From: Stenotrophomonas sp. 278
GTDB taxonomy: Bacteria > Pseudomonadota > Gammaproteobacteria > Xanthomonadales > Xanthomonadaceae
Length of the DNA: 52,375 bases
Assembly (NCBI RefSeq): GCF_003935715.1
Contig: NZ_RHPP01000013.1
Location: 1-52,375, forward strand
Direction of reading: 5' to 3'
Shown here: positions 1 to 52,375 of the stretch, in pieces
Layout of the letters: the number at the start of each line of letters is the position of its first letter
Position numbering within the stretch: the stretch's first letter is position 1
Made by a program: the position numbers and the translations under genes
The notes under the pieces: model-generated
Databases searched by the model: none
The model's input: only the letters and a program-made list of their open reading frames with translations
What the model was told of the DNA's origin: nothing

Positions 1-48
1 CGCCAGGACCGCCGCGCACTGGCGCAGGGCCCAGCGGCGTAAACGCAT
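1..48 (-). CDS. 5' end of a gene cut by the window edge, possible DUF4105-type partner
   Basis: Only the first 16 codons are inside the window (MRLRRWALRQCAAVLA), which look like the start of a signal peptide: basic residues followed by a hydrophobic stretch. The ATG at 48-46 overlaps the TGA stop of the upstream DUF2388 gene by one base, so the two are probably translationally coupled. In pseudomonads and xanthomonads DUF2388 genes often sit next to a DUF4105 gene; assigning this fragment to DUF4105 is inference from that context only. Confidence 0.5.
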   Translation of the reverse strand, partial: MRLRRWALRQCAAVLA

Positions 49-350
49 CAGCGGGCCAGCAGGGTCCGCGCCAGGGCCATGTCGCTGGCCTCGCGCTGTG
101 CGCCATCACGCTCGCGCAGGTGCAGCAGCGCGGCTTCCAGGCGGGCACCACGGATGGCACCGTCGCTGGCCACGAACGCAGCTGCATCTTCGCGCGCATC
201 CAGCACCACCTTGTCATCGTCGGAACTGGACGAGCCCGCCGACGAGGCACCGGATGCGGAACCGGCCGACGAGCCGGCGAAGCTGGAAGCCAGGGCCGGG
301 AGCGGCAGCGACAGAGCAAGCACGGCAACAACGAGAATCGGACGCATCAT
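48..350 (-). CDS. small exported DUF2388-family protein
   Basis: A 100-residue protein with a clear Sec signal peptide (MMRPILVVAVLALSLPLPALA), a Ser/Gly/Ala-rich linker (residues ~22-45) and a C-terminal conserved block containing DDKVVLDAREDAAAFVASDG and IRGARLEAALLHLR. This block matches the DUF2388 family as I know it from Pseudomonas and Xanthomonas; the function is unknown. The start at 350 is preferred over 422 because the upstream extension is not signal-peptide-like and the conserved order begins at the double Met. It probably forms a two-gene unit with the truncated downstream gene, whose ATG overlaps this stop. Confidence 0.8.
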   Translation of the reverse strand: MMRPILVVAVLALSLPLPALASSFAGSSAGSASGASSAGSSSSDDDKVVLDAREDAAAFVASDGAIRGARLEAALLHLRERDGAQREASDMALARTLLAR

Positions 351-411
351 CAGGGTGTCATTCAGGCGGGAAAGCACAGAGCGTATCGGGTGCGTGAAGA
401 ACTGTCGCGCC

Positions 412-1800
412 CTACAGGTCAAAAACCTTGCCGGGATTCAGCAAACCTTGGGGATCAAACGTTCGTTTGACCGCCTTCATCAGGGCGATCTCAGCCGGGC
501 CACGGGTGCTGTCCAGATAGCCCTTCTTGACCAGACCGATTCCATGTTCAGCGGAAATGCTGCCATCGAAGTCCTTCAGCACCTGCGCCAGCAGCTTGGT
601 CACGTGCTCGCATTGCTGCAGGAACTCAGCGTCGGCGGTGCCGTCCGGCTTGAGCACGTTGATATGGAGGTTGCCGTCGCCGATGTGCCCGAACCAGACC
701 ACGTCGAACTGGGGATAGGCTTCACCAATAAGAGCCTGGGTCTGGGCCAGGAACGCCGGCATCGACGAAATGCGGACGGAAACGTCATTCTTGTACGGCT
801 TATAGCGTGCCACCGCCTCGGTGATGCCTTCGCGCAGACGCCACAGCTGCGCCGCCTGTGCGTCGCTCTGGCTGACCACGCCGTCGCTTACCCAGCCCTG
901 CTCCATGCAGGCCTCGAACGCGGCCATCGCGGCCGCTTCCTGGGCGTCGTCGCCGGCAGCGAACTCGGTGACCACGTAGAACGGATGCACCTCGGCGAAC
1001 GGAGCCTGCGCACCATGTGCCAGCACGTGCTCCAGCGCCCGGTCGGTGAAAAACTCGAAGGCCTGCAGCTGCAACCGCTCACGGAAGGCCGCGAACACCT
1101 CCATCAGCACCTCGAACGAGGGCAGCGCCAGCAGCATCACGTTGCTGGCCTGCGGCGGGTCGGTGAGCTTCAGGGTGGCCTCGACGATCACCCCGAGGGT
1201 GCCTTCCGAGGCGATCAGCAGCTGGCGGAAGTCGTAGCCACTGGAGTTCTTTATCAGCCCCTTGTTCAGCTCCAGCAGTTCACCGCTGACGGTGACCACT
1301 TTCAGGCCGGCGATCCATTCGCGCGTGTTGCCGTAGCGGATCACCCGGATCCCGCCCGCATTGGTGGCGATGTTGCCGCCGATCGAGCAGGAGCCGCGCG
1401 CGGCAAAATCGACCGGGTAGATCAGGCCGTGTTCCAGCGCGGCATTGTGTACGGCCTCCAGTGCCATCCCGGCCTGCACGGTCAGGGTGCGATCCACCGC
1501 ATTGAAGGCCAATGGCTTGTTCATCCGCTCCAGGGACAGCACCAGCTCGCCGTGGGCGGCCACGGCCCCACCGGACAGCCCGGTACGACCGCCCGAGGGC
1601 ACCACCGCCACGCCCTGGGCACTGCACCAGCGCAGCAGCGCCTGCACTTCCTCCACGCTGGCCGGCAAGGCGATGGCCAACGGGGCTGGCGTCCAGCGCC
1701 GGGTCCAGTCGCGCCCGTAATGCTCCAGATCGGCCGCATCGGTCTTGAGCCGCAGCCCGGGGCAGTCCTGCAACAGCGATTCAAGGCGCGGGTCGGTCAT
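412..1800 (-). CDS. FAD-linked D-2-hydroxyglutarate dehydrogenase
   Basis: A 462-residue flavoprotein of the GlcD/D2HGDH type. The N-terminal FAD-binding domain carries VPSGGRTGLSGGAV and GSCSIGGNIATNAGG; the C-terminal cap domain has the metal-binding HIGDGNLHINV and SAEHGIGLVKK motifs. It should oxidise D-2-hydroxyglutarate to 2-oxoglutarate and pass electrons to an electron-transfer flavoprotein. It is divergent from serA 189 bp away. In Pseudomonas stutzeri SerA reduces 2-oxoglutarate to D-2-hydroxyglutarate while oxidising 3-phosphoglycerate, and D2HGDH recycles the product, so this pairing supports the substrate call over glycolate or D-lactate. Length and motifs are complete. Confidence 0.88.
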   Translation of the reverse strand: MTDPRLESLLQDCPGLRLKTDAADLEHYGRDWTRRWTPAPLAIALPASVEEVQALLRWCSAQGVAVVPSGGRTGLSGGAVAAHGELVLSLERMNKPLAFNAVDRTLTVQAGMALEAVHNAALEHGLIYPVDFAARGSCSIGGNIATNAGGIRVIRYGNTREWIAGLKVVTVSGELLELNKGLIKNSSGYDFRQLLIASEGTLGVIVEATLKLTDPPQASNVMLLALPSFEVLMEVFAAFRERLQLQAFEFFTDRALEHVLAHGAQAPFAEVHPFYVVTEFAAGDDAQEAAAMAAFEACMEQGWVSDGVVSQSDAQAAQLWRLREGITEAVARYKPYKNDVSVRISSMPAFLAQTQALIGEAYPQFDVVWFGHIGDGNLHINVLKPDGTADAEFLQQCEHVTKLLAQVLKDFDGSISAEHGIGLVKKGYLDSTRGPAEIALMKAVKRTFDPQGLLNPGKVFDL

Positions 1801-1829
1801 GGTGGCTCGAGAGCGTTAAACCACCAAGG

Positions 1830-1872
1830 GTAGCGCACCACCGTTGGTGGTGCGACCGCCGCAAGGCGGCGG
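1830..1872. repeat. GTAG hairpin plus second stem-loop in the D2HGDH/serA intergenic region
   Basis: GTAG at 1830-1833 is followed by a 9-bp perfect stem (1834-1842 with 1846-1854, loop GTT). Immediately after it, a second 7-bp stem (1856-1862 with 1866-1872, loop AAG) is seen. The first matches the GTAG-bordered REP (SMAG) design found throughout this window. The region must also contain the promoters of both divergent genes; I could not place them convincingly. Confidence 0.7.
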
Positions 1873-1988
1873 AACGCCCGGCGGAAAAGATGCATCTGAA
1901 ACCACCTGTCATCCTCATGGCGCAACGCACCATCGCCGCCCCGTTCTGGCATAGTGGTCCACCCTCTCCACCGTGCTGCACCTTGCCC

Positions 1989-3230
1989 ATGTCGCCGAAG
2001 AAGACCTCGTTCCCGAAGCAGGATATCCGTGTGCTGTTGCTCGAGGGGGTCAGCCAGACCGCCATCGACGTGTTCAGCGCGGCCGGTTATTCGCAGATCG
2101 AGGTGCACAGCAAGGCACTGCCGGACGAGGAGCTGAAAACACGCATTGCCGAGGCGCATATTGTCGGCATCCGCTCGCGCACCCAGCTCAGCGCCGACGT
2201 GCTTGCGCATGCCAAGCGCCTGATGGCGGTGGGCTGCTTCTGCATCGGCACCAACCAGGTGGACCTGGAAGCGGCGGAACTGGCCGGCATTCCGGTGTTC
2301 AACGCGCCCTACTCCAACACCCGCAGCGTCGCCGAACTGGTGATTGCCGAAGCGATCATGCTCACCCGCGGCATTCCGCAGAAGAACGCGGAATGTCATC
2401 GTGGCGGCTGGTCGAAGTCTGCCGCGGGCAGCCACGAAGTGCGCGGCAAGACGCTGGGCATCATCGGCTACGGCCATATCGGCACCCAGGTCGGGGTCAT
2501 GGCCGAAGCCATGGGCATGCAGGTGATTTTCCACGATATCGAAACCAAGCTGTCGCTGGGCAACGCCCGCGCGGCGATTGACCTGGACGATCTGCTGGCC
2601 CGCGCCGACATCGTCACCGTGCACGTGCCGGAAACCGCGGCCACGCAGTGGATGATCGGCGCGCCGCAGCTGGCGAAGATGCGCCCCGGTGCGCACCTGA
2701 TCAACGCCGCGCGCGGCACCGTGGTCGATATCGAAGCACTGGACGCGGCGCTGCATTCGGGCCACATCGGCGGCGCGGCGCTGGACGTGTTCCCGGTCGA
2801 GCCGAAGGGCAATGGCGACGCCTTCGTGTCGCCGCTGACCGCGCACGACAATGTCATTCTTACTCCGCATGTGGGCGGCAGCACGCTGGAAGCCCAGGAC
2901 AACATCGGCGTGGAAGTGGCGGCCAAGCTGGTGCGGTACAGCGACAACGGCAGCACCCTGTCGGCGGTCAATTTCCCGGAAGTGACCCTGCCCGAGCACG
3001 CCGACAGCCTGCGCCTGCTGCACATCCACCAGAACGTGCCGGGCGTGCTGTCCAAGGTCAACGAGATCTTCTCGCGCCACAACGTCAACATCGACGGCCA
3101 GTTCCTGCGCACCGACCCGAAGGTGGGTTATGTGGTGATCGACATCACTGCAAGCGAGGAACAGGCCGCAGGCGTGCGCGAGGAGCTGGCAGCGATTCCA
3201 GGCACGCTGCGGACGCGCGTGTTGTATTGA
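1989..3230 (+). CDS. serA: D-3-phosphoglycerate dehydrogenase SerA
   Basis: A 413-residue enzyme for the first step of serine synthesis, 3-phosphoglycerate to 3-phosphohydroxypyruvate. The substrate-binding domain starts near DIRVLLLEGVSQ. The NAD-binding Rossmann segment is LGIIGYGHIGTQVG, with the catalytic-site segments NAARGTVVD and TPHVGGSTLEAQ. A C-terminal ACT domain (about residues 340-413, HIHQNVPGVLSKVNEIFSRH) is present, which in E. coli SerA binds serine for feedback inhibition. ATG 1989 (MSPKKTSFPK) is chosen because upstream in-frame codons from 1890 give no plausible protein. The divergent D2HGDH neighbour fits the known 2-hydroxyglutarate shuttle. Confidence 0.95.
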   Translation: MSPKKTSFPKQDIRVLLLEGVSQTAIDVFSAAGYSQIEVHSKALPDEELKTRIAEAHIVGIRSRTQLSADVLAHAKRLMAVGCFCIGTNQVDLEAAELAGIPVFNAPYSNTRSVAELVIAEAIMLTRGIPQKNAECHRGGWSKSAAGSHEVRGKTLGIIGYGHIGTQVGVMAEAMGMQVIFHDIETKLSLGNARAAIDLDDLLARADIVTVHVPETAATQWMIGAPQLAKMRPGAHLINAARGTVVDIEALDAALHSGHIGGAALDVFPVEPKGNGDAFVSPLTAHDNVILTPHVGGSTLEAQDNIGVEVAAKLVRYSDNGSTLSAVNFPEVTLPEHADSLRLLHIHQNVPGVLSKVNEIFSRHNVNIDGQFLRTDPKVGYVVIDITASEEQAAGVREELAAIPGTLRTRVLY

Positions 3231-3232
3231 TC

Positions 3233-3257
3233 GTCACGACCAACGGTCGTGACCTAC
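3233..3257 (-). repeat. GTAG-type REP hairpin supplying the Nudix stop codon
   Basis: A perfect 9-bp stem (3233-3241 with 3245-3253, loop AAC) followed on the plus strand by CTAC (3254-3257), i.e. GTAG read on the minus strand. The TAG stop of the Nudix gene at 3256-3254 lies inside this GTAG. It sits between the convergent serA and Nudix genes, where such a hairpin could end or protect transcripts from both sides. Confidence 0.8.
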
Positions 3258-3835
3258 CGCGCCAACCACCGTTTCGCCATCCGCGGCAAGGACGGATCCC
3301 CATCCGGGGTCGCAATCGCTTCTGCCGCGACCTCAGCCACCGTGCGCCAGGCCAGCGCCAGCGACTCCTCGCTGACCACGAACGCCTCGCTGCCCAGTGC
3401 CCGCACCACGTAACGGGCGTCGTAATGCCAATGCCCCGGCACGTCCTTGCGCTCGGGAATCCAGTGCTTGTCGATGTCGAACAGCGACCCGTCTTCCAGC
3501 ACCAGCCCGCTCAGGCCGGATTCCTCCTCTGCCTCCGTCAGCGCCACCTTCGCCAGGTCGCGCTCGCCGTCGGCATGGCCGCCCAGCTGCAGCCAGCGGT
3601 CCAGCTTGCGGTGATGGGTCAGCAGAATACGCTCCCCATCCGCGCTGACCAGCCAGGCGCTCCCGGTGAAATGTCCAGCCAGCCGGGTCCGCAGAAAGGG
3701 GTTTTCCGGATCATCCAGAAGTGTGCTGAATTCGTCAGCCAGCGCGGCGTGCTCCGGGTGACGCCGGGCGTAGTCGGACAACTGCGAACGCAGCGCGGCG
3801 TCTTGTCCTACAAGGGATTCAGGGATCAGCGACAT
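3254..3835 (-). CDS. Nudix hydrolase with a degenerate Nudix box
   Basis: A 193-residue protein. The Nudix segment lies around residues 85-108 (GHADGERDLAKVALTEAEEE, then SGL). Aligned to G-x5-E-x7-R-E-U-x-E-E-x-G-U, the metal-binding Glu residues of the EAEEESGL part are kept, but the conserved Arg is Thr and the first Glu aligns with Arg (or is shifted by one). It should hydrolyse a nucleoside-diphosphate-linked compound; the substrate cannot be read. The stop codon comes from a GTAG hairpin. It is convergent with serA and not evidently in an operon. Confidence 0.85.
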   Translation of the reverse strand: MSLIPESLVGQDAALRSQLSDYARRHPEHAALADEFSTLLDDPENPFLRTRLAGHFTGSAWLVSADGERILLTHHRKLDRWLQLGGHADGERDLAKVALTEAEEESGLSGLVLEDGSLFDIDKHWIPERKDVPGHWHYDARYVVRALGSEAFVVSEESLALAWRTVAEVAAEAIATPDGDPSLPRMAKRWLAR

Positions 3836-4036
3836 GTAATAGGGAGGCGGAGGCGGGAATGCCCCATTATCGCCGCCGATGCTGCATTTGCGCTTGTGCG
3901 CAGGCTTCAGCTTTGGCTAAGGTACAGCGGGTCGCCCGTTGGGGCGGCACCACCCCAATCAAGGGGGCGCGGCAATGCATCGCGCCCCGCTCATTCCATT
4001 CAGCGGGGCCTGGCCCCGCGTTACGGGAAGCACTGC

Positions 4037-5512
4037 ATGCTGAAGTCTCTGTTGAGGGTCAAACCGGTGGCACCGGCCGGGCACGTCGATGCCGGCGAGC
4101 CGATTGAAGGCAGCCTGGATGGCGAAGCCACACTGAAACGGACCCTCACCGCGAGACACCTCATCCTGCTGGGCATCGGCGCGGTGATCGGCGCGGGTAT
4201 CTTCGTGCTGACCGGGCAGGCGGCGGCCAACCACGCCGGTCCGGCAGTGATGCTGTCCTTCGTGATCGCCGGCTTCGCCTGCGCTCTGGCCGGTCTGTGC
4301 TACGCCGAGTTCGCCGCGATGATGCCGGTCTCGGGCAGCGCCTACTCCTATTCGTACGCAACCCTCGGCGAAGGCATGGCTTGGTTCATCGGCTGGTGCC
4401 TGGTGCTGGAGTACCTGTTCGCCTCGGCCTCGGTTGCGGTGGGCTGGTCGGCCTATCTGATCAGCTTCATCACGACCACGCTGCACATGCCGTTCCCGGA
4501 CGCACTAAGCGCTGCGCCGATCGCCTGGACCGGTCAGGAGTTTGTGTCGTCCGGCAAGCTGTTCAACCTGCCGGCGGTGCTGATCGTGGCGGCGGTATCG
4601 GGCCTGCTGTATGTCGGTGTGACCCAGTCGGCCTTCGTCAACGCGATCATCGTGGCAATCAAGGTCACGGTGATCTGCCTGTTCATCGGCATTGGTGCGG
4701 CGCATATCGACCCCGCCAACTGGACCCCCTTCATTCCGGAAAACACCGGCGTGGACGGCCAGTTCGGCTGGAGCGGTGTGTTCCGAGCGGCGACCATCGT
4801 GTTCTTCGCCTACATCGGCTTCGACGCGGTCTCCACCGCCGCCGGTGAAACCAAGAACCCGCAGCGCAACATGCCGATCGGCCTGCTCGGCTCGCTGGCG
4901 GTGTGCACGGTGGTCTACATCGTGGTCTGCGCCGTGCTGACCGGCATGATGCCGTACCACCTGCTGGGCACTGACAAGCCGGTCGCCACCGCGCTGGAGC
5001 CCTATCCGACCCTGAGCTGGCTGAAGACGTTCGTGGAAATCGGTGCCATTGCCGGTCTGTCCTCGGTGGTGCTGGTGATGATGATGGGCCAGACCCGCAT
5101 TGCCTACACCATCTCCCGCGACGGTCTGCTGCCGAAAGTGTTCGGCAAGGTCCATGCCCGTTTCCGCACTCCGTACTGGGCCACCATCGTGGTGGGCGTG
5201 CTGGCCGCGGCGCTGGCTGGCCTGGTGCCGCTGAACGTGCTGGGCGAGCTGGTGTCGATGGGCACCCTGCTGGCCTTCGCCACGGTCTGCATCGGGGTGC
5301 TGGTCCTGCGTCGCACCCGCCCGGAGATCGAGCGTCCGTTCCGGGTCCCGGCGGTGTGGCTGATCGCCCCGCTCGGCGCGCTCACCTGTCTGTTCCTGTT
5401 CTGGCAGGCGTTCGTGGTGCACTGGCATCTGTTCGTCGCCTGGACCGTGCTGGGCCTTCTGATCTACTTCCTCTACGGAATCCGCAACAGCAAGCTCGCC
5501 AAGCAGTCATAA
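4037..5512 (+). CDS. APC-superfamily cationic amino-acid-type permease (first of tandem pair)
   Basis: A 491-residue integral membrane protein of the APC superfamily, CAT/YfnA-like subfamily. It starts with a soluble ~35-residue N-tail, then LILLGIGAVIGAGIFVLTGQ, the classic TM1 G-A-V-I-G-A-G-I-F substrate-binding signature, and about 12 hydrophobic segments. ATG 4037 begins MLKSLLRVKP and follows a GC-rich hairpin-capable leader. The open frame extends far upstream through serA but that part is not a coding frame. The next gene is a close paralogue in the same direction with a strong terminator between them, so they are likely expressed separately. The exact amino acid transported is not determinable. 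Confidence 0.92.
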   Translation: MLKSLLRVKPVAPAGHVDAGEPIEGSLDGEATLKRTLTARHLILLGIGAVIGAGIFVLTGQAAANHAGPAVMLSFVIAGFACALAGLCYAEFAAMMPVSGSAYSYSYATLGEGMAWFIGWCLVLEYLFASASVAVGWSAYLISFITTTLHMPFPDALSAAPIAWTGQEFVSSGKLFNLPAVLIVAAVSGLLYVGVTQSAFVNAIIVAIKVTVICLFIGIGAAHIDPANWTPFIPENTGVDGQFGWSGVFRAATIVFFAYIGFDAVSTAAGETKNPQRNMPIGLLGSLAVCTVVYIVVCAVLTGMMPYHLLGTDKPVATALEPYPTLSWLKTFVEIGAIAGLSSVVLVMMMGQTRIAYTISRDGLLPKVFGKVHARFRTPYWATIVVGVLAAALAGLVPLNVLGELVSMGTLLAFATVCIGVLVLRRTRPEIERPFRVPAVWLIAPLGALTCLFLFWQAFVVHWHLFVAWTVLGLLIYFLYGIRNSKLAKQS

Positions 5513-5518
5513 TTCCGC

Positions 5519-5551
5519 AACGGGCCGGCCCAGTGCCGGCCCGTTCGTTTT
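5519..5551 (+). terminator. rho-independent terminator between the two permeases
   Basis: An 11-bp perfect stem (5519-5529 AACGGGCCGGC with 5535-5545 GCCGGCCCGTT), a 5-nt loop and a following CGTTTTC tract, seven bases after the first permease stop. Confidence 0.88.
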
Positions 5552-5572
5552 CACCCGAAAAGACCCAAACAC

Positions 5573-7000
5573 ATGCTCAAACAACTGTGGGCCACCAAGC
5601 ACCCGCATGCTGCCCATGAAGACGCCAACGGCCTTAGCCTGAAGCGCCACCTGGGTCCCTGGGGCCTGACCGCGCTGGGCATCGGCGCGGTGATCGGTGG
5701 CGGCATCTTCGTGATCACCGGCCAGGCGGCGGCCAACCATGCCGGCCCGGCAATCATGCTGTCGTTCGTGCTGGCAGCCATCTGCTGCGCGTTCTGCGCG
5801 CTGGCCTACGCCGAGTTCGCCTCGATGGTGCCGGTGTCGGGCAGTGCCTACACCTACACCTACGCCACCTTCGGCGAGCTCTCGGCCTGGTTCATCGGTT
5901 GGATGCTGGTGCTGGAGTACGGCGTCTCGGCCTCGGCGGTGGCGGTCAGCTGGACCGGCTACTTCCTCAGTCTGCTAAGCCATTTCGAGATCCATCTACC
6001 GGCCGCACTGGTGAGTGCGCCGCTGGACGCACAGCTGCGCCCGACCGGCGCGATTGCCAATGTGCCGGCCGCCATCCTGGTGCTGCTGCTGACCTGGCTG
6101 TGCTATGTGGGCATCAGCAAGTCGTCGGCGATGAACATGGCGATGGTGGTACTGAAGACCGGCCTGATCATCCTGGTGATCGTGGTGGGCTGGAAGTATG
6201 TGGACCCGGCAAACTGGACTCCGTTCATTCCGGAGAACCAGGGCCCGGGCAAGTACGGCATGGAAGGCGTGCTGCGTGGTGCGGCGATGGTGTTCTTCGC
6301 GTACATCGGGTTCGAGGCGGTATCGGTGGCGGCACAGGAATCGCACCGGCCGCAGCGCGACATGCCGATCGGCATGATGCTGTCGCTGGTGATCTGCACC
6401 GTGCTGTACATCGCAATGGCGGCGGTGATGACCGGCCTGGTGCCGTACAACCTGCTGGGCACCGACGAGCCGGTGGTGACGGCGGTGGCTGCGCATCCGC
6501 AGCTGGGCTGGTTGCGGGTGGTGGTGGAGATCGGCGCGCTGATCGGCTTGTCCTCGGTGGTGCTGGTGATGGTGATCGCGCAGCCGCGCATCTTCATGAT
6601 CATGGGCCGCGACGGGCTGTTGCCGCCAGTGTTCACCAAGATCCATCCGACCTACCGCACGCCGCACATCAACACGGTGATCACCGGCATCGGCATTGCC
6701 CTGCTGGCGGCGCTGTTCCCGCTGGACGTGCTGGGTGAGCTGACCTCGATGGGCACGCTGATCGCCTTCGCGGCTGTCTGTGCAGGCGTACTGATCCTGC
6801 GCCGCACGCAGCCGGACCTGCCGCGTCCATTCCGGATTCCGGCGGCGTGGCTGGTGTGCAGCCTGGGCGTGCTGAGCTGCCTGGCGCTGTTGTCGGCGAT
6901 GACGCTGCACAACTGGATGCTGATGATCGGCTGGACGGTGATCGGGTTTGCGATCTACTTCCTGTACGGCTACCGCCACAGCCGCCTGCGCGGGCGTTGA
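5573..7000 (+). CDS. APC-superfamily cationic amino-acid-type permease (second of tandem pair)
   Basis: A 475-residue paralogue of the preceding permease. It shares LGIGAVIGGGIFVITGQAAA, the block from NHAGPAIMLSFVLA, and VSGSAYTYTYATFGE. About 12 membrane segments are visible, and the C-terminus (FAIYFLYGYRHSRLRGR) parallels the paralogue. The start ATG 5573 (MLKQLWATKHP) lies 21 bp beyond the terminator, so its own promoter must overlap that region or arise from read-through. The pair looks like a tandem duplication kept because of different substrates or regulation; the substrates are unknown. Confidence 0.92.
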   Translation: MLKQLWATKHPHAAHEDANGLSLKRHLGPWGLTALGIGAVIGGGIFVITGQAAANHAGPAIMLSFVLAAICCAFCALAYAEFASMVPVSGSAYTYTYATFGELSAWFIGWMLVLEYGVSASAVAVSWTGYFLSLLSHFEIHLPAALVSAPLDAQLRPTGAIANVPAAILVLLLTWLCYVGISKSSAMNMAMVVLKTGLIILVIVVGWKYVDPANWTPFIPENQGPGKYGMEGVLRGAAMVFFAYIGFEAVSVAAQESHRPQRDMPIGMMLSLVICTVLYIAMAAVMTGLVPYNLLGTDEPVVTAVAAHPQLGWLRVVVEIGALIGLSSVVLVMVIAQPRIFMIMGRDGLLPPVFTKIHPTYRTPHINTVITGIGIALLAALFPLDVLGELTSMGTLIAFAAVCAGVLILRRTQPDLPRPFRIPAAWLVCSLGVLSCLALLSAMTLHNWMLMIGWTVIGFAIYFLYGYRHSRLRGR

Positions 7001-7012
7001 TGCTGGGTTCCT

Positions 7013-7035
7013 GTAGGGACACGCCATGCGTGTCC
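7013..7035 (+). repeat. GTAG-type REP hairpin
   Basis: GTAG (7013-7016) followed by an 8-bp perfect stem GGACACGC / GCGTGTCC with loop CAT, 12 bases after the second permease stop. Same arm sequence as the element at 9767-9789. Confidence 0.82.
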
Positions 7036-7096
7036 TCGCGATGTCGGGCTCCGCGCGAAGATCAAGAGCGGCGGCTCTGCATTGACTCTTGGTTGG

Positions 7097-7198
7097 GCGG
7101 ATCGGGACGGGCGTTCCGGGGGACGGCGCAAGTACATCCTTGTAGCCTCGATCGCCGCATCCATGCGGCTCACGCCCCCTCCAGCCCATCCCGACCCA
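7097..7198. repeat. large imperfect inverted repeat, copy A
   Basis: A roughly 100-bp element whose ends are imperfect inverted repeats (ATCGGGACGGGC at the left, GCCCATCCCGA at the right), with an inner hairpin GCCGCATCCATGCGGC at about 7154-7169. Copy B at 23421-23521 is nearly identical, and copies D and E share the design and, on the opposite strand, the ATGGACG block. It is followed (7203-7220) by the start of the module seen in full at 23528 and 35783. Confidence 0.78.
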
Positions 7199-7255
7199 CC
7201 CCCGACAGGGCGTCGGTGACGGAACCGAAAAGCAGAAGCGGCACTCGTGGCGCTG

Positions 7256-7280
7256 GTAGATGACGACCGTTGGTCGTCAT
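7256..7280 (+). repeat. GTAG-type REP hairpin
   Basis: GTAG at 7256-7259 followed by a 9-bp perfect stem ATGACGACC / GGTCGTCAT with loop GTT. Part of the 600-bp repeat-only interval between the permease and mtnB. Confidence 0.8.
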
Positions 7281-7356
7281 GCTCTGGAGCCGACCATTGG
7301 CCGGCTCTGCTTTTTCTCCCTCCCCCAAGTGCTGGCACTCGCAGAATTCTGTCGAA

Positions 7357-7541
7357 GTCCGGTCGGGGTGGGGTTTGCGGGGGTTTGAGCCGCATGGGTC
7401 GGGCGCATGCGCCCGACGGGTTGGGCAGGACGCCCAACCCCGGTCTTGCCGTGTGCGCAGGATTGCGCACACGTGCAAGCAGCGACCAAGCCCCCATGGA
7501 CGTACTTGCAGCGTCCCCCGCAAACCCCACCCCGACCGGAC
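7357..7541. repeat. cloverleaf-like element, copy E: 27-bp perfect inverted repeat enclosing three hairpins
   Basis: The outer arms (7357-7383 and 7515-7541) are perfect 27-base inverted repeats, beginning GTCCGGTCGGGG on the left. Inside are three perfect hairpins in a row: 7398-7417 (GTCGGGCGCA / TGCGCCCGAC), 7418-7440 (GGGTTGGGC / GCCCAACCC) and 7451-7472 (GTGTGCGCA / TGCGCACAC). Between the last hairpin and the right arm is the conserved GCCCCCATGGACGTACTTGC-type block shared with copies A, B and D. If transcribed it would fold as a four-way cloverleaf. No protein-coding signal fits this stretch. Confidence 0.85.
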
Positions 7542-7588
7542 TCCCCCAGGAAAGCCGCTTTTCGCAGGCAACTCACTGAAAAGACCGC

Positions 7589-7594
7589 TAAAAT
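7589..7594 (+). promoter_or_regulatory. -10 element suggesting leaderless mtnB transcript
   Basis: TAAAAT at 7589-7594 is 7 bases from the mtnB ATG at 7602, so transcription would begin at or next to the start codon. The bases before the ATG (CACCCCC) contain no Shine-Dalgarno sequence. No clear -35 is visible. Confidence 0.45.
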
Positions 7595-7601
7595 CACCCC
7601 C

Positions 7602-8237
7602 ATGAACACCCCCTACGACCCCACCCGCCTCAGCCAGCTGGCCCAGGTCCTGATCGACAACGTGCGTGAGCTGGCCCAGGCCGGCTGGACGCCGGCGACC
7701 AGCAGCAACTTTTCGCATCGGCTGGATGACCAGCACGCGGCCATTACCGTGTCCGGCAAGGACAAGGGCCGGCTGATCGAAGACGACATCATGGTCGTGG
7801 ACTTCGATGGCCAGGCCGTGGGTCGGCCGCTGCGGCCGTCGGCGGAAACCCTGCTGCATACCCAGCTTTACCGCCGCTTCCCGGAAGTCGGCTGTGTGCT
7901 GCATACGCACTCCCCCGTGCAGACCGTGGCCTCGCGCCTGTATGCCGCGCAGGGGCATATCCGGTTGGAAGGCTATGAGCTGCTGAAGGCCTTCCATGGC
8001 AACAGCACACACGAAATGGCCATTGAAGTGCCGGTGTTTGCCAACACCCAGGACATGAATGTGCTCTCCGCGCAGGTCGACGCCCTGCTCGACCAGCAGT
8101 GCCTGTGGGGGTATCTGATTGATGGCCACGGGTTGTATGCCTGGGGCCGGGACATGGCCGAGGCGCGCCGGCACCTGGAGGCGTTCGAGTTCCTGTTCCA
8201 TTGCGAGCTGGAGCTGCGGAAGCTGCGCGGGCTTTGA
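7602..8237 (+). CDS. mtnB: methylthioribulose-1-phosphate dehydratase MtnB
   Basis: A 211-residue class II aldolase-fold enzyme of methionine salvage, converting 5-methylthioribulose 1-phosphate to the diketo intermediate. The zinc-binding HTHSPVQT and the C-terminal GHGLYAWG motifs are visible, as is the N-terminal [11 protein letters not shown] typical of MtnB. ATG 7602 (MNTPYDP) is used; the longer in-frame opening from 7407 runs through a palindromic repeat and is rejected. It precedes mtnD and mtnC on the same strand, so three consecutive activities of the pathway are here. mtnA and the upstream nucleosidase/kinase or phosphorylase genes are not in the window. A REP pair separates it from mtnD. 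Confidence 0.93.
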
Positions 8238-8247
8238 ACCCCGCGAT

Positions 8248-8303
8248 GTAGAGCCGGGCTTGCCCGGGTGCCGTGTAAAGCAGCCGGGCAAGCCCGGCTC
8301 TAC
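8248..8303. repeat. facing pair of GTAG-type REP hairpins
   Basis: GTAG 8248-8251 plus AGCCGGGC / GCCCGGGT (loop TT), then, inverted, AGCCGGGC / GCCCGGCT (8282-8299, loop AA) ending in CTAC 8300-8303. The whole unit can also form one long stem. It lies between mtnB and mtnD, whose own promoter must then be at about 8304-8454. Confidence 0.88.
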
Positions 8304-8454
8304 GTGATGCACCCCGGTCGCGTACGGCACGCACATTCAGATTTCACGCGGATGGGGCATATGCTGTTTCCCCCGCGTCATTACGCCGCGCCCCCAACCG
8401 CGGGCTGCGGCTGCTACCCTTTAAGACCCCTGTTCCCACGTTCAAGCTGCCGCC

Positions 8455-9012
8455 ATGAGCCGACTGCGCATCTTCAATGACACCGCCCCCGAGGCCCCGT
8501 TGCTGGACACCCAGGACGGTGCCGTGATCACCGATGAACTGAATAAGATCGGGGTCACCTTCGAACGCTGGCAGGCGGCCCACGAAGTCGCCCCGGGTGC
8601 CAGCCAGGACGAGGTGTTCGCGGCCTACCGCGCCGACATCGACCGCCTGGTCGCCGAACGTGGCTTCAAGAGCGTCGACGTGGCCTCGATCGCCCCGGAC
8701 AATCCGAACCGTGCGGAGCTGCGCAAGAAGTTCCTTGACGAACACTTCCACAAGGAAGACGAGGTCCGCTTCTTCGTCGCCGGCTCCGGGCTGTTCACCC
8801 TGCACGTGGGCGACAAGGTCTACGAGATCGAGTGCGTGAAGGACGACCTGATCGCCGTGCCGGACAGCACCACCCATTGGTTCGACATGGGCGAAGAACC
8901 CAGCTTCGTTGCCATCCGCTTCTTCACCGAGCCGGACGGCTGGGTCGGCCACTTCACCGGCACCGATATCGCACAGAAATTTCCCCGTTACATCCCTACC
9001 CAGGCTTCCTGA
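8455..9012 (+). CDS. mtnD: acireductone dioxygenase MtnD
   Basis: A 185-residue cupin enzyme of methionine salvage; with Fe(II) it gives formate and 2-oxo-4-methylthiobutyrate, with Ni(II) an off-pathway product. The metal ligands are in [13 protein letters not shown] (H-x-H-x4-E) and in TTHWFDMG (distal His). The length matches the family. The stop is 3 bp before the mtnC ATG, so the two form a transcription unit. The start at 8455 (MSRLRIFND) has only a weak upstream purine stretch. A GC-rich leader of about 150 bp separates it from the REP pair. Confidence 0.95.
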
Positions 9013-9015
9013 TCC

Positions 9016-9717
9016 ATGTCGCAGTCACCCCGTGTTGTTCTGACCGATATCGAAGGCACCACCAGCAGCATCTCTTTCGTGAAGAACGTGCTGTTCCCGT
9101 ATGCGCGCAAGGCGCTGCCGGCGTTCGTTGCCGCGCATGGGCAGGAGCCTGAGGTTCGCCGCTGGCTGGACGCGGTGGCCGCCGAGATCGGCGGGGCGTG
9201 CCGGGACGCGGTGGTGGTGGAAACCCTGCAGGGCTGGATCGACCAGGACCGCAAGCACACCGCGCTGAAAGCGCTGCAGGGCATGATCTGGAAAAGCGGC
9301 TACGAGCGCGGCGACTACCAGGCGCACTTCTATCCTGAAGTGGCGGCGGTGCTGAAGGGCTGGCACGCGCAGGGCAAGGCGCTTTACGTGTACTCCTCCG
9401 GTTCGGTACCGGCGCAGAAGCAGTTCTTCGGCTTCAGCGAAGCCGGCGACCTGACTGCGCTGGTGTCGGGCTGGTTCGACACGGAGATCGGCGGCAAGCG
9501 TGAGGCGGACAGCTACCGCAACATCGTCAACGCGATTGGCGTGCCGGCCGGCGAGATCGTGTTTCTGTCCGACGTGGTGGAAGAGCTGGATGCGGCGCGC
9601 GAGGCCGGGCTGCAGACGCGCCTGCTGGACCGCCTGCAGGATTACCCGCTGCCGCGCACCGGTGAAGCCACGCACGGCCACGACCGCGTCGAGAATTTCC
9701 AGCAGATCACGTTGTAA
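9016..9717 (+). CDS. mtnC: enolase-phosphatase E1 MtnC
   Basis: A 233-residue HAD-superfamily enzyme performing enolisation and dephosphorylation of the diketo intermediate to give acireductone, the MtnD substrate. HAD motif I is [14 protein letters not shown]; motif II is the YSSGSV segment; motif III/IV is around [12 protein letters not shown]. It follows mtnD by 3 bp, so it is co-transcribed. The gene ends just before a facing pair of REP hairpins that may end the message. Confidence 0.95.
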
Positions 9718-9732
9718 TTCCGGCACCGCGGC

Positions 9733-9789
9733 GGACGCGCATGGCGCGTCCCTACGGGGCATCGCTGTAGGGACACGCCATGCGTGTCC
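9733..9789. repeat. facing pair of GTAG-type REP hairpins
   Basis: GGACGCGC / GCGCGTCC (loop ATG) with CTAC at 9752-9755, then GTAG at 9767-9770 with GGACACGC / GCGTGTCC (9771-9789). It lies between the convergent mtnC and beta-mannosidase genes. Confidence 0.86.
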
Positions 9790-9813
9790 ACGACCATCCC
9801 GGGCCGCGTTCGA

Positions 9814-12426
9814 TTACCGGCCCATCGCCTCGGCCACGTGACGCACCCGCAACGCGTCCGCCAACGCCTTGGCGCTCTGATCCGCCTTGACCCGGATCCG
9901 CACCGGCTCCCCGGGCACCAGATCCAGCGCGTTGTCATCAAGTACGGCATCGAAGCCGTCAAACTCGACCCAGACCCCACGCGCCAGCTGCGCCGAGCGC
10001 AGCTCCAGCACGCTGTCATCGCCCTCGCGAACCCAACGGCTGACGATCTTCGCCTCCGGCAGGCGCATGTCCTTGGCCGCCGCGAAATACACCACCTGCC
10101 GCGATATCACCTGCTCACCGTCGAGCAGCTCCGCCACGGCCACGGTGCGCTTTGGATCCGCCTTGCCCAGCAGCTGCGCATCGGTGAACCGCCCCACCTC
10201 CAGCGCCGCCAACGGGGGCACCGTCACCGCCTTGCGCTCATCGCGGCGCACACGGCCATCCACATCCATCACCCGCAAGCGCCACGCCCCGCGCAGCGGC
10301 TCGGTCCGGTCGTTGAGCAGACTCACCCGGGTCACGCCCTCATCGCGCAGCGCGGCGACGGCATGACCGGCGAAGAAGCGCTTGGCGTGGAAATGCAGCG
10401 CCTTCCAGCGCCCGTCGTAATCGACGCTCGACCACGACGCCCCCGGCCACACGTCGTTGAGCTGCCAGTACAGCGAGCCCATCGTGTACGGACGTGACGC
10501 CCGATGGTGCAGCGCGGCCAGCGCGATGCCTTCGGCCTGGGTCACCTGGCTCAGGTAGACGAAGTCATCGAAGTTGCGCGGCGTACCAAACTCACGCTCG
10601 ATGTACTGCAGCAGGCGCTGGTTGCCCTCGCCCGCCATGAACTTCTGGTGCGCCTTCACCACCGGGCTGTCCACCTGCCGCTGGTCGGCGGGAATGATGC
10701 CCTCCAGCGTCTTCATCGACGGCCACGCCTGCAGGCCGTACTCGGACATGAAACGCGGGGTCTCGCGAAGATACGCCTGCACCGGCAGCGCCGGATTGCC
10801 CCACACCTGCCAGTAGTGCTTGTCGCCACGGGTCGAGTCGTTGGCCTTCTCGTCGAGGTCGTTGCTGGGCGAACTCGACCAGTACGGTACGCCCAGTCCG
10901 TGCTCGCTTACCACCTGGCGCAGGTCGTGGCCGAACAGGTCCACGTAGCCCTGCCAGACCTTCTTCGCAAACGCCGGGTCGGCCGCGGTCAGGTCGCGGC
11001 CGTGGCCCCAGTCCTTCCACGCGGTCTCTTCTTCATTGTTGCCACACCACAGCACGATGCTGGGATGGCGGCGCAGCCGGCGCACGTTGTCGCGCGCTTC
11101 GGCCACCACGTTCTGGCGAAACGCGGGGTCATAGCCGGGCTGCATGCCGCCGCCGAACATGAAGTCCTGCCAGACCAGCAGGCCGAGCTCGTCGGCAATG
11201 TCGAGGAAGGTGGAATCCTCGTAATAGCCGCCGCCCCAGTTGCGCACCATGTTCATGTTGGCGTCGCGTGCGGCGGTGAGGTCGCGACGCAGGCGGGCGG
11301 CGTCCACCCGGGCCGGGAACGCGTCGAACGGAATCACGTTCGCGCCCTTGGCGAAGATCGGCACGCCGTTGATGACGAATGCGAAGCCCTGGCCGCCATC
11401 ACGGTCGACCTCGCGGCGCAGTTCCACCGTGCGCAGCCCGGTGCGCAGCTGTTGCTCCACCCTGCCCTGCTTGCCGGCGTCGACTACGGTGCGCACGGTG
11501 TAGCGCGCCTGTTCGCCGTAGCCCACCGGCCACCAGCGGCGCGGGTTCGCCAGCTGCACCGGTACGGAAACCACCTGGATGCCCTTGCGCAGGCTGGCCT
11601 TCTGCTCGACGACGGCGGCGACGCGGCCGTCCGGGTCGACCAGCGACACCTGCACCTGGGCATTGCCGGCGGCTGCGCGTTCGATCTCGACATCCACCTG
11701 CAGGGTCGCTCGGGTTTCATCCAGCGCCTGCGTCTGCACGGCCACATCGGTGATGCGCTGTGCATCCCAGCTGTCCAGCATGACCGGACGCCAGATGCCC
11801 GCCGTCACGTAACGCGGGCCCCAGTCCCAGCCGAAGTGGTAGCCGGGTTTGCGCACGAAGTTGCCGACCATCGCATCTTTGGGTTCGTCGCCATAGGGCG
11901 AAGGATAGTTACCGGCGATCTTGTGCGGCATCGCCTGCACGCCGGACAGCAGCGTGGTGATCGGCGAACGGAACACGATGCGCAGGGTGTTGCCCTGTGC
12001 CTTGAGCCGCCCGTCCACGCGTGCGCGCCAGGTGCGGTGGCTGTTGTTCGCCTTCAGCAGCGGGCGATCGTTGAGGGTGACCTCGGCGAAGGTGTCCAGC
12101 CCCTCGAAGGTCAGCTCGGCGTGCGCATTGGCCAGCGTGGTCGCGTCGACGTCGAAGCGGGCCTGGTATTCCCAGTCGGCCAGCCCGATCCACTGCAGAC
12201 CGGCTTCGGGTGCGCCTGCGTAGGGGTTTGGGATCAGCTGGTGGGCCAGCAGGTCGGTGTGGACCGAGCCGGGGACCTGTGCGCTGCGCCATTGAGTGGC
12301 TTCGGGGTTAGCGATTGCCTGGGCGTTGCCTGGGAGGAGGCGGAAGGACCATTGGGCTGACAGCGGGGTGGCTGCGGCTGGCAGCGCCCAGAGCAGAATT
12401 AAAAGCAGAACGCCCAATCGCTGCAT
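9814..12426 (-). CDS. exported GH2 beta-mannosidase
   Basis: An 870-residue protein with a Sec signal peptide (MQRLGVLLLILLWALPAAA). It has the GH2 order: sugar-binding jelly roll (~residues 25-215), immunoglobulin-like domain (~220-335), then a TIM barrel. The catalytic acid/base is Glu465 in WCGNNEEETAW and the nucleophile Glu562 in SEYGLQAWPS; WDWGPRY near 200 is typical of beta-mannosidases. It should remove the beta-1,4-mannose of N-glycan cores or mannan oligosaccharides in the periplasm. It is the last gene of the leftward group LacI-transporter-fructokinase-isomerase, separated from the isomerase by a REP pair. The nixE-nixL N-glycan cluster of Xanthomonas campestris also contains a GH2 enzyme. 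Confidence 0.93.
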   Translation of the reverse strand: MQRLGVLLLILLWALPAAATPLSAQWSFRLLPGNAQAIANPEATQWRSAQVPGSVHTDLLAHQLIPNPYAGAPEAGLQWIGLADWEYQARFDVDATTLANAHAELTFEGLDTFAEVTLNDRPLLKANNSHRTWRARVDGRLKAQGNTLRIVFRSPITTLLSGVQAMPHKIAGNYPSPYGDEPKDAMVGNFVRKPGYHFGWDWGPRYVTAGIWRPVMLDSWDAQRITDVAVQTQALDETRATLQVDVEIERAAAGNAQVQVSLVDPDGRVAAVVEQKASLRKGIQVVSVPVQLANPRRWWPVGYGEQARYTVRTVVDAGKQGRVEQQLRTGLRTVELRREVDRDGGQGFAFVINGVPIFAKGANVIPFDAFPARVDAARLRRDLTAARDANMNMVRNWGGGYYEDSTFLDIADELGLLVWQDFMFGGGMQPGYDPAFRQNVVAEARDNVRRLRRHPSIVLWCGNNEEETAWKDWGHGRDLTAADPAFAKKVWQGYVDLFGHDLRQVVSEHGLGVPYWSSSPSNDLDEKANDSTRGDKHYWQVWGNPALPVQAYLRETPRFMSEYGLQAWPSMKTLEGIIPADQRQVDSPVVKAHQKFMAGEGNQRLLQYIEREFGTPRNFDDFVYLSQVTQAEGIALAALHHRASRPYTMGSLYWQLNDVWPGASWSSVDYDGRWKALHFHAKRFFAGHAVAALRDEGVTRVSLLNDRTEPLRGAWRLRVMDVDGRVRRDERKAVTVPPLAALEVGRFTDAQLLGKADPKRTVAVAELLDGEQVISRQVVYFAAAKDMRLPEAKIVSRWVREGDDSVLELRSAQLARGVWVEFDGFDAVLDDNALDLVPGEPVRIRVKADQSAKALADALRVRHVAEAMGR

Positions 12427-12436
12427 ACATCCTCCT

Positions 12437-12504
12437 GTAGAGCCACGCCCTGCGTGGCTTCGACCAACCCATACACCGCGCAGACGCGCATGGCGCGTCT
12501 CTAC
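12437..12504. repeat. facing pair of GTAG-type REP hairpins inside the glycan operon
   Basis: GTAG 12437-12440 with AGCCACGC / GCGTGGCT, then AGACGCGC / GCGCGTCT ending in CTAC 12501-12504. It lies between the isomerase stop and the beta-mannosidase start, so it could reduce or tune expression of the beta-mannosidase relative to upstream genes. Confidence 0.85.
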
Positions 12505-12553
12505 GGCCGATCATTACCGCGAAGCCACGCAGGTCGTGGCGATACGGGTCCCC

Positions 12554-13747
12554 TCAACGCACTACGTTCAGCACTTCGTGGCACGCGCCCATGGTGTGGT
12601 AATCGGTCTTGCCTGCCGGGCTCTTCTCATCGCTGTACTTGCGGTTGTCCGCGTCCAGGATGCGGTACCACGCGCCGTACTGGTGGTCGATCATGTGCTG
12701 CCAGGCGTAGGCCCAAAGCTTGTCGTACCACTCCCAGTACACGGACTCACCGGTGCGCTTGGCCAGCAGCGCTGCGGTGGCCAGCGACTCGGCCTGCACC
12801 CAGAAGTACTTGTCGTCGTCGCACACGCTGCCGTCCGGCGCGAAGCCGTAATACAGCCCACCGCGTTCGGCGTCCCAGCTACGCTCCACCGCCACGTCGA
12901 ACAGATGACGCGCGGTCGGCACCAGCCAGTCGGCCTGCACGTGACGATCCAGGATCAGCAGCAGCTTGGCCCACTCGGTCTGGTGGCCGGGCTGGAAACC
13001 CCACGGACGGAACAGGTGCTTGGGGTTGTCGAGGTTGTAGTTCCAGTCGATCTTCCACTGGGTGTCGTAGTGCTCCCACACCAGACCTTCGCCCTGCGCC
13101 GCCTGGCGGCGGGTCATGTGGTCGGCCAGCAGCAAGGCCCGCTGGAGGTAACGCTGCTCGCCACTGGCCTCGAACGCCGCCAGCATCGCCTCGCACATGT
13201 GCATGTTGGCGTTCTGGCCGCGGTAGTCGCTGAAGTTCCAGTCGGCGTCCGCTTCGTCCTTGTACAGGCCGAACTCCGGCTCCCAGAAACGCGTTTCCAG
13301 CAGCTGCCAGGTTTCATCCATCCACTGCCCGGCTTCACCGATCCCTGCCTTCAGCGCGCAGCTGTAGGCCAGCAGCACGAAGGCCACGCCGTAGCAGTGG
13401 TTGGTGGCGTCTTCGACCACGCCGTCGCGCAGGGTCCAGGCGTAGCCGCCGGTGGCCGGGTTGCGGTGCACGTCACGCAGGTAGGCAATACCGTGCTCGA
13501 CCGCCTTCAGGTCTTCCGGCTTGCCGAATTCGCGATAGGCCATCGCATGGTTGAACACGAAGCGCGTGCTGCTGACCAGATGACGGTGGCTGGCGTCGTA
13601 CACGCTGCCGTCGTCACGGTAGTAGTGGAAGAAGCCACCGTTCGGGTCGATTTCGTGGGGCTGGTAGAACGCCATGGTCTGCGCGATGTGTGCGCGCAGG
13701 AATTCAGGCGAACGGAAATCAGGCTGGGGCGGAACATGCGTGGTCAT
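12554..13747 (-). CDS. AGE-family D-mannose isomerase
   Basis: A 397-residue (alpha/alpha)6-barrel protein of the N-acylglucosamine 2-epimerase superfamily, closest in motif to bacterial mannose isomerases and YihS. Visible motifs include RHLVSSTRFVFNHA, NANMHMCEAMLAA and PWGFQPGHQTEWAKLL, which hold the catalytic His and the Arg/Glu ring of the pocket. It should interconvert mannose and fructose (or epimerise mannose to glucose). Its ATG overlaps the fructokinase stop by 4 bp, which favours mannose to fructose followed by phosphorylation. It is cytoplasmic, with no signal peptide. Confidence 0.88.
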   Translation of the reverse strand: MTTHVPPQPDFRSPEFLRAHIAQTMAFYQPHEIDPNGGFFHYYRDDGSVYDASHRHLVSSTRFVFNHAMAYREFGKPEDLKAVEHGIAYLRDVHRNPATGGYAWTLRDGVVEDATNHCYGVAFVLLAYSCALKAGIGEAGQWMDETWQLLETRFWEPEFGLYKDEADADWNFSDYRGQNANMHMCEAMLAAFEASGEQRYLQRALLLADHMTRRQAAQGEGLVWEHYDTQWKIDWNYNLDNPKHLFRPWGFQPGHQTEWAKLLLILDRHVQADWLVPTARHLFDVAVERSWDAERGGLYYGFAPDGSVCDDDKYFWVQAESLATAALLAKRTGESVYWEWYDKLWAYAWQHMIDHQYGAWYRILDADNRKYSDEKSPAGKTDYHTMGACHEVLNVVR

Positions 13748-14742
13748 GCGGCGGTGTCCTGTTGTTGCTGCAGCAGTTGTGTCACTTCGGCCAGGCTGGG
13801 CATGGCGGCAAACGCGCCCTTGCGGGTGACCGCGAGCGCGCCGACGGCGGCACCAAAACGAATCGCCTCGCGCAGGCCGGCAGCGTCGCGGCAGAACTCT
13901 GCGAAGGCATTGCCATCAGCCCCGCGCTCACCGAGTGCGAACAGCAGCCCAGCCACGAAGGCGTCGCCAGCGGCAGTGCTGTCCACCGTAGGCACCTGGA
14001 AACCGGTCACCGTGCCCTGGCCGTGACGGGTGAACCAGCGCATCGGCGCGGCCCCGTCAGTGACCACCACGGCCTGCGCGTTGGCCCCCAGGAGGCGCTG
14101 GATCACCACGTCGGCACCGTCGAAACCGAGGGGTGCCGCGAGATAGTCGAGCTCCTCGCGCGACAGCTTGACCAGCTCGGCCAGCTTCAGCGCATCCCAC
14201 AGACGCGGAGTCGGGTCCACATCGGCCGGCCACAGCGACGGACGCAGGTTGAGGTCCAGGCTGACCAGGGCACCGGCAGCGCGGGCGCGTTGCATGCCCT
14301 GCAGCGTGGCCTCGGCGATCTCGGCCTCGGTCAGGCTGTTGGAACACACATGGAACGTGCGCGTGCCGTCGAAGCATGCCGGCTGGAAGTGCTCGGCGCG
14401 GAACAGCAGGTCCGCCGCCGGCGGCCGGTAGAAGCTGAAGCTGCGCTCGCCATGCGCGTCCAGCGCCACGAACGCCAGCGCGGTCTTGGCCCGGTCGGTG
14501 CGTACGATGCAGTCGGTCGCCACGCCGGCGTCGCCCAGGCTCTGCGCCAGGAAGTCACCGAACATGTCCTGGCCGAGCATGCCGGCAAAGTGGGTATCCG
14601 CACCCAGCTTGGCGGCGGCTACGGCCACGTTCGCGGGTGCCCCGCCGGCGTACTGCAGGAACGCGCGCGGGGTGTCCGGCGTGGCGGGCGGCTGCGCGAG
14701 TAGATCGATCAAAATTTCGCCGAAACACACAATCTTGGTCAT
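13744..14742 (-). CDS. PfkB-family fructokinase
   Basis: A 332-residue ribokinase-family sugar kinase. The N-terminal signature is AGGAPANVAVAAAKLG, and the C-terminal signature with the catalytic Asp is DSTAAGDAFVAGLL. MTKIVCFGEILIDLL begins at 14742, 7 bp after the transporter stop; the longer in-frame start at 14907 lies inside the transporter and is rejected. It overlaps the mannose isomerase by 4 bp. The expected reaction is ATP-dependent phosphorylation of fructose formed by the isomerase. The early codons contain TAGATCGATC (14701-14710), resembling the operator motif upstream of the GH92 gene. Confidence 0.9.
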   Translation of the reverse strand: MTKIVCFGEILIDLLAQPPATPDTPRAFLQYAGGAPANVAVAAAKLGADTHFAGMLGQDMFGDFLAQSLGDAGVATDCIVRTDRAKTALAFVALDAHGERSFSFYRPPAADLLFRAEHFQPACFDGTRTFHVCSNSLTEAEIAEATLQGMQRARAAGALVSLDLNLRPSLWPADVDPTPRLWDALKLAELVKLSREELDYLAAPLGFDGADVVIQRLLGANAQAVVVTDGAAPMRWFTRHGQGTVTGFQVPTVDSTAAGDAFVAGLLFALGERGADGNAFAEFCRDAAGLREAIRFGAAVGALAVTRKGAFAAMPSLAEVTQLLQQQQDTAA

Positions 14743-14749
14743 GACGCGC

Positions 14750-16060
14750 TCAGCCCCCCTGGCTGAAACCAGCACGCGGGCGCGAGCCCCACATGCCATA
14801 GAACAGGATGTAGCCGTAGCACAGCAACGGCAGGATGAAGGACAGATGCAGGCCGATGCGGTCGGCCAGCAGGCCCTGCAGGAACGGGACGATCGCGCCG
14901 CCGACAATGGCCATGATCAGCAGGCTGGAGGCCTTGTTGGTCAGCGCACCCAGGCGCTCGATGCTGAGCGCGAAGATGGTCGGGAACATGATCGAGTTGA
15001 ACAGGCCGATCGCCACCACCGAATACACCGCCACGTGGCCTTCGGTGCCCATGGTCAGCGCCAGCAGCGCCACGTTGGCGGCGGCGAAAATCGTCAGCAG
15101 CACGCGCGGCGAGAAGCGGACCATGATCGCCGAGCCGGCGAAGCGACCGATCATCGCCATGGTCCAGTAGGCCGACACGAACCCGGTGGCCTGCTGTTCG
15201 GTGAAGCCGCCGATGTTGGGCATGGACAGGTAGTTGACGAGGAAGCTGCCGATCGACACTTCCGCGCCCACGTAGAAGAAGATGCCCAGCACGCCAAACA
15301 GAACGTGGCGATGGCGCAGTGCATCCATCAGGGTGTGCTTGACCGGGTCGGCCTGCTCGGTGGTTTCATTCAACGCCGGCAGACGGAACAGATAGACGAA
15401 CACCGCCAGCAGTGCCAGCGCGATCGCCAGGCCCACGTACGGGCCCTGCACCGACTGCGCTTCCTGGGTGCGGTAGGCCAGCTGCTCGGCCGCGCTCAGC
15501 GCGGCCAGCTCGTCAGCGCTCTTCACGGTATTGCCCAGAATCAGCAGGCCACCGAAGATCGGCGCGATCGCAGTACCCAGCGAATTCAGCGCCTGCGCCA
15601 GGGTCAGGCGGCTGGACGCGGTCTGCTCCGGCCCCAGCAGCGCCACATATGGGTTGGCGGCGACCTGCAGAACGGTGATGCCGGTGGCCAGCACGAACAG
15701 CGCGCCCAGGAAGGCTTCATACACGCGCAGCTCGGCCGCAGGCCAGAACCCCAATGCGCCGACCGCGGCGATGGCCAGACCGGCGACGATGCCCTTCTTG
15801 TAGCCCAGGTGCGCCACCAGTCGACCGGCCGGCAACGACATCAGGAAGTACGCGCCGAAGAAGGTGAACTGCACCAGCATCGCCCGCGCGTAATTCAGTT
15901 CGAACACCGCTTTCAGATGCGGAATCAAAATGTCGTTGAGGCAGGTCAGGAAGCCCCACATGAAGAAGATGGTGGTGGCCACCGCCAGCGCAACGCGCGT
16001 GTTGACCACGGGCGCGGCGGAAGACGAGGTGGGCAGTCGGGGCGTTGGAGAGATGGGCAT
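14750..16060 (-). CDS. FucP/GluP-type MFS sugar:proton symporter
   Basis: A 436-residue MFS transporter with about 12 hydrophobic segments. Its FucP-subfamily features include FFMWGFLTCLNDILIPHLK at TM1, the TM5 segment VLQVAANPYVALLGP and, at TM7, YVGAEVSIGSFLVNYL. Located between the LacI regulator and fructokinase, it most likely imports mannose (or related hexose) released in the periplasm by GH92 and GH2. The substrate is inference from context. A 44-bp gap separates it from lacI, consistent with one operon. Confidence 0.9.
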   Translation of the reverse strand: MPISPTPRLPTSSSAAPVVNTRVALAVATTIFFMWGFLTCLNDILIPHLKAVFELNYARAMLVQFTFFGAYFLMSLPAGRLVAHLGYKKGIVAGLAIAAVGALGFWPAAELRVYEAFLGALFVLATGITVLQVAANPYVALLGPEQTASSRLTLAQALNSLGTAIAPIFGGLLILGNTVKSADELAALSAAEQLAYRTQEAQSVQGPYVGLAIALALLAVFVYLFRLPALNETTEQADPVKHTLMDALRHRHVLFGVLGIFFYVGAEVSIGSFLVNYLSMPNIGGFTEQQATGFVSAYWTMAMIGRFAGSAIMVRFSPRVLLTIFAAANVALLALTMGTEGHVAVYSVVAIGLFNSIMFPTIFALSIERLGALTNKASSLLIMAIVGGAIVPFLQGLLADRIGLHLSFILPLLCYGYILFYGMWGSRPRAGFSQGG

Positions 16061-16104
16061 GCGGGACGCGTCTCAGGGTACGGACAGAGAAGAGGAATGC
16101 GACA

Positions 16105-17202
16105 TCATGCGGCGATGCCGCTGCTGTCACGGATGCGAAGCTGTACGGGAGCCACGGTGCGCTGTGGCGGTGCGGTGGGGTTGTCGAGCCGGTGCAGCAG
16201 CAGTTCGGCGGCCTGACGTCCCCGCTCGCGCGGGTTCACGGTCAGGGTGGTCAGCGGCGGCAATGCCACGGCCGCTTCGGAAATGTCATCGAAGCCGGTC
16301 ACCGCAAACTCCGTCCCCGGACGAATGCCACGCGAGGCCAGGCCCAGCATCAGGCCCAGCGCGACGGTGTCGTTGTAGCAGACCGCGGCGCTGGGCTGTG
16401 CATCGGCGGCGAACAGTTCGCCGGTGCGCGCGGCAGCCTCCAGGCGGTTCGGGGCGGATTCAATGAGCCATTGCGGCTGCACCTGCATCCCCGCCTCGCC
16501 CAGTGCCTGCTTGTAGCCGGCACGGCGCTGGTGACAGGAGCTGGAGTCGGCATGGCCACCGAAAAACGCGATCCGGGTGTGGCCCCGTTCGATCAGGTGC
16601 CTGGTGGCCAGGTAGGCCCCCTGCTGGTTGTTCAGGGTCAGGAAGTCCCAGTCACCGCCTTTCAGCTCGCGGTTGAACAGCAGCACGTTGGCATTGAAGC
16701 CCAGCGCCTGGCGCAGTTCGCTGGCATCGGTGCCTTCGGCCGGTGAGAGGATCAGGCCGGCGGGCGTGTGCTCCATCAGGGTGGATACCACCGCCTGCTG
16801 CCGCTGCGGCGACTCGCCGGTGCTTCCGAGCAGGGTGACATACCCCTTCGCGCCCAGCGCCTCGTCGACGCCCGAGGCGAACTCGGCGAAGAACGGGTTG
16901 GACAGGTCGTTGATCACCAGCGCCACGCTGCTGGAGGTACGCCGGCGCAGATTGGCCGCGCTGCGGTTGTAGACGTAACGCTGCCTGCGCAGCTCGGCTT
17001 CTACCCGGGCACGGGTGTCCACGTTGACCAGCGGGCTGCCGCGCAGGACCAGTGACACGGTGGCGCGCGAGACCCCGATGGCCTCGGCGATGTCGGTCAC
17101 GGTCACCGCACGACCGCTTGCGCGCGACGTGGATGCAGCGCCTCCCTTCGAAGACGATGCCTTCGTGGCGGCCCCTCTGGCAGTCGAACGTTCCTTTTTC
17201 AT
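16105..17202 (-). CDS. LacI-family regulator of the mannose/N-glycan locus
   Basis: A 365-residue LacI/GalR repressor with a Ser/Ala/Gly-rich N-terminal tail (~30 residues) before the helix-turn-helix VTVTDIAEAIGVSRATVSLV (about 34-53) and hinge RRQRYVYNRSAANLR. The periplasmic-binding-protein-like effector domain starts near SSVALVINDLSNPFFAEF. It is the first gene of the leftward group that continues with the transporter, and lies between that group and GH92. The four AGATCGAT-core sites upstream of GH92 and the receptor are good candidates for its operators. The effector is probably mannose or a derivative, by context only. Confidence 0.92.
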   Translation of the reverse strand: MKKERSTARGAATKASSSKGGAASTSRASGRAVTVTDIAEAIGVSRATVSLVLRGSPLVNVDTRARVEAELRRQRYVYNRSAANLRRRTSSSVALVINDLSNPFFAEFASGVDEALGAKGYVTLLGSTGESPQRQQAVVSTLMEHTPAGLILSPAEGTDASELRQALGFNANVLLFNRELKGGDWDFLTLNNQQGAYLATRHLIERGHTRIAFFGGHADSSSCHQRRAGYKQALGEAGMQVQPQWLIESAPNRLEAAARTGELFAADAQPSAAVCYNDTVALGLMLGLASRGIRPGTEFAVTGFDDISEAAVALPPLTTLTVNPRERGRQAAELLLHRLDNPTAPPQRTVAPVQLRIRDSSGIAA

Positions 17203-17320
17203 CGTGGCATCAGGCGGGTCAAAGAAGATGCAAGCCTAAACGATCGCATCGGCCAGCGGACCACGGCAGCACGGGTGCACCCGCACCGGCCCGCCCTGCC
17301 CCGCTGACCGATGGCCAGGC

Positions 17321-19783
17321 TCATTCCAGCGACGCTCCTGGAGTGGCGCAATACGACACCGGCAATGCCTCGCTGCGGGTACCCCAACCGCTTTCCGGGG
17401 CCTGGGTGCCCAGTGCATAGCGGATGGTGCCGCCCTGCTGCAGGCGGTTCCAGTCCAGCCAGACCTTGTCATGGTCCTGGCCGTCGACCTTCACCGACTG
17501 GATGTACTGCAGGGTACGACCTTCCGCGCCCGGGGCCTGCAGCTTCAGGGTGCGACCGGTGCCCAGGTCCACTTCGACATTGGCGAAACGCGGGGTGTGC
17601 AGCAGGAACTCACCGGTGCCCGGCACGGCCGGGTACAGGCCCAGCGCACTGAACAGGTACCACGCCGACATGGTGCCCAGGTCGTCGTTGCCGGTCACGC
17701 CATTGGGGGCGTTGGTGAACAGCTGCTGCGCGGCGCGCACTACCGTGGCGGTCTTCCACGGCTGGCCGATCAGGGTGTACATCCACGGCGCGTGCAGGTC
17801 CGGTTCGTTGTTCGGGTTGTAGCGGTACTGGTTGTAGTAGCTGTATGGCCCCACCACCCATTCCTTGCGCGCGGCCTGCAGCGGCGACTGCAGCAGCGCG
17901 TCGTAGGCGAAGAAGGCATCCAGGCGCTTGCCGGCCTGCTCGCGGCCGTGCATGGCCTGGACCAGGCCCGGCATGTCCTGCTGCGCCAGCCACTGGTACT
18001 GCCAGGCGGTGCCTTCGTGGAAGCCATGGTGCGACCGGGGGCTGTAACGACCATCGGCCGGCACGTACCACTTGCCGTCGTCCATGCGCGGGCGCGGGAA
18101 GCCGCTCATGCCGGTCTCTTCATCGCGCACCGAGGCGTCCCACACCTTGTGCCAGTTGCGGCCGCGTTCGCGCAGCACGCCTGCATCGGCACTGTGGCCC
18201 AGGCCGTCGGCCATCTGTGCCAGCGCGCAGTCAGCCAGCGCGTACTCCAGCGTGGCCGAACCGCCGTGGTGCGGGTCGACGTCCATGCCCTTGGAGGGGA
18301 ACGCACGGTCGTAGGCAACGAAGCCGTTCTGCACATAGCCCGGGTTGCCGGATCGACCGGCATGGCGGGAGTTCATCGGCGGCAGCTCGAAGGCATTGCG
18401 GCGCAGCGCCGTATAGGCCTCGGCCTCACGGCCCTTCAGCGCACCGAAGCGCCACAGGTCGGCCATGAACGGAGTAACCGGGTCGCCGGTCATGATGTTG
18501 GTTTCAAAGTTGGCGTAGCCCCAGCGCGGCAGCCAGCCGCCCTGCTCGTTGATCGCCAGCAGGGTGCGACCGATGTCGCGGGTGACGTCCGGACGGGTCA
18601 GCGCCAGCCACTGGTTCTGCGCGCGGTAGGTGTCCCACAGCGAGAAGTACTCGTAGTAGGTCCAGCCGTCGGCGCGGTGGATCTGGTCGTCGTAGCCGCG
18701 GTAGCGGCCATCGGCGTCGCTGCCGGTCAGCGGCTGCAGCAGCGCGTGGTACAGCGCGGTATAGAGAACGGTGCGGTCATCGGAATGCTTGCTGTCCACG
18801 CGCACGGTGTTCAACTCCTTGCGCCACTGCTGCTGGGCCAGGCTGCGCATGCGTTCGAAGCCAAGCAGCTTGCCGTTCTGCATGCCGTCCTCGCGCAGGT
18901 TGGTGCGCGCGCCTTCCGCGTCCACGTGCGAGATGGCGCTGACGGCGGTGACCGCGCGGCCCTTGGAGGTATCGAAACTCAACCACGCACCGCTCGGCTT
19001 CTGCTCGCCTTCCATGCCATGGCGCGCGCCAGGCAGACCGCCTGCCTCGCCCCAGGTGCCGAAGGCCTTGAACGGGCGGTCGAACTCGATCCGGAACCAG
19101 GTGGTGTACTGGTGGCCGCCGCAGAAGCTCTTGGTGACCAGCTTGCCTTCCACCACGCGGTCGCCGACCACGTCGATGACGCTGCCGATGACCGAATGGC
19201 GCTCGTTGGCCTGGCCCACGTTGACCAGCACATGGCCTTCGGCCCTGTCAGCCGGGAAGGTGTAGCGCTCGGCGGCGGCGCGGGTGCGTGCGGTGGCCTC
19301 GGCGTCAATGCCGCCGTAGCTGGTCAGCCGCACCTTGTAATAGCCGGCCTGACCCACTTCACCCTCATGGGTGTAGCTGGACGCGTAGGCCTTGTGATCG
19401 AAGCTCTTGGCATTGTCGGTATCGAAGTCGCCGCCCGGCCCGATGCTGCCGGTCACCGGCAGGACCGAGACCTGGCCGCCCTGCTCCCAGCACCCGGCCC
19501 CGGACAGGAACGAATGGCCGAAGCCGCGGATCTTCGGGTCGTCATAGCGCCAGCCGGCGTAGTGCTCGCCGATCGGGCTGACCTGGATCAGGCCGAACGG
19601 GGCCGAGGCACCCGGGAAGGTGTTGCCGTCGTCCTTGCTGCCGATGAAGGTGTTGACCTCACGCTCCAGCGCGGCCGGTGCGGCCTGCAGCATCGGGGTG
19701 AACCCCAGCACGGTCAGACAGGCCAGTCCCAGCAGCGGGCGGCGCAGGGCAGGAAGTTCGCGAAGGGACGGCAATCGGCGCAT
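17321..19783 (-). CDS. exported GH92 alpha-mannosidase
   Basis: An 820-residue GH92 enzyme with a signal peptide (MRRLPSLRELPALRRPLLGL, ending near MLQAAPA). The N-terminal beta-domain carries VNTFIGSKDDGNTFPGASAP; the catalytic (alpha/alpha)6 domain has FHEGTAWQYQW with the catalytic Glu, and GNDDLGTMSAWYLFSALG, the calcium/acid segment. GH92 enzymes are calcium-dependent exo-alpha-mannosidases acting on N-glycans. Start 19783 is chosen over 19816 because AGGA lies 8-10 bases upstream. Divergent from the TonB-dependent receptor with four operator-like sites between. The 118-bp gap before lacI probably holds the lacI promoter. Confidence 0.94.
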   Translation of the reverse strand: MRRLPSLRELPALRRPLLGLACLTVLGFTPMLQAAPAALEREVNTFIGSKDDGNTFPGASAPFGLIQVSPIGEHYAGWRYDDPKIRGFGHSFLSGAGCWEQGGQVSVLPVTGSIGPGGDFDTDNAKSFDHKAYASSYTHEGEVGQAGYYKVRLTSYGGIDAEATARTRAAAERYTFPADRAEGHVLVNVGQANERHSVIGSVIDVVGDRVVEGKLVTKSFCGGHQYTTWFRIEFDRPFKAFGTWGEAGGLPGARHGMEGEQKPSGAWLSFDTSKGRAVTAVSAISHVDAEGARTNLREDGMQNGKLLGFERMRSLAQQQWRKELNTVRVDSKHSDDRTVLYTALYHALLQPLTGSDADGRYRGYDDQIHRADGWTYYEYFSLWDTYRAQNQWLALTRPDVTRDIGRTLLAINEQGGWLPRWGYANFETNIMTGDPVTPFMADLWRFGALKGREAEAYTALRRNAFELPPMNSRHAGRSGNPGYVQNGFVAYDRAFPSKGMDVDPHHGGSATLEYALADCALAQMADGLGHSADAGVLRERGRNWHKVWDASVRDEETGMSGFPRPRMDDGKWYVPADGRYSPRSHHGFHEGTAWQYQWLAQQDMPGLVQAMHGREQAGKRLDAFFAYDALLQSPLQAARKEWVVGPYSYYNQYRYNPNNEPDLHAPWMYTLIGQPWKTATVVRAAQQLFTNAPNGVTGNDDLGTMSAWYLFSALGLYPAVPGTGEFLLHTPRFANVEVDLGTGRTLKLQAPGAEGRTLQYIQSVKVDGQDHDKVWLDWNRLQQGGTIRYALGTQAPESGWGTRSEALPVSYCATPGASLE

Positions 19784-19833
19784 GCAGTGGGTTCCTGTGG
19801 GTCGATGGGCGTGCAAATCCCCGCCAGCGGGAA

Positions 19834-19849
19834 TTTAGATCGATTTAAG
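19834..19849. promoter_or_regulatory. operator-like site 1 (AGATCGAT core), GH92 proximal
   Basis: TTTAGATCGATTTAAG, centred on ATCGAT, 6 of 8 half-site positions symmetric. It is 51 bp upstream of the GH92 start and could overlap its -10 region (TAAAT on the minus strand). Inferred binding site for the adjacent LacI regulator. Confidence 0.65.
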
Positions 19850-19870
19850 TGGCGGAGTAAACCACGTCGG

Positions 19871-19886
19871 TTTGGATCGATGCATT
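19871..19886. promoter_or_regulatory. operator-like site 2 (GGATCGAT core)
   Basis: TTTGGATCGATGCATT, a weaker version of the same motif, 37 bp from site 1 measured centre to centre, a little under four helical turns. Confidence 0.5.
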
Positions 19887-19981
19887 CTGCGCCGCAACAT
19901 GAACAACCCGCTGCCTGTTCACTTATTGCGGAGCAGCATGCGCTTTTGTGTCAGCCATGTTTAAAATTCGCCGGTCGATGG

Positions 19982-19997
19982 TTTAGATCGATCCAAC
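19982..19997. promoter_or_regulatory. operator-like site 3 (AGATCGAT core)
   Basis: TTTAGATCGATCCAAC, 6 of 8 half-site positions symmetric. It is on the receptor side of the intergenic region, about 150 bp before the receptor ATG. Confidence 0.65.
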
Positions 19998-20070
19998 TTT
20001 AAACCGTCATACAGCGGCCGTGGCGCGCTGGGGGAGCAGCCCGGATTACCCCAGAGAAATCGGCTCAAAA

Positions 20071-20086
20071 ATTAGATCGATTCAAT
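20071..20086. promoter_or_regulatory. operator-like site 4 (AGATCGAT core), receptor proximal
   Basis: ATTAGATCGATTCAAT, 89 bp from site 3 and about 52 bp before the receptor ATG, in the position expected for repression of the receptor promoter. Confidence 0.65.
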
Positions 20087-20138
20087 CACATCCGTGTACC
20101 AGCACGCCAGTTCGATCCAGGAGAGGGAGAGAGTGGAA

Positions 20139-23100
20139 ATGAAGCAGATGTCCCGTAAGAACGGTCGCCATGCCCTGTCGGCAGCGATCACCTTCGCCCT
20201 GACCGCCGCCTTGTCGCCGGTGGCATTCGCCCAGCAGGCGGCGCCCGCCGCTGCACCGGCCCAGAGTCCTGACGCCACTACCCTGGACAGCGTCCAGGTC
20301 ACCGGCTACCGCTACGCCATCGAGCAGAGCCTGCAGCAGAAGCGCGACGCCAACGCGGTGGTCGAAGTGATCACCGCCGAGGACGTGGGCAAGTTCCCTG
20401 ACAAGAACGTCGCCGATTCGCTGCAGCGCGTGCCCGGCGTGGTGATCACCCGTGACGGCGGCGAAGGCAAGAGCGTCAGCGTGCGCGGCCTGGACCCGGA
20501 CCTGACCCTGACCCAGTTGAACGGCAACTACATCGCCACCTCGGAAACCAACGACGAGGCCAGCCGTTCCTTCAACTACACCCTGCTGCCGTCGAACATG
20601 CTGTCCAGCGCCGAGCTGTTCAAGTCGCCGGAAGCGCGCATCGATGAAGGCGGCATCGGCGGCACGGTAATCCTGCACACCCGCCGCCCGCTGGAGATGG
20701 AATCCAACTCCGGCTACGTGACCCTGGAAGGCACCTCCTCGGACACCCACAAAGACGTGGATCCGCAGGCATCCGCGCTGTACTCCTGGCACAGCCAGGA
20801 CGAGCGCTTCGGCGTGCTGGTCGGCGTGACCCAGCAGAAGCGCACCAGCCGCACCATGGAGGTTACCTCCGAGAACTACCAGTGGTACGGCACCGACACC
20901 ACCGCGCGCGACGTGTTCGGTCGCGACATTGACCAGGGTGGCGTCAACTACTGGTGGGGCAACTCCGGTTTCAACGACCAGAACGGCCGCAACTACACCG
21001 ACTTCTTCATGCCCACCTCGGTGAACTTCGCGGTGAAGGAAGAAGAGCGTGAACGCAAGGGTGGCCAGTTCACCTTCCAGTTCAAGCCGATCGACAACCT
21101 GACCCTGACCGCGAACTACTTCCGCTTTGAACTGGACGGCAACTACGAGCAGCACATGCTGAAGGTGCCGGAATGGAACATGGCGCGCTACAACCAGGAC
21201 GGCAACTGGGCCGGCGGTCGCCTGCTCAACGGGCTGACCATGGACCCCAGCGGCACCATCGTCACCGGCGCGCAGTTCGAGAAGCTGGCCGGCAAGACCT
21301 ATTACTGCAGTGAAGACGAAGCCGCTGCCGCGGGCATGGCCCCGGGCGGCTGGGGTCCGGACGACTGCACCGTGCCGACGCCGCAGCTGACCGGTGGCTA
21401 CAGCCGCGAAAAGGCGCTGTCGCAGACCGCCGACCTGAGCATCGACTGGGACATCAGCCCGCTGTGGAAGGCCTCGTTCACCGGCGGCCGCACGTGGTCT
21501 GAAGGTGGCCCATCGATGAACTTCCGCATGTCGGCCAAGCCGCGTCGCCGCGTCGATGGCGTGTGGGAAGCGGGCAACCGCTACACCGCGTGGGACCTGA
21601 CCGGCACGCCGTCGGTGACCTTCTCGCCGGACCTGCAGCAGCAGCTGATGAACGGCATTGCCGAAGTGGACACCGGTTCCACTGACTCGTCGTGGATGCA
21701 GACGGAAGTGGAGCAGAACTACTTCCAGGCCGACTTCACCAAGCTGTTCGAGACCGGCTGGCTGGATTCGTTCCAGTTCGGCGCGAAGTACCGTGACGGC
21801 AAGGTCCACCGCAACACCGGCAACACCTATTGGGTGTGCCCGGGCACCGACCCGGCCGACTACGACAACAACCGCTACCAGGCGGGCTGTGACAGCACGG
21901 CGGGCATCGCCCAGCCGGGCTTCTTCCTGTCCAACCCGATCAGTGGCATCCGCGGCGGCTTCGATGCAAACGTGTTCCCGGGCATCAATTACCCGGCGTA
22001 CATCAACTACCTGAACCAGACCTACGGCGGTTCGCACAACCGGGTGGAAGAAGACTTCGTCTACAACGTCAACGAGAAGATCTACTCCGGCTACTTCCAG
22101 GCCAACTTCCGTACCGAGCGCCTGCGCGGCAACGTGGGCGTCCGGGTGGTGCGTACCAAGCAGTTCGCGCAGTCCAGCGATTCGATCGAGCGCTTCAACG
22201 ACTACTTCCTGGACAACGCCTCGGGCGCGCCGATGTCGTGCGACGACCCGGCGGCGGCGGCCTTCCCGACCTACGGCTGCGAAAGTGGCTTCGTGCGTCT
22301 GCCGGACAACCTGGCACGTGAGAAGACCTTCGAGCTGATCGGTTCGGACAAAACCTATACCGACTTCCTGCCGAGCTTCAACATCGCCTGGGACATCACC
22401 GACAGCCTGGTGCTGCGTGGTGCGGCGTCGAAGGTGATCGCGCGTCCGAGCTACACCAGCATCGCGGCCCCGGGCGCGCTGAGCTACTACAGCGCCGAGT
22501 ACGTGAACGACCGCCGCGTGGCCGGTGGTGCACCGGAGGAAGGCTGGGCGGGCCACGGCAGCAACAAGAACCTGGAACCGTTCGAAGCCAACCAGTACGA
22601 CATCGGCCTGGAGTGGTACTTCAAGCCAGGTGCGGTGGCCGGTATTGGTCTGTTCCGCAAGGAAGTCAACAACTTCACGGTACCGGTGGTGCGCGACCTG
22701 CAGATGGAAGTGGGCGGCCAGATGGTGACGGTGCAGGACTACGAGACCGAAGCAAACGGCCGTGACGGCGTGTCGCAGGGCGTGGAACTCTACGGTCAGT
22801 ACACCTTCGACTTCGGTCTGGGCGTGCAGGCAAACTACACCTACAACGACACCAACCTGGCCTCGATCGTGCTGGACGGCCAGGACCTGGGTGCTTCGCC
22901 GCTGGTGGGCAGCGCCAAGAACCAGGCCAACGTGACCGTGTTCTACGAGAACGAGACGTTCCTGGCACGTGCCTCGTACAACCGCCGTGGCGAAATCGTG
23001 GGTGGCCTGACCGCCGGCATGACCGAGTACAGCGAGCCGTACGACCAGCTGGATCTGAATGTGGCGTACAACTTCACCGACTCGCTGACCTTCACCGCCT

Positions 23101-23222
23101 CGGTGTTGAACGCCACCAAGTCGGAGCAGCGCATCCATCTGGGCAACGACACCGACGCCCGCCTGATCTCCAACCTGTACACCGGCCGCCAGCTGTACTT
23201 CGGCGCGACCTACAAGTTCTGA
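20139..23222 (+). CDS. TonB-dependent receptor for glycan uptake
   Basis: A 1027-residue outer-membrane receptor of the long Xanthomonas/Caulobacter type. The signal peptide ends at SPVAFAQ (~residue 33). A TonB-box-like segment LDSVQVTGYR precedes the plug (ITAEDVGKFPDKNVADSLQR, VSVRGLDPDL), and the beta-barrel ends in the C-terminal LYFGATYKF with terminal Phe. ATG 20139 follows a purine-rich GGAGAGGGAGAGAG ribosome-binding region; the upstream frame from 20094 is rejected. It is divergent from GH92 and has operator-like sites upstream, the layout of a carbohydrate utilisation locus with TonB-dependent transporter. The likely cargo is mannosylated oligosaccharide or glycopeptide. Confidence 0.94.
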   Translation: MKQMSRKNGRHALSAAITFALTAALSPVAFAQQAAPAAAPAQSPDATTLDSVQVTGYRYAIEQSLQQKRDANAVVEVITAEDVGKFPDKNVADSLQRVPGVVITRDGGEGKSVSVRGLDPDLTLTQLNGNYIATSETNDEASRSFNYTLLPSNMLSSAELFKSPEARIDEGGIGGTVILHTRRPLEMESNSGYVTLEGTSSDTHKDVDPQASALYSWHSQDERFGVLVGVTQQKRTSRTMEVTSENYQWYGTDTTARDVFGRDIDQGGVNYWWGNSGFNDQNGRNYTDFFMPTSVNFAVKEEERERKGGQFTFQFKPIDNLTLTANYFRFELDGNYEQHMLKVPEWNMARYNQDGNWAGGRLLNGLTMDPSGTIVTGAQFEKLAGKTYYCSEDEAAAAGMAPGGWGPDDCTVPTPQLTGGYSREKALSQTADLSIDWDISPLWKASFTGGRTWSEGGPSMNFRMSAKPRRRVDGVWEAGNRYTAWDLTGTPSVTFSPDLQQQLMNGIAEVDTGSTDSSWMQTEVEQNYFQADFTKLFETGWLDSFQFGAKYRDGKVHRNTGNTYWVCPGTDPADYDNNRYQAGCDSTAGIAQPGFFLSNPISGIRGGFDANVFPGINYPAYINYLNQTYGGSHNRVEEDFVYNVNEKIYSGYFQANFRTERLRGNVGVRVVRTKQFAQSSDSIERFNDYFLDNASGAPMSCDDPAAAAFPTYGCESGFVRLPDNLAREKTFELIGSDKTYTDFLPSFNIAWDITDSLVLRGAASKVIARPSYTSIAAPGALSYYSAEYVNDRRVAGGAPEEGWAGHGSNKNLEPFEANQYDIGLEWYFKPGAVAGIGLFRKEVNNFTVPVVRDLQMEVGGQMVTVQDYETEANGRDGVSQGVELYGQYTFDFGLGVQANYTYNDTNLASIVLDGQDLGASPLVGSAKNQANVTVFYENETFLARASYNRRGEIVGGLTAGMTEYSEPYDQLDLNVAYNFTDSLTFTASVLNATKSEQRIHLGNDTDARLISNLYTGRQLYFGATYKF

Positions 23223-23263
23223 GTCCCGCCCCCGCCGCACGTCACGGCGGGGGATGTTCCTCC

Positions 23264-23302
23264 ACGGCAGCCGCGCTGGTACAGGTGGCTGCCGTTTTTT
23301 TT
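23264..23302 (+). terminator. rho-independent terminator of the TonB-dependent receptor
   Basis: A 9-bp perfect stem ACGGCAGCC (23264-23272) with GGCTGCCGT (23287-23295), followed by a run of eight T. It lies 41 bp after the receptor stop. A second GC-rich hairpin (CCCCCGCCG / CGGCGGGGG) precedes it at about 23230-23253. Confidence 0.92.
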
Positions 23303-23351
23303 GTCTGCGTGATTGCACGATTGCCGCGCACTGCGTGATTGCACGATGTAC

Positions 23352-23373
23352 GTAGAGCCGGGCTTGCCCGGCT
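23352..23373 (+). repeat. GTAG-type REP hairpin
   Basis: GTAG 23352-23355 followed by AGCCGGGC / GCCCGGCT with loop TT, in the 450-bp interval between the receptor and cutC. Confidence 0.85.
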
Positions 23374-23420
23374 GCTGTTGGTTCTCGGCGAACAGTCGGT
23401 GGTCATCGTATCCCTGGTTT

Positions 23421-23521
23421 GGCGGCCCGGGACGGGCGTTCCGGGGGACGGCGCAAGTACGTCCATGTAGCCTCGATCGCCGCATCCATGCGGCTCACGC
23501 CCCCTCCAGCCCATCCCGAAC
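23421..23521. repeat. large imperfect inverted repeat, copy B
   Basis: Near-identical to copy A at 7097-7198: GGGACGGGCGTTCCGGGGGA at the left, the same inner GCCGCATCCATGCGGC hairpin and GCCCATCCCGA at the right. The two copies differ at only a few positions (for example ACATCCT versus ACGTCCA). Confidence 0.82.
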
Positions 23522-23527
23522 CGCCTT

Positions 23528-23659
23528 CGACAGTGGGTCGGTGGCCAACGAAGTTCAAAAGCACGTGGCCCCGGTAGCGTCGGTCGACAGACGACGGCCC
23601 TGAAATCCCCAACATCCGGTAACGCATGACCCCAAACCGACACCGCCGTTGATTCGGCC
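23528..23659. repeat. dispersed ~130-bp module, copy 1
   Basis: It starts CGACAGTGGGTCGGTGGCCA, passes through a GGTAGCGTCGGTCGACAGAC-type block, and ends near CCGCCGTTGATTCGGCC. A second copy is at 35783-35915 with the same order and high similarity. It directly follows inverted repeat copy B. No coding signal. Confidence 0.8.
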
Positions 23660-23675
23660 ATGCCGATGGGTGAGA

Positions 23676-24398
23676 TCAGGCCAATGCTGCGCGCAGGGCG
23701 GCGACCTCTTCGGCATCGGTGGCGACCCAGCCGGGCGACAAGCCAACCAGCGCCGGATTGTGGAAACGCATCGCCGAATGCCGCACAGCCTTGGCTGATG
23801 CATGCAACTCAACGCACCCCGTCGCCTTCGCCACCGCTGCGATATTGCCGGGCGTGATCCCCGCCCCAGCCATGATGCTGATACGTCCCGCTGCCTGTTT
23901 CACCAACGCTGCCAGCACATCAGCACCGGCCTCCGCACTGGCCTGACCGCCCGAACTCAGCACTCGCTGGCAGCCGAGCGAAATCACATCCTCCAACGCG
24001 GCCGACAGATCCCGCGCCGCATCAAACGCACGATGGAACGTGACCTGCATCGGCCCTGCTGCCTGGACCAGCTCACGGCACAGAGATACATCCACGCTGC
24101 CTTCCGCATCCAGCGCGCCAATCACCACCCCGTCGCACCCCAGTGCCCTGCACTGCTGGATGTCACGCAACATGAGTTCACGTTCCAACGCGTCGTAATG
24201 GAAATCCCCGGGACGCGGCCGGATCAGCACGAACAACGGAATCTGCAAGCGTTCGCGTGCCAGCGCAATGCTGCCGAACGACGGCGTGGTGCCGCCTTCC
24301 GCCAGATTGTCGAACAGCTCGATGCGATCGGCACCACCGCGCTGCGCCGCCAGCGCCGAGGTTACCGAGTTCGAGGCGATTTCCAGCACGTGCGTCAT
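23676..24398 (-). CDS. cutC: CutC-family TIM-barrel protein
   Basis: A 240-residue CutC-family protein. It shows LEIASNSVTSALAAQRGGAD, RIELFDNLAEGGTTPSFGSI, VLIRPRPGDFHY and QRVLSSGGQ, all family hallmarks. CutC was named for a copper role in E. coli, but its biochemical activity is not settled. Here it starts 2 bp after the stop of the glycosylasparaginase-like gene. ATG 24398 (MTHVLEIA) is chosen because the longer frame from 24794 is inside the neighbour. Co-transcription with a glycosylasparaginase points to a role in glycan or aminosugar metabolism rather than copper, which is inference. Confidence 0.9.
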   Translation of the reverse strand: MTHVLEIASNSVTSALAAQRGGADRIELFDNLAEGGTTPSFGSIALARERLQIPLFVLIRPRPGDFHYDALERELMLRDIQQCRALGCDGVVIGALDAEGSVDVSLCRELVQAAGPMQVTFHRAFDAARDLSAALEDVISLGCQRVLSSGGQASAEAGADVLAALVKQAAGRISIMAGAGITPGNIAAVAKATGCVELHASAKAVRHSAMRFHNPALVGLSPGWVATDAEEVAALRAALA

Positions 24399-24400
24399 GC

Positions 24401-25396
24401 TCAGGTCTGCTCCGTCGTGTACACCGACGCCGCGTCGCGCAGGACGTCCTGCCGCTCGGCATCGCATACCGCGTAGACAAAGCCGCGGTGCAATGCGTAC
24501 GCGCCCACGTCGCCGTTGCGGCCCAAAGCCAGGAAACACACCTGCAGGGTCTTGCTGGCCTCCGGACGCTTGCGTACCACGCGGGCAATCGCCTCGCGGC
24601 AGGCCTGCGCCGGAGTGCGGCCCTGACGCATCAGTTCCACCACCAGGAACGACGCCGCATTGCGGATCATTTCCTCGCCAACGCCCGACGCCGTGGCCGC
24701 GCCCACTTCGTTGTCCACGTACAGACCTGCTCCGATGATCGGGCTGTCGCCCACCCGGCCATGCAGTTTCCAGGCCATGCCACTGGTGGTGCATGCACCG
24801 GCCAGTTGACCCTTCGCATCCACCGCCAGCATGCCCAGGGTGTCGTGGTTGCTGCTGTCGCCCGGGCGACTACGGCGCTCGGCATTGATTTCCGGCGTGT
24901 ACTGCGCGGTCTTCAACCACTCACGCCAGGCCTTTTCCGCTTCCGGCGTAAGCAGCTTCTCGCGCTTGAATCCCTGTTGCATGGCGAACTGCTGTGCGCC
25001 CTCGCCCACCAGCATCACGTGCGGGGTCTGCTCCATCACCTTGCGGGCAACCGACACCGGGTGCGCGATGTCCACCAGCGCTGCCACCGATCCACAGCTG
25101 CCGTCACCCTTCATGATGCTCGCGTCCAGGCTCAGCACGCCGTCGCGGTCCGGGTTGCCGCAGCGTCCCACGGTGGGATTGCACAGCTCGCTCTCGGCCC
25201 AACGCGCGCCGGCTTCCACCGCGTCCAGCGCGCTGCCACCGTTGCCCAGCACTTTCCATGCAGCCTGGTTGGCCCCGACACCGAAATCCCAGGTCGATAC
25301 AACCCGGGCCCGGCCTGCTCTGGCCTGCACGCGCGGAAACACGGCCGCGCCAGCGGCCAGCGCGCCGGCCTGAAGAAATGTTCTGCGATCAGTCAC
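24401..25396 (-). CDS. exported N4-(beta-N-acetylglucosaminyl)-L-asparaginase-like Ntn hydrolase
   Basis: A 331-residue member of the glycosylasparaginase/isoaspartyl peptidase family. The autocleavage site is NHDTLGML; Thr186 would become the N-terminal nucleophile. Other family segments are CNPTVGRCGNPDRDG, SLDASIMKGDG and the substrate-binding GRVGDSPIIGAGLYVDN. The N-terminus MTDRRTFLQAGALAAGAAVF is a twin-arginine signal, so the enzyme is predicted to be exported folded to the periplasm. It would cleave the GlcNAc-Asn bond left after mannose and core trimming of N-glycopeptides, fitting the neighbouring GH92, GH2 and receptor genes. A plain asparaginase or isoaspartyl dipeptidase cannot be excluded. 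Confidence 0.88.
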   Translation of the reverse strand: MTDRRTFLQAGALAAGAAVFPRVQARAGRARVVSTWDFGVGANQAAWKVLGNGGSALDAVEAGARWAESELCNPTVGRCGNPDRDGVLSLDASIMKGDGSCGSVAALVDIAHPVSVARKVMEQTPHVMLVGEGAQQFAMQQGFKREKLLTPEAEKAWREWLKTAQYTPEINAERRSRPGDSSNHDTLGMLAVDAKGQLAGACTTSGMAWKLHGRVGDSPIIGAGLYVDNEVGAATASGVGEEMIRNAASFLVVELMRQGRTPAQACREAIARVVRKRPEASKTLQVCFLALGRNGDVGAYALHRGFVYAVCDAERQDVLRDAASVYTTEQT

Positions 25397-25450
25397 GCGG
25401 TGCCTCTCCCGTTGCCAAGTGCCGGCCCCGGGAGGGCCGGGTGTCGTTTG

Positions 25451-26470
25451 TCAGGCCGCTGCGCGGCGATGTTCTTCGTACCACACGGCCGCGCCGAGCA
25501 CGCCCAGTTCACCGTGCTCCACCCGCCATACCGGCACCTGCTCCAGCACCGGGCGCATCACGCCCTTGGCCAGGAACCGGTCACGGAAGCGGCCGTCATG
25601 GAGGAACCGCGCCACGTGCGCGGAAATGCCGCCGGCCAGATACACCGACCGCGCGCCAAAGCTGACCGCAAGGTCACCGGCCAGGCTGCCCAACCAGCCG
25701 CAGAACACTTCCAGCGTTTCCACCGCCACGGCATCCTCGCCATCCAGGGCCGCGCTGATCAGTGATTCCGGCGTCGTCCACTGCACCGCCGTACCACGCA
25801 GCACGCACAGCGCCGGATAGAGATTCATCAGACCGGTGCCGGACAGCACCCGCTCGTTGTCCACGTGCTCCCAGCGCTGCAGCAGCTGCTGCAGCACCTG
25901 TAGTTCCAGTGCATTCCCCGCCCCCAGCGCGGCGTGCCCCGCCTCGCTGGCCAGCACCGCGCGCGAGCCCGCTTCAAAGCGCAGCGCCGCACCCAGGCCG
26001 GTGCCTGCGCCCAGCACCAGGGCGGGCCAGCCGCTCGCCTGCGGTGCGTCCGGCGTGAGTGTCACGCACGCCTGCACATCCACGAACGGAATCGCGTAGG
26101 CCACCGCTTCGAAATCGTTGATCAGTTCCAGCGTTACCAGCTGCGCGTCGCGGCGGGTGCCCTGCACAGACACCGGCCACGGCAGGTTGGTGTTGACCAG
26201 GTCATCTCCCTTGAGCACGCCGGCGATGGCGACCACGGCCACCGCCGGAGCCTGCGCAAGGCTGCTGCGGAAATCGGCCAGGATCGCGGCGAGGCTGGCG
26301 TGCTCGGCGCAGGCGTAACGGCGCAGCGTGGTAATGCGCGGCGGCTGGCCCGGCGCAACGTCGGCCAGCGCGACGCGCGCGTAGGTGCCGCCAACGTCGG
26401 CCACGATCAGGGTGTCAGCAGGAGCGGAGCGATGCAGCGCCGGAGAGGGGAACGGGGTCGCAGCGCTCAC
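25451..26470 (-). CDS. glk: glucokinase (Glk family)
   Basis: A Glk-family (PF02685-type) kinase of about 339 residues that should phosphorylate glucose at C6. It shows the ATP-binding VADVGGTYARVAL, LINDFEAVAYAI with the catalytic Asp, VLGAGTGLGAAL and a SEAGHAALG segment. The start is uncertain: the frame opens with TTG at 26521 (356 residues), while the GTG at 26470 has AAGG 7 bases upstream and still includes the whole conserved part, so I use 26470. It is 54 bp upstream of the glycosylasparaginase gene on the same strand, so probably one operon with it and cutC. Confidence 0.87.
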   Translation of the reverse strand: MSAATPFPSPALHRSAPADTLIVADVGGTYARVALADVAPGQPPRITTLRRYACAEHASLAAILADFRSSLAQAPAVAVVAIAGVLKGDDLVNTNLPWPVSVQGTRRDAQLVTLELINDFEAVAYAIPFVDVQACVTLTPDAPQASGWPALVLGAGTGLGAALRFEAGSRAVLASEAGHAALGAGNALELQVLQQLLQRWEHVDNERVLSGTGLMNLYPALCVLRGTAVQWTTPESLISAALDGEDAVAVETLEVFCGWLGSLAGDLAVSFGARSVYLAGGISAHVARFLHDGRFRDRFLAKGVMRPVLEQVPVWRVEHGELGVLGAAVWYEEHRRAAA

Positions 26471-26581
26471 GCACGGGCCTTGGGAAGAAAACGATGCATT
26501 GAAGGGATTTTCGTTGATCAATGGGCGCTTGGAAACCGATGCTTTCCGTACCCGGGCGTATGTGTGCCGTAGAGCCGGGCG

Positions 26582-28183
26582 TCAGGGCCTGGCCACCTGC
26601 AAACGGTAGCTGGTGCTGGCGGTCGCGGTCGATCCATCGGCCTGCGCCGCCCGCACCTCCACCTTGTGCTCGCCGGCGGCAAGGTCGGTCGGCAGCGCAC
26701 CGCGCCACAGGTGCGGCGAGGCGGTGGCTTCCGGCGAGCGGTCGAAGCCACGCAGCTTTTCAGCCGTGTCGTCTGCGACGTTCTCCACGAGCAGGCGCGG
26801 GTCCGGCTGTTCCACGCGCTTCATCGGCTGCCACGCGCCGCCATCCACGCGGTATTCCACCACCGTGTCGTGCTGGCCCATGAAAACGTTGGCATACACG
26901 CCCCAGGCCGGGTATGCGCCCTTGCGCAGCACTTTCGGTGCATGCACGGCGATCTGGTAGTCATCCGGCGCGCGCGCCACGTAATAGCGCAACGCATACT
27001 CACCCGCCGGCTTCACGCTCAGCACCGCGTAGCCGTTGGGGGTGCCGTCGCTCATGGTGGCATCAGGAATGCCGCTGCTGTCCTTCACACCGGACCAGAA
27101 CGCACCGCAGGCTGCGCCCACGTTGTACTCATGCAGAGGCTTCTCGCCCTGCCAGCCCTCGGCCGCACCGTGGTAGTAGTGCTGCTGGGTGTGGTTGTGG
27201 CCGCTGAGCACCAGCACATGCGGGAAGTCCTTCAACAGCGCGAACAGCTTGGTTCGGTCGGCGTGGCGGAAGGTCTCCCGGCCCGGCGCGGCATCGAACA
27301 GCGGGATGTGCATGCCCAGCACCAGCAGGCGGTCACGCGGCAGCGCTTTCAGATAATTGGCCAGGAAGGTGAACTGGTCCGGACGCAGCCCGCCGATGTA
27401 CTTCGGCTTGCCGTTCGGGTCATAGACCACATCGTCCAGGAACACGAAGCTGGCCCCGCCCTCTTCCACCGCATAGGTGTCCGGGCCGTACACGGCGCGC
27501 CAGCTGTCCAGCGAGTGCTGGTCAGTGGTCGCGTCAAAGTCCAGGTCATGGTTGCCCGGCACATGGAACCACGGCACCTGCAACTGCGCGGTGGCCTTGT
27601 TGAGCTCCGGATAAAGGCTGAGATCGTCATTGACGATATCGCCCAGCGTGGTGCCCAGCCGCGCCTTGTGCTTGCCGATGATCGGCTCGACGATGGCGCG
27701 CTGGTAATAGCCCACTTCCTGCCGGGTAGCCGTCTGCGAATCGGTGAACACCAACATGTCGAAACCGTCGCGCGCACCGTCGGCGTCCTTCAACGGCTCC
27801 AGCGCGAAGTCCCAGTTGCGGACGTTGCTGCCGGTGGCGGCAATGCCGTCGTACTTCAGCCTGGGAGAGCCCTGCGGTACGTAGTGGCGCCAGAAGCCCG
27901 GCATGCCATCGGCGCGCGCGGGGAAGCGGAACTCATCCGGCTTGATCACGAAAACGGTCTGGCCGTCGCGCACCGGCAGGCTGTAGCTGCCATCAGCCGC
28001 CGTACGCACAATCACTTCGCCATTGGACACCTGCACCCCTGCCAGTGCCGGGTCGGTGGGGCCACGCCCGGGCTTGCCGTCGCGCTCCTGGTAGACCTTG
28101 CCGGTGACGGTGGCCTCGCTGGCGGCCCAGACCGGTGCGGAAATCAACAGCAAACAGGCCAGCCAGGCGGTCTTGCAGGTCAT
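26582..28183 (-). CDS. exported calcineurin-like phosphoesterase with N- and C-terminal beta domains
   Basis: A 533-residue protein with a Sec signal peptide (MTCKTAWLACLLLISAPVWA). After an N-terminal beta-sandwich-like domain (~25-140) comes a metallophosphoesterase core with TDSQTA, GDIVNDD, PGNHDLDFD and the two-His GHNHTQQH motif, then a C-terminal domain (~400-533). This three-part layout matches calcineurin-like phosphoesterases of Bacteroidetes and Xanthomonadaceae. The substrate is unknown; the position beside glucokinase and glycosylasparaginase suggests removal of phosphate from periplasmic sugar or glycan phosphates. Start 28183 is set by the signal peptide. Its stop abuts a half REP element (GTAG at 26569). 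Confidence 0.85.
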   Translation of the reverse strand: MTCKTAWLACLLLISAPVWAASEATVTGKVYQERDGKPGRGPTDPALAGVQVSNGEVIVRTAADGSYSLPVRDGQTVFVIKPDEFRFPARADGMPGFWRHYVPQGSPRLKYDGIAATGSNVRNWDFALEPLKDADGARDGFDMLVFTDSQTATRQEVGYYQRAIVEPIIGKHKARLGTTLGDIVNDDLSLYPELNKATAQLQVPWFHVPGNHDLDFDATTDQHSLDSWRAVYGPDTYAVEEGGASFVFLDDVVYDPNGKPKYIGGLRPDQFTFLANYLKALPRDRLLVLGMHIPLFDAAPGRETFRHADRTKLFALLKDFPHVLVLSGHNHTQQHYYHGAAEGWQGEKPLHEYNVGAACGAFWSGVKDSSGIPDATMSDGTPNGYAVLSVKPAGEYALRYYVARAPDDYQIAVHAPKVLRKGAYPAWGVYANVFMGQHDTVVEYRVDGGAWQPMKRVEQPDPRLLVENVADDTAEKLRGFDRSPEATASPHLWRGALPTDLAAGEHKVEVRAAQADGSTATASTSYRLQVARP

Positions 28184-28271
28184 CGGAGCGGTCCGTAATG
28201 AAAGGGAACTGTAAAGCCGCCTATCATCGCGCGGACCGCGTTGCACCAACGTTAAATGCGGACCTGGATTC

Positions 28272-28895
28272 TCAACGGGCGTGACGCTCCCGCAGCACCG
28301 CCACCGCGTCATCCAGCGACAGGCCTCGCGCGCGCAGCAGTACGATCAGGTGAAACAGCAGGTCGGCTGACTCGCCCAGCAACGCGGCATCGTCCTGCGC
28401 CACCCCGGCCAGTGCGGTTTCCACACCTTCCTCGCCCACTTTCTGCGCGATGCGGCGCACGCCGTCCTCGAACAGGCGCGTGGTGTAGCTCTTCTCCGGG
28501 CGCTGCTGCTCGCGTTGCTGGACCAGCGCATCCAGGCGGCCGAGAAAGTTGCCGGGGGCGCGCTCGAAGCAGCTCTCGGCACCGGTGTGACAGGTCGGTC
28601 CGGCCGGTCGGGCGGTCACCAGCAGGGTGTCATTATCGCAATCAACGCGCATCGCCAGCACGGTCAGTACGTTGCCGGAAGACTCGCCCTTGGTCCACAG
28701 ACGCTGCTTGCTGCGGCTGTAGAAGGTCATCTGCCCACTGGCCAGGGTGGCTGCCAGCGCGTCAGCGTTGGCATAACCCAGCATCAGCACGGCCAGCGTG
28801 TCGGCGTCCTGCACCACAACGGGCAGCAGGCCGTCCCCCTTGGACCAGTCAAGCTGCTCCAGCGCCTGCCGCGACGGCAGTACTTCAATAGACAT
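28272..28895 (-). CDS. hisI: bifunctional phosphoribosyl-AMP cyclohydrolase / phosphoribosyl-ATP diphosphatase
   Basis: A 207-residue HisIE fusion for steps 2 and 3 of histidine synthesis. The cyclohydrolase half has [20 protein letters not shown] and the metal-binding CDNDTLL and CHTG segments; the diphosphatase half has [12 protein letters not shown] and the helix bundle [13 protein letters not shown]. The start at 28895 (MSIEVLPSR) overlaps the hisF stop by 11 bp. Last gene of the his operon; no hairpin terminator is visible in the 88 bp before the phosphoesterase start. Confidence 0.95.
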
Positions 28896-29661
28896 CACGA
28901 ACCTCGATCTGTTGCGCGCGCAGGAACTGCTTGAGCGCGGGAATGGCAATGGCCCCACTGTGGAACACGCTCGCGGCCAGCGCCCCGTCCACGTCGGCCT
29001 GGTCGAACACGTCGGCAAAGTGCTGCATCTGGCCGGCACCGCCCGAAGCGATCAGCGGCACATGGCAGACGGCGCGGGCCAGGGCCAACTGCTCGACGTC
29101 GTAGCCGCGGCGTACGCCGTCGCTGTCCATGCAGTTGAGCACGATCTCGCCCGCACCCCGGCGCTGCGCCTCGCGCACCCAGTCCAGGGTCCGCATCGGC
29201 ACCGCCTGCGTCTTGCTGGGATCACCAGTGAAGCGGCGCACCCGCCACTCTCCATCGGGCTCGCGCACCGAGTCGATGCCGACCACCACGCACTGCACGC
29301 CGAACTCGTCGGCGAGTTCGGTGATCAGCTCGGGGCGGCCGAGTGCCGGTGAGTTGATCGAGATCTTGTCAGCCCCCGCGAACAACACCCGGCGCGCGGT
29401 CTCGACGCTGTCAATGCCACCGGCCACGCAGAACGGAATATCGATCAGGCGTGCAATACGCTCGATCCAGTCCACGTCCACCGAGCGTGCCTCCGGGCTG
29501 GCTCCGATGTCGTAGAACACCAGCTCGTCCGCGCCCTGGTCGCGGTAGCGCTGGGCCAGCTCAGCGATGTCGCCCATGTCGACGTGGTCGCGGAAGCGTA
29601 CGCCCTTGACCACGCGGCCATCGCGCACATCCAGACAGGGGATGATGCGCCGGCTCAGCAT
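28885..29661 (-). CDS. hisF: imidazole glycerol phosphate synthase cyclase subunit HisF
   Basis: A 258-residue (beta/alpha)8 barrel. It shows [20 protein letters not shown] at the start, [19 protein letters not shown], and the ammonia-channel and catalytic Asp segments ([15 protein letters not shown]). With HisH it converts PRFAR and glutamine-derived ammonia into IGP and AICAR. The start at 29661 overlaps hisA by 7 bp and the stop overlaps hisI. Confidence 0.96.
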
Positions 29662-30389
29662 GCCAGGGCCTCGCCCAGGTCCATGCGCTGTTCCAGCAGC
29701 GCCTTGCCCAGCACCGCGCCGGCACAACCGGCCGCGCGCGCGGCGGCCACATCCGCCACGTCACGCACGCCACCCGAGGCCTGCACCGCCACCCCGGGCA
29801 GGCGCGCGGTCAGGTGTCGGTACAGTGCCAGATTCGGACCAGCCAGCATGCCGTCGCGGGCGATATCGGTGCACAGCAGGTGGCGCAGGCCGGCGGCAGC
29901 GTAACGGTCGGCCAGCACATCCAGGGTCACCCCGGCGTTCTCGGTCCAGCCATGCACCGGCAGCTGCCACAGGCCTTGTTCGTCCTGGCGGGCGTCCAGC
30001 GCAATGGTGATCCGCTCCGGGCCGAACTCGCTCAGCCAGCCGATCACCTGTTCCGGTTCACGCACCGCCAACGACCCGACTACTACACGGCTCGCACCCG
30101 CGTCGAGCATACGTGCCACGTCGTCGCGGCCACGTACGCCGCCGCCGGTCTGTACCTGCAGGCCGGTGTTGGCGCGGATCGCACCCAGCAGCGGGGCCAG
30201 GGTGTAGCCGCCGGCACGGGCCGCATCCAGGTCCACCAGATGCATCCAGCTCGCCCCCTGCGCCTCGAACGCCTTTGCACGCGGCAGCGGGTCGTCGCCG
30301 TAGTGGGTTTCCTGGGCATAGTCGCCCTGGCGCAGGCGCACCACGCGGCCTTCGCGGATATCCAGCGCGGGGTAAACGGTGAAACTCAT
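29655..30389 (-). CDS. hisA: ProFAR isomerase HisA
   Basis: A 244-residue barrel for isomerisation of ProFAR to PRFAR. Visible are [37 protein letters not shown] and the [14 protein letters not shown] segment with the catalytic Asp. The ATG overlaps the hisH stop by 4 bp (ATGA arrangement), and the 3' end overlaps hisF by 7 bp. Confidence 0.96.
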
Positions 30390-30988
30390 GCAGCAGTGCC
30401 CTCAAGAAAGTTGCGCAGCATCAGCGAACCGGTGTCGCCGGAGCGCTCGGGATGGAACTGGGCACCGAAGTAACGGCCCTGCTCCACCATCGCGGTGAAC
30501 AGGCCACCGTGGTCGCAGGCGGCCACGGTATGGGCGTTCAACGGCGCGGCATAGCTGTGCACGAAATAGGCGCTGGCGCGCTCGGGAATGCCGCGCAGAA
30601 GGATTGAAGGCTTCAGCGGCAGCAATCGGTTCCAGCCCATGTGCGGCACGCGGATCCCGGTAGCCGGCACCAGCTTGCGCACGGTGCCGGGAATCAACGC
30701 CAGCGTTTCCACGCCAGACTCTTCGGAGTGCTCGAACAGCAGCTGCATGCCCAGGCAGATACCCATCAGCGGTGCTTCCAAGCGCCGCAGTGGTTCCACC
30801 AGCCCTTGCTCATGCAGGCGTTGCATGGCCGGCCTGGCAGCACCCACACCGGGCAGGATCACCCGTTGCGCGCCTTCCAGCCCGGCCGCCGTGCGCACCA
30901 GCTGCACGCGCGCGCCCAGTCGCTCCAGTGCATAGCGCACCGAACCCAGATTGGCGCCACCGGCATCGATCAGTGCAACGTCGGTCAC
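30386..30988 (-). CDS. hisH: imidazole glycerol phosphate synthase glutaminase subunit HisH
   Basis: A 200-residue class I glutamine amidotransferase. The nucleophile Cys is in ICLGMQLLF; the His and Glu of the triad are in QFHPERSG. It supplies ammonia to HisF. The gene overlaps hisB and hisA by 4 bp each. Confidence 0.96.
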
Positions 30989-32058
30989 AGCGCCCCCTTG
31001 GTGCTGGGCAGCGCCGTGCCCTGGCGCGGCAGCGCCTGGCGCAGTGCACGCGCCAGCGCCTTGAAGCAGGCTTCCACCTTGTGGTGGTCGTTGTCGCCGC
31101 GCACGCTAAGGTGCAGGTTCAGACCGGACGCATCGCACAGCGAGCGGAAGAAGTGCGGCACCAGTTCGGTCGGCATGTCGCCCACCCGCTCCCGCTTGAA
31201 CTCGCCTTCGAACACGAAGTACGGGCGGCCACTGAAATCCAGTGCCGCGCTGGCCAGGGTTTCGTCCATCGGCAGCGTGAAACCGTAGCGACCGATACCG
31301 CGCTTGTCGCCCAGCGCCTCGCGCAGTGCCTGGCCGAGCGCCAGACCGGTGTCTTCAATGGTGTGGTGTTCGTCGATGTGCAGGTCGCCCTCGGCCTGCA
31401 CGCTCAATGCAAAGCCCCCGTGCTTGCCGATCTGCTCCAGCATGTGATCGAAGAACGGCAGGCCGGTGTGCGTCTTGGGCTCGGCAGTGCGGTCCAGGTC
31501 CACGTCCACGCGGATGCGGGTTTCCTTGGTATTGCGCTGCACCGTTGCGCGACGCGGGGCGTCGGCCAGTTCGTGGGCAATGCCATTCCAGTCCCACTCG
31601 CCGCCGAACTGTTCGGTGCGCAGCTGGAAGCCGCGGATGTTCATGTTCTGCGCGAACTGGATGTCGGTGGGCCGGTCGCCCACCATTGCCGAGCGCGCCC
31701 AGTCGATGTTCCGGTCCTGCAGGTACGGCAGCATCATGCCGATACCCGGCTTGCGGGTCGGCGCGTTGTCGTGTGGCCAGGAGCCGTCAATCAGCACATC
31801 ACGGAACACGATGCCCTGGCTTTCGAAAATCTGCAGCATCAGGTTGTTGGGGCCATCAAAGGCCGCCTGCGGGTAGCCCTCGCTGCCCAGCCCGTCCTGA
31901 TTGCTGACAATCACGAACTGGTAGCCGGCGTCGCGCAGCTTGAGCATCGCCGGAATCACGTCGCGCACGAAGCGGATCTTGTCAAAGGCGTCGATCTGGA
32001 AATCGGCCGGTTCTTCAATCAGGGTACCGTCGCGATCGACGAACAGGATGGGGGTCAT
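30985..32058 (-). CDS. hisB: bifunctional histidinol-phosphatase / imidazoleglycerol-phosphate dehydratase
   Basis: A 357-residue HisB of the gammaproteobacterial fused type. The N-terminal HAD phosphatase has [12 protein letters not shown]; the C-terminal dehydratase has [34 protein letters not shown] and [11 protein letters not shown], with the metal-binding His pairs. It catalyses IGP dehydration and histidinol-phosphate dephosphorylation. 4-bp overlaps with hisC and hisH. Confidence 0.97.
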
Positions 32059-33143
32059 GCGGCGGCCCTCGCGGCGGTCAGTACCTGCAGCACACGGTCG
32101 TTCTCGTCCGGGCTGCCCACGGTGATGCGCAGGGCGTCGCCCAGCTGCGGCGCGGCGCGCTGATCCCGCACCACCACCCCGGCGGCGAGCAGTGCGTCGA
32201 AAGCGGCGTGGGCGTCGTTGAAGCGGACCAGCAGGTAATTACCCTGCGACGCGTAGACCCGGCGCACACCGGGCGCGTTCTGCAGCGCCTGCTGCAGGCG
32301 GGCGCGCTCGGCCTTGATTTCGGTTACGCGCGTGGCAGTCACCTGCAGCGCTGCCGGGTCAAGCGCCGCCAGCGCAAGTGCACTGCATGGAGCCGGCACC
32401 GGGTAAGGAGCCTGGCAGCGGCGCAGCAGCTGGATCAGTTCCGGCGCGGCAATCAGCGAGCCGATGCGGGCGGCGGCCAGCGCGTGCGCCTTGGACAGCG
32501 TACGCAGCACGGCAAGATTGTCGTAGCGGTCCAGCAGGGTCACTGCAGATGCCTGCTCGGCGTATTCGCCGTAGGCCTCATCTACTACCACCACCGCCCT
32601 GCCCCGCAGCGCGGTGGCCACGCGCTCGATCTCGGCCAGGGCGATGCTGCTGCCGGCCGGATTGGAGGGCGTACACAGGAACACCAGTTTGGCCTTGCCC
32701 GACAGTGCGGTGGCAATGATGGTGTCGATGTCGGCGTTGAGCCCACCCTCGCTGTCCACCAGCGGCACCTCCAGCAGCGGCGCATTCTGCAGACGCGCGC
32801 ACACCGCGTACATGCCGAACACCGGCGGCGTAACCAGCACCGCATCTCGGCCGGGCTCGCACAGGGCGCGTACCAGCAGGTCAATCGCCTCATCGCTGCC
32901 GCGCCCGATCAGCAGCTGTTCGGGCGTGCAGCCGTACAGCGCGGCAAGCCGTGCGCGCAGCGACTCCGGCTGCGGTTCAGGATAGCGGCGTGCGCTGCCC
33001 TGCGGGTCGGCCGGGTTGGCCCAGGCCGACTCGTTGGCGTTGAGCCATACATCCCCCACCAGCGCACTGCTGCGCGCCGAGGAGTAACCCGCAAACGCGC
33101 GCAGATCTTCGCGCACCAGTGAAAGCACGGAAGAGGCGTTCAT
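32055..33143 (-). CDS. hisC: histidinol-phosphate aminotransferase HisC
   Basis: A 362-residue PLP aminotransferase (fold type I). It shows ANESAWANP at the N-terminus, [28 protein letters not shown] and [10 protein letters not shown], with the PLP Lys in [16 protein letters not shown]. It converts imidazole acetol phosphate to histidinol phosphate. 4-bp overlaps with hisD and hisB. Confidence 0.96.
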
Positions 33144-34435
33144 GCCGCCGCCTCCATGCGCAGCGCCACCGCATTCTCGTGCGCATCCAGGCCTTCGGCG
33201 CGGGCCAGCACGCGGGCACTCTCGCCAATGCCGGCAATGCCCTGCACCGTGGCCTGCTGCACGCTGATCATGTTCTGGAAACTGGACACGCTGACGCCGC
33301 TGTAAGCGCGCGCGGCACCGGCCGTGGGCAGCACGTGGTTGGTACCACTGCAGTAGTCGCCCAGCGCTTCGGGCGTGTAGTCGCCCAGGAACACCGAGCC
33401 GGCGGCTTCGACCTGCGGCAACCAGTCTCGCGGCTCGCGCAGGGCCAGAATGAGATGTTCCGGTGCGTAGCGGTTGCTGATCTGGAACGCCTGAACCAGC
33501 GACTCGACCAGAATCAGGCGCGAACTGGCCAGCGCCTGCGCCGCGATATCGGCACGCGAAAGCTGGGCCAGCTGGGCCTGCACCTGTGTCTCCACCCTTT
33601 CCAGCAGCGCGGCATCGTCCGTGAGCAGCAACACCTGGGAATCCGGACCGTGCTCGGCCTGCGACAGCAGGTCGGCGGCAACGAAGGCCGGATTGGCGCC
33701 GGCATCGGCGATTACCAGCACTTCCGACGGGCCGGCCGGCATGTCAATGGCGGCGGCACCGTCCTGTGCGACCTGCTGCTTGGCTTCCGTCACGTAGCTG
33801 TTGCCTGGCCCGAACAGCTTGTCGCAGGCCGGCACGCTGTCGGTACCGTACGCCATGGCGGCAATCGCCTGCGCACCGCCGAGCTTGAACACCCGGTCCA
33901 CGCCGGTCAGGCGCGCGGCCACCAATACGGCGGGGTCGGCGGTGCCGTCCTTGCGCGGCGGCGTGCACAGCACCACTTCGCGGCAGCCGGCCAGCTGTGC
34001 CGGAACACCCAGCATCAAGGCGGTGGACGGCAGCGGCGCGCTGCCGGCAGGCACGTACAGCCCAACACGGCCAATCGCGCGCACCATGCGTTCGCAGCGA
34101 ACGCCCGGCGCAGTTTCCACCGCATAGCCCTGGCTCATGCCGGCCTTGTGGAAGACACGGATGCGTTCGGCGGCATCGATCATCGCCTGGCGCAGTTCGG
34201 CGGGCACGGCACGTTCGGCGGCGGCGAATTCTTCCTCGCTGACTTCAAAGCTGTCCGGTGCGATGCCGTCAAAGCGGAGGCTGATTTCGCGCAGCGCGGC
34301 GTCGCCGTCTTCGCGCACGGCGGCAATCAAGGCTGCAACCGATTCACGGGTGCGGGCAGCCACGGCCTGCACGGGACGCTGCAGGGCGTCAGCCTGGGCA
34401 GCGGCATCGAGTTGATTCCATTGCAGTTGGTTCAT
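33140..34435 (-). CDS. hisD: histidinol dehydrogenase HisD
   Basis: A 431-residue zinc enzyme for the last two oxidations, histidinol to histidine. Typical segments include [68 protein letters not shown] and the C-terminal [10 protein letters not shown] zinc/substrate site. Start 34435 (MNQLQWNQL) overlaps the hisG stop by 4 bp; the longer frame from 34528 lies in hisG. Confidence 0.96.
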
Positions 34436-35343
34436 GCCAGCGACCGCTCCACGCTGAGTACCTTCAGGCCCTGCGCGCCGGCGCGTTCCAGTTCTTCCAG
34501 GCGCTGCCAGGTCAGTGCGCCGTGGCACATGGTCTGCAGGCGCAGGTGGCCGCCATCGTCGGGCAGCTGTTCCAGCGGGTCGGCGTCCGGCAGCAGTCGG
34601 CTCAGTTCGCTCACGCGTTCGGCAGCGGCGCGGAACATCAGCAGCTTGCTGTCCTGTTGCTTGACCACGCCATCCAGGCGGCGCAGCAGCATGGCCATCA
34701 GGCCGGCGCGGGCGTCGTCGGGGGTGCGCACTGGTCCGGCCAGCACGGCTTCGCTTTCCAGCAGGGTTTCGACCGGCTTGAGCTGGTTGGCCGCCAAGGT
34801 CGCTCCGCTGGAGACCAGGTCGCAGATCAGGTCGGCGGTGCCCAGGCGCGGGGCGATCTCGACCGAGCCGGACAATTCCACGACCTGGGCGTCAACGCCC
34901 TGCGCGGCAAGCCAGTCAGTGAGGATGGCGGGATAGCTGGTAGCGATGCGCTTGCCCGCCAGTTGCTGCACGCCCTGCCAGTCCCATTCCTCAGGCACGG
35001 CGAGCATCAGCCGGCACTGGCCGAAGTTGAGCCCGCGCAGCGCCTGGTAGGTATCAGGCAGGCCGATCTGGCGGCGCGCGGCGGCCTGTTCGTCCAGTTC
35101 ATTGCGGCCGACGATGCCGAAGTCGCAGACGCCATCGGCGATCAGGCCGGGAATGTCGTCGTCGCGGACCAGCAGCAGGTCTACCGGCAGCGATTCGCCA
35201 TAGCAGAACAGCTTGTCGCGGCTCTGCCGCCAGCTCAGCCCGCAGGCGGTAAGCAGGCTGCGGGCAGGTTCGGCCAGCCGCCCGCTCTTCTGGATGGCGA
35301 TACGCAGCCGGTCGCGGGCCGGGGCGTTCTGGGTTGCACTCAT
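34432..35343 (-). CDS. hisG: ATP phosphoribosyltransferase HisG, long form
   Basis: A 303-residue HisG, the committed step of histidine synthesis (ATP + PRPP). [19 protein letters not shown] and [16 protein letters not shown] are clear. The length and C-terminal segment from residue ~225 indicate the long form carrying a regulatory domain for histidine feedback, as opposed to the short form needing HisZ. The start at 35343 is 11 bp after the regulator stop, so regulator and his genes form one operon. Confidence 0.95.
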
Positions 35344-35354
35344 GGGGGAGGTCT

Positions 35355-35675
35355 CTACTCGGATTCGGGGGTGGCAGTCGTGACGGCGATGGCGGCGGCA
35401 TAGCCGCGATGCCCATGCTCGAGCGAACGGGCGACACGCCCGGTGGTGGTCACGCTGACACCGGTCAATTCATGGATTTCGCGATACGGCACGCCCTGCT
35501 GAAGCAGCGGCACCACCTTCCAGCGGTCAGCCAGCGCTTCCAGCTCGGCCGGGGTGCACAGGTCGCGCAGGAACGCGGTGACCTGTTCAGGTTCGGTCAG
35601 GCCAGCAAAGGCCCGCGCCAAGCACTCAAGGTCGGCCTGGGGGTCCTTCTGGCGGGGGTCGGGGCGTGTTTTCAT
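35355..35675 (-). CDS. hisR: TrpR/YerC-type repressor heading the his operon
   Basis: A 106-residue TrpR-superfamily protein. The helix-turn-helix lies around [20 protein letters not shown], preceded by [20 protein letters not shown] as in YerC/YecD and TrpR. The start at 35675 (MKTRPDPR) is 7 bp from a perfect palindrome (35682-35705) and there is no Shine-Dalgarno sequence. A TrpR-family regulator at the head of his genes in Xanthomonadales has been proposed by comparative genomics as a histidine-responsive repressor; autoregulation here is inferred from the operator position. The symbol follows that use. Confidence 0.85.
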
Positions 35676-35681
35676 CGTATC

Positions 35682-35705
35682 AATGTAATAGCGTGCTATT
35701 ACATT
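35682..35705. promoter_or_regulatory. palindromic operator of the his operon regulator
   Basis: Two perfect 11-bp arms AATGTAATAGC and GCTATTACATT around a 2-bp centre GT. Read on the minus strand it overlaps a candidate -10 (TATTAC) with TTGCGC 16 bp upstream, so a bound repressor would block transcription of hisR-hisGDCBHAFI. Confidence 0.85.
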
Positions 35706-35714
35706 AGCGCAATT

Positions 35715-35780
35715 TGGGCCCCATGCCAAATCTTCGCGGCATCCATGCCGCTCACGCCCCCTCCGGCCCACCCCGACCCG
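35715..35780. repeat. partial inverted-repeat element, copy C
   Basis: It contains GCGGCATCCATGCCGC and TCACGCCCCCTCCGGCCCAC, matching the right half of copies A and B, and lacks the left GGGACGGGCG part. It directly precedes the second copy of the ~130-bp module. Confidence 0.65.
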
Positions 35781-35782
35781 CC

Positions 35783-35915
35783 CCGACAGTGCGTCGGTGG
35801 CCATTGAAGGTCAAAAAGCACATGGTCCTGGTAGCGTCGGTCGACAGACGACGGCCGTGGCACCCCCAACATCCGGTAACGCATGACCCCGGATCGACAC
35901 CGCCGTTGATTCGGC
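35783..35915. repeat. dispersed ~130-bp module, copy 2
   Basis: Same order of blocks as 23528-23659: GACAGTGCGTCGGTGGCCA, TGGTAGCGTCGGTCGACAGA, AACATCCGGTAACGCATGAC, CCGCCGTTGATTCGGCA. Found between the his operon regulator and hisS. Confidence 0.8.
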
Positions 35916-35946
35916 ATTTCCCATGGCCACCGACCACCTGTCGAAG

Positions 35947-36049
35947 GTGGGTCGGGGTGGGTTTGCGGGACCGTCAAAAACATGGATGTTTTTGACGAGC
36001 CCCCATGGACGGGTTCACGGCGTGTCCCGCAAACCCATTCCGACCCGCC
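35947..36049. repeat. inverted-repeat element with inner hairpin, copy D
   Basis: The outer arms are about 26 bp with three mismatches (left GGTCGGGGTGGGTTTGCGGG, right TCCCGCAAACCCATTCCGAC). A single inner perfect hairpin GTCAAAAACA / TGTTTTTGAC with loop TGGA spans 35973-35996, followed by GCCCCCATGGACG. Same arm sequence and same ATGGACG block as the cloverleaf element at 7357-7541, but a different interior. Confidence 0.82.
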
Positions 36050-36097
36050 AAGCCGCGGATGCCGTGTACCGAGGGGTCTTCGCGCGAACTCAATAGC

Positions 36098-36119
36098 AGC
36101 CGGGCAAGCCCGTCTCTAC
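36098..36119 (-). repeat. GTAG-type REP hairpin
   Basis: AGCCGGGC / GCCCGTCT around AA, ending in CTAC (36116-36119). One stem mismatch. Confidence 0.75.
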
Positions 36120-36130
36120 GTGGCCCAGAC

Positions 36131-36162
36131 ACAACAACGGCACCGTCAGGTGCCGTTGTTGT
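36131..36162 (-). terminator. terminator hairpin downstream of hisS
   Basis: A 13-bp perfect stem ACAACAACGGCAC (36131-36143) with GTGCCGTTGTTGT (36150-36162), loop CGTCAG, beginning 20 bp after the hisS stop. The T-tract on the minus strand is poor, so the assignment rests on stem strength and position. Confidence 0.65.
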
Positions 36163-36182
36163 TTAAAGCATTCAACAAACCA

Positions 36183-37580
36183 TCACGCCATCGCGCGGGT
36201 CTGCTCCAGTTCCACCTGCAACGCGCTGGCCAGCTCTTCGCGGGCGACTTCGAACTGCTGTTCGCGCAGCAGGTCCTTTACCGCCACCACGCCGCGGGCC
36301 AGTTCGTCTTCGCCCGCCAGCACCACGAAACGGATGCCTGCCTTGGCGGCGTATTGGAACTGCTTGCCGATCTTCTTCGGCTCCATCTGCACTTCGGTGT
36401 TGATGCCACCGGCGCGCAGGCGACGGGCCAGGTCCAGCGAATCCGGCAGACCGTTGTCGTCCATCAAGGCCACCAGCGCGTGCACGCTGCTGTCCTCGAT
36501 GCCGGCAATCAGCCCGGCTTCCTGCAGCTGCCAGAACAGGCGGCTCAGGCCGATGGAAATGCCCACGCCCGGCAGCTTGGACCTGGTGTAGTGGCTGGCC
36601 AGGTCTTCGTAACGACCGCCCGAGCAGATCGAACCGATCTGCGGGTGGTCGGTCAGCGTGGTTTCGTACACCGTGCCGGTGTAGTAATCCAGGCCGCGTG
36701 CAATCGAGAAGTTCAGGCAGTACGAGGTTTCCGGCACGCCCAGCGCCTTCACCAGCGTCAGCACTTCGCGCAGTTCGGCCACGCCCACCTTCAGGGTGTC
36801 GCTTGCGGCCGCATCCGCCACCAGCGCGTCCAGCTGCGCCAACGCATCGGCGTGGCTGGTCGAGCGCACCGCCACGAAGGCCAGAATGCGCTCCACCTGC
36901 TCGGCCGGCAGGTCGAACCCTTCACCGGTCAGCGTTTCGCGCACATAGTCCGGACCACGCTTGTCCAGCTTGTCCACCTCGCGCAGCACCGCCAGCTGGC
37001 GCTCGCCATCGGCCACGCCCAGGCTTTCGAAAAAGCCGCGCATCAGCTTGCGGTTGTTCAACTGGACCGAAAAATCACCGATGCGCAGTTCCGAGAACAC
37101 CGCGTGGATCACTGCCAGCACTTCGGCGTCGTAACGCGTGCTCAGGGTGTCCTTGCCGATCACATCGATGTCGCACTGGTAGAACTCGCGGAAACGACCG
37201 CGCTGGGCGCGCTCGCCACGGTACACGCGCTGCATCTGGTAACGGCGGAACGGGAAGGTCAGGTCGTGCTCGTGCTCGGCCACGTAACGGGCCAGCGGCA
37301 CGGTCAGGTCGAAACGCAGGGCAAGTTCCGGCAGGCTCTTGTCGCCGGCTTCTGCCGCGTTGGCCAGGGCACCGGTGGACTGCGCGAAGTACACCTGACG
37401 CTCGGTTTCACCGCCGGACTTGGTCAGCAGCACATCCGACAGTTCGAACACCGGCGTTTCGACCGGCAGGAACCCGAACCGCTCGTAATTGCGGCGGATG
37501 ACGTCCAGCATGCGCTGGAACGCGATCTGCTGGCGCGGCAGCAGTTCCAAGGTGCCGGACGGCGTACGGGGCTTGATCAC
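36183..37580 (-). CDS. hisS: histidyl-tRNA synthetase
   Basis: A 465-residue class II synthetase. It has motif 2-like [16 protein letters not shown], the histidine-binding [13 protein letters not shown] and the C-terminal anticodon-binding domain (about 370-465). The start is GTG at 37580: [20 protein letters not shown] aligns with known HisS N-termini, and AGGAG is 8 bases upstream; the frame up to 37685 is not supported. [15 protein letters not shown] and YQCDIDVIG resemble the eukaryotic-type HisRS more than the E. coli one. It lies just beyond the his operon but is separated by about 500 bp of repeats. Confidence 0.95.
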
Positions 37581-37721
37581 TTGCGGGGCTCCTGCTCGAA
37601 ACGTGGGGTGTGCGGGCCGGCTATTGTAGCCGCAGCCGGCCTTCCGCCCCAGTGAGGGGGCGGTAATCCGGCTGAACCGCCGCATGAAGTATCATAGGGG
37701 TGTCCCGCTTACTGGCTGCAC

Positions 37722-38483
37722 ATGACCCGGCCCCACTCCGGCACCGCACTTTCCGCTGTAGATGACCCCGCACCGGGGTGTTCGACACTGAAGGACTGCC
37801 TGCACTGCTCGGTCCGCCATCTGGCGGTCTGCTCGGCGCTGTCGCCGGATGAAGTGCAGGCGCTGGAACGGGTGACGGTCTCTCAGCCGCTGCCGCTGGG
37901 GGCCACCCTGGCCCGCGCCGGTGAGCCGCGCCAACATGTCTATACCTTGACCAGCGGCGCACTGCGGCTGGTGCGCACCCTGGCCGATGGCCGCCGCCAG
38001 ATCAGCACCTTCGTGCTGCCCGGTGACTATCTGGGCCTGACCGGCAGCGACCACCACCGCTACGACATCGAAGCCATCGCCGACAGCCGCGTGTGCCGGG
38101 TCGCCCTGAGCCAGATGAAGGACCTGCGGGCCCGCTATCCGCATCTGGAGCGCAAGCTGCTGCAGCGCGCCTGCCAGGAACTGGACGCCGCCGCCGATGC
38201 GGCCTTGGCGCTGGGCCGGCTGCAGCCGGCTGAGAAGCTGGCCGACTTCCTGCTGCGGCTGGCTGCGCGTGAGGCTCCGCTGGGCGGCAATGCCTTGCGG
38301 GTGACCTTGCCGATGGGGCGTGGCGATATCGCCGACCATCTGGGGCTGACGATGGAAACCGTGAGCCGTACGTTTACCAAGCTGCGGCAGCAGGGGTTGA
38401 TTGCCCTGCCCCATCTGAACACCGTCGAGATCCTCGATCAGGACGGGCTGCGGGAGCTTTCGGCCGACGAAGGCTGGGCGTGA
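37722..38483 (+). CDS. Fnr-type Crp-family oxygen-responsive regulator
   Basis: A 253-residue Crp/Fnr regulator. The N-terminus has CSTLKDCLHCSVRHLAVC, a C-x5-C-x2-C-x7-C arrangement, and a further Cys in ADSRVCRVAL (~residue 124), as needed for a 4Fe-4S cluster of the Fnr/FnrN type. The cyclic-nucleotide-binding-like beta roll spans ~50-145, and the helix-turn-helix is RGDIADHLGLTMETVSRTFT with the E-x-x-S-R recognition residues of Fnr. It should activate genes for low-oxygen growth. It is divergent from hisS with 141 bp between; TATCAT at about 37690 may be its -10. No good Shine-Dalgarno is seen. The symbol is left blank because fnr, anr and clp-type names vary. Confidence 0.88.
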   Translation: MTRPHSGTALSAVDDPAPGCSTLKDCLHCSVRHLAVCSALSPDEVQALERVTVSQPLPLGATLARAGEPRQHVYTLTSGALRLVRTLADGRRQISTFVLPGDYLGLTGSDHHRYDIEAIADSRVCRVALSQMKDLRARYPHLERKLLQRACQELDAAADAALALGRLQPAEKLADFLLRLAAREAPLGGNALRVTLPMGRGDIADHLGLTMETVSRTFTKLRQQGLIALPHLNTVEILDQDGLRELSADEGWA

Positions 38484-38487
38484 TCCC

Positions 38488-38509
38488 GTAGAGCCGGGCT
38501 TGCCCGGCT
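38488..38509 (+). repeat. GTAG-type REP hairpin
   Basis: GTAG 38488-38491 followed by AGCCGGGC / GCCCGGCT with loop TT, 4 bp after the Fnr-type regulator stop. Confidence 0.85.
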
Positions 38510-38530
38510 GCCGTTCGCGCGCAAAAGGCC

Positions 38531-38604
38531 AGCCGGGCAAGCCGCGCCGACGTAGTAGCACGGCGTCCAGCCGATAAACGCGTCGCCACGCGCCATTGCA
38601 ATGA
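38531..38604 (-). repeat. dispersed 74-bp repeat, copy 1
   Basis: On the minus strand it matches 45799-45872 at 71 of 74 positions. It begins TTCATTGCAATGGCGCGTGG and ends in GGCTTGCCCGGCT. Read from the ATG it gives MARGDAFIGWTPCYYVGAAC, while the other copy gives MARGDAFVAWTPCYYVGAAC. An overlapping local palindrome (CGTCGCCA with TGGCGACG) spans about 38581-38618. Confidence 0.8.
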
Positions 38605-38658
38605 ATGGATGGCGACGCGTTGCGTTGCAGCGGGGTTGATGGATTGCCGCAAACCGCC

Positions 38659-38680
38659 AGCCGGGCAAGCCCGGCTCTAC
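38659..38680 (-). repeat. GTAG-type REP hairpin
   Basis: AGCCGGGC / GCCCGGCT with loop AA ending in CTAC 38677-38680, 17 bp downstream of the thrC stop. It may end the thr transcript. Confidence 0.85.
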
Positions 38681-38697
38681 ATGGCCTACAACCGCGA

Positions 38698-39987
38698 TCA
38701 CCCCAACAACACCTCACGCAACGCCGCATACTCCGGCGCGCACGGCTCCGCCTTCGCCGGCCGCTCCAGCAGTTCCGTCAGCGCCACCGGCACCTCCAGC
38801 GCACGCCCGATCAACGGCTCCACCACCGATTCAAACTTGGCCGGGTGCGCGGTCGCCGCCACCGCCCAATGCCCCTGCACGCCTTCCGCACGCAGCTGCT
38901 CCAGCAGGTGCACCGCCGTCGCCGTATGCGGACAAAACACCTCCCCCGCTTGGGCATGACGCCGGGTAATCACCTCACGAATCGTTGCGTCATCCACGGA
39001 CTCACTGCGGAACGCCCCGCGCAACGCCACATCATCCTCGCCGAACAGCCAGCGCAACCGCTCGAAGTTGCTTGGCGCACCGACATCCATCGCGTTGGCC
39101 AACGTCGCCACGCTGGTCGCCGGCGTATACGCAGCGCCATGGAAGAAGCGCGGCAGCACCGCGTTGGCATTCGTGGCCAACGCAATCTGGCTGATCGGCA
39201 GACCCATGCCACGTGCCAGTATCGCTGCCATCGCATTGCCCAGGTTGCCGGTGGGCACCACCAGATTCAGCACCTCGCCGGTCGCGGCGTGGTGGTTCAG
39301 CGCAGCGTCGGCGTAGTAGCTCATCTGCGGCAACCAGCGGCCCAGGCTGATGCTGTTGGCCGAACTGAGCGGCACCTGCTTCTGCAGGTCCTCATCGCCA
39401 AGCGCCTGCTTGACCATCGCCTGGCAGTCATCGAACGACCCGGCCACGCGCAGGGTATGGATGTTGTCCCCGAAGCATCCCAGCTGATGCGCCTGCCGCG
39501 GCGAGACCCGTCCGTCTGGATACAGCACCACCACACGGATGCCGGGCTGACGGTGGAAAGCCGCCGCCACCGCCGCACCGGTGTCGCCCGAGGTGGCGAC
39601 CACGATGGTCAGCGGCTGGCTCTGGTCGCGCTGCAGTCGTGACAGGCTGGCCGCCAGAAAACGTGCACCGAAATCCTTGAATGCGGCAGTAGGGCCATGG
39701 AAGAGTTCCAGCACATGGTCCTGCGGGGTGGACAGCGGCACCAGTGGTGCCGGGAAGGTAAACGCCTGCTCGCACAATGCGCCTAGATCCGCCTGCAGGG
39801 CGTCACCGGCAAAATACGGGGCCAGCACCGCTTCGGCATTGGCTGCCAGGCTGCCGCGCGCCGACCAGGTCTGTGCCTGCGGACGCACCTCCGGCACATA
39901 CAGGCCACCATCGGGTGCCAGACCGGCGGCCAGCGCCTGGCTGAGTGAGGCGACAGGTGCAGCGTGACGCGTGGAAACGAAGTTCAT
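38698..39987 (-). CDS. thrC: threonine synthase
   Basis: A 429-residue PLP enzyme converting O-phosphohomoserine to threonine. The PLP Lys is Lys104 in HGPTAAFKDFG; VATSGDTGAAVAAAF and PTGNLGNAMAA bind cofactor phosphate and substrate. The length matches the short proteobacterial class. It is last in thrABC with a 34-bp gap after thrB. Confidence 0.96.
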   Translation of the reverse strand: MNFVSTRHAAPVASLSQALAAGLAPDGGLYVPEVRPQAQTWSARGSLAANAEAVLAPYFAGDALQADLGALCEQAFTFPAPLVPLSTPQDHVLELFHGPTAAFKDFGARFLAASLSRLQRDQSQPLTIVVATSGDTGAAVAAAFHRQPGIRVVVLYPDGRVSPRQAHQLGCFGDNIHTLRVAGSFDDCQAMVKQALGDEDLQKQVPLSSANSISLGRWLPQMSYYADAALNHHAATGEVLNLVVPTGNLGNAMAAILARGMGLPISQIALATNANAVLPRFFHGAAYTPATSVATLANAMDVGAPSNFERLRWLFGEDDVALRGAFRSESVDDATIREVITRRHAQAGEVFCPHTATAVHLLEQLRAEGVQGHWAVAATAHPAKFESVVEPLIGRALEVPVALTELLERPAKAEPCAPEYAALREVLLG

Positions 39988-40021
39988 GGAGAATCCTGAA
40001 AGAAGAAAGACGAACCAACGC

Positions 40022-40948
40022 TCACAGCAGGTGCGCCGCCGGCGCGTTCAACGGCGAAACCCAGGCCTGGCTGTCGAAGCCGGCATCGGCAAACGCCTGC
40101 TGCACCGAGTCGCGAGCGGCTTCCGCTGCTTCGCGCTGCTCGAACCAGGCAAACACGCTGGGTCCAGCCCCGGAGATGCTGGCCCCCATCGCACCTGACG
40201 TCAGTGCTGCATCGCGTGCCGCTTCAAAGCCCACTATCAGGGACGCGCGACGCGGCTCGACCAACACATCGCGCAGACCCGCGCGCACGCGACCGGCATC
40301 ACCGCTGTAACAGCCGCTGATCACCAGCGCCAGGTTCGCACTCTGCGCCACGAATTCGGACAACGCGTAATGCCCCTGCAAGGCGGCGCGTGCGCGGCGT
40401 GTTTCCAGCACCGCATCCGGATGCACCAGCAGGCTGTGCCACGCCTCCGGCACCGGCAGCGGCACCAGACGATCCGACGTGCTCAGCACCAGCCCGCCCA
40501 GCAGCATCGGACCCAGGTTGTCGCCGTGCCGGCCACCGCTGGCCACTGCCTCGCCCGTGAGCGCGAACGGATACAGCGCCTCACGTGGCAGCGGCGCATC
40601 CAGCAGCGCGTTTGCGGCCACCAGCGCCGCAACGCAGGAGGCCGCCGACCCGCCCATGCCCGAACCCAGCGGAATGCCCTTGTCGATCTCCAGCTCGAAC
40701 CCGAATGGCAACGCCAGCGCCTCACGCAGCGCGATCAGCGCCGCACCGGCCGTGTTGGCGGCCGCCTCCAGCGGAAGATTCACGGTGGTGCCGCGAATGA
40801 CGGCAATTCTTACCTCGGGTTCGGCAATCCGCCGCACCGTGACCGTGTCGCCTACACCGGCAATGGCGTGGCCGAGAATGTCGAATCCCACCGCCACATT
40901 GCCGACCGAAGCCGGTGCAAACGCCCTTGCAATGTCGCCTTCGCTCAC
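40022..40948 (-). CDS. thrB: homoserine kinase (GHMP family)
   Basis: A 308-residue GHMP kinase. It shows [20 protein letters not shown] at the N-terminus, the ATP-binding [20 protein letters not shown], and [14 protein letters not shown] near the C-terminus. It phosphorylates homoserine for ThrC. The start overlaps thrA by 4 bp. Confidence 0.96.
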
Positions 40949-43470
40949 AGTCGCGCCCCTTCGCCCGCCGCCACCCGCAGCACATCGGCAAACACCCCGG
41001 CGGCGGTCACTTCCGGGCCTGCGCCCGGCCCCTGCACCACCAGCGGGTTGTCGCAGTAACGACGCGTGGTGAAGGACACCACATTGTCGGTCAGGCGCAG
41101 ATTGGCGAACGCATGGCTGGCCGGCAGCTCCACCAGCCCGACCTGTGCGCCTTCGTTCGACAACCGCGCTACATAGCGCAGCACCGCACCACGTGCACGC
41201 GCCTGTGCCAGCCTTTCGGCAAACGCCGCATCCACGCTGGCCAACCCGGCCATGAAGTCGGCAACGCTGGAATCGCGCAGCGACTCGGGCACCAGGCTTT
41301 CCACCCGCACGTGCTCCAGGCTCAGCTCACGCCCAGCCTCGCGCGCCAGAATGACCAGCTTGCGCGCCACGTCCACACCGGAAAGATCATCGCGCGGGTC
41401 CGGTTCGGTATAGCCCAGCCGGCGCGCTTCGGTCACCAGCTGCGAGAAGGGAGCCTGGCCGTCGTACTTGTTGAACAGCCACGCCAGCGTGCCGGAGAAG
41501 ATCCCGTCGATGGCCAGGATCTCATCACCCGTATCAACCAGATCGCGCAGCGTGGTGATCACTGGCAACCCGGCCCCCACCGTGGCCTCGTAACGGAAGC
41601 GCGCACCGCTGGCCGCCGCGGCCTCGCGGATGGCGTGATAGCGCGCCAGCGGGCCTGCACCGGCCTGCTTGTTCGGGGTGACCACGTGAATGCCGGCCGC
41701 CAGCCAGCCGGCATAGCGCTCGGCCACTTCGGCGCTGCCGCTGCAGTCGATGATCAACGCATGCGGCAGGTGCGCGGACTGCAGGTGTTCGGTGAATTTG
41801 TCCAGGTCGGAGGCTTCGCCCTGCCCCGCCAGTGCGGCGCGCCAGTCGCCACTGAGTCCTCGCGGCTCCAATCGCATGCGGCTGCGCGAGGCCACCGCGC
41901 GCAGCCGCAGGTCCACGTTGGCGCGGGCCAGCAGTCCGCCGTGCGTGGCCAGCAGCTGGTCCAGCAGTGCCGCGCCGACGTTGCCCGGCCCGATCACGCC
42001 GACCGAGAACGTCTGCGGCGACAGCCAGAAGCCTGCATGCGCCGCGCGCAGCGCCTTGGTTGCCTGGCCGCTGTCCACCGCAACGGAGATGTTGCGTTCG
42101 GATGAGCCCTGCGCAATCGCCAGAATGTTTACCTGCGCGCGGCCCAGCGATTCGAACAACCGCGCCGCCACACCCGGCTGCCCGGCCATGCCGTCACCCA
42201 CTGCCGCCAGCACGCTGACGTTGTCGGTCAGCTGCACGCGCTGCACCTGACCCACGCTCAGCTCATGGGCGAACGCCTGCAGCAGGGCCGCACGCGCCGC
42301 CGAAGCTTCAGCCTGGCGTACCACGCAGCAGATGGAGTGTTCCGAAGAACCCTGCGAGATCATCACCACGGAAACATGCGCGTTGCGCAGCGCCGCGAAC
42401 ACGCGCTCGGCCGTACCTGGCACACCGATCAGGCCGGTGCCTTCCAGGTTCAACAGCGCCAGGTCCGGGCTCAGGGTCAGACCCTTGATCGGGCCGCCCA
42501 CGGTGCGCTCGCCGGTGATGCGGGTCCCCGGGTGATCGGGCTGGAAGGTGTTGCGGATGATGATCGGCAGGCCCCGCTCGATCGCCGGCGACATCGTCTG
42601 CGGATGCACCACCTTGGCTCCGAAGTAAGCCAGTTCGCAGGCTTCGTCGTAGCTGAGCGCTTCCAGCTGCACGGCTTCGGGCACCACGCGCGGGTCCGCC
42701 GAAAGCACGCCATCCACGTCGGTCCAGATATGCAGTTCATCAGCGTTGAACAACGCCGCGAAGATCGCGCCGGAGTAGTCGCTGCCATTGCGACCCAGCG
42801 TGGTGATGCGGTCGCGGCGGTCGCGGGCGACAAATCCAGTGGCGACCACGCGGCTACCCGGGTGCGCCTCGCGCCATTCGACCAGCCGCTGCGCGCTCTG
42901 TACCCAGTCCACGTCCACGCCCAGCTCGCCGCGATCCACCACCAGCACCTCGCGCGCATCCAGCACCGCGCAGTCTTCACCAATGCTGCGGAAGTAGTGC
43001 CCCAGCAGGTGCGCCGAATACACCTCGCCCAGGCCCTGCACGCGGTCCAGCACTTCCGGCGGCAGCCCACCGATCACGCCCAGCGCAGCCAGCACCTCGG
43101 CCAGATGGTCGAAGCGCGCATCCAGCCACTCCACCGTAGGACCGGAATGCTCACCCAGCAGCGCCACAGCCGCACCGCGATGACGTGCGCGCAGTGCGTG
43201 CCAGTCATCGCGCCACTGCGGGGCGTCTTCGGCGGCGCGCTCGGCCAGCGCGATCAGCGCGTCGGTGACGCCCTTCATCGCCGATACCACGGTGACCTGC
43301 AGGGCCTCATCGCGGGCCAGCAGCAACTGGGCCACGTGGCGGTAACGCTCGGCATCGGCCACCGAGGTGCCGCCGAACTTGTGCACCACCGTGGCGGTGG
43401 CGACTTTCAGCGGCGAAAGCGGCGCGGATGCGGCGGTGGCGTCAGAAGATGGAGCGGCAGCGATGGACAT
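40945..43470 (-). CDS. thrA: bifunctional aspartokinase / homoserine dehydrogenase
   Basis: An 841-residue fusion. The aspartokinase domain begins [17 protein letters not shown], followed by two ACT-like regulatory repeats (about 330-480, with [18 protein letters not shown] and [20 protein letters not shown]), and the homoserine dehydrogenase domain has [20 protein letters not shown] and a [12 protein letters not shown]-type substrate segment. It catalyses the first and third steps from aspartate to threonine; feedback by threonine is expected from the family. An N-terminal extension of ~25 residues rich in Ala/Ser precedes the kinase. It is first in thrABC and is preceded by a leader peptide. 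Confidence 0.96.
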
Positions 43471-43485
43471 GTTGACCTCGATTGA

Positions 43486-43541
43486 GGCCCCGCGTCATCC
43501 AGGCTGAAGGGATTCCCCGCCACCTGGTCTGGTGCGGGGCC
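43486..43541 (-). promoter_or_regulatory. alternative hairpins in the thr operon leader
   Basis: On the minus-strand transcript the arm GGCCCCGC (43541-43534) can pair either with GCGGGG (43520-43515) or with GCGGGGCC (43493-43486). These are mutually exclusive structures between the leader peptide stop and thrA. No clear U-tract follows, so this may control translation or Rho access rather than form a classical terminator. Confidence 0.55.
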
Positions 43542-43555
43542 GTGGTTTTCGGAAG

Positions 43556-43693
43556 TTACGCGAAGACGACGGACCGCACCGGACGAGTGGTACCGGTGGT
43601 AATGGTGGTGGTGCCGATGGTGCGACCACACGTCTGCACGCCGCCGATGAGGGCGGTGGTGAGCAGAGCAGCGGTGGCGGCGATCAGGACCAT
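43556..43693 (-). CDS. thrL: thr operon leader peptide, Thr/Ile-rich
   Basis: A 45-residue open frame 85 bp upstream of thrA. Residues 25-36 read TIGTTTITTGTT, eight Thr and two Ile in twelve, closely resembling the control codons of E. coli ThrL. In total there are 12 Thr and 4 Ile. A promoter with perfect TTGACA (43729-43724) and TTTTCT (43705-43700) places the transcription start at or next to the ATG, so the peptide may be translated from a leaderless mRNA; no Shine-Dalgarno is visible. Ribosome stalling at Thr/Ile codons would then set thrABC expression. A shorter internal start cannot be excluded. Confidence 0.78.
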   Translation of the reverse strand: MVLIAATAALLTTALIGGVQTCGRTIGTTTITTGTTRPVRSVVFA

Positions 43694-43699
43694 GTGCCA

Positions 43700-43729
43700 A
43701 GAAAACACCGCCGCCGGGCGGCTTGTCAA
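43700..43729 (-). promoter_or_regulatory. thr operon promoter
   Basis: Minus-strand TTGACA at 43729-43724 and TTTTCT at 43705-43700, spacer 18 bp. The -35 is a perfect consensus; the -10 is weak (3 of 6). The start point would fall at about 43693. Confidence 0.6.
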
Positions 43730-43820
43730 GTGTTGCGCTGCAAAAATCCAAACCGGCCAATCTTCACGCAACGTCGTTGAAAACGTTACGAATGTGACCA
43801 TTCAGGCCAGGCAACGGTTT

Positions 43821-44771
43821 TCAGCCGACGTGCTCGGCCACGGCGCGCGGCGGCCGATGCGCATGCGCGCACAGCAGCACCCCGGAAACCAGGCAGGCAA
43901 TCGCCAGCAGTTCCATCAGCGTCGGCCAGCGCTGCTGCCACGCGAACCCATACAACAGCGCGAACAGCGTTTCGAACACGATCATCTGCCCTGTCAGCGT
44001 CAGTGGCAGGTTCTGGCTGGCGCGGTTCCAGCACGCATTGCCGACAACCGAGGCCACCACCGCCACGCCGGCACTGATCACCCAGAACCACGCCCAATCC
44101 GACGAAGCATGCGCAGTCGACGAAGGCAGCACGAACGCACTGGGCACCAGCAGCAACGCCAGCCCGCCGGTGGCCACACCGGTCAGCAGCGACCAGTCAT
44201 GGCCGGACAGGTCCGGCCGCCGTGCCAGCCAGCGGCTGTTGCCGATGGAGTACAGCGCCCACGAGAACAACGCCCCGAACGCACATACCAACCCCAGCAG
44301 ACGCCGCCCTACTGAGCCTTCGGCATGCTCGGCCTGCAGCGCTTCGTAGCCCACGAGCGCCACCCCCAGCACACATAACGCCAGTGCCGGGGCAAGTTGC
44401 TTCAGGGGCACCGCGCCTTTCTCGCGCACCCCTACCAGGGTCACCACGACCGGAATGAGCCCCACGATCAATGAAGCCGCCGCACCGCCTGCCCATTGCA
44501 CCGCGTTGGAGAGCAGCACGAAATACACCAGATTGCCGGCCAGACTGAGCCACAGCAGGCCCTTCCATTCGGCCGCACCGATCCGCGTGCGTAGTTCCTT
44601 CCATCGCGGGGCCAGCAGCACGATCGCAATCAGCCCATAGACCAGATAGCGCCCGGCCGACAGCTGCACGGCGCTGAACTGGCTGAGCACGGCAGGAGCC
44701 AGGAACACCACACCCCACAACGCGCCCGCGGCGACGCCGTTGGCAATGCCAACGCCCATTGAACGGTTCAT
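43821..44771 (-). CDS. EamA-family (DMT) transporter
   Basis: A 316-residue membrane protein with about 10 hydrophobic segments in two EamA-type halves. It includes ANGVAAGALWGVVFLAPAVL at TM1, GGAAASLIVGLIPVVVTLVG in the first half and GQMIVFETLFALLYGFAW in the second. EamA proteins export amino acids or other metabolites; the substrate is unknown. The upstream AraC gene on the same strand is separated by a 215-bp region with a REP pair and may regulate it. Confidence 0.88.
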   Translation of the reverse strand: MNRSMGVGIANGVAAGALWGVVFLAPAVLSQFSAVQLSAGRYLVYGLIAIVLLAPRWKELRTRIGAAEWKGLLWLSLAGNLVYFVLLSNAVQWAGGAAASLIVGLIPVVVTLVGVREKGAVPLKQLAPALALCVLGVALVGYEALQAEHAEGSVGRRLLGLVCAFGALFSWALYSIGNSRWLARRPDLSGHDWSLLTGVATGGLALLLVPSAFVLPSSTAHASSDWAWFWVISAGVAVVASVVGNACWNRASQNLPLTLTGQMIVFETLFALLYGFAWQQRWPTLMELLAIACLVSGVLLCAHAHRPPRAVAEHVG

Positions 44772-44858
44772 CTGACGGCGGGGCTCCGGGTGTGGGGAGC
44801 CGGGAGTTTAGGGGTTATGCGGGGTCGAACTCTTGACCCAGACTCTTGCGATAACCTG

Positions 44859-44963
44859 GTAGCGCCGGCCGTTGGCCGGCCCAAGCGGCGTTTGGACCCA
44901 TTCGGGCGACCACACATCGCGACATGAAAGACGATCCGTGGGCCGGCCAACGGCCGGCGCTAC
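44859..44963. repeat. facing pair of GTAG-type REP hairpins
   Basis: GTAG 44859-44862 with GCCGGCC / GGCCGGC (loop GTT), and inverted GCCGGCC / GGCCGGC (loop AAC) ending in CTAC 44960-44963. The two face each other across about 60 bp, between araC-type and eamA-type genes. Confidence 0.87.
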
Positions 44964-44986
44964 CGATGTCGCTCCCCACTCCGTCG

Positions 44987-45715
44987 TTATCGGGCAACCC
45001 GATGCCCCCGCCGATACTCCGCGGGCGTCATCCCCCACTCGCGGCGCAAGGCACGGGTCAACGCACTCTGCTCCGAGTACCCCGCCTGCTGCGCGATCTC
45101 CGCAATCGACGCGTCGCTTTCCACCAATTGCGCGCGCGACCACCGCAAACGGCAGCCGCTCAGCCAAGCCTGCGGGCTCAGTTCAAACGCCTGCTGAAAC
45201 AGTGCATGCACGCGGCTGCCACTCACCCCTACTGCCGCCGCAATCCGTGCCACCGGCCAGTCCTGCCCCGGTGCCTGCGCGATCCGCGCGCACACCGCCT
45301 GCAAGCGCGTCGCCGTGCCCGCCGGCGAAAATGCCTGCAGCAGCACCGGCAGCTCGCGGTCGACCACCGCGTCGTCCACCGCCTCACCCGGCAACATCGC
45401 CAGCCGCCGCGCCATCGCCCGCACCGGGGCCGGCAGCGCCAGGGTCGGCAGCGCGTTCAAGCGCTCCAGTGTGTGGTCGTCGAACATGTCGGCCGGGCAA
45501 TCGACAATCAGGAACCGGTCGTTGACCGTCGCCGTCTGCGCGTGCCCCGCATGCGGAGCCACGAAAATGCCCTGCAGCACATCCAAGCGACTGCCCCGCC
45601 CTTCCAGTTCAAACGACAGTTCGCCCTGCAGCGGCACCACCCATTGCGCCACGTCATGTCGGTCCACCGAAGAGGACGGCCCATAACGGCGCAGGTTGAA
45701 GGCAGCGGGTGGCAT
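44987..45715 (-). CDS. AraC-family transcriptional regulator
   Basis: A 242-residue regulator with an N-terminal cupin-like domain (~1-100, VVPLQGELSFELEGRG) and a C-terminal AraC DNA-binding domain. Its two helix-turn-helix parts are WPVARIAAAVGVSGSRVHAL and ASIAEIAQQAGYSEQSALTR, ending WGMTPAEYRRG. Start 45715 (MPPAAFNLRRYG) is chosen over 45802, whose extra segment runs into a dispersed repeat. It lies upstream of the EamA transporter on the same strand, a common regulator-exporter pairing. Confidence 0.88.
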   Translation of the reverse strand: MPPAAFNLRRYGPSSSVDRHDVAQWVVPLQGELSFELEGRGSRLDVLQGIFVAPHAGHAQTATVNDRFLIVDCPADMFDDHTLERLNALPTLALPAPVRAMARRLAMLPGEAVDDAVVDRELPVLLQAFSPAGTATRLQAVCARIAQAPGQDWPVARIAAAVGVSGSRVHALFQQAFELSPQAWLSGCRLRWSRAQLVESDASIAEIAQQAGYSEQSALTRALRREWGMTPAEYRRGHRVAR

Positions 45716-45798
45716 GACAGAACGTGGCAAAACCCAGACAGGACGGCCAGTCTGCCCCCCCGGCTGCCCCGCTGCAACGCACCACGTGCACCGGCCCT

Positions 45799-45872
45799 TC
45801 ATTGCAATGGCGCGTGGCGACGCGTTCGTCGCCTGGACGCCGTGCTACTACGTCGGCGCGGCTTGCCCGGCT
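45799..45872 (+). repeat. dispersed 74-bp repeat, copy 2
   Basis: Matches the reverse complement of 38531-38604 at 71 of 74 positions and ends in the CGGCTTGCCCGGCT half of a REP-like arm. Located between the araC-type gene and the exported two-repeat protein. Confidence 0.8.
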
Positions 45873-45965
45873 GCTCTTCGCGCACACCACACCCGCCTCT
45901 GTAACCTCCCCCAAAACCCCCGGTGCTATATTCCAAACCGTCCCGTACAGCAAAGGAGTGCCGCC

Positions 45966-46787
45966 ATGACGAACCCCCGCCTCCCCGCCCTGTTAGCCCT
46001 GGCCCTCGCCACCACACCACTCGCCAGCGCCGAGACCGCCACCACCCCACTCCCGTCCAACTCGCCCAACCGCGTGGCCCCGGCCCCGAACTGCATGGAC
46101 GCCCGCGGCCTGCGCGAAATGAACCAGGTGAGCGACACCCACATTTCCCTGCGGGCCGCCGACCAGTCCACCTGGAGGGTGACGTTCAAACAGAACTGCC
46201 CCGGGCTGATGGCCTCGCCCAACCCGCAAATCCTCGCGGAAGAAAGCTGGGTCTGCGGCACCGGTCAGGAACGGGTAGTGGCCGGTGGCAAGGACTGCGG
46301 CATTGCCTCGGTTGAGCCGATGACCCGCAAAGAGTTCGCTGAAGAAGCCCGGCAGGCCGACCGTGGCGGCATCGCCACCCTGGCCGCCGTCAACGTAAAA
46401 GAACAGAAGCGTACCCTGCGTGGCTCCTCGTCGTACTGCTTCGACACCCGCAACGTACGCAGCTACGGCGACAACGTCAAAGGCTTCACTGTGCAGACCA
46501 ACCCCAAGCGCTCCGGGGGCAACAAGGAGTATGTGGTCGAAGTGGGAGCCAACTGCCGCGCCCTGATGCATTCGCCCGCCATCCAGTTCCGCTCCGGCTT
46601 CGGTACCAGCCTGATCTGTGGCAACCCCGGCGACGTGGTGGTGATGATCTCGCAGCCTAATGCGCCCGGCGGCGGCGATGCGACAGGCGAAGATCTGTCG
46701 TTCATCAACCGCAGCGCCGGCCTGCCGCGTGCCTCGTTAGGCATCGGCGACCGCTGCGATGTGCTGGCGGTATATCCGGCGGGTTGA
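45966..46787 (+). CDS. exported protein with two DUF6491-like repeats
   Basis: A 273-residue protein with a Sec signal peptide (MTNPRLPALLALALATTPLA, cleavage near ASA). Two related units follow: residues ~43-120 (CMDARGLREMNQVSDTHISL, FKQNCPGLM, DCGIASVEPM) and ~155-270 (CFDTRNVRSYG, VGANCRALM, DRCDVLAVYP). The Cys-x-D-x-R start, the N-C-x-x-L-M middle and the C-x(2)-x-V-x-P end are shared, and the Cys residues could form disulphides. The pattern resembles DUF6491 proteins; function unknown. AAGGAG lies 7 bases before ATG 45966. A bidirectional terminator follows. Confidence 0.8.
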   Translation: MTNPRLPALLALALATTPLASAETATTPLPSNSPNRVAPAPNCMDARGLREMNQVSDTHISLRAADQSTWRVTFKQNCPGLMASPNPQILAEESWVCGTGQERVVAGGKDCGIASVEPMTRKEFAEEARQADRGGIATLAAVNVKEQKRTLRGSSSYCFDTRNVRSYGDNVKGFTVQTNPKRSGGNKEYVVEVGANCRALMHSPAIQFRSGFGTSLICGNPGDVVVMISQPNAPGGGDATGEDLSFINRSAGLPRASLGIGDRCDVLAVYPAG

Positions 46788-46811
46788 ACGAATCCCCGGA
46801 TCCAGAAACGG

Positions 46812-46838
46812 AAAGGCCCCGGCAGAACCGGGGCCTTT
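46812..46838. terminator. bidirectional terminator between convergent genes
   Basis: An 11-bp perfect stem AAAGGCCCCGG (46812-46822) with CCGGGGCCTTT (46828-46838), loop CAGAA. It lies between the exported protein (plus) and the PA2169-type gene (minus) and carries A/T tracts on both sides. Confidence 0.88.
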
Positions 46839-46858
46839 GCTTTACAGCACTGAAAGAA

Positions 46859-47308
46859 TCAGTGCTTCATTGCATGCTTGCGGTCACGCATCACCGCATG
46901 GGTTTCCTGCACGGTGGGCAGGAAGCGGGTGATCTCCTGGCGGGCAGCCGGGGTCAGGTCGTTGTCGGTGGCGGCATCCTTGAAGGCCTTCAGCAGACGA
47001 TCTTCGGATTCTTCCAGCTCGGCCACGTAGCCGTACTGCGTATCGCCCAGCGCGGCGCGGACCTTGCCATAGAACTGCTGCATGGAACCGACCATGGTGC
47101 CGTGCTTGGCGGGTTCACCACCGGTGGCGACGACGGTGCTGCTCAGCGAGGTGACGATGTCGGCCTTGACGCCCGCAATGCGGGTGAACAGCGCGGACAG
47201 TTCGGCGTCCTTCACCTTGCCTGCGGCTTCGGTGTAGAAGTCCTTGCCGTCGCGGGCGATTTCGATCAGGTCGTTGAGGGTGTGCTCGGTGTTGGACTGG
47301 GTGCTCAC
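46859..47308 (-). CDS. PA2169-type four-helix-bundle protein (DUF2383)
   Basis: A 149-residue, all-helical protein. LNDLIEIARDGKDFYTEAAG, LFTRIAGVKADIVTSLSS and YVAELEESEDRLLKAFKDAA form the ferritin-like pattern of DUF2383/PA2169 proteins, often stress-induced and of unknown function. The start is GTG at 47308 (MSTQSNTEHT), with AGGAG 9 bases upstream; the extra residues from 47386 are rejected. It is monocistronic and convergent with the preceding gene. Confidence 0.88.
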   Translation of the reverse strand: MSTQSNTEHTLNDLIEIARDGKDFYTEAAGKVKDAELSALFTRIAGVKADIVTSLSSTVVATGGEPAKHGTMVGSMQQFYGKVRAALGDTQYGYVAELEESEDRLLKAFKDAATDNDLTPAARQEITRFLPTVQETHAVMRDRKHAMKH

Positions 47309-47482
47309 GTGTATCTGCTCCTGTTGTTTCGCGGATGTAATTCGCGGATGGCCCGTCTTGGGTGAACTCACTTTTCCCGATTGCAAATGAAGTCCGCGTG
47401 ACCTTCAAATCACATCGTTAAGCCTTGTATTGCTGCTGAAAAACCGATGTCTTCAACATGTCTACAAAACGCATTCAGAACA

Positions 47483-47758
47483 TCACCTCGTGGTTCCGCG
47501 TCGCTTGATGTGGGCCATCACCTGGCCCACGATCGCGGTCATCAGCACCAGGCTGTTGGTCACCACGAATACCCACGATTCGAGCAGCACGCTGTACAGG
47601 ATGAACAGCAGCGACGCCGTGATCTGGCCCACGAAAAGCCAGCCCGACACGGCTTCGGTGCCCTCGGCCTTCCACTGTTTCCAGATCTGCCGCCACAACG
47701 TGGCCACGAGTACCAACGTGGCGGCCCATCCGATGAGATCGACCGGCTGAAGGGTCAT
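47483..47758 (-). CDS. SemiSWEET/PQ-loop-like small membrane protein
   Basis: A 91-residue protein with three hydrophobic segments: LIGWAATLVLVATLWRQIWK, GWLFVGQITASLLFILYSVL and FVVTNSLVLMTAIVGQVMAH. This size and topology match a single MtN3/PQ-loop unit as in bacterial SemiSWEETs, which work as dimers to move sugars; a lipid-A-related PQ-loop role is also possible. The ATG at 47758 overlaps the glycosyltransferase stop by 4 bp, so it is the last gene of the five-gene operon. The substrate is unknown, possibly the operon product or its precursor. Confidence 0.82.
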   Translation of the reverse strand: MTLQPVDLIGWAATLVLVATLWRQIWKQWKAEGTEAVSGWLFVGQITASLLFILYSVLLESWVFVVTNSLVLMTAIVGQVMAHIKRRGTTR

Positions 47759-48510
47759 GCCCATTCAGGGATGAAGCCGATCCCCGTGGCGGGCGCTTCC
47801 TTGCCGGCTTGCGCCGAGGGTACGGGCGAAATGCGCGGAGCGTCACCGCAGTGGCTGGCCTCCGCCTCCAGACACTTCAGGAAATGGCTGAAGCCATTCG
47901 GGGCGCGTGCTTCGCGCCGGGCGCTGGTCGTCACCCGCGGTGCGCCCAGGCGCGCCACTTCGCAACCGGCACGTTCGATGGCATCGATCAGTGCCACGTC
48001 TTCCCCGCAGTTCAGCGGCTGGAAGCCGCCCGCACGCAGGTAGGCCGCTGCGCTGAAACCCATGTTCGCGCCATGGACGTGACGATGGCCGTCGCGGGCG
48101 CGCTCACTGCGCGCAAACCGCCGACGCACCGAGCGTGCATAGCCCTCCCAGTCGTCTACCTGCACCACGCCACAGAATGCCTCCGCGCTGCACGCCAGCT
48201 GTGCGGCGAACCAGTCGTCCGGCACCACGGTGTCGGCATCGGTGCAGCAGATCCACCGCGCGCCTTGTTCCAGGGCGATTTCGACAAGACGCGCGCGGGC
48301 AACGCCCACGCAGCCTGCGTCCAGGTGCAGCACGTCAACGCCGAAATGCGCGCACACCGCTTCGGTGGCGTCACTGCACCGGTCGAGTCCCACCAGGATG
48401 CGAACCTCTTCCCCCGCCAGACCCGGATGCCTTGCCGCCTGCTGCAACGACTGCAGGCACGCGCCGATCAGCGCCGCCTCGTTGTGGGCAGGCACGATGG
48501 CCGCGATCAT
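47755..48510 (-). CDS. GT2-family glycosyltransferase
   Basis: A 251-residue cytoplasmic glycosyltransferase of family 2 (GT-A fold). It opens MIAAIVPAHNEAALIGACLQ and has the nucleotide-sugar/metal motif DAD at residues 91-93 (CTDADTVVPDDW), HGANMGFSAAAYLRAGGF and the acidic GEDVALIDAI. It has no membrane segments, unlike NodC. The start overlaps the methyltransferase stop by 4 bp. Donor and acceptor are unknown. Confidence 0.9.
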   Translation of the reverse strand: MIAAIVPAHNEAALIGACLQSLQQAARHPGLAGEEVRILVGLDRCSDATEAVCAHFGVDVLHLDAGCVGVARARLVEIALEQGARWICCTDADTVVPDDWFAAQLACSAEAFCGVVQVDDWEGYARSVRRRFARSERARDGHRHVHGANMGFSAAAYLRAGGFQPLNCGEDVALIDAIERAGCEVARLGAPRVTTSARREARAPNGFSHFLKCLEAEASHCGDAPRISPVPSAQAGKEAPATGIGFIPEWA

Positions 48511-49094
48511 CGCAGGCCCTCGCGCGCGGCCACCGAGGTGGTCATGCGTGACCAGCCCTGCAGCAGCAGGTCTTCATCGCGGTAACAGAACAGCTGCGGA
48601 AGCCGCGCGTCGAACTGGGCGTGCACGAAGCCTGCACTGCAGCGCGCCTCTTCGAACTCGTGCAGCCAGTGGCAGCTGACCAGAACACCATCAAATGAAA
48701 GGCTCCCACACAGCCGCCCCGCCATGTCCCGCATCTGTTCGGGTGGCAGGTAATAGCCGATCTCGCTGAACATGATCAGATCGAAGCGCCCCTCCGGCCA
48801 TTGCGCGGGATGCTGCGCGCATTCAAGGGTGACATGGTCCTGCCCGGCCAATGACGCACGGGCCGTGGCAATGGCCGCTTCGCTCAGGTCGGTGGCATGC
48901 AGCTGCGCGCAGCGGTGCGCCAGCTCGGCGGTAAGCACTCCATTGGAACACCCCAGCTCCCAACCGCGCTCGTAGCGCGGCGAAGGCAGGCTGGCCAGCA
49001 GCAATGCGCGCTTTCGCGCCTCGTACCAACGCGTGCGGTAACCGAACGGGTCGTCACTTTCGTAGATGTGGTCGAAGTAAGCGAGATTGCTCAT
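48507..49094 (-). CDS. NodS-like SAM-dependent methyltransferase
   Basis: A 195-residue class I methyltransferase. It begins YFDHIYESDDPFGYRTRWYE, a feature of NodS-like proteins, and has the SAM-binding ELGCSNG (residues 46-52) with HATDLSEAAIATAR and FDLIMFSEIGYYL. NodS N-methylates the deacetylated glucosamine of Nod factors. Position between the PIG-L deacetylase and GT2 genes, with 4-bp overlaps on both sides, suggests methylation of an amino sugar freed by the deacetylase. The substrate is inference. Confidence 0.88.
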   Translation of the reverse strand: MSNLAYFDHIYESDDPFGYRTRWYEARKRALLLASLPSPRYERGWELGCSNGVLTAELAHRCAQLHATDLSEAAIATARASLAGQDHVTLECAQHPAQWPEGRFDLIMFSEIGYYLPPEQMRDMAGRLCGSLSFDGVLVSCHWLHEFEEARCSAGFVHAQFDARLPQLFCYRDEDLLLQGWSRMTTSVAAREGLR

Positions 49095-49879
49095 GAAAGC
49101 AGCACCTCGTAGTCACGCTGGAACCGCCGCAGCACGTACTCGGGAAGAATCGGCGGGCTGGTGAGCTCACGAACCGCGCCGGTCTGGGTGACGAATTCCT
49201 CGATGGCCTGGCGCTTGCGCAGCAGCAGCGAAGGGGCCAGTGCGAATCGCGAAGCGCCCTGCCACACCCGTGGTGCGACTGCCGGGTCCAGCCAGTGCCA
49301 GCCCCACACGGGGTACTCGCGCAGCCCGCAGCCGCACACCGCTGCCGCCTGCGCACACGCACGCCCCACCGCTTCATGGTCCGGGTGTCCGTCCAGATGC
49401 CACGGGGCCAGCAGCAGGTCCCCTTGGCGCAGCACCTCACGCAGCCACTGTTGCAGCTCTGCTTCCTGCGAGGCCACCGCACCGTCGCTCACATGCCAGG
49501 CAATTCTTGGCGCTTCCGCCAGCCCCAGCCGCTCCAACGCCCGATCCAGTTCCAGCTGCCGGGCGTCGCGCAGCCGCTCCGGCGGCCAGTCCGGCTGGTC
49601 CGGATAGCACGCCTCGCCGTCGGTGACCGACACGACCAGAACCTCGCGCCCAAGCGCATGGGCGCTGGCCATCAGCCCGCCACAGGCCAGCACCTCGTCA
49701 TCGGGGTGCGGCGATACCACCACCAGACGCTCGACGCCCGCAAACAAGCGCTCAGGGTCTTCGGTGGGAAGCGCACGCAGCCAGGCACACTCGCGCCACG
49801 CCTGCTCCGGCACGCCGTCGCCTTCAATCCGGCGCAGCTCGGCATCCGCCTTGATGGCGGGCTTGTTCACAGACGCCAT
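49091..49879 (-). CDS. PIG-L family deacetylase
   Basis: A 262-residue zinc deacetylase of the PIG-L/LmbE family. HPDDE at residues 58-62 (VVVSPHPDDEVLACGG) and the second metal motif in HLDGHPDHEAVGRA are present. Family members remove acetyl from N-acetylglucosamine-containing conjugates (PIG-L, MshB, BshB). Start 49879 (MASVNKPA) overlaps the end of the acyl-CoA dehydrogenase-like gene by 13 bp; its stop overlaps the methyltransferase start by 4 bp. Confidence 0.9.
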   Translation of the reverse strand: MASVNKPAIKADAELRRIEGDGVPEQAWRECAWLRALPTEDPERLFAGVERLVVVSPHPDDEVLACGGLMASAHALGREVLVVSVTDGEACYPDQPDWPPERLRDARQLELDRALERLGLAEAPRIAWHVSDGAVASQEAELQQWLREVLRQGDLLLAPWHLDGHPDHEAVGRACAQAAAVCGCGLREYPVWGWHWLDPAVAPRVWQGASRFALAPSLLLRKRQAIEEFVTQTGAVRELTSPPILPEYVLRRFQRDYEVLLS

Positions 49880-50847
49880 GGGTGTTCCTCCGCGTGGCAC
49901 AGCGCGCCCTGCTCCTGCCAGTCGCGGTCGGCATGGCTTTGCCGGATGAACACCGTCAGGTCGCTCCAGCGCTGCGCGTGGAAGGTGTCCAGGCACATCG
50001 GCCCGGGCCCCAGTGCTCGCCCCACCAGATCCAGCACATGCGTGCAGGCGCGCTCGACCACGCTGCGCACGCGCATCACGGCCAAACGATGGGACGCGTG
50101 CGGGTCGGCATCGATCTGCGCCGCCAGCTCGCGCAGCAGTGCCGCGCAGCTGGCCAGTTGCATGTCCACCTCACCCAGCAGCCCGGCAGCGACGCCCGGT
50201 TGGGCGCAGCGCTCAGCGCGTCGCAGGGGCTCGGCCAATGCCACCGCGGCACCGTACCAGCACGCGGCAATACCGGCCCCGCCGTGCCAGAAACCCGGTC
50301 TTTCCAGATACGCGTTGCTGGCCCCGATCTCCACCGCCGGCACCTGGTTGAAATGCGCCGTGCCGCTGGGGATGCGCGCCATGCCCGTCGCCACCCAGCC
50401 AGCAGTGTCGAACTGCACGCCGGGATGGCGCGCGTCCACCAGGAACAGGCGCGTGCGTTCGTCCTCGCGCACCGTCACCAGCGCAACGTCGACCCAGCCG
50501 GCACCGGAGCACCATGGCTTGCTGCCGCTCAGCGTACGGCCACAGGGGTCGAGCTGCAGGGTCTCCTGCGGACCGTGCGCCGCCCACACCGCACCCAGCG
50601 CCTGTGCCGGCGGCAGGCGCTCCGGGGCGAGGGCCAGCAGGATGGCACGCGCGTCATAGTGCGCTTCCAGTACTTTCACCAGGCACAGGTCCTGCGCCGC
50701 CATATGCGCGAGCGCCTGCCAGCGGCCCAGCGTATCGCCGCCACCCGGCATCGGCAGTGCGGGGACTTTCGCCACCCAGGCACGGGCAGCCGTTTCGACC
50801 GGGTCGCCGGCCCGTGCCGGGGTCGTTTCGTGCAGCACCGCGACCAT
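49867..50847 (-). CDS. acyl-CoA dehydrogenase-like flavoprotein, first gene of the five-gene operon
   Basis: About 326 residues, shorter than typical acyl-CoA dehydrogenases (~380). GRTLSGSKPWCSGAGWVDVA is the FAD-binding middle segment, and the helical C-terminal part contains the block from RSVVERACTHVLDL to VGRALGPGPM. The catalytic Glu could not be identified with confidence, so the substrate may not be an acyl-CoA. GTG/ATG alternatives exist; ATG 50847 (MVAVLHETTP) has GGAAGG 8 bases upstream, and the ATG at 50940 would add 31 residues of unclear value. It leads an operon with PIG-L, NodS-like, GT2 and SemiSWEET-like genes. Confidence 0.82.
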   Translation of the reverse strand: MVAVLHETTPARAGDPVETAARAWVAKVPALPMPGGGDTLGRWQALAHMAAQDLCLVKVLEAHYDARAILLALAPERLPPAQALGAVWAAHGPQETLQLDPCGRTLSGSKPWCSGAGWVDVALVTVREDERTRLFLVDARHPGVQFDTAGWVATGMARIPSGTAHFNQVPAVEIGASNAYLERPGFWHGGAGIAACWYGAAVALAEPLRRAERCAQPGVAAGLLGEVDMQLASCAALLRELAAQIDADPHASHRLAVMRVRSVVERACTHVLDLVGRALGPGPMCLDTFHAQRWSDLTVFIRQSHADRDWQEQGALCHAEEHPWRL

Positions 50848-51025
50848 CAGGGCACCTTCCCTGTCAAAAGAGCCATGAGCATCTCCAAGAAGCAAAGTTC
50901 TTAGATACCCATCAGCGCATGCGAACTTCGTGACCAGCATGTAGGTACGGCGTGCAGCATGTGCGAGGCCGCATTCACCGGTCTCTCGTCATGAGCTCTA
51001 CGCGGCGCTATCGCCTTGCGTTGAC

Positions 51026-51352
51026 ATGCAGCGTGAAACCATCACGGCGTCCCCGTTCCCCGCATTTCCCATGCAGCAGATCGAAGCCCCCCTCCAGGCC
51101 TTGCGCGCGCAGATACCGCCGCCGCCCCAGACCCCTGAGCCCACCGCCCCGCCGGTGGAAGCACCGCCACCGGAAGAGCCGACCCGCGAAGATCCGCCGA
51201 ATGAGGCACCGCCGGAGCGCGATCCGCCGCCGGCCAAGCCACCCTTGGAAGCGCCGGTACCGCCACGCGAGCGCGCCCAGACGCGCTACGTGTTCGCAGA
51301 GGGCCGCTGGCAGCACATGGAGCGCCACTGTATCGCGATGGCATTGGGATGA
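51026..51352 (+). CDS. small proline-rich hypothetical protein
   Basis: A 108-residue frame with a central Pro/Glu-rich stretch (IPPPPQTPEPTAPPVEAPPP, EEPTREDPPNEAPPERDPPP) followed by a C-terminal VFAEGRWQHMERHC. Codon use is consistent with a real gene: CCG dominates and third positions are mostly G or C. There is no clear Shine-Dalgarno; an internal Met at 51071 (MQQIEAPLQALRA) could be the true start. Disordered, no known domain, function unknown. Convergent with the membrane-protein gene downstream. Confidence 0.5.
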   Translation: MQRETITASPFPAFPMQQIEAPLQALRAQIPPPPQTPEPTAPPVEAPPPEEPTREDPPNEAPPERDPPPAKPPLEAPVPPRERAQTRYVFAEGRWQHMERHCIAMALG

Positions 51353-51378
51353 TGGCGTTGGGACGATAATCGGGACGC

Positions 51379-51438
51379 TGGTAGGGTCGCACGCCAGTCG
51401 ACCGCCCGTATCGCCTCAACGTCCTTTAGGGCATGACC
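51379..51438 (+). repeat. 60-bp direct repeat, copy 1
   Basis: It begins TGGTAGGGTCGCACG and ends GGGCATGACC, with about 51 of 60 positions identical to 52046-52105. It contains GTAG plus a GGTCG / CGACC hairpin. Located just beyond the 3' end of the membrane-protein gene. Confidence 0.8.
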
Positions 51439-51454
51439 TTGGAACGGCCTCCCT

Positions 51455-51949
51455 CTAACGCGCCCATAAACACCGCCAGAACTCATACGCCCATGGCATC
51501 ACCACCACAACCATCGCCGGCACCACCACAGCCGCCCATAACCACCCCGGTGCAGGCTGCCACACCAGCTCCCACCCGGGCCGCATCTGGAACGCGATCC
51601 ACACCAGAAACACCCAAGGGGCCACGTCCAGCACACTGTGCACATGCTGCTCAATCGGGCTGATACGCCGACGACCGTCTGCGCTGACCGTATCCCAATA
51701 CCCCGCGATGGCGTGCACCAGCACGGCACTACCCAGAACCAGCACCAGCCCAAGCGTGGGAGCCAGCGCCAGCCAGGCCAGCACGCTTCCGCCGATGACC
51801 ACCAGCTGCACCGCGTGCAGGGTGCTCTCGCCCAGCCCCGAGGTATGCGGCAGGTCGGTACGGCGATGCAGGTGAAAGTCGGCCGTACCCGCAAGCAGCC
51901 ACAGCGCGTAGACGACCGCCATCACGATATTGATATGGTTCATTTCCAT
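51455..51949 (-). CDS. polytopic membrane protein of unknown function
   Basis: About 164 residues from MEMNHINIVMAVVYALWLLA. Five or so hydrophobic segments are visible, for example VQLVVIGGSVLAWLALAPTL, LVLVLGSAVLVHAIAGYWDT, VLDVAPWVFLVWIAF and WLWAAVVVPAMVVVVMPWAY. The conserved-looking loops ADFHLHRRTDLPHTSGLGES and RRRISPIEQHVHSVLDVAP contain several His residues. I do not recognise the family. The start at 51949 or 51943 is uncertain. It is flanked on both sides by copies of a 60-bp direct repeat and has no obvious partner gene. Confidence 0.75.
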   Translation of the reverse strand: MEMNHINIVMAVVYALWLLAGTADFHLHRRTDLPHTSGLGESTLHAVQLVVIGGSVLAWLALAPTLGLVLVLGSAVLVHAIAGYWDTVSADGRRRISPIEQHVHSVLDVAPWVFLVWIAFQMRPGWELVWQPAPGWLWAAVVVPAMVVVVMPWAYEFWRCLWAR

Positions 51950-52045
51950 CCACGCAGAGTCGCACGGTAGGACGTAAACGCAGGGCGAGGCTGCCGTGTA
52001 CAGCAACTCAATCGACCGCGATCAATCGGGATTCAGCCCGCTCTT

Positions 52046-52105
52046 TGGTAGGGTCGCACGAAAGTCGACCGCCGATGACGGCTCAACGCCCTTTGGGGCA
52101 TGACC
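52046..52105 (+). repeat. 60-bp direct repeat, copy 2
   Basis: TGGTAGGGTCGCACG to GGGCATGACC, with a GCCCTTTGGGGC hairpin at about 52088-52099. Located upstream of the membrane-protein gene, 667 bp from copy 1 and in the same orientation. Confidence 0.8.
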
Positions 52106-52360
52106 ACCAAACGCAGCCACCTCCCCAAAACCGACCAAACGCCCACACGCAGACGGATCGAGCCTCGAAGCAGTATCCCGTATAGTCCCTTCCAGAAGTA
52201 CAGGATCGGCACGAAGGCCAACACATCAAGGATCGAGAACAATGACCAGCAATCATCCACGCGAACCGCGCACGCATCACCGCGCCAGAATCAGCCTCGG
52301 GTTCACCCCCGTTTTCACGGACACTTACAAGAAGGCCGATCCAGGCCATGAGGAGTGTTC

Positions 52361-52375
52361 ATGTCAAAGCGTAGA
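52361..52375 (+). CDS. first five codons of a gene cut by the window edge
   Basis: ATG at 52361 reads MSKRR and has AGGAG at 52351-52355, 5 bases upstream. Too short to identify. The 255 bp before it (52106-52360) hold no frame I would support; the composition is lower in GC than elsewhere in the window. Confidence 0.45.

Follow-up and report, generated by a model that had tools for sequence, protein, structure and literature searches.

Organization of the cassette

Five overlapping minus-strand genes, which form an operon, and one downstream neighbour were located in the window (i.e. the whole 52,375-nucleotide stretch of Stenotrophomonas sp. 278 DNA analysed). The encoded products and their family scores are as follows.

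49867..50847, minus strand: ACAD-fold flavoenzyme, 326 aa, first gene of the cassette (Pfam ACAD middle domain, 35 bits; cut-off 33.3)
49091..49879, minus strand: PIG-L family deacetylase, 262 aa, with PHPDDE and HPDH motifs (PF02585, 88.1 bits; cut-off 28.2)
48507..49094, minus strand: NodS-like class I SAM methyltransferase (MT), 195 aa (PF05401 NodS, 33.1 bits; cut-off 24)
47755..48510, minus strand: GT2 glycosyltransferase, 251 aa, DxD at residues 91-93 (PF00535, 46.1 bits; cut-off 23.3)
47483..47758, minus strand: SemiSWEET-like small protein, 91 aa, accessory rather than core (below Pfam and NCBIfam cut-offs)
46859..47386, minus strand: PA2169/DUF2383 four-helix-bundle protein, downstream neighbour (TIGR02284, 151.5 bits; cut-off 44.8)

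The coordinates confirmed the sequence-only reading that every junction of the five genes overlaps, by 13 bp for ACAD/PIG-L and by 4 bp for each of PIG-L/MT, MT/GT2 and GT2/SemiSWEET-like, the last of these being ATGA. An alternative start for the SemiSWEET-like gene, at an in-frame ATG at 47764, would yield a product of 93 aa and an overlap of 10 bp. The ACAD ATG at 50847 has the sequence GGAAGG 7 nt upstream, and an alternative start at 50940 is possible for this open frame. No matches to Rfam were obtained at the gathering threshold in 45000-52375, no sigma-70-like site was found within 46800-51600, and promoter and terminator scans produced counts no higher than in shuffles. The PA2169/DUF2383 gene is a neighbour only, having matches in 47 of 61 genomes of the genus irrespective of the presence of the cassette. 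In Cupriavidus basilensis, the gene immediately upstream of ACAD belongs to the PA2169 family.

Protein families and conserved motifs

Pfam scores bore out the families previously named for the PIG-L, NodS-like, GT2 and ACAD proteins. The score and both motifs place the deacetylase in the PIG-L/LmbE family; no other Pfam family was matched at E 0.01, and residues H58, D60, D61, H165, D167 and H168 were intact and invariant in 35/35 aligned sequences. The top PDB matches of its profile were diacetylchitobiose deacetylases (1e-22). Similarly, a GT-A fold together with the DxD motif supports assignment of the glycosyltransferase to GT2. The SemiSWEET-like protein fell short of the Pfam PQ-loop (21.4 bits; cut-off 22) and MtN3_slv (19.6; 23.7) models and of the NCBIfam SemiSWEET_2 model (23.3; 80), and was not assigned to the SemiSWEET transporters. 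Representatives beyond set length limits were omitted from alignments A3-A6, as was the L020 MT from alignment A5, for which the picker had chosen a different methyltransferase.

Both fold and middle domain place the first protein in the acyl-CoA dehydrogenase superfamily. Residue E182, conserved in 41/42 aligned sequences, may by its motif occupy the catalytic-base position of isovaleryl-CoA dehydrogenase; the MCAD-type position would read RQSH. In the fold comparison, TdsC and MsuC, both monooxygenases, scored 1 to 1.5 Z units lower than dehydrogenases, so that the fold does not decide the reaction of this enzyme. The earlier suggestion that it acts on a lipid part gained no support from the sequence profile, in which several flavin monooxygenases ranked first. 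Nitrososynthase-like enzymes also appeared in the profile list, but at E values of only 0.001-0.01, and activity as a sugar N-oxygenase is therefore kept as one option.

The MT matched methyltransferase families in addition to PF05401 but scored only 49.5 bits against the NodS equivalog NF041650 (cut-off 300). Comparison of its profile with the PDB returned 4isc, named only 'Methyltransferase' (8e-71), followed by NodS (3ofj; 1e-29), so that, of solved structures whose role is assigned, NodS is the closest. In a phylogenetic tree with only two long-branched outgroups, whose bootstrap had not settled and in which the alphaproteobacterial cassettes took no firm position relative to NodS, the window MT fell in a 44-row group (support 99/96) with four NodS sequences outside. 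An origin of NodS inside the group of window-type cassette MTs was tested in this tree and found to be unsupported.

Conservation of the cassette as a four-gene unit

Conservation was examined in 80 loci selected through peptide patterns in the ACAD of the window, a set that contains close relatives and overlaps later fetches. All four genes scored at least 90 bits in 56/80 loci, and at least three genes did so in 75/80. Scores under 90 bits were obtained for PIG-L in 12/80 loci, MT in 6/80 and GT2 in 13/80, some of these at contig ends; eight of the 13 loci with low GT2 scores were Caballeronia-type. ACAD was within 3.5 kb of the locus end in 9/80 loci. Among 61 genomes of the genus, ACAD, PIG-L and GT2 were jointly present in 29 and jointly absent in 32 (E 1e-20; Fisher 4.6e-18 with kinship ignored). 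The SemiSWEET-like gene adjoined the cassette GT2 in only 13 of the 29 cassette-bearing genomes, indicating that the conserved core consists of four genes. The proposal of one coupled unit was borne out, and linkage in relatives, whose absence had been named as counter-evidence, was clearly present.

In a wider sample, PIG-L was found at most 300 bp from ACAD in 16/20 genomes; the phylum-wide ACAD search scored up to seven candidates per genome and may miss some copies. The full four-gene set was found in five phyla and also on plasmids, with all four genes in Deinococcus sp. NW-56 and Nostoc, and the cassette was also present in Actinomycetota. Three gene orders were found (i.e. ACAD-PIGL-MT-GT2, GT2-ACAD-PIGL-MT and PIGL-MT-GT2-ACAD), and PIGL and MT were a single frame in three cases among relatives. 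Cassette junctions overlapped in 176/203 same-strand, adjacent pairs from the 80 loci as compared to 106/585 other same-strand junctions, as counted with a simple purpose-made gene caller and with junctions that are not independent; the cassette genes overlap more than by chance. In relatives, PIG-L/MT and MT/GT2 overlaps were mostly 4 bp long (61 and 41 junctions, respectively), and those of ACAD/PIG-L (59 junctions) were mostly 13, 7 or 4 bp.

Incomplete or divided sets were also observed. One genome had ACAD and MT far from PIG-L and GT2, Roseomonas carried ACAD-PIGL-MT with no GT nearby, and a Methylobacterium plasmid encoded an ACAD relative but, within 20 kb, no gene annotated as PIG-L, MT or GT. 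Two 'Acinetobacter phage' records matched the cassette; the one examined has bacterial metabolism genes around it, and phage carriage was accordingly not accepted.

Genomic context, expression and proposed function

Genes of trehalose metabolism adjoined the cassette in several arrangements. The cassette lies between otsA and otsB on two Comamonas plasmids (the one OtsA checked being standard by sequence), directly downstream of otsB and otsA in two genomes, after otsB and a GH65 gene in Legionella lytica, and near otsA on three Acinetobacter plasmids; in two genomes it follows TreY and GlgX, with ACAD about 1 bp past the GlgX stop. The OtsAB, TreY/GlgX and OtsB plus GH65 sets of trehalose or alpha-glucan enzymes appear to have been joined to the same cassette separately. 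A catalase gene was present in 14/80 loci and in 22/121 of a larger, redundant set (L003 = L134; L145, with ACAD lacking partners, excluded). Catalase was also the commonest Pfam family of flanking genes (6/125 and 4/128, using 125/128 and 128/131 listed genes from 32 chosen loci). Within 10 kb of the cassette in 20 genomes, catalase was found three times (0.16 expected) and otsA three times (0.07 expected). Ku and LigD were both near the cassette in four loci (L055, L077, L125 and L146), on which we rely because nine of the 13 LigD matches in the 121-locus set were Rhodococcus-type (about 86-102 bits). Only a minority of cassettes have catalase or trehalose genes beside them, and in 13 tested genomes of the window's genus no such gene lay within 10 kb of the cassette. 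In this minority of relatives, the context points away from symbiosis and toward trehalose, catalase and stress.

The catalase neighbours, together with weak similarity of PIG-L to BshB1 (49.5 bits) and MshB (23.2 bits), would suit a low-molecular-weight redox cofactor of the mycothiol or bacillithiol type, with GT and PIG-L building a glucosamine glycoside. This is very unlikely, as the thiol-pathway scores are all far under their cut-offs (BshB1, 182.5; BshB2, 33.2 bits against 195.25; MshB, 23.2 bits against 224.35), the annotated flanks examined showed no cysteine ligase, and the GT is a GT2.

A literature search produced no assigned function for the four-gene set; an earlier mention in work on the trehalose loci of Pseudomonas syringae is possible. 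The four genes were found named together in PMC5660220 alone, and no such cassette is named in the portions consulted of PMC6599016, PMC10325922 or PMC8084333; the part of PMC8005017 consulted names a PIG-L gene belonging to an LPS-core cluster. In A. baumannii, ACICU_02432-02435 (i.e. GT, SAM methyltransferase, LmbE and ACAD-related) are marked as one operon whose expression fell 31- to 62-fold; otsA, otsB and catalase appear in the same list of down-regulated genes (PMC5660220, Table 2). These genes correspond to the cassette in their four functions and in gene order, a match made from names and order and not from sequence; they are only named in the table, with no function assigned in that section of the paper. 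The experiment concerned colistin-dependent mutants, not stress as such, and in the section concerned the authors linked these mutants to LPS loss or defects.

The latter link is consistent with modification of a cell-surface glycan or lipid (e.g. LPS core or a glycolipid), in which deacetylation and methylation would tailor charge. The GT-A fold of the GT2 is closest to WrtF and to teichoic-acid and capsule GT2s, and extra glycosyltransferase genes adjoin the cassette in Novosphingobium and Jiella. We consider such a role quite unlikely: polysaccharide genes adjoin only some copies, by eye, neither a signal nor a membrane anchor was noticed in the four proteins, and presence in Actinomycetota and Deinococcus argues against a role in LPS.

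A secreted natural product or signal (i.e. a Nod-factor-like or aminoglycoside-like conjugate), with the cassette merely residing within accessory stress islands, is unlikely, if somewhat less so. The closeness of the MT to NodS among structures of assigned role, the patchy presence in the genus (29/61) and plasmid carriage fit this explanation, as do transporter genes near some copies (MFS; SemiSWEET) and a TonB-receptor-like gene two genes beyond GT2 in one genome. The transporters, however, vary by lineage, the annotated flanks examined showed no partner of polyketide, peptide-synthetase or NodA type, and the trehalose and catalase association is seen repeatedly, in separate lineages. That the A. 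baumannii genes matched by name and order are expressed coordinately with otsAB and catalase, as listed in PMC5660220, also argues against this explanation.

The reading we prefer, at about even odds (probability roughly 0.5), is a four-enzyme stress cassette that makes an N-methylated, de-N-acetylated amino-sugar glycoside as part of an osmotic, desiccation and oxidative survival set. We infer its substrates, step order, product and phenotype as follows. GT2 would transfer an N-acetylated sugar, probably GlcNAc donated by UDP-GlcNAc, to a small acceptor; PIG-L would take the N-acetyl group off the transferred sugar; the NodS-like MT would N-methylate the freed amine; and the ACAD-fold flavoenzyme would oxidise the product via oxygenation or dehydrogenation. 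The resulting soluble N-methyl amino-sugar glycoside may act with or alongside trehalose and, in some lineages, the SemiSWEET-like protein may move this product or its sugar precursor. A more tentative extension, which we hold to be unlikely though not remote, is that the stress metabolite belongs to a new class and has trehalose as its base or as a coupled part (i.e. an N-methylated amino-sugar-trehalose or related glycoside); it would be used in at least five phyla and would have been overlooked because each gene is annotated singly. If the stress reading is right, many soil, plant-associated and clinical bacteria would make a stress compound not yet described, whose four genes could be removed cleanly from laboratory strains. 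This compound would join trehalose, as a partner or derivative, in tolerance of desiccation and osmotic stress; the short ACAD, PIG-L and NodS-like proteins encoded in these genomes would share a common job, with a bearing on the origin of NodS.

Comparison with known systems indicates that the parallel drawn to NodB, NodS and NodC extends to the activities and no further. Like the cassette, nodC-nodB-nodS combines a GT2-type synthase, a deacetylase and a NodS-family methyltransferase in one operon. The deacetylase there is NodB whereas that of the window is a PF02585 PIG-L protein and not a NodB-type chitooligosaccharide deacetylase; the GT2 has 251 aa as compared to an annotated nodC of 1311 nt; and the cassette has an extra flavoenzyme, with no NodA N-acyltransferase in the window operon or the annotated cassette regions examined. 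Nothing was found linking the cassette to symbiosis or a lipochitin-like molecule, its context being stress where that of the nod genes is nodulation. The same trio of activities is fused in a Sulfitobacter indolifex trifunctional glycosyltransferase/class I SAM-dependent methyltransferase/polysaccharide deacetylase, but its deacetylase is annotated as a polysaccharide deacetylase, not PIG-L, its MT clusters with NodS (92/93, not starred), and no ACAD was present in the 8.6 kb examined. Mycothiol and bacillithiol synthesis (MshA/MshB and BshA/BshB) employs a GT and a PIG-L de-N-acetylase, which act on a glycoside of GlcNAc, as part of stress physiology. The cassette shares this pair of activities with these pathways; its GT is a GT2 where MshA and BshA are GT4, it reaches none of the equivalog cut-offs, and it has a methyltransferase and a flavoenzyme in the place of their cysteine ligase.

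A conserved unit of four genes

Relatives of the acyl-CoA-dehydrogenase-fold flavoenzyme (ACAD) were collected by a peptide-pattern scan of 84,980 species genomes, and the best 80 of 81 were kept. The following features of the window are concerned.

47483..50847, minus strand: the operon
47483..47758, minus strand: SemiSWEET-like gene, fifth gene of the operon
46859..47386, minus strand: DUF2383 (PA2169) neighbour, downstream

At a threshold of at least 90 bits, the PIG-L deacetylase, the NodS-like methyltransferase (MT) and the GT2 glycosyltransferase were detected in 68, 74 and 67 of the 80 ACAD-selected loci, respectively. All four genes were present in 56/80 loci and at least three in 75/80, while ACAD lacked any partner in two; it lay near the locus end in nine. 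Three gene orders were observed: ACAD-PIGL-MT-GT2 (Stenotrophomonas, Luteimonas, Acinetobacter, Pseudomonas, Herbaspirillum and Actinomycetospora), GT2-ACAD-PIGL-MT (Rhodococcus, Gordonia and Polaromonas) and PIGL-MT-GT2-ACAD (Edaphobacter and Granulicella). Within the cassette, 176/203 junctions overlapped as compared to 106/585 other same-strand junctions of these loci, using our own gene caller. A single reading frame was called for PIG-L and MT in three actinobacterial loci (L028, L031 and L050).

The SemiSWEET-like gene was found in 5/80 loci, on the opposite strand in three of these. The sequence-only reading had described five coupled genes; the operon is real, its genes are coupled and stay linked in relatives, and its spread is broader than was supposed, but the conserved unit is four genes.

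Separately, the MT end shares 4 bp with a 419-aa gene in six Rhodococcus loci (L026, L033, L036, L037, L041 and L044); the one tested (L036:10347-11603) encodes an EAL-DICT protein.

Distribution within and beyond Stenotrophomonas

Profiles of ACAD, PIG-L and GT2 each matched the same 29 of 61 Stenotrophomonas genomes (E 1e-20; the window's genome included), and none of the 61 held one of the three without the other two (Fisher test, 4.6e-18, kinship ignored). SemiSWEET was present in 24/61 genomes; it adjoined the cassette GT2 in 13/29 cassette genomes (one on a broken contig) and also occurred in 3/32 genomes without the cassette. The DUF2383 neighbour was present in 47/61 genomes irrespective of the cassette.

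A zinc alcohol dehydrogenase ends beside the ACAD start in three distinct records of the genus (L003:6716-7954, L004:6746-7936 and L137:4431-5690; L134 is the same record as L003) and lies one gene upstream in L135 (9308-10660). It is formaldehyde-dehydrogenase-like, with a score far under the cut-off. No such gene was seen upstream of ACAD in the window. Two genomes carry a second GT2 and SemiSWEET pair apart from the cassette (L133:6417-8658 and L132:6047-7002), possibly the remnant of a second cassette; in L133 a zinc alcohol dehydrogenase precedes this pair, like the cassette-preceding gene elsewhere. Separately, a second PIG-L follows the cassette in two genomes (L123:4032-4766 and L124:8392-9117), with a TonB siderophore-receptor-like gene after it in L123 (1720-3816). 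The sole other PIG-L match in the window's genome (E 0.001) belongs to a separate operon on contig C305 (L136:7744-11476) with GT2, hexapeptide-repeat protein and YaiO outer-membrane barrel genes, which suggests a surface polysaccharide role.

In a phylum sample, ACAD was found in 22/299 genomes. PIG-L lay within 300 bp of it in 16 of the 20 ACAD genomes outside the genus; in one of the remaining four it scored weakly, at a distance of about 1.5 kb, and in three it lay elsewhere. The complete set also occurs in Alphaproteobacteria, Deinococcus sp. NW-56 and Nostoc. Exceptions are Methylobacterium, where ACAD stands alone, and Roseomonas, with ACAD-PIGL-MT and no glycosyltransferase nearby. In D. 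radiodurans, a helicase gene breaks up the single region that holds ACAD, PIG-L and MT, and a GT2 search gave no match; ACAD is annotated there as 779 aa (L143:8543-10882), and the approximately 420 residues preceding its ACAD domains matched no Pfam family at E 0.001.

Plasmid-borne copies occur in Acinetobacter, Pandoraea, Comamonas, Cupriavidus, Bradyrhizobium, Sulfitobacter and others. Two 'Acinetobacter phage MD-2021a' records, L155 among them, resemble bacterial chromosome, and so do three A. baumannii records labelled 'plasmid' (NZ_CP077849, NZ_CP064203 and NZ_CP104448; 3.7-4.1 Mb).

Trehalose genes, catalase and other stress neighbours

The strongest cases of a stress context are operons with trehalose genes. 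Two Comamonas plasmids have the arrangement otsA-cassette-otsB, with a 4-bp overlap between cassette and otsA; the OtsA of C. antarctica has the sequence of a standard trehalose-6-phosphate synthase. Two further genomes carry otsB and otsA directly upstream of the cassette. Two genomes that share a genus, which their gene content suggests is probably Pseudomonas, have TreY before GlgX and a gap of about 1 bp between the GlgX stop and the ACAD start as predicted. The Legionella lytica cassette, PIGL-MT-GT2-ACAD, comes after otsB and a GH65 enzyme. Three Acinetobacter plasmids have otsA near the cassette, two with otsB, catalase and xseA also annotated.

Published A. baumannii expression data give a single operon letter to four genes, ACICU_02432 (glycosyltransferase), 02433 (SAM-dependent methyltransferase), 02434 (LmbE protein) and 02435 (putative acyl-CoA dehydrogenase-related protein) (PMC5660220); we paired these with the Acinetobacter cassette copies by name and order, not sequence. 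All four were down 31- to 62-fold in two colistin-dependent mutants, and otsA, otsB and catalase are in the same list (PMC5660220). Section 8 of that paper proposes no function for them.

Among 121 cassette loci (a redundant set of about 5-27 kb each), catalase relatives occurred in 22, trehalose or alpha-glucan enzymes in 14, and Ku together with LigD in four. Catalase was the most frequent Pfam family in flanking genes (6/125 and 4/128). Outside the genus, catalase and OtsA each lay within 10 kb in 3/20 genomes, versus 0.16 and 0.07 expected from copy number; in the 13 Stenotrophomonas genomes tested, neither catalase nor otsA came within that distance. Catalase is a few genes from the cassette in Sulfitobacter and Novosphingobium; Ku, LigD and RpoH are downstream in Bradyrhizobium. 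The context is one of stress for part of the relatives, and the operon is recast as a four-gene stress cassette.

Proposed chemistry and comparison with known systems

NodS is an N-methyltransferase acting on de-N-acetylated chitooligosaccharide. As the closest solved relatives of PIG-L by profile are diacetylchitobiose deacetylases, and that of MT with an assigned role is NodS, the most economical order would be transfer of an N-acetylhexosamine by GT2, then de-N-acetylation, then N-methylation. The ACAD motif KxWCSGA resembles KHFCSGA of DszC, and its profile ranked 5gj7/5z8t, DszC and MsuC at the top; E182 presumably occupies the position of the isovaleryl-CoA dehydrogenase base. The flavoenzyme may act by either oxygenation or dehydrogenation.

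The cassette chemistry comprises known enzyme types; as far as our literature searches show, their combination, distribution and trehalose link have not been described. In an MT tree, the window's MT fell within a 44-row group, and the four NodS fell outside it. An annotated glycosyltransferase/methyltransferase/polysaccharide deacetylase fusion on a Sulfitobacter indolifex plasmid (L160:2396-5476) has an MT part that groups with NodS. The Nod-factor-like activities originally proposed survive as a likeness: the cassette works like parts of the Nod-factor and mycothiol pathways, but lacks the features that were tested as defining either one.
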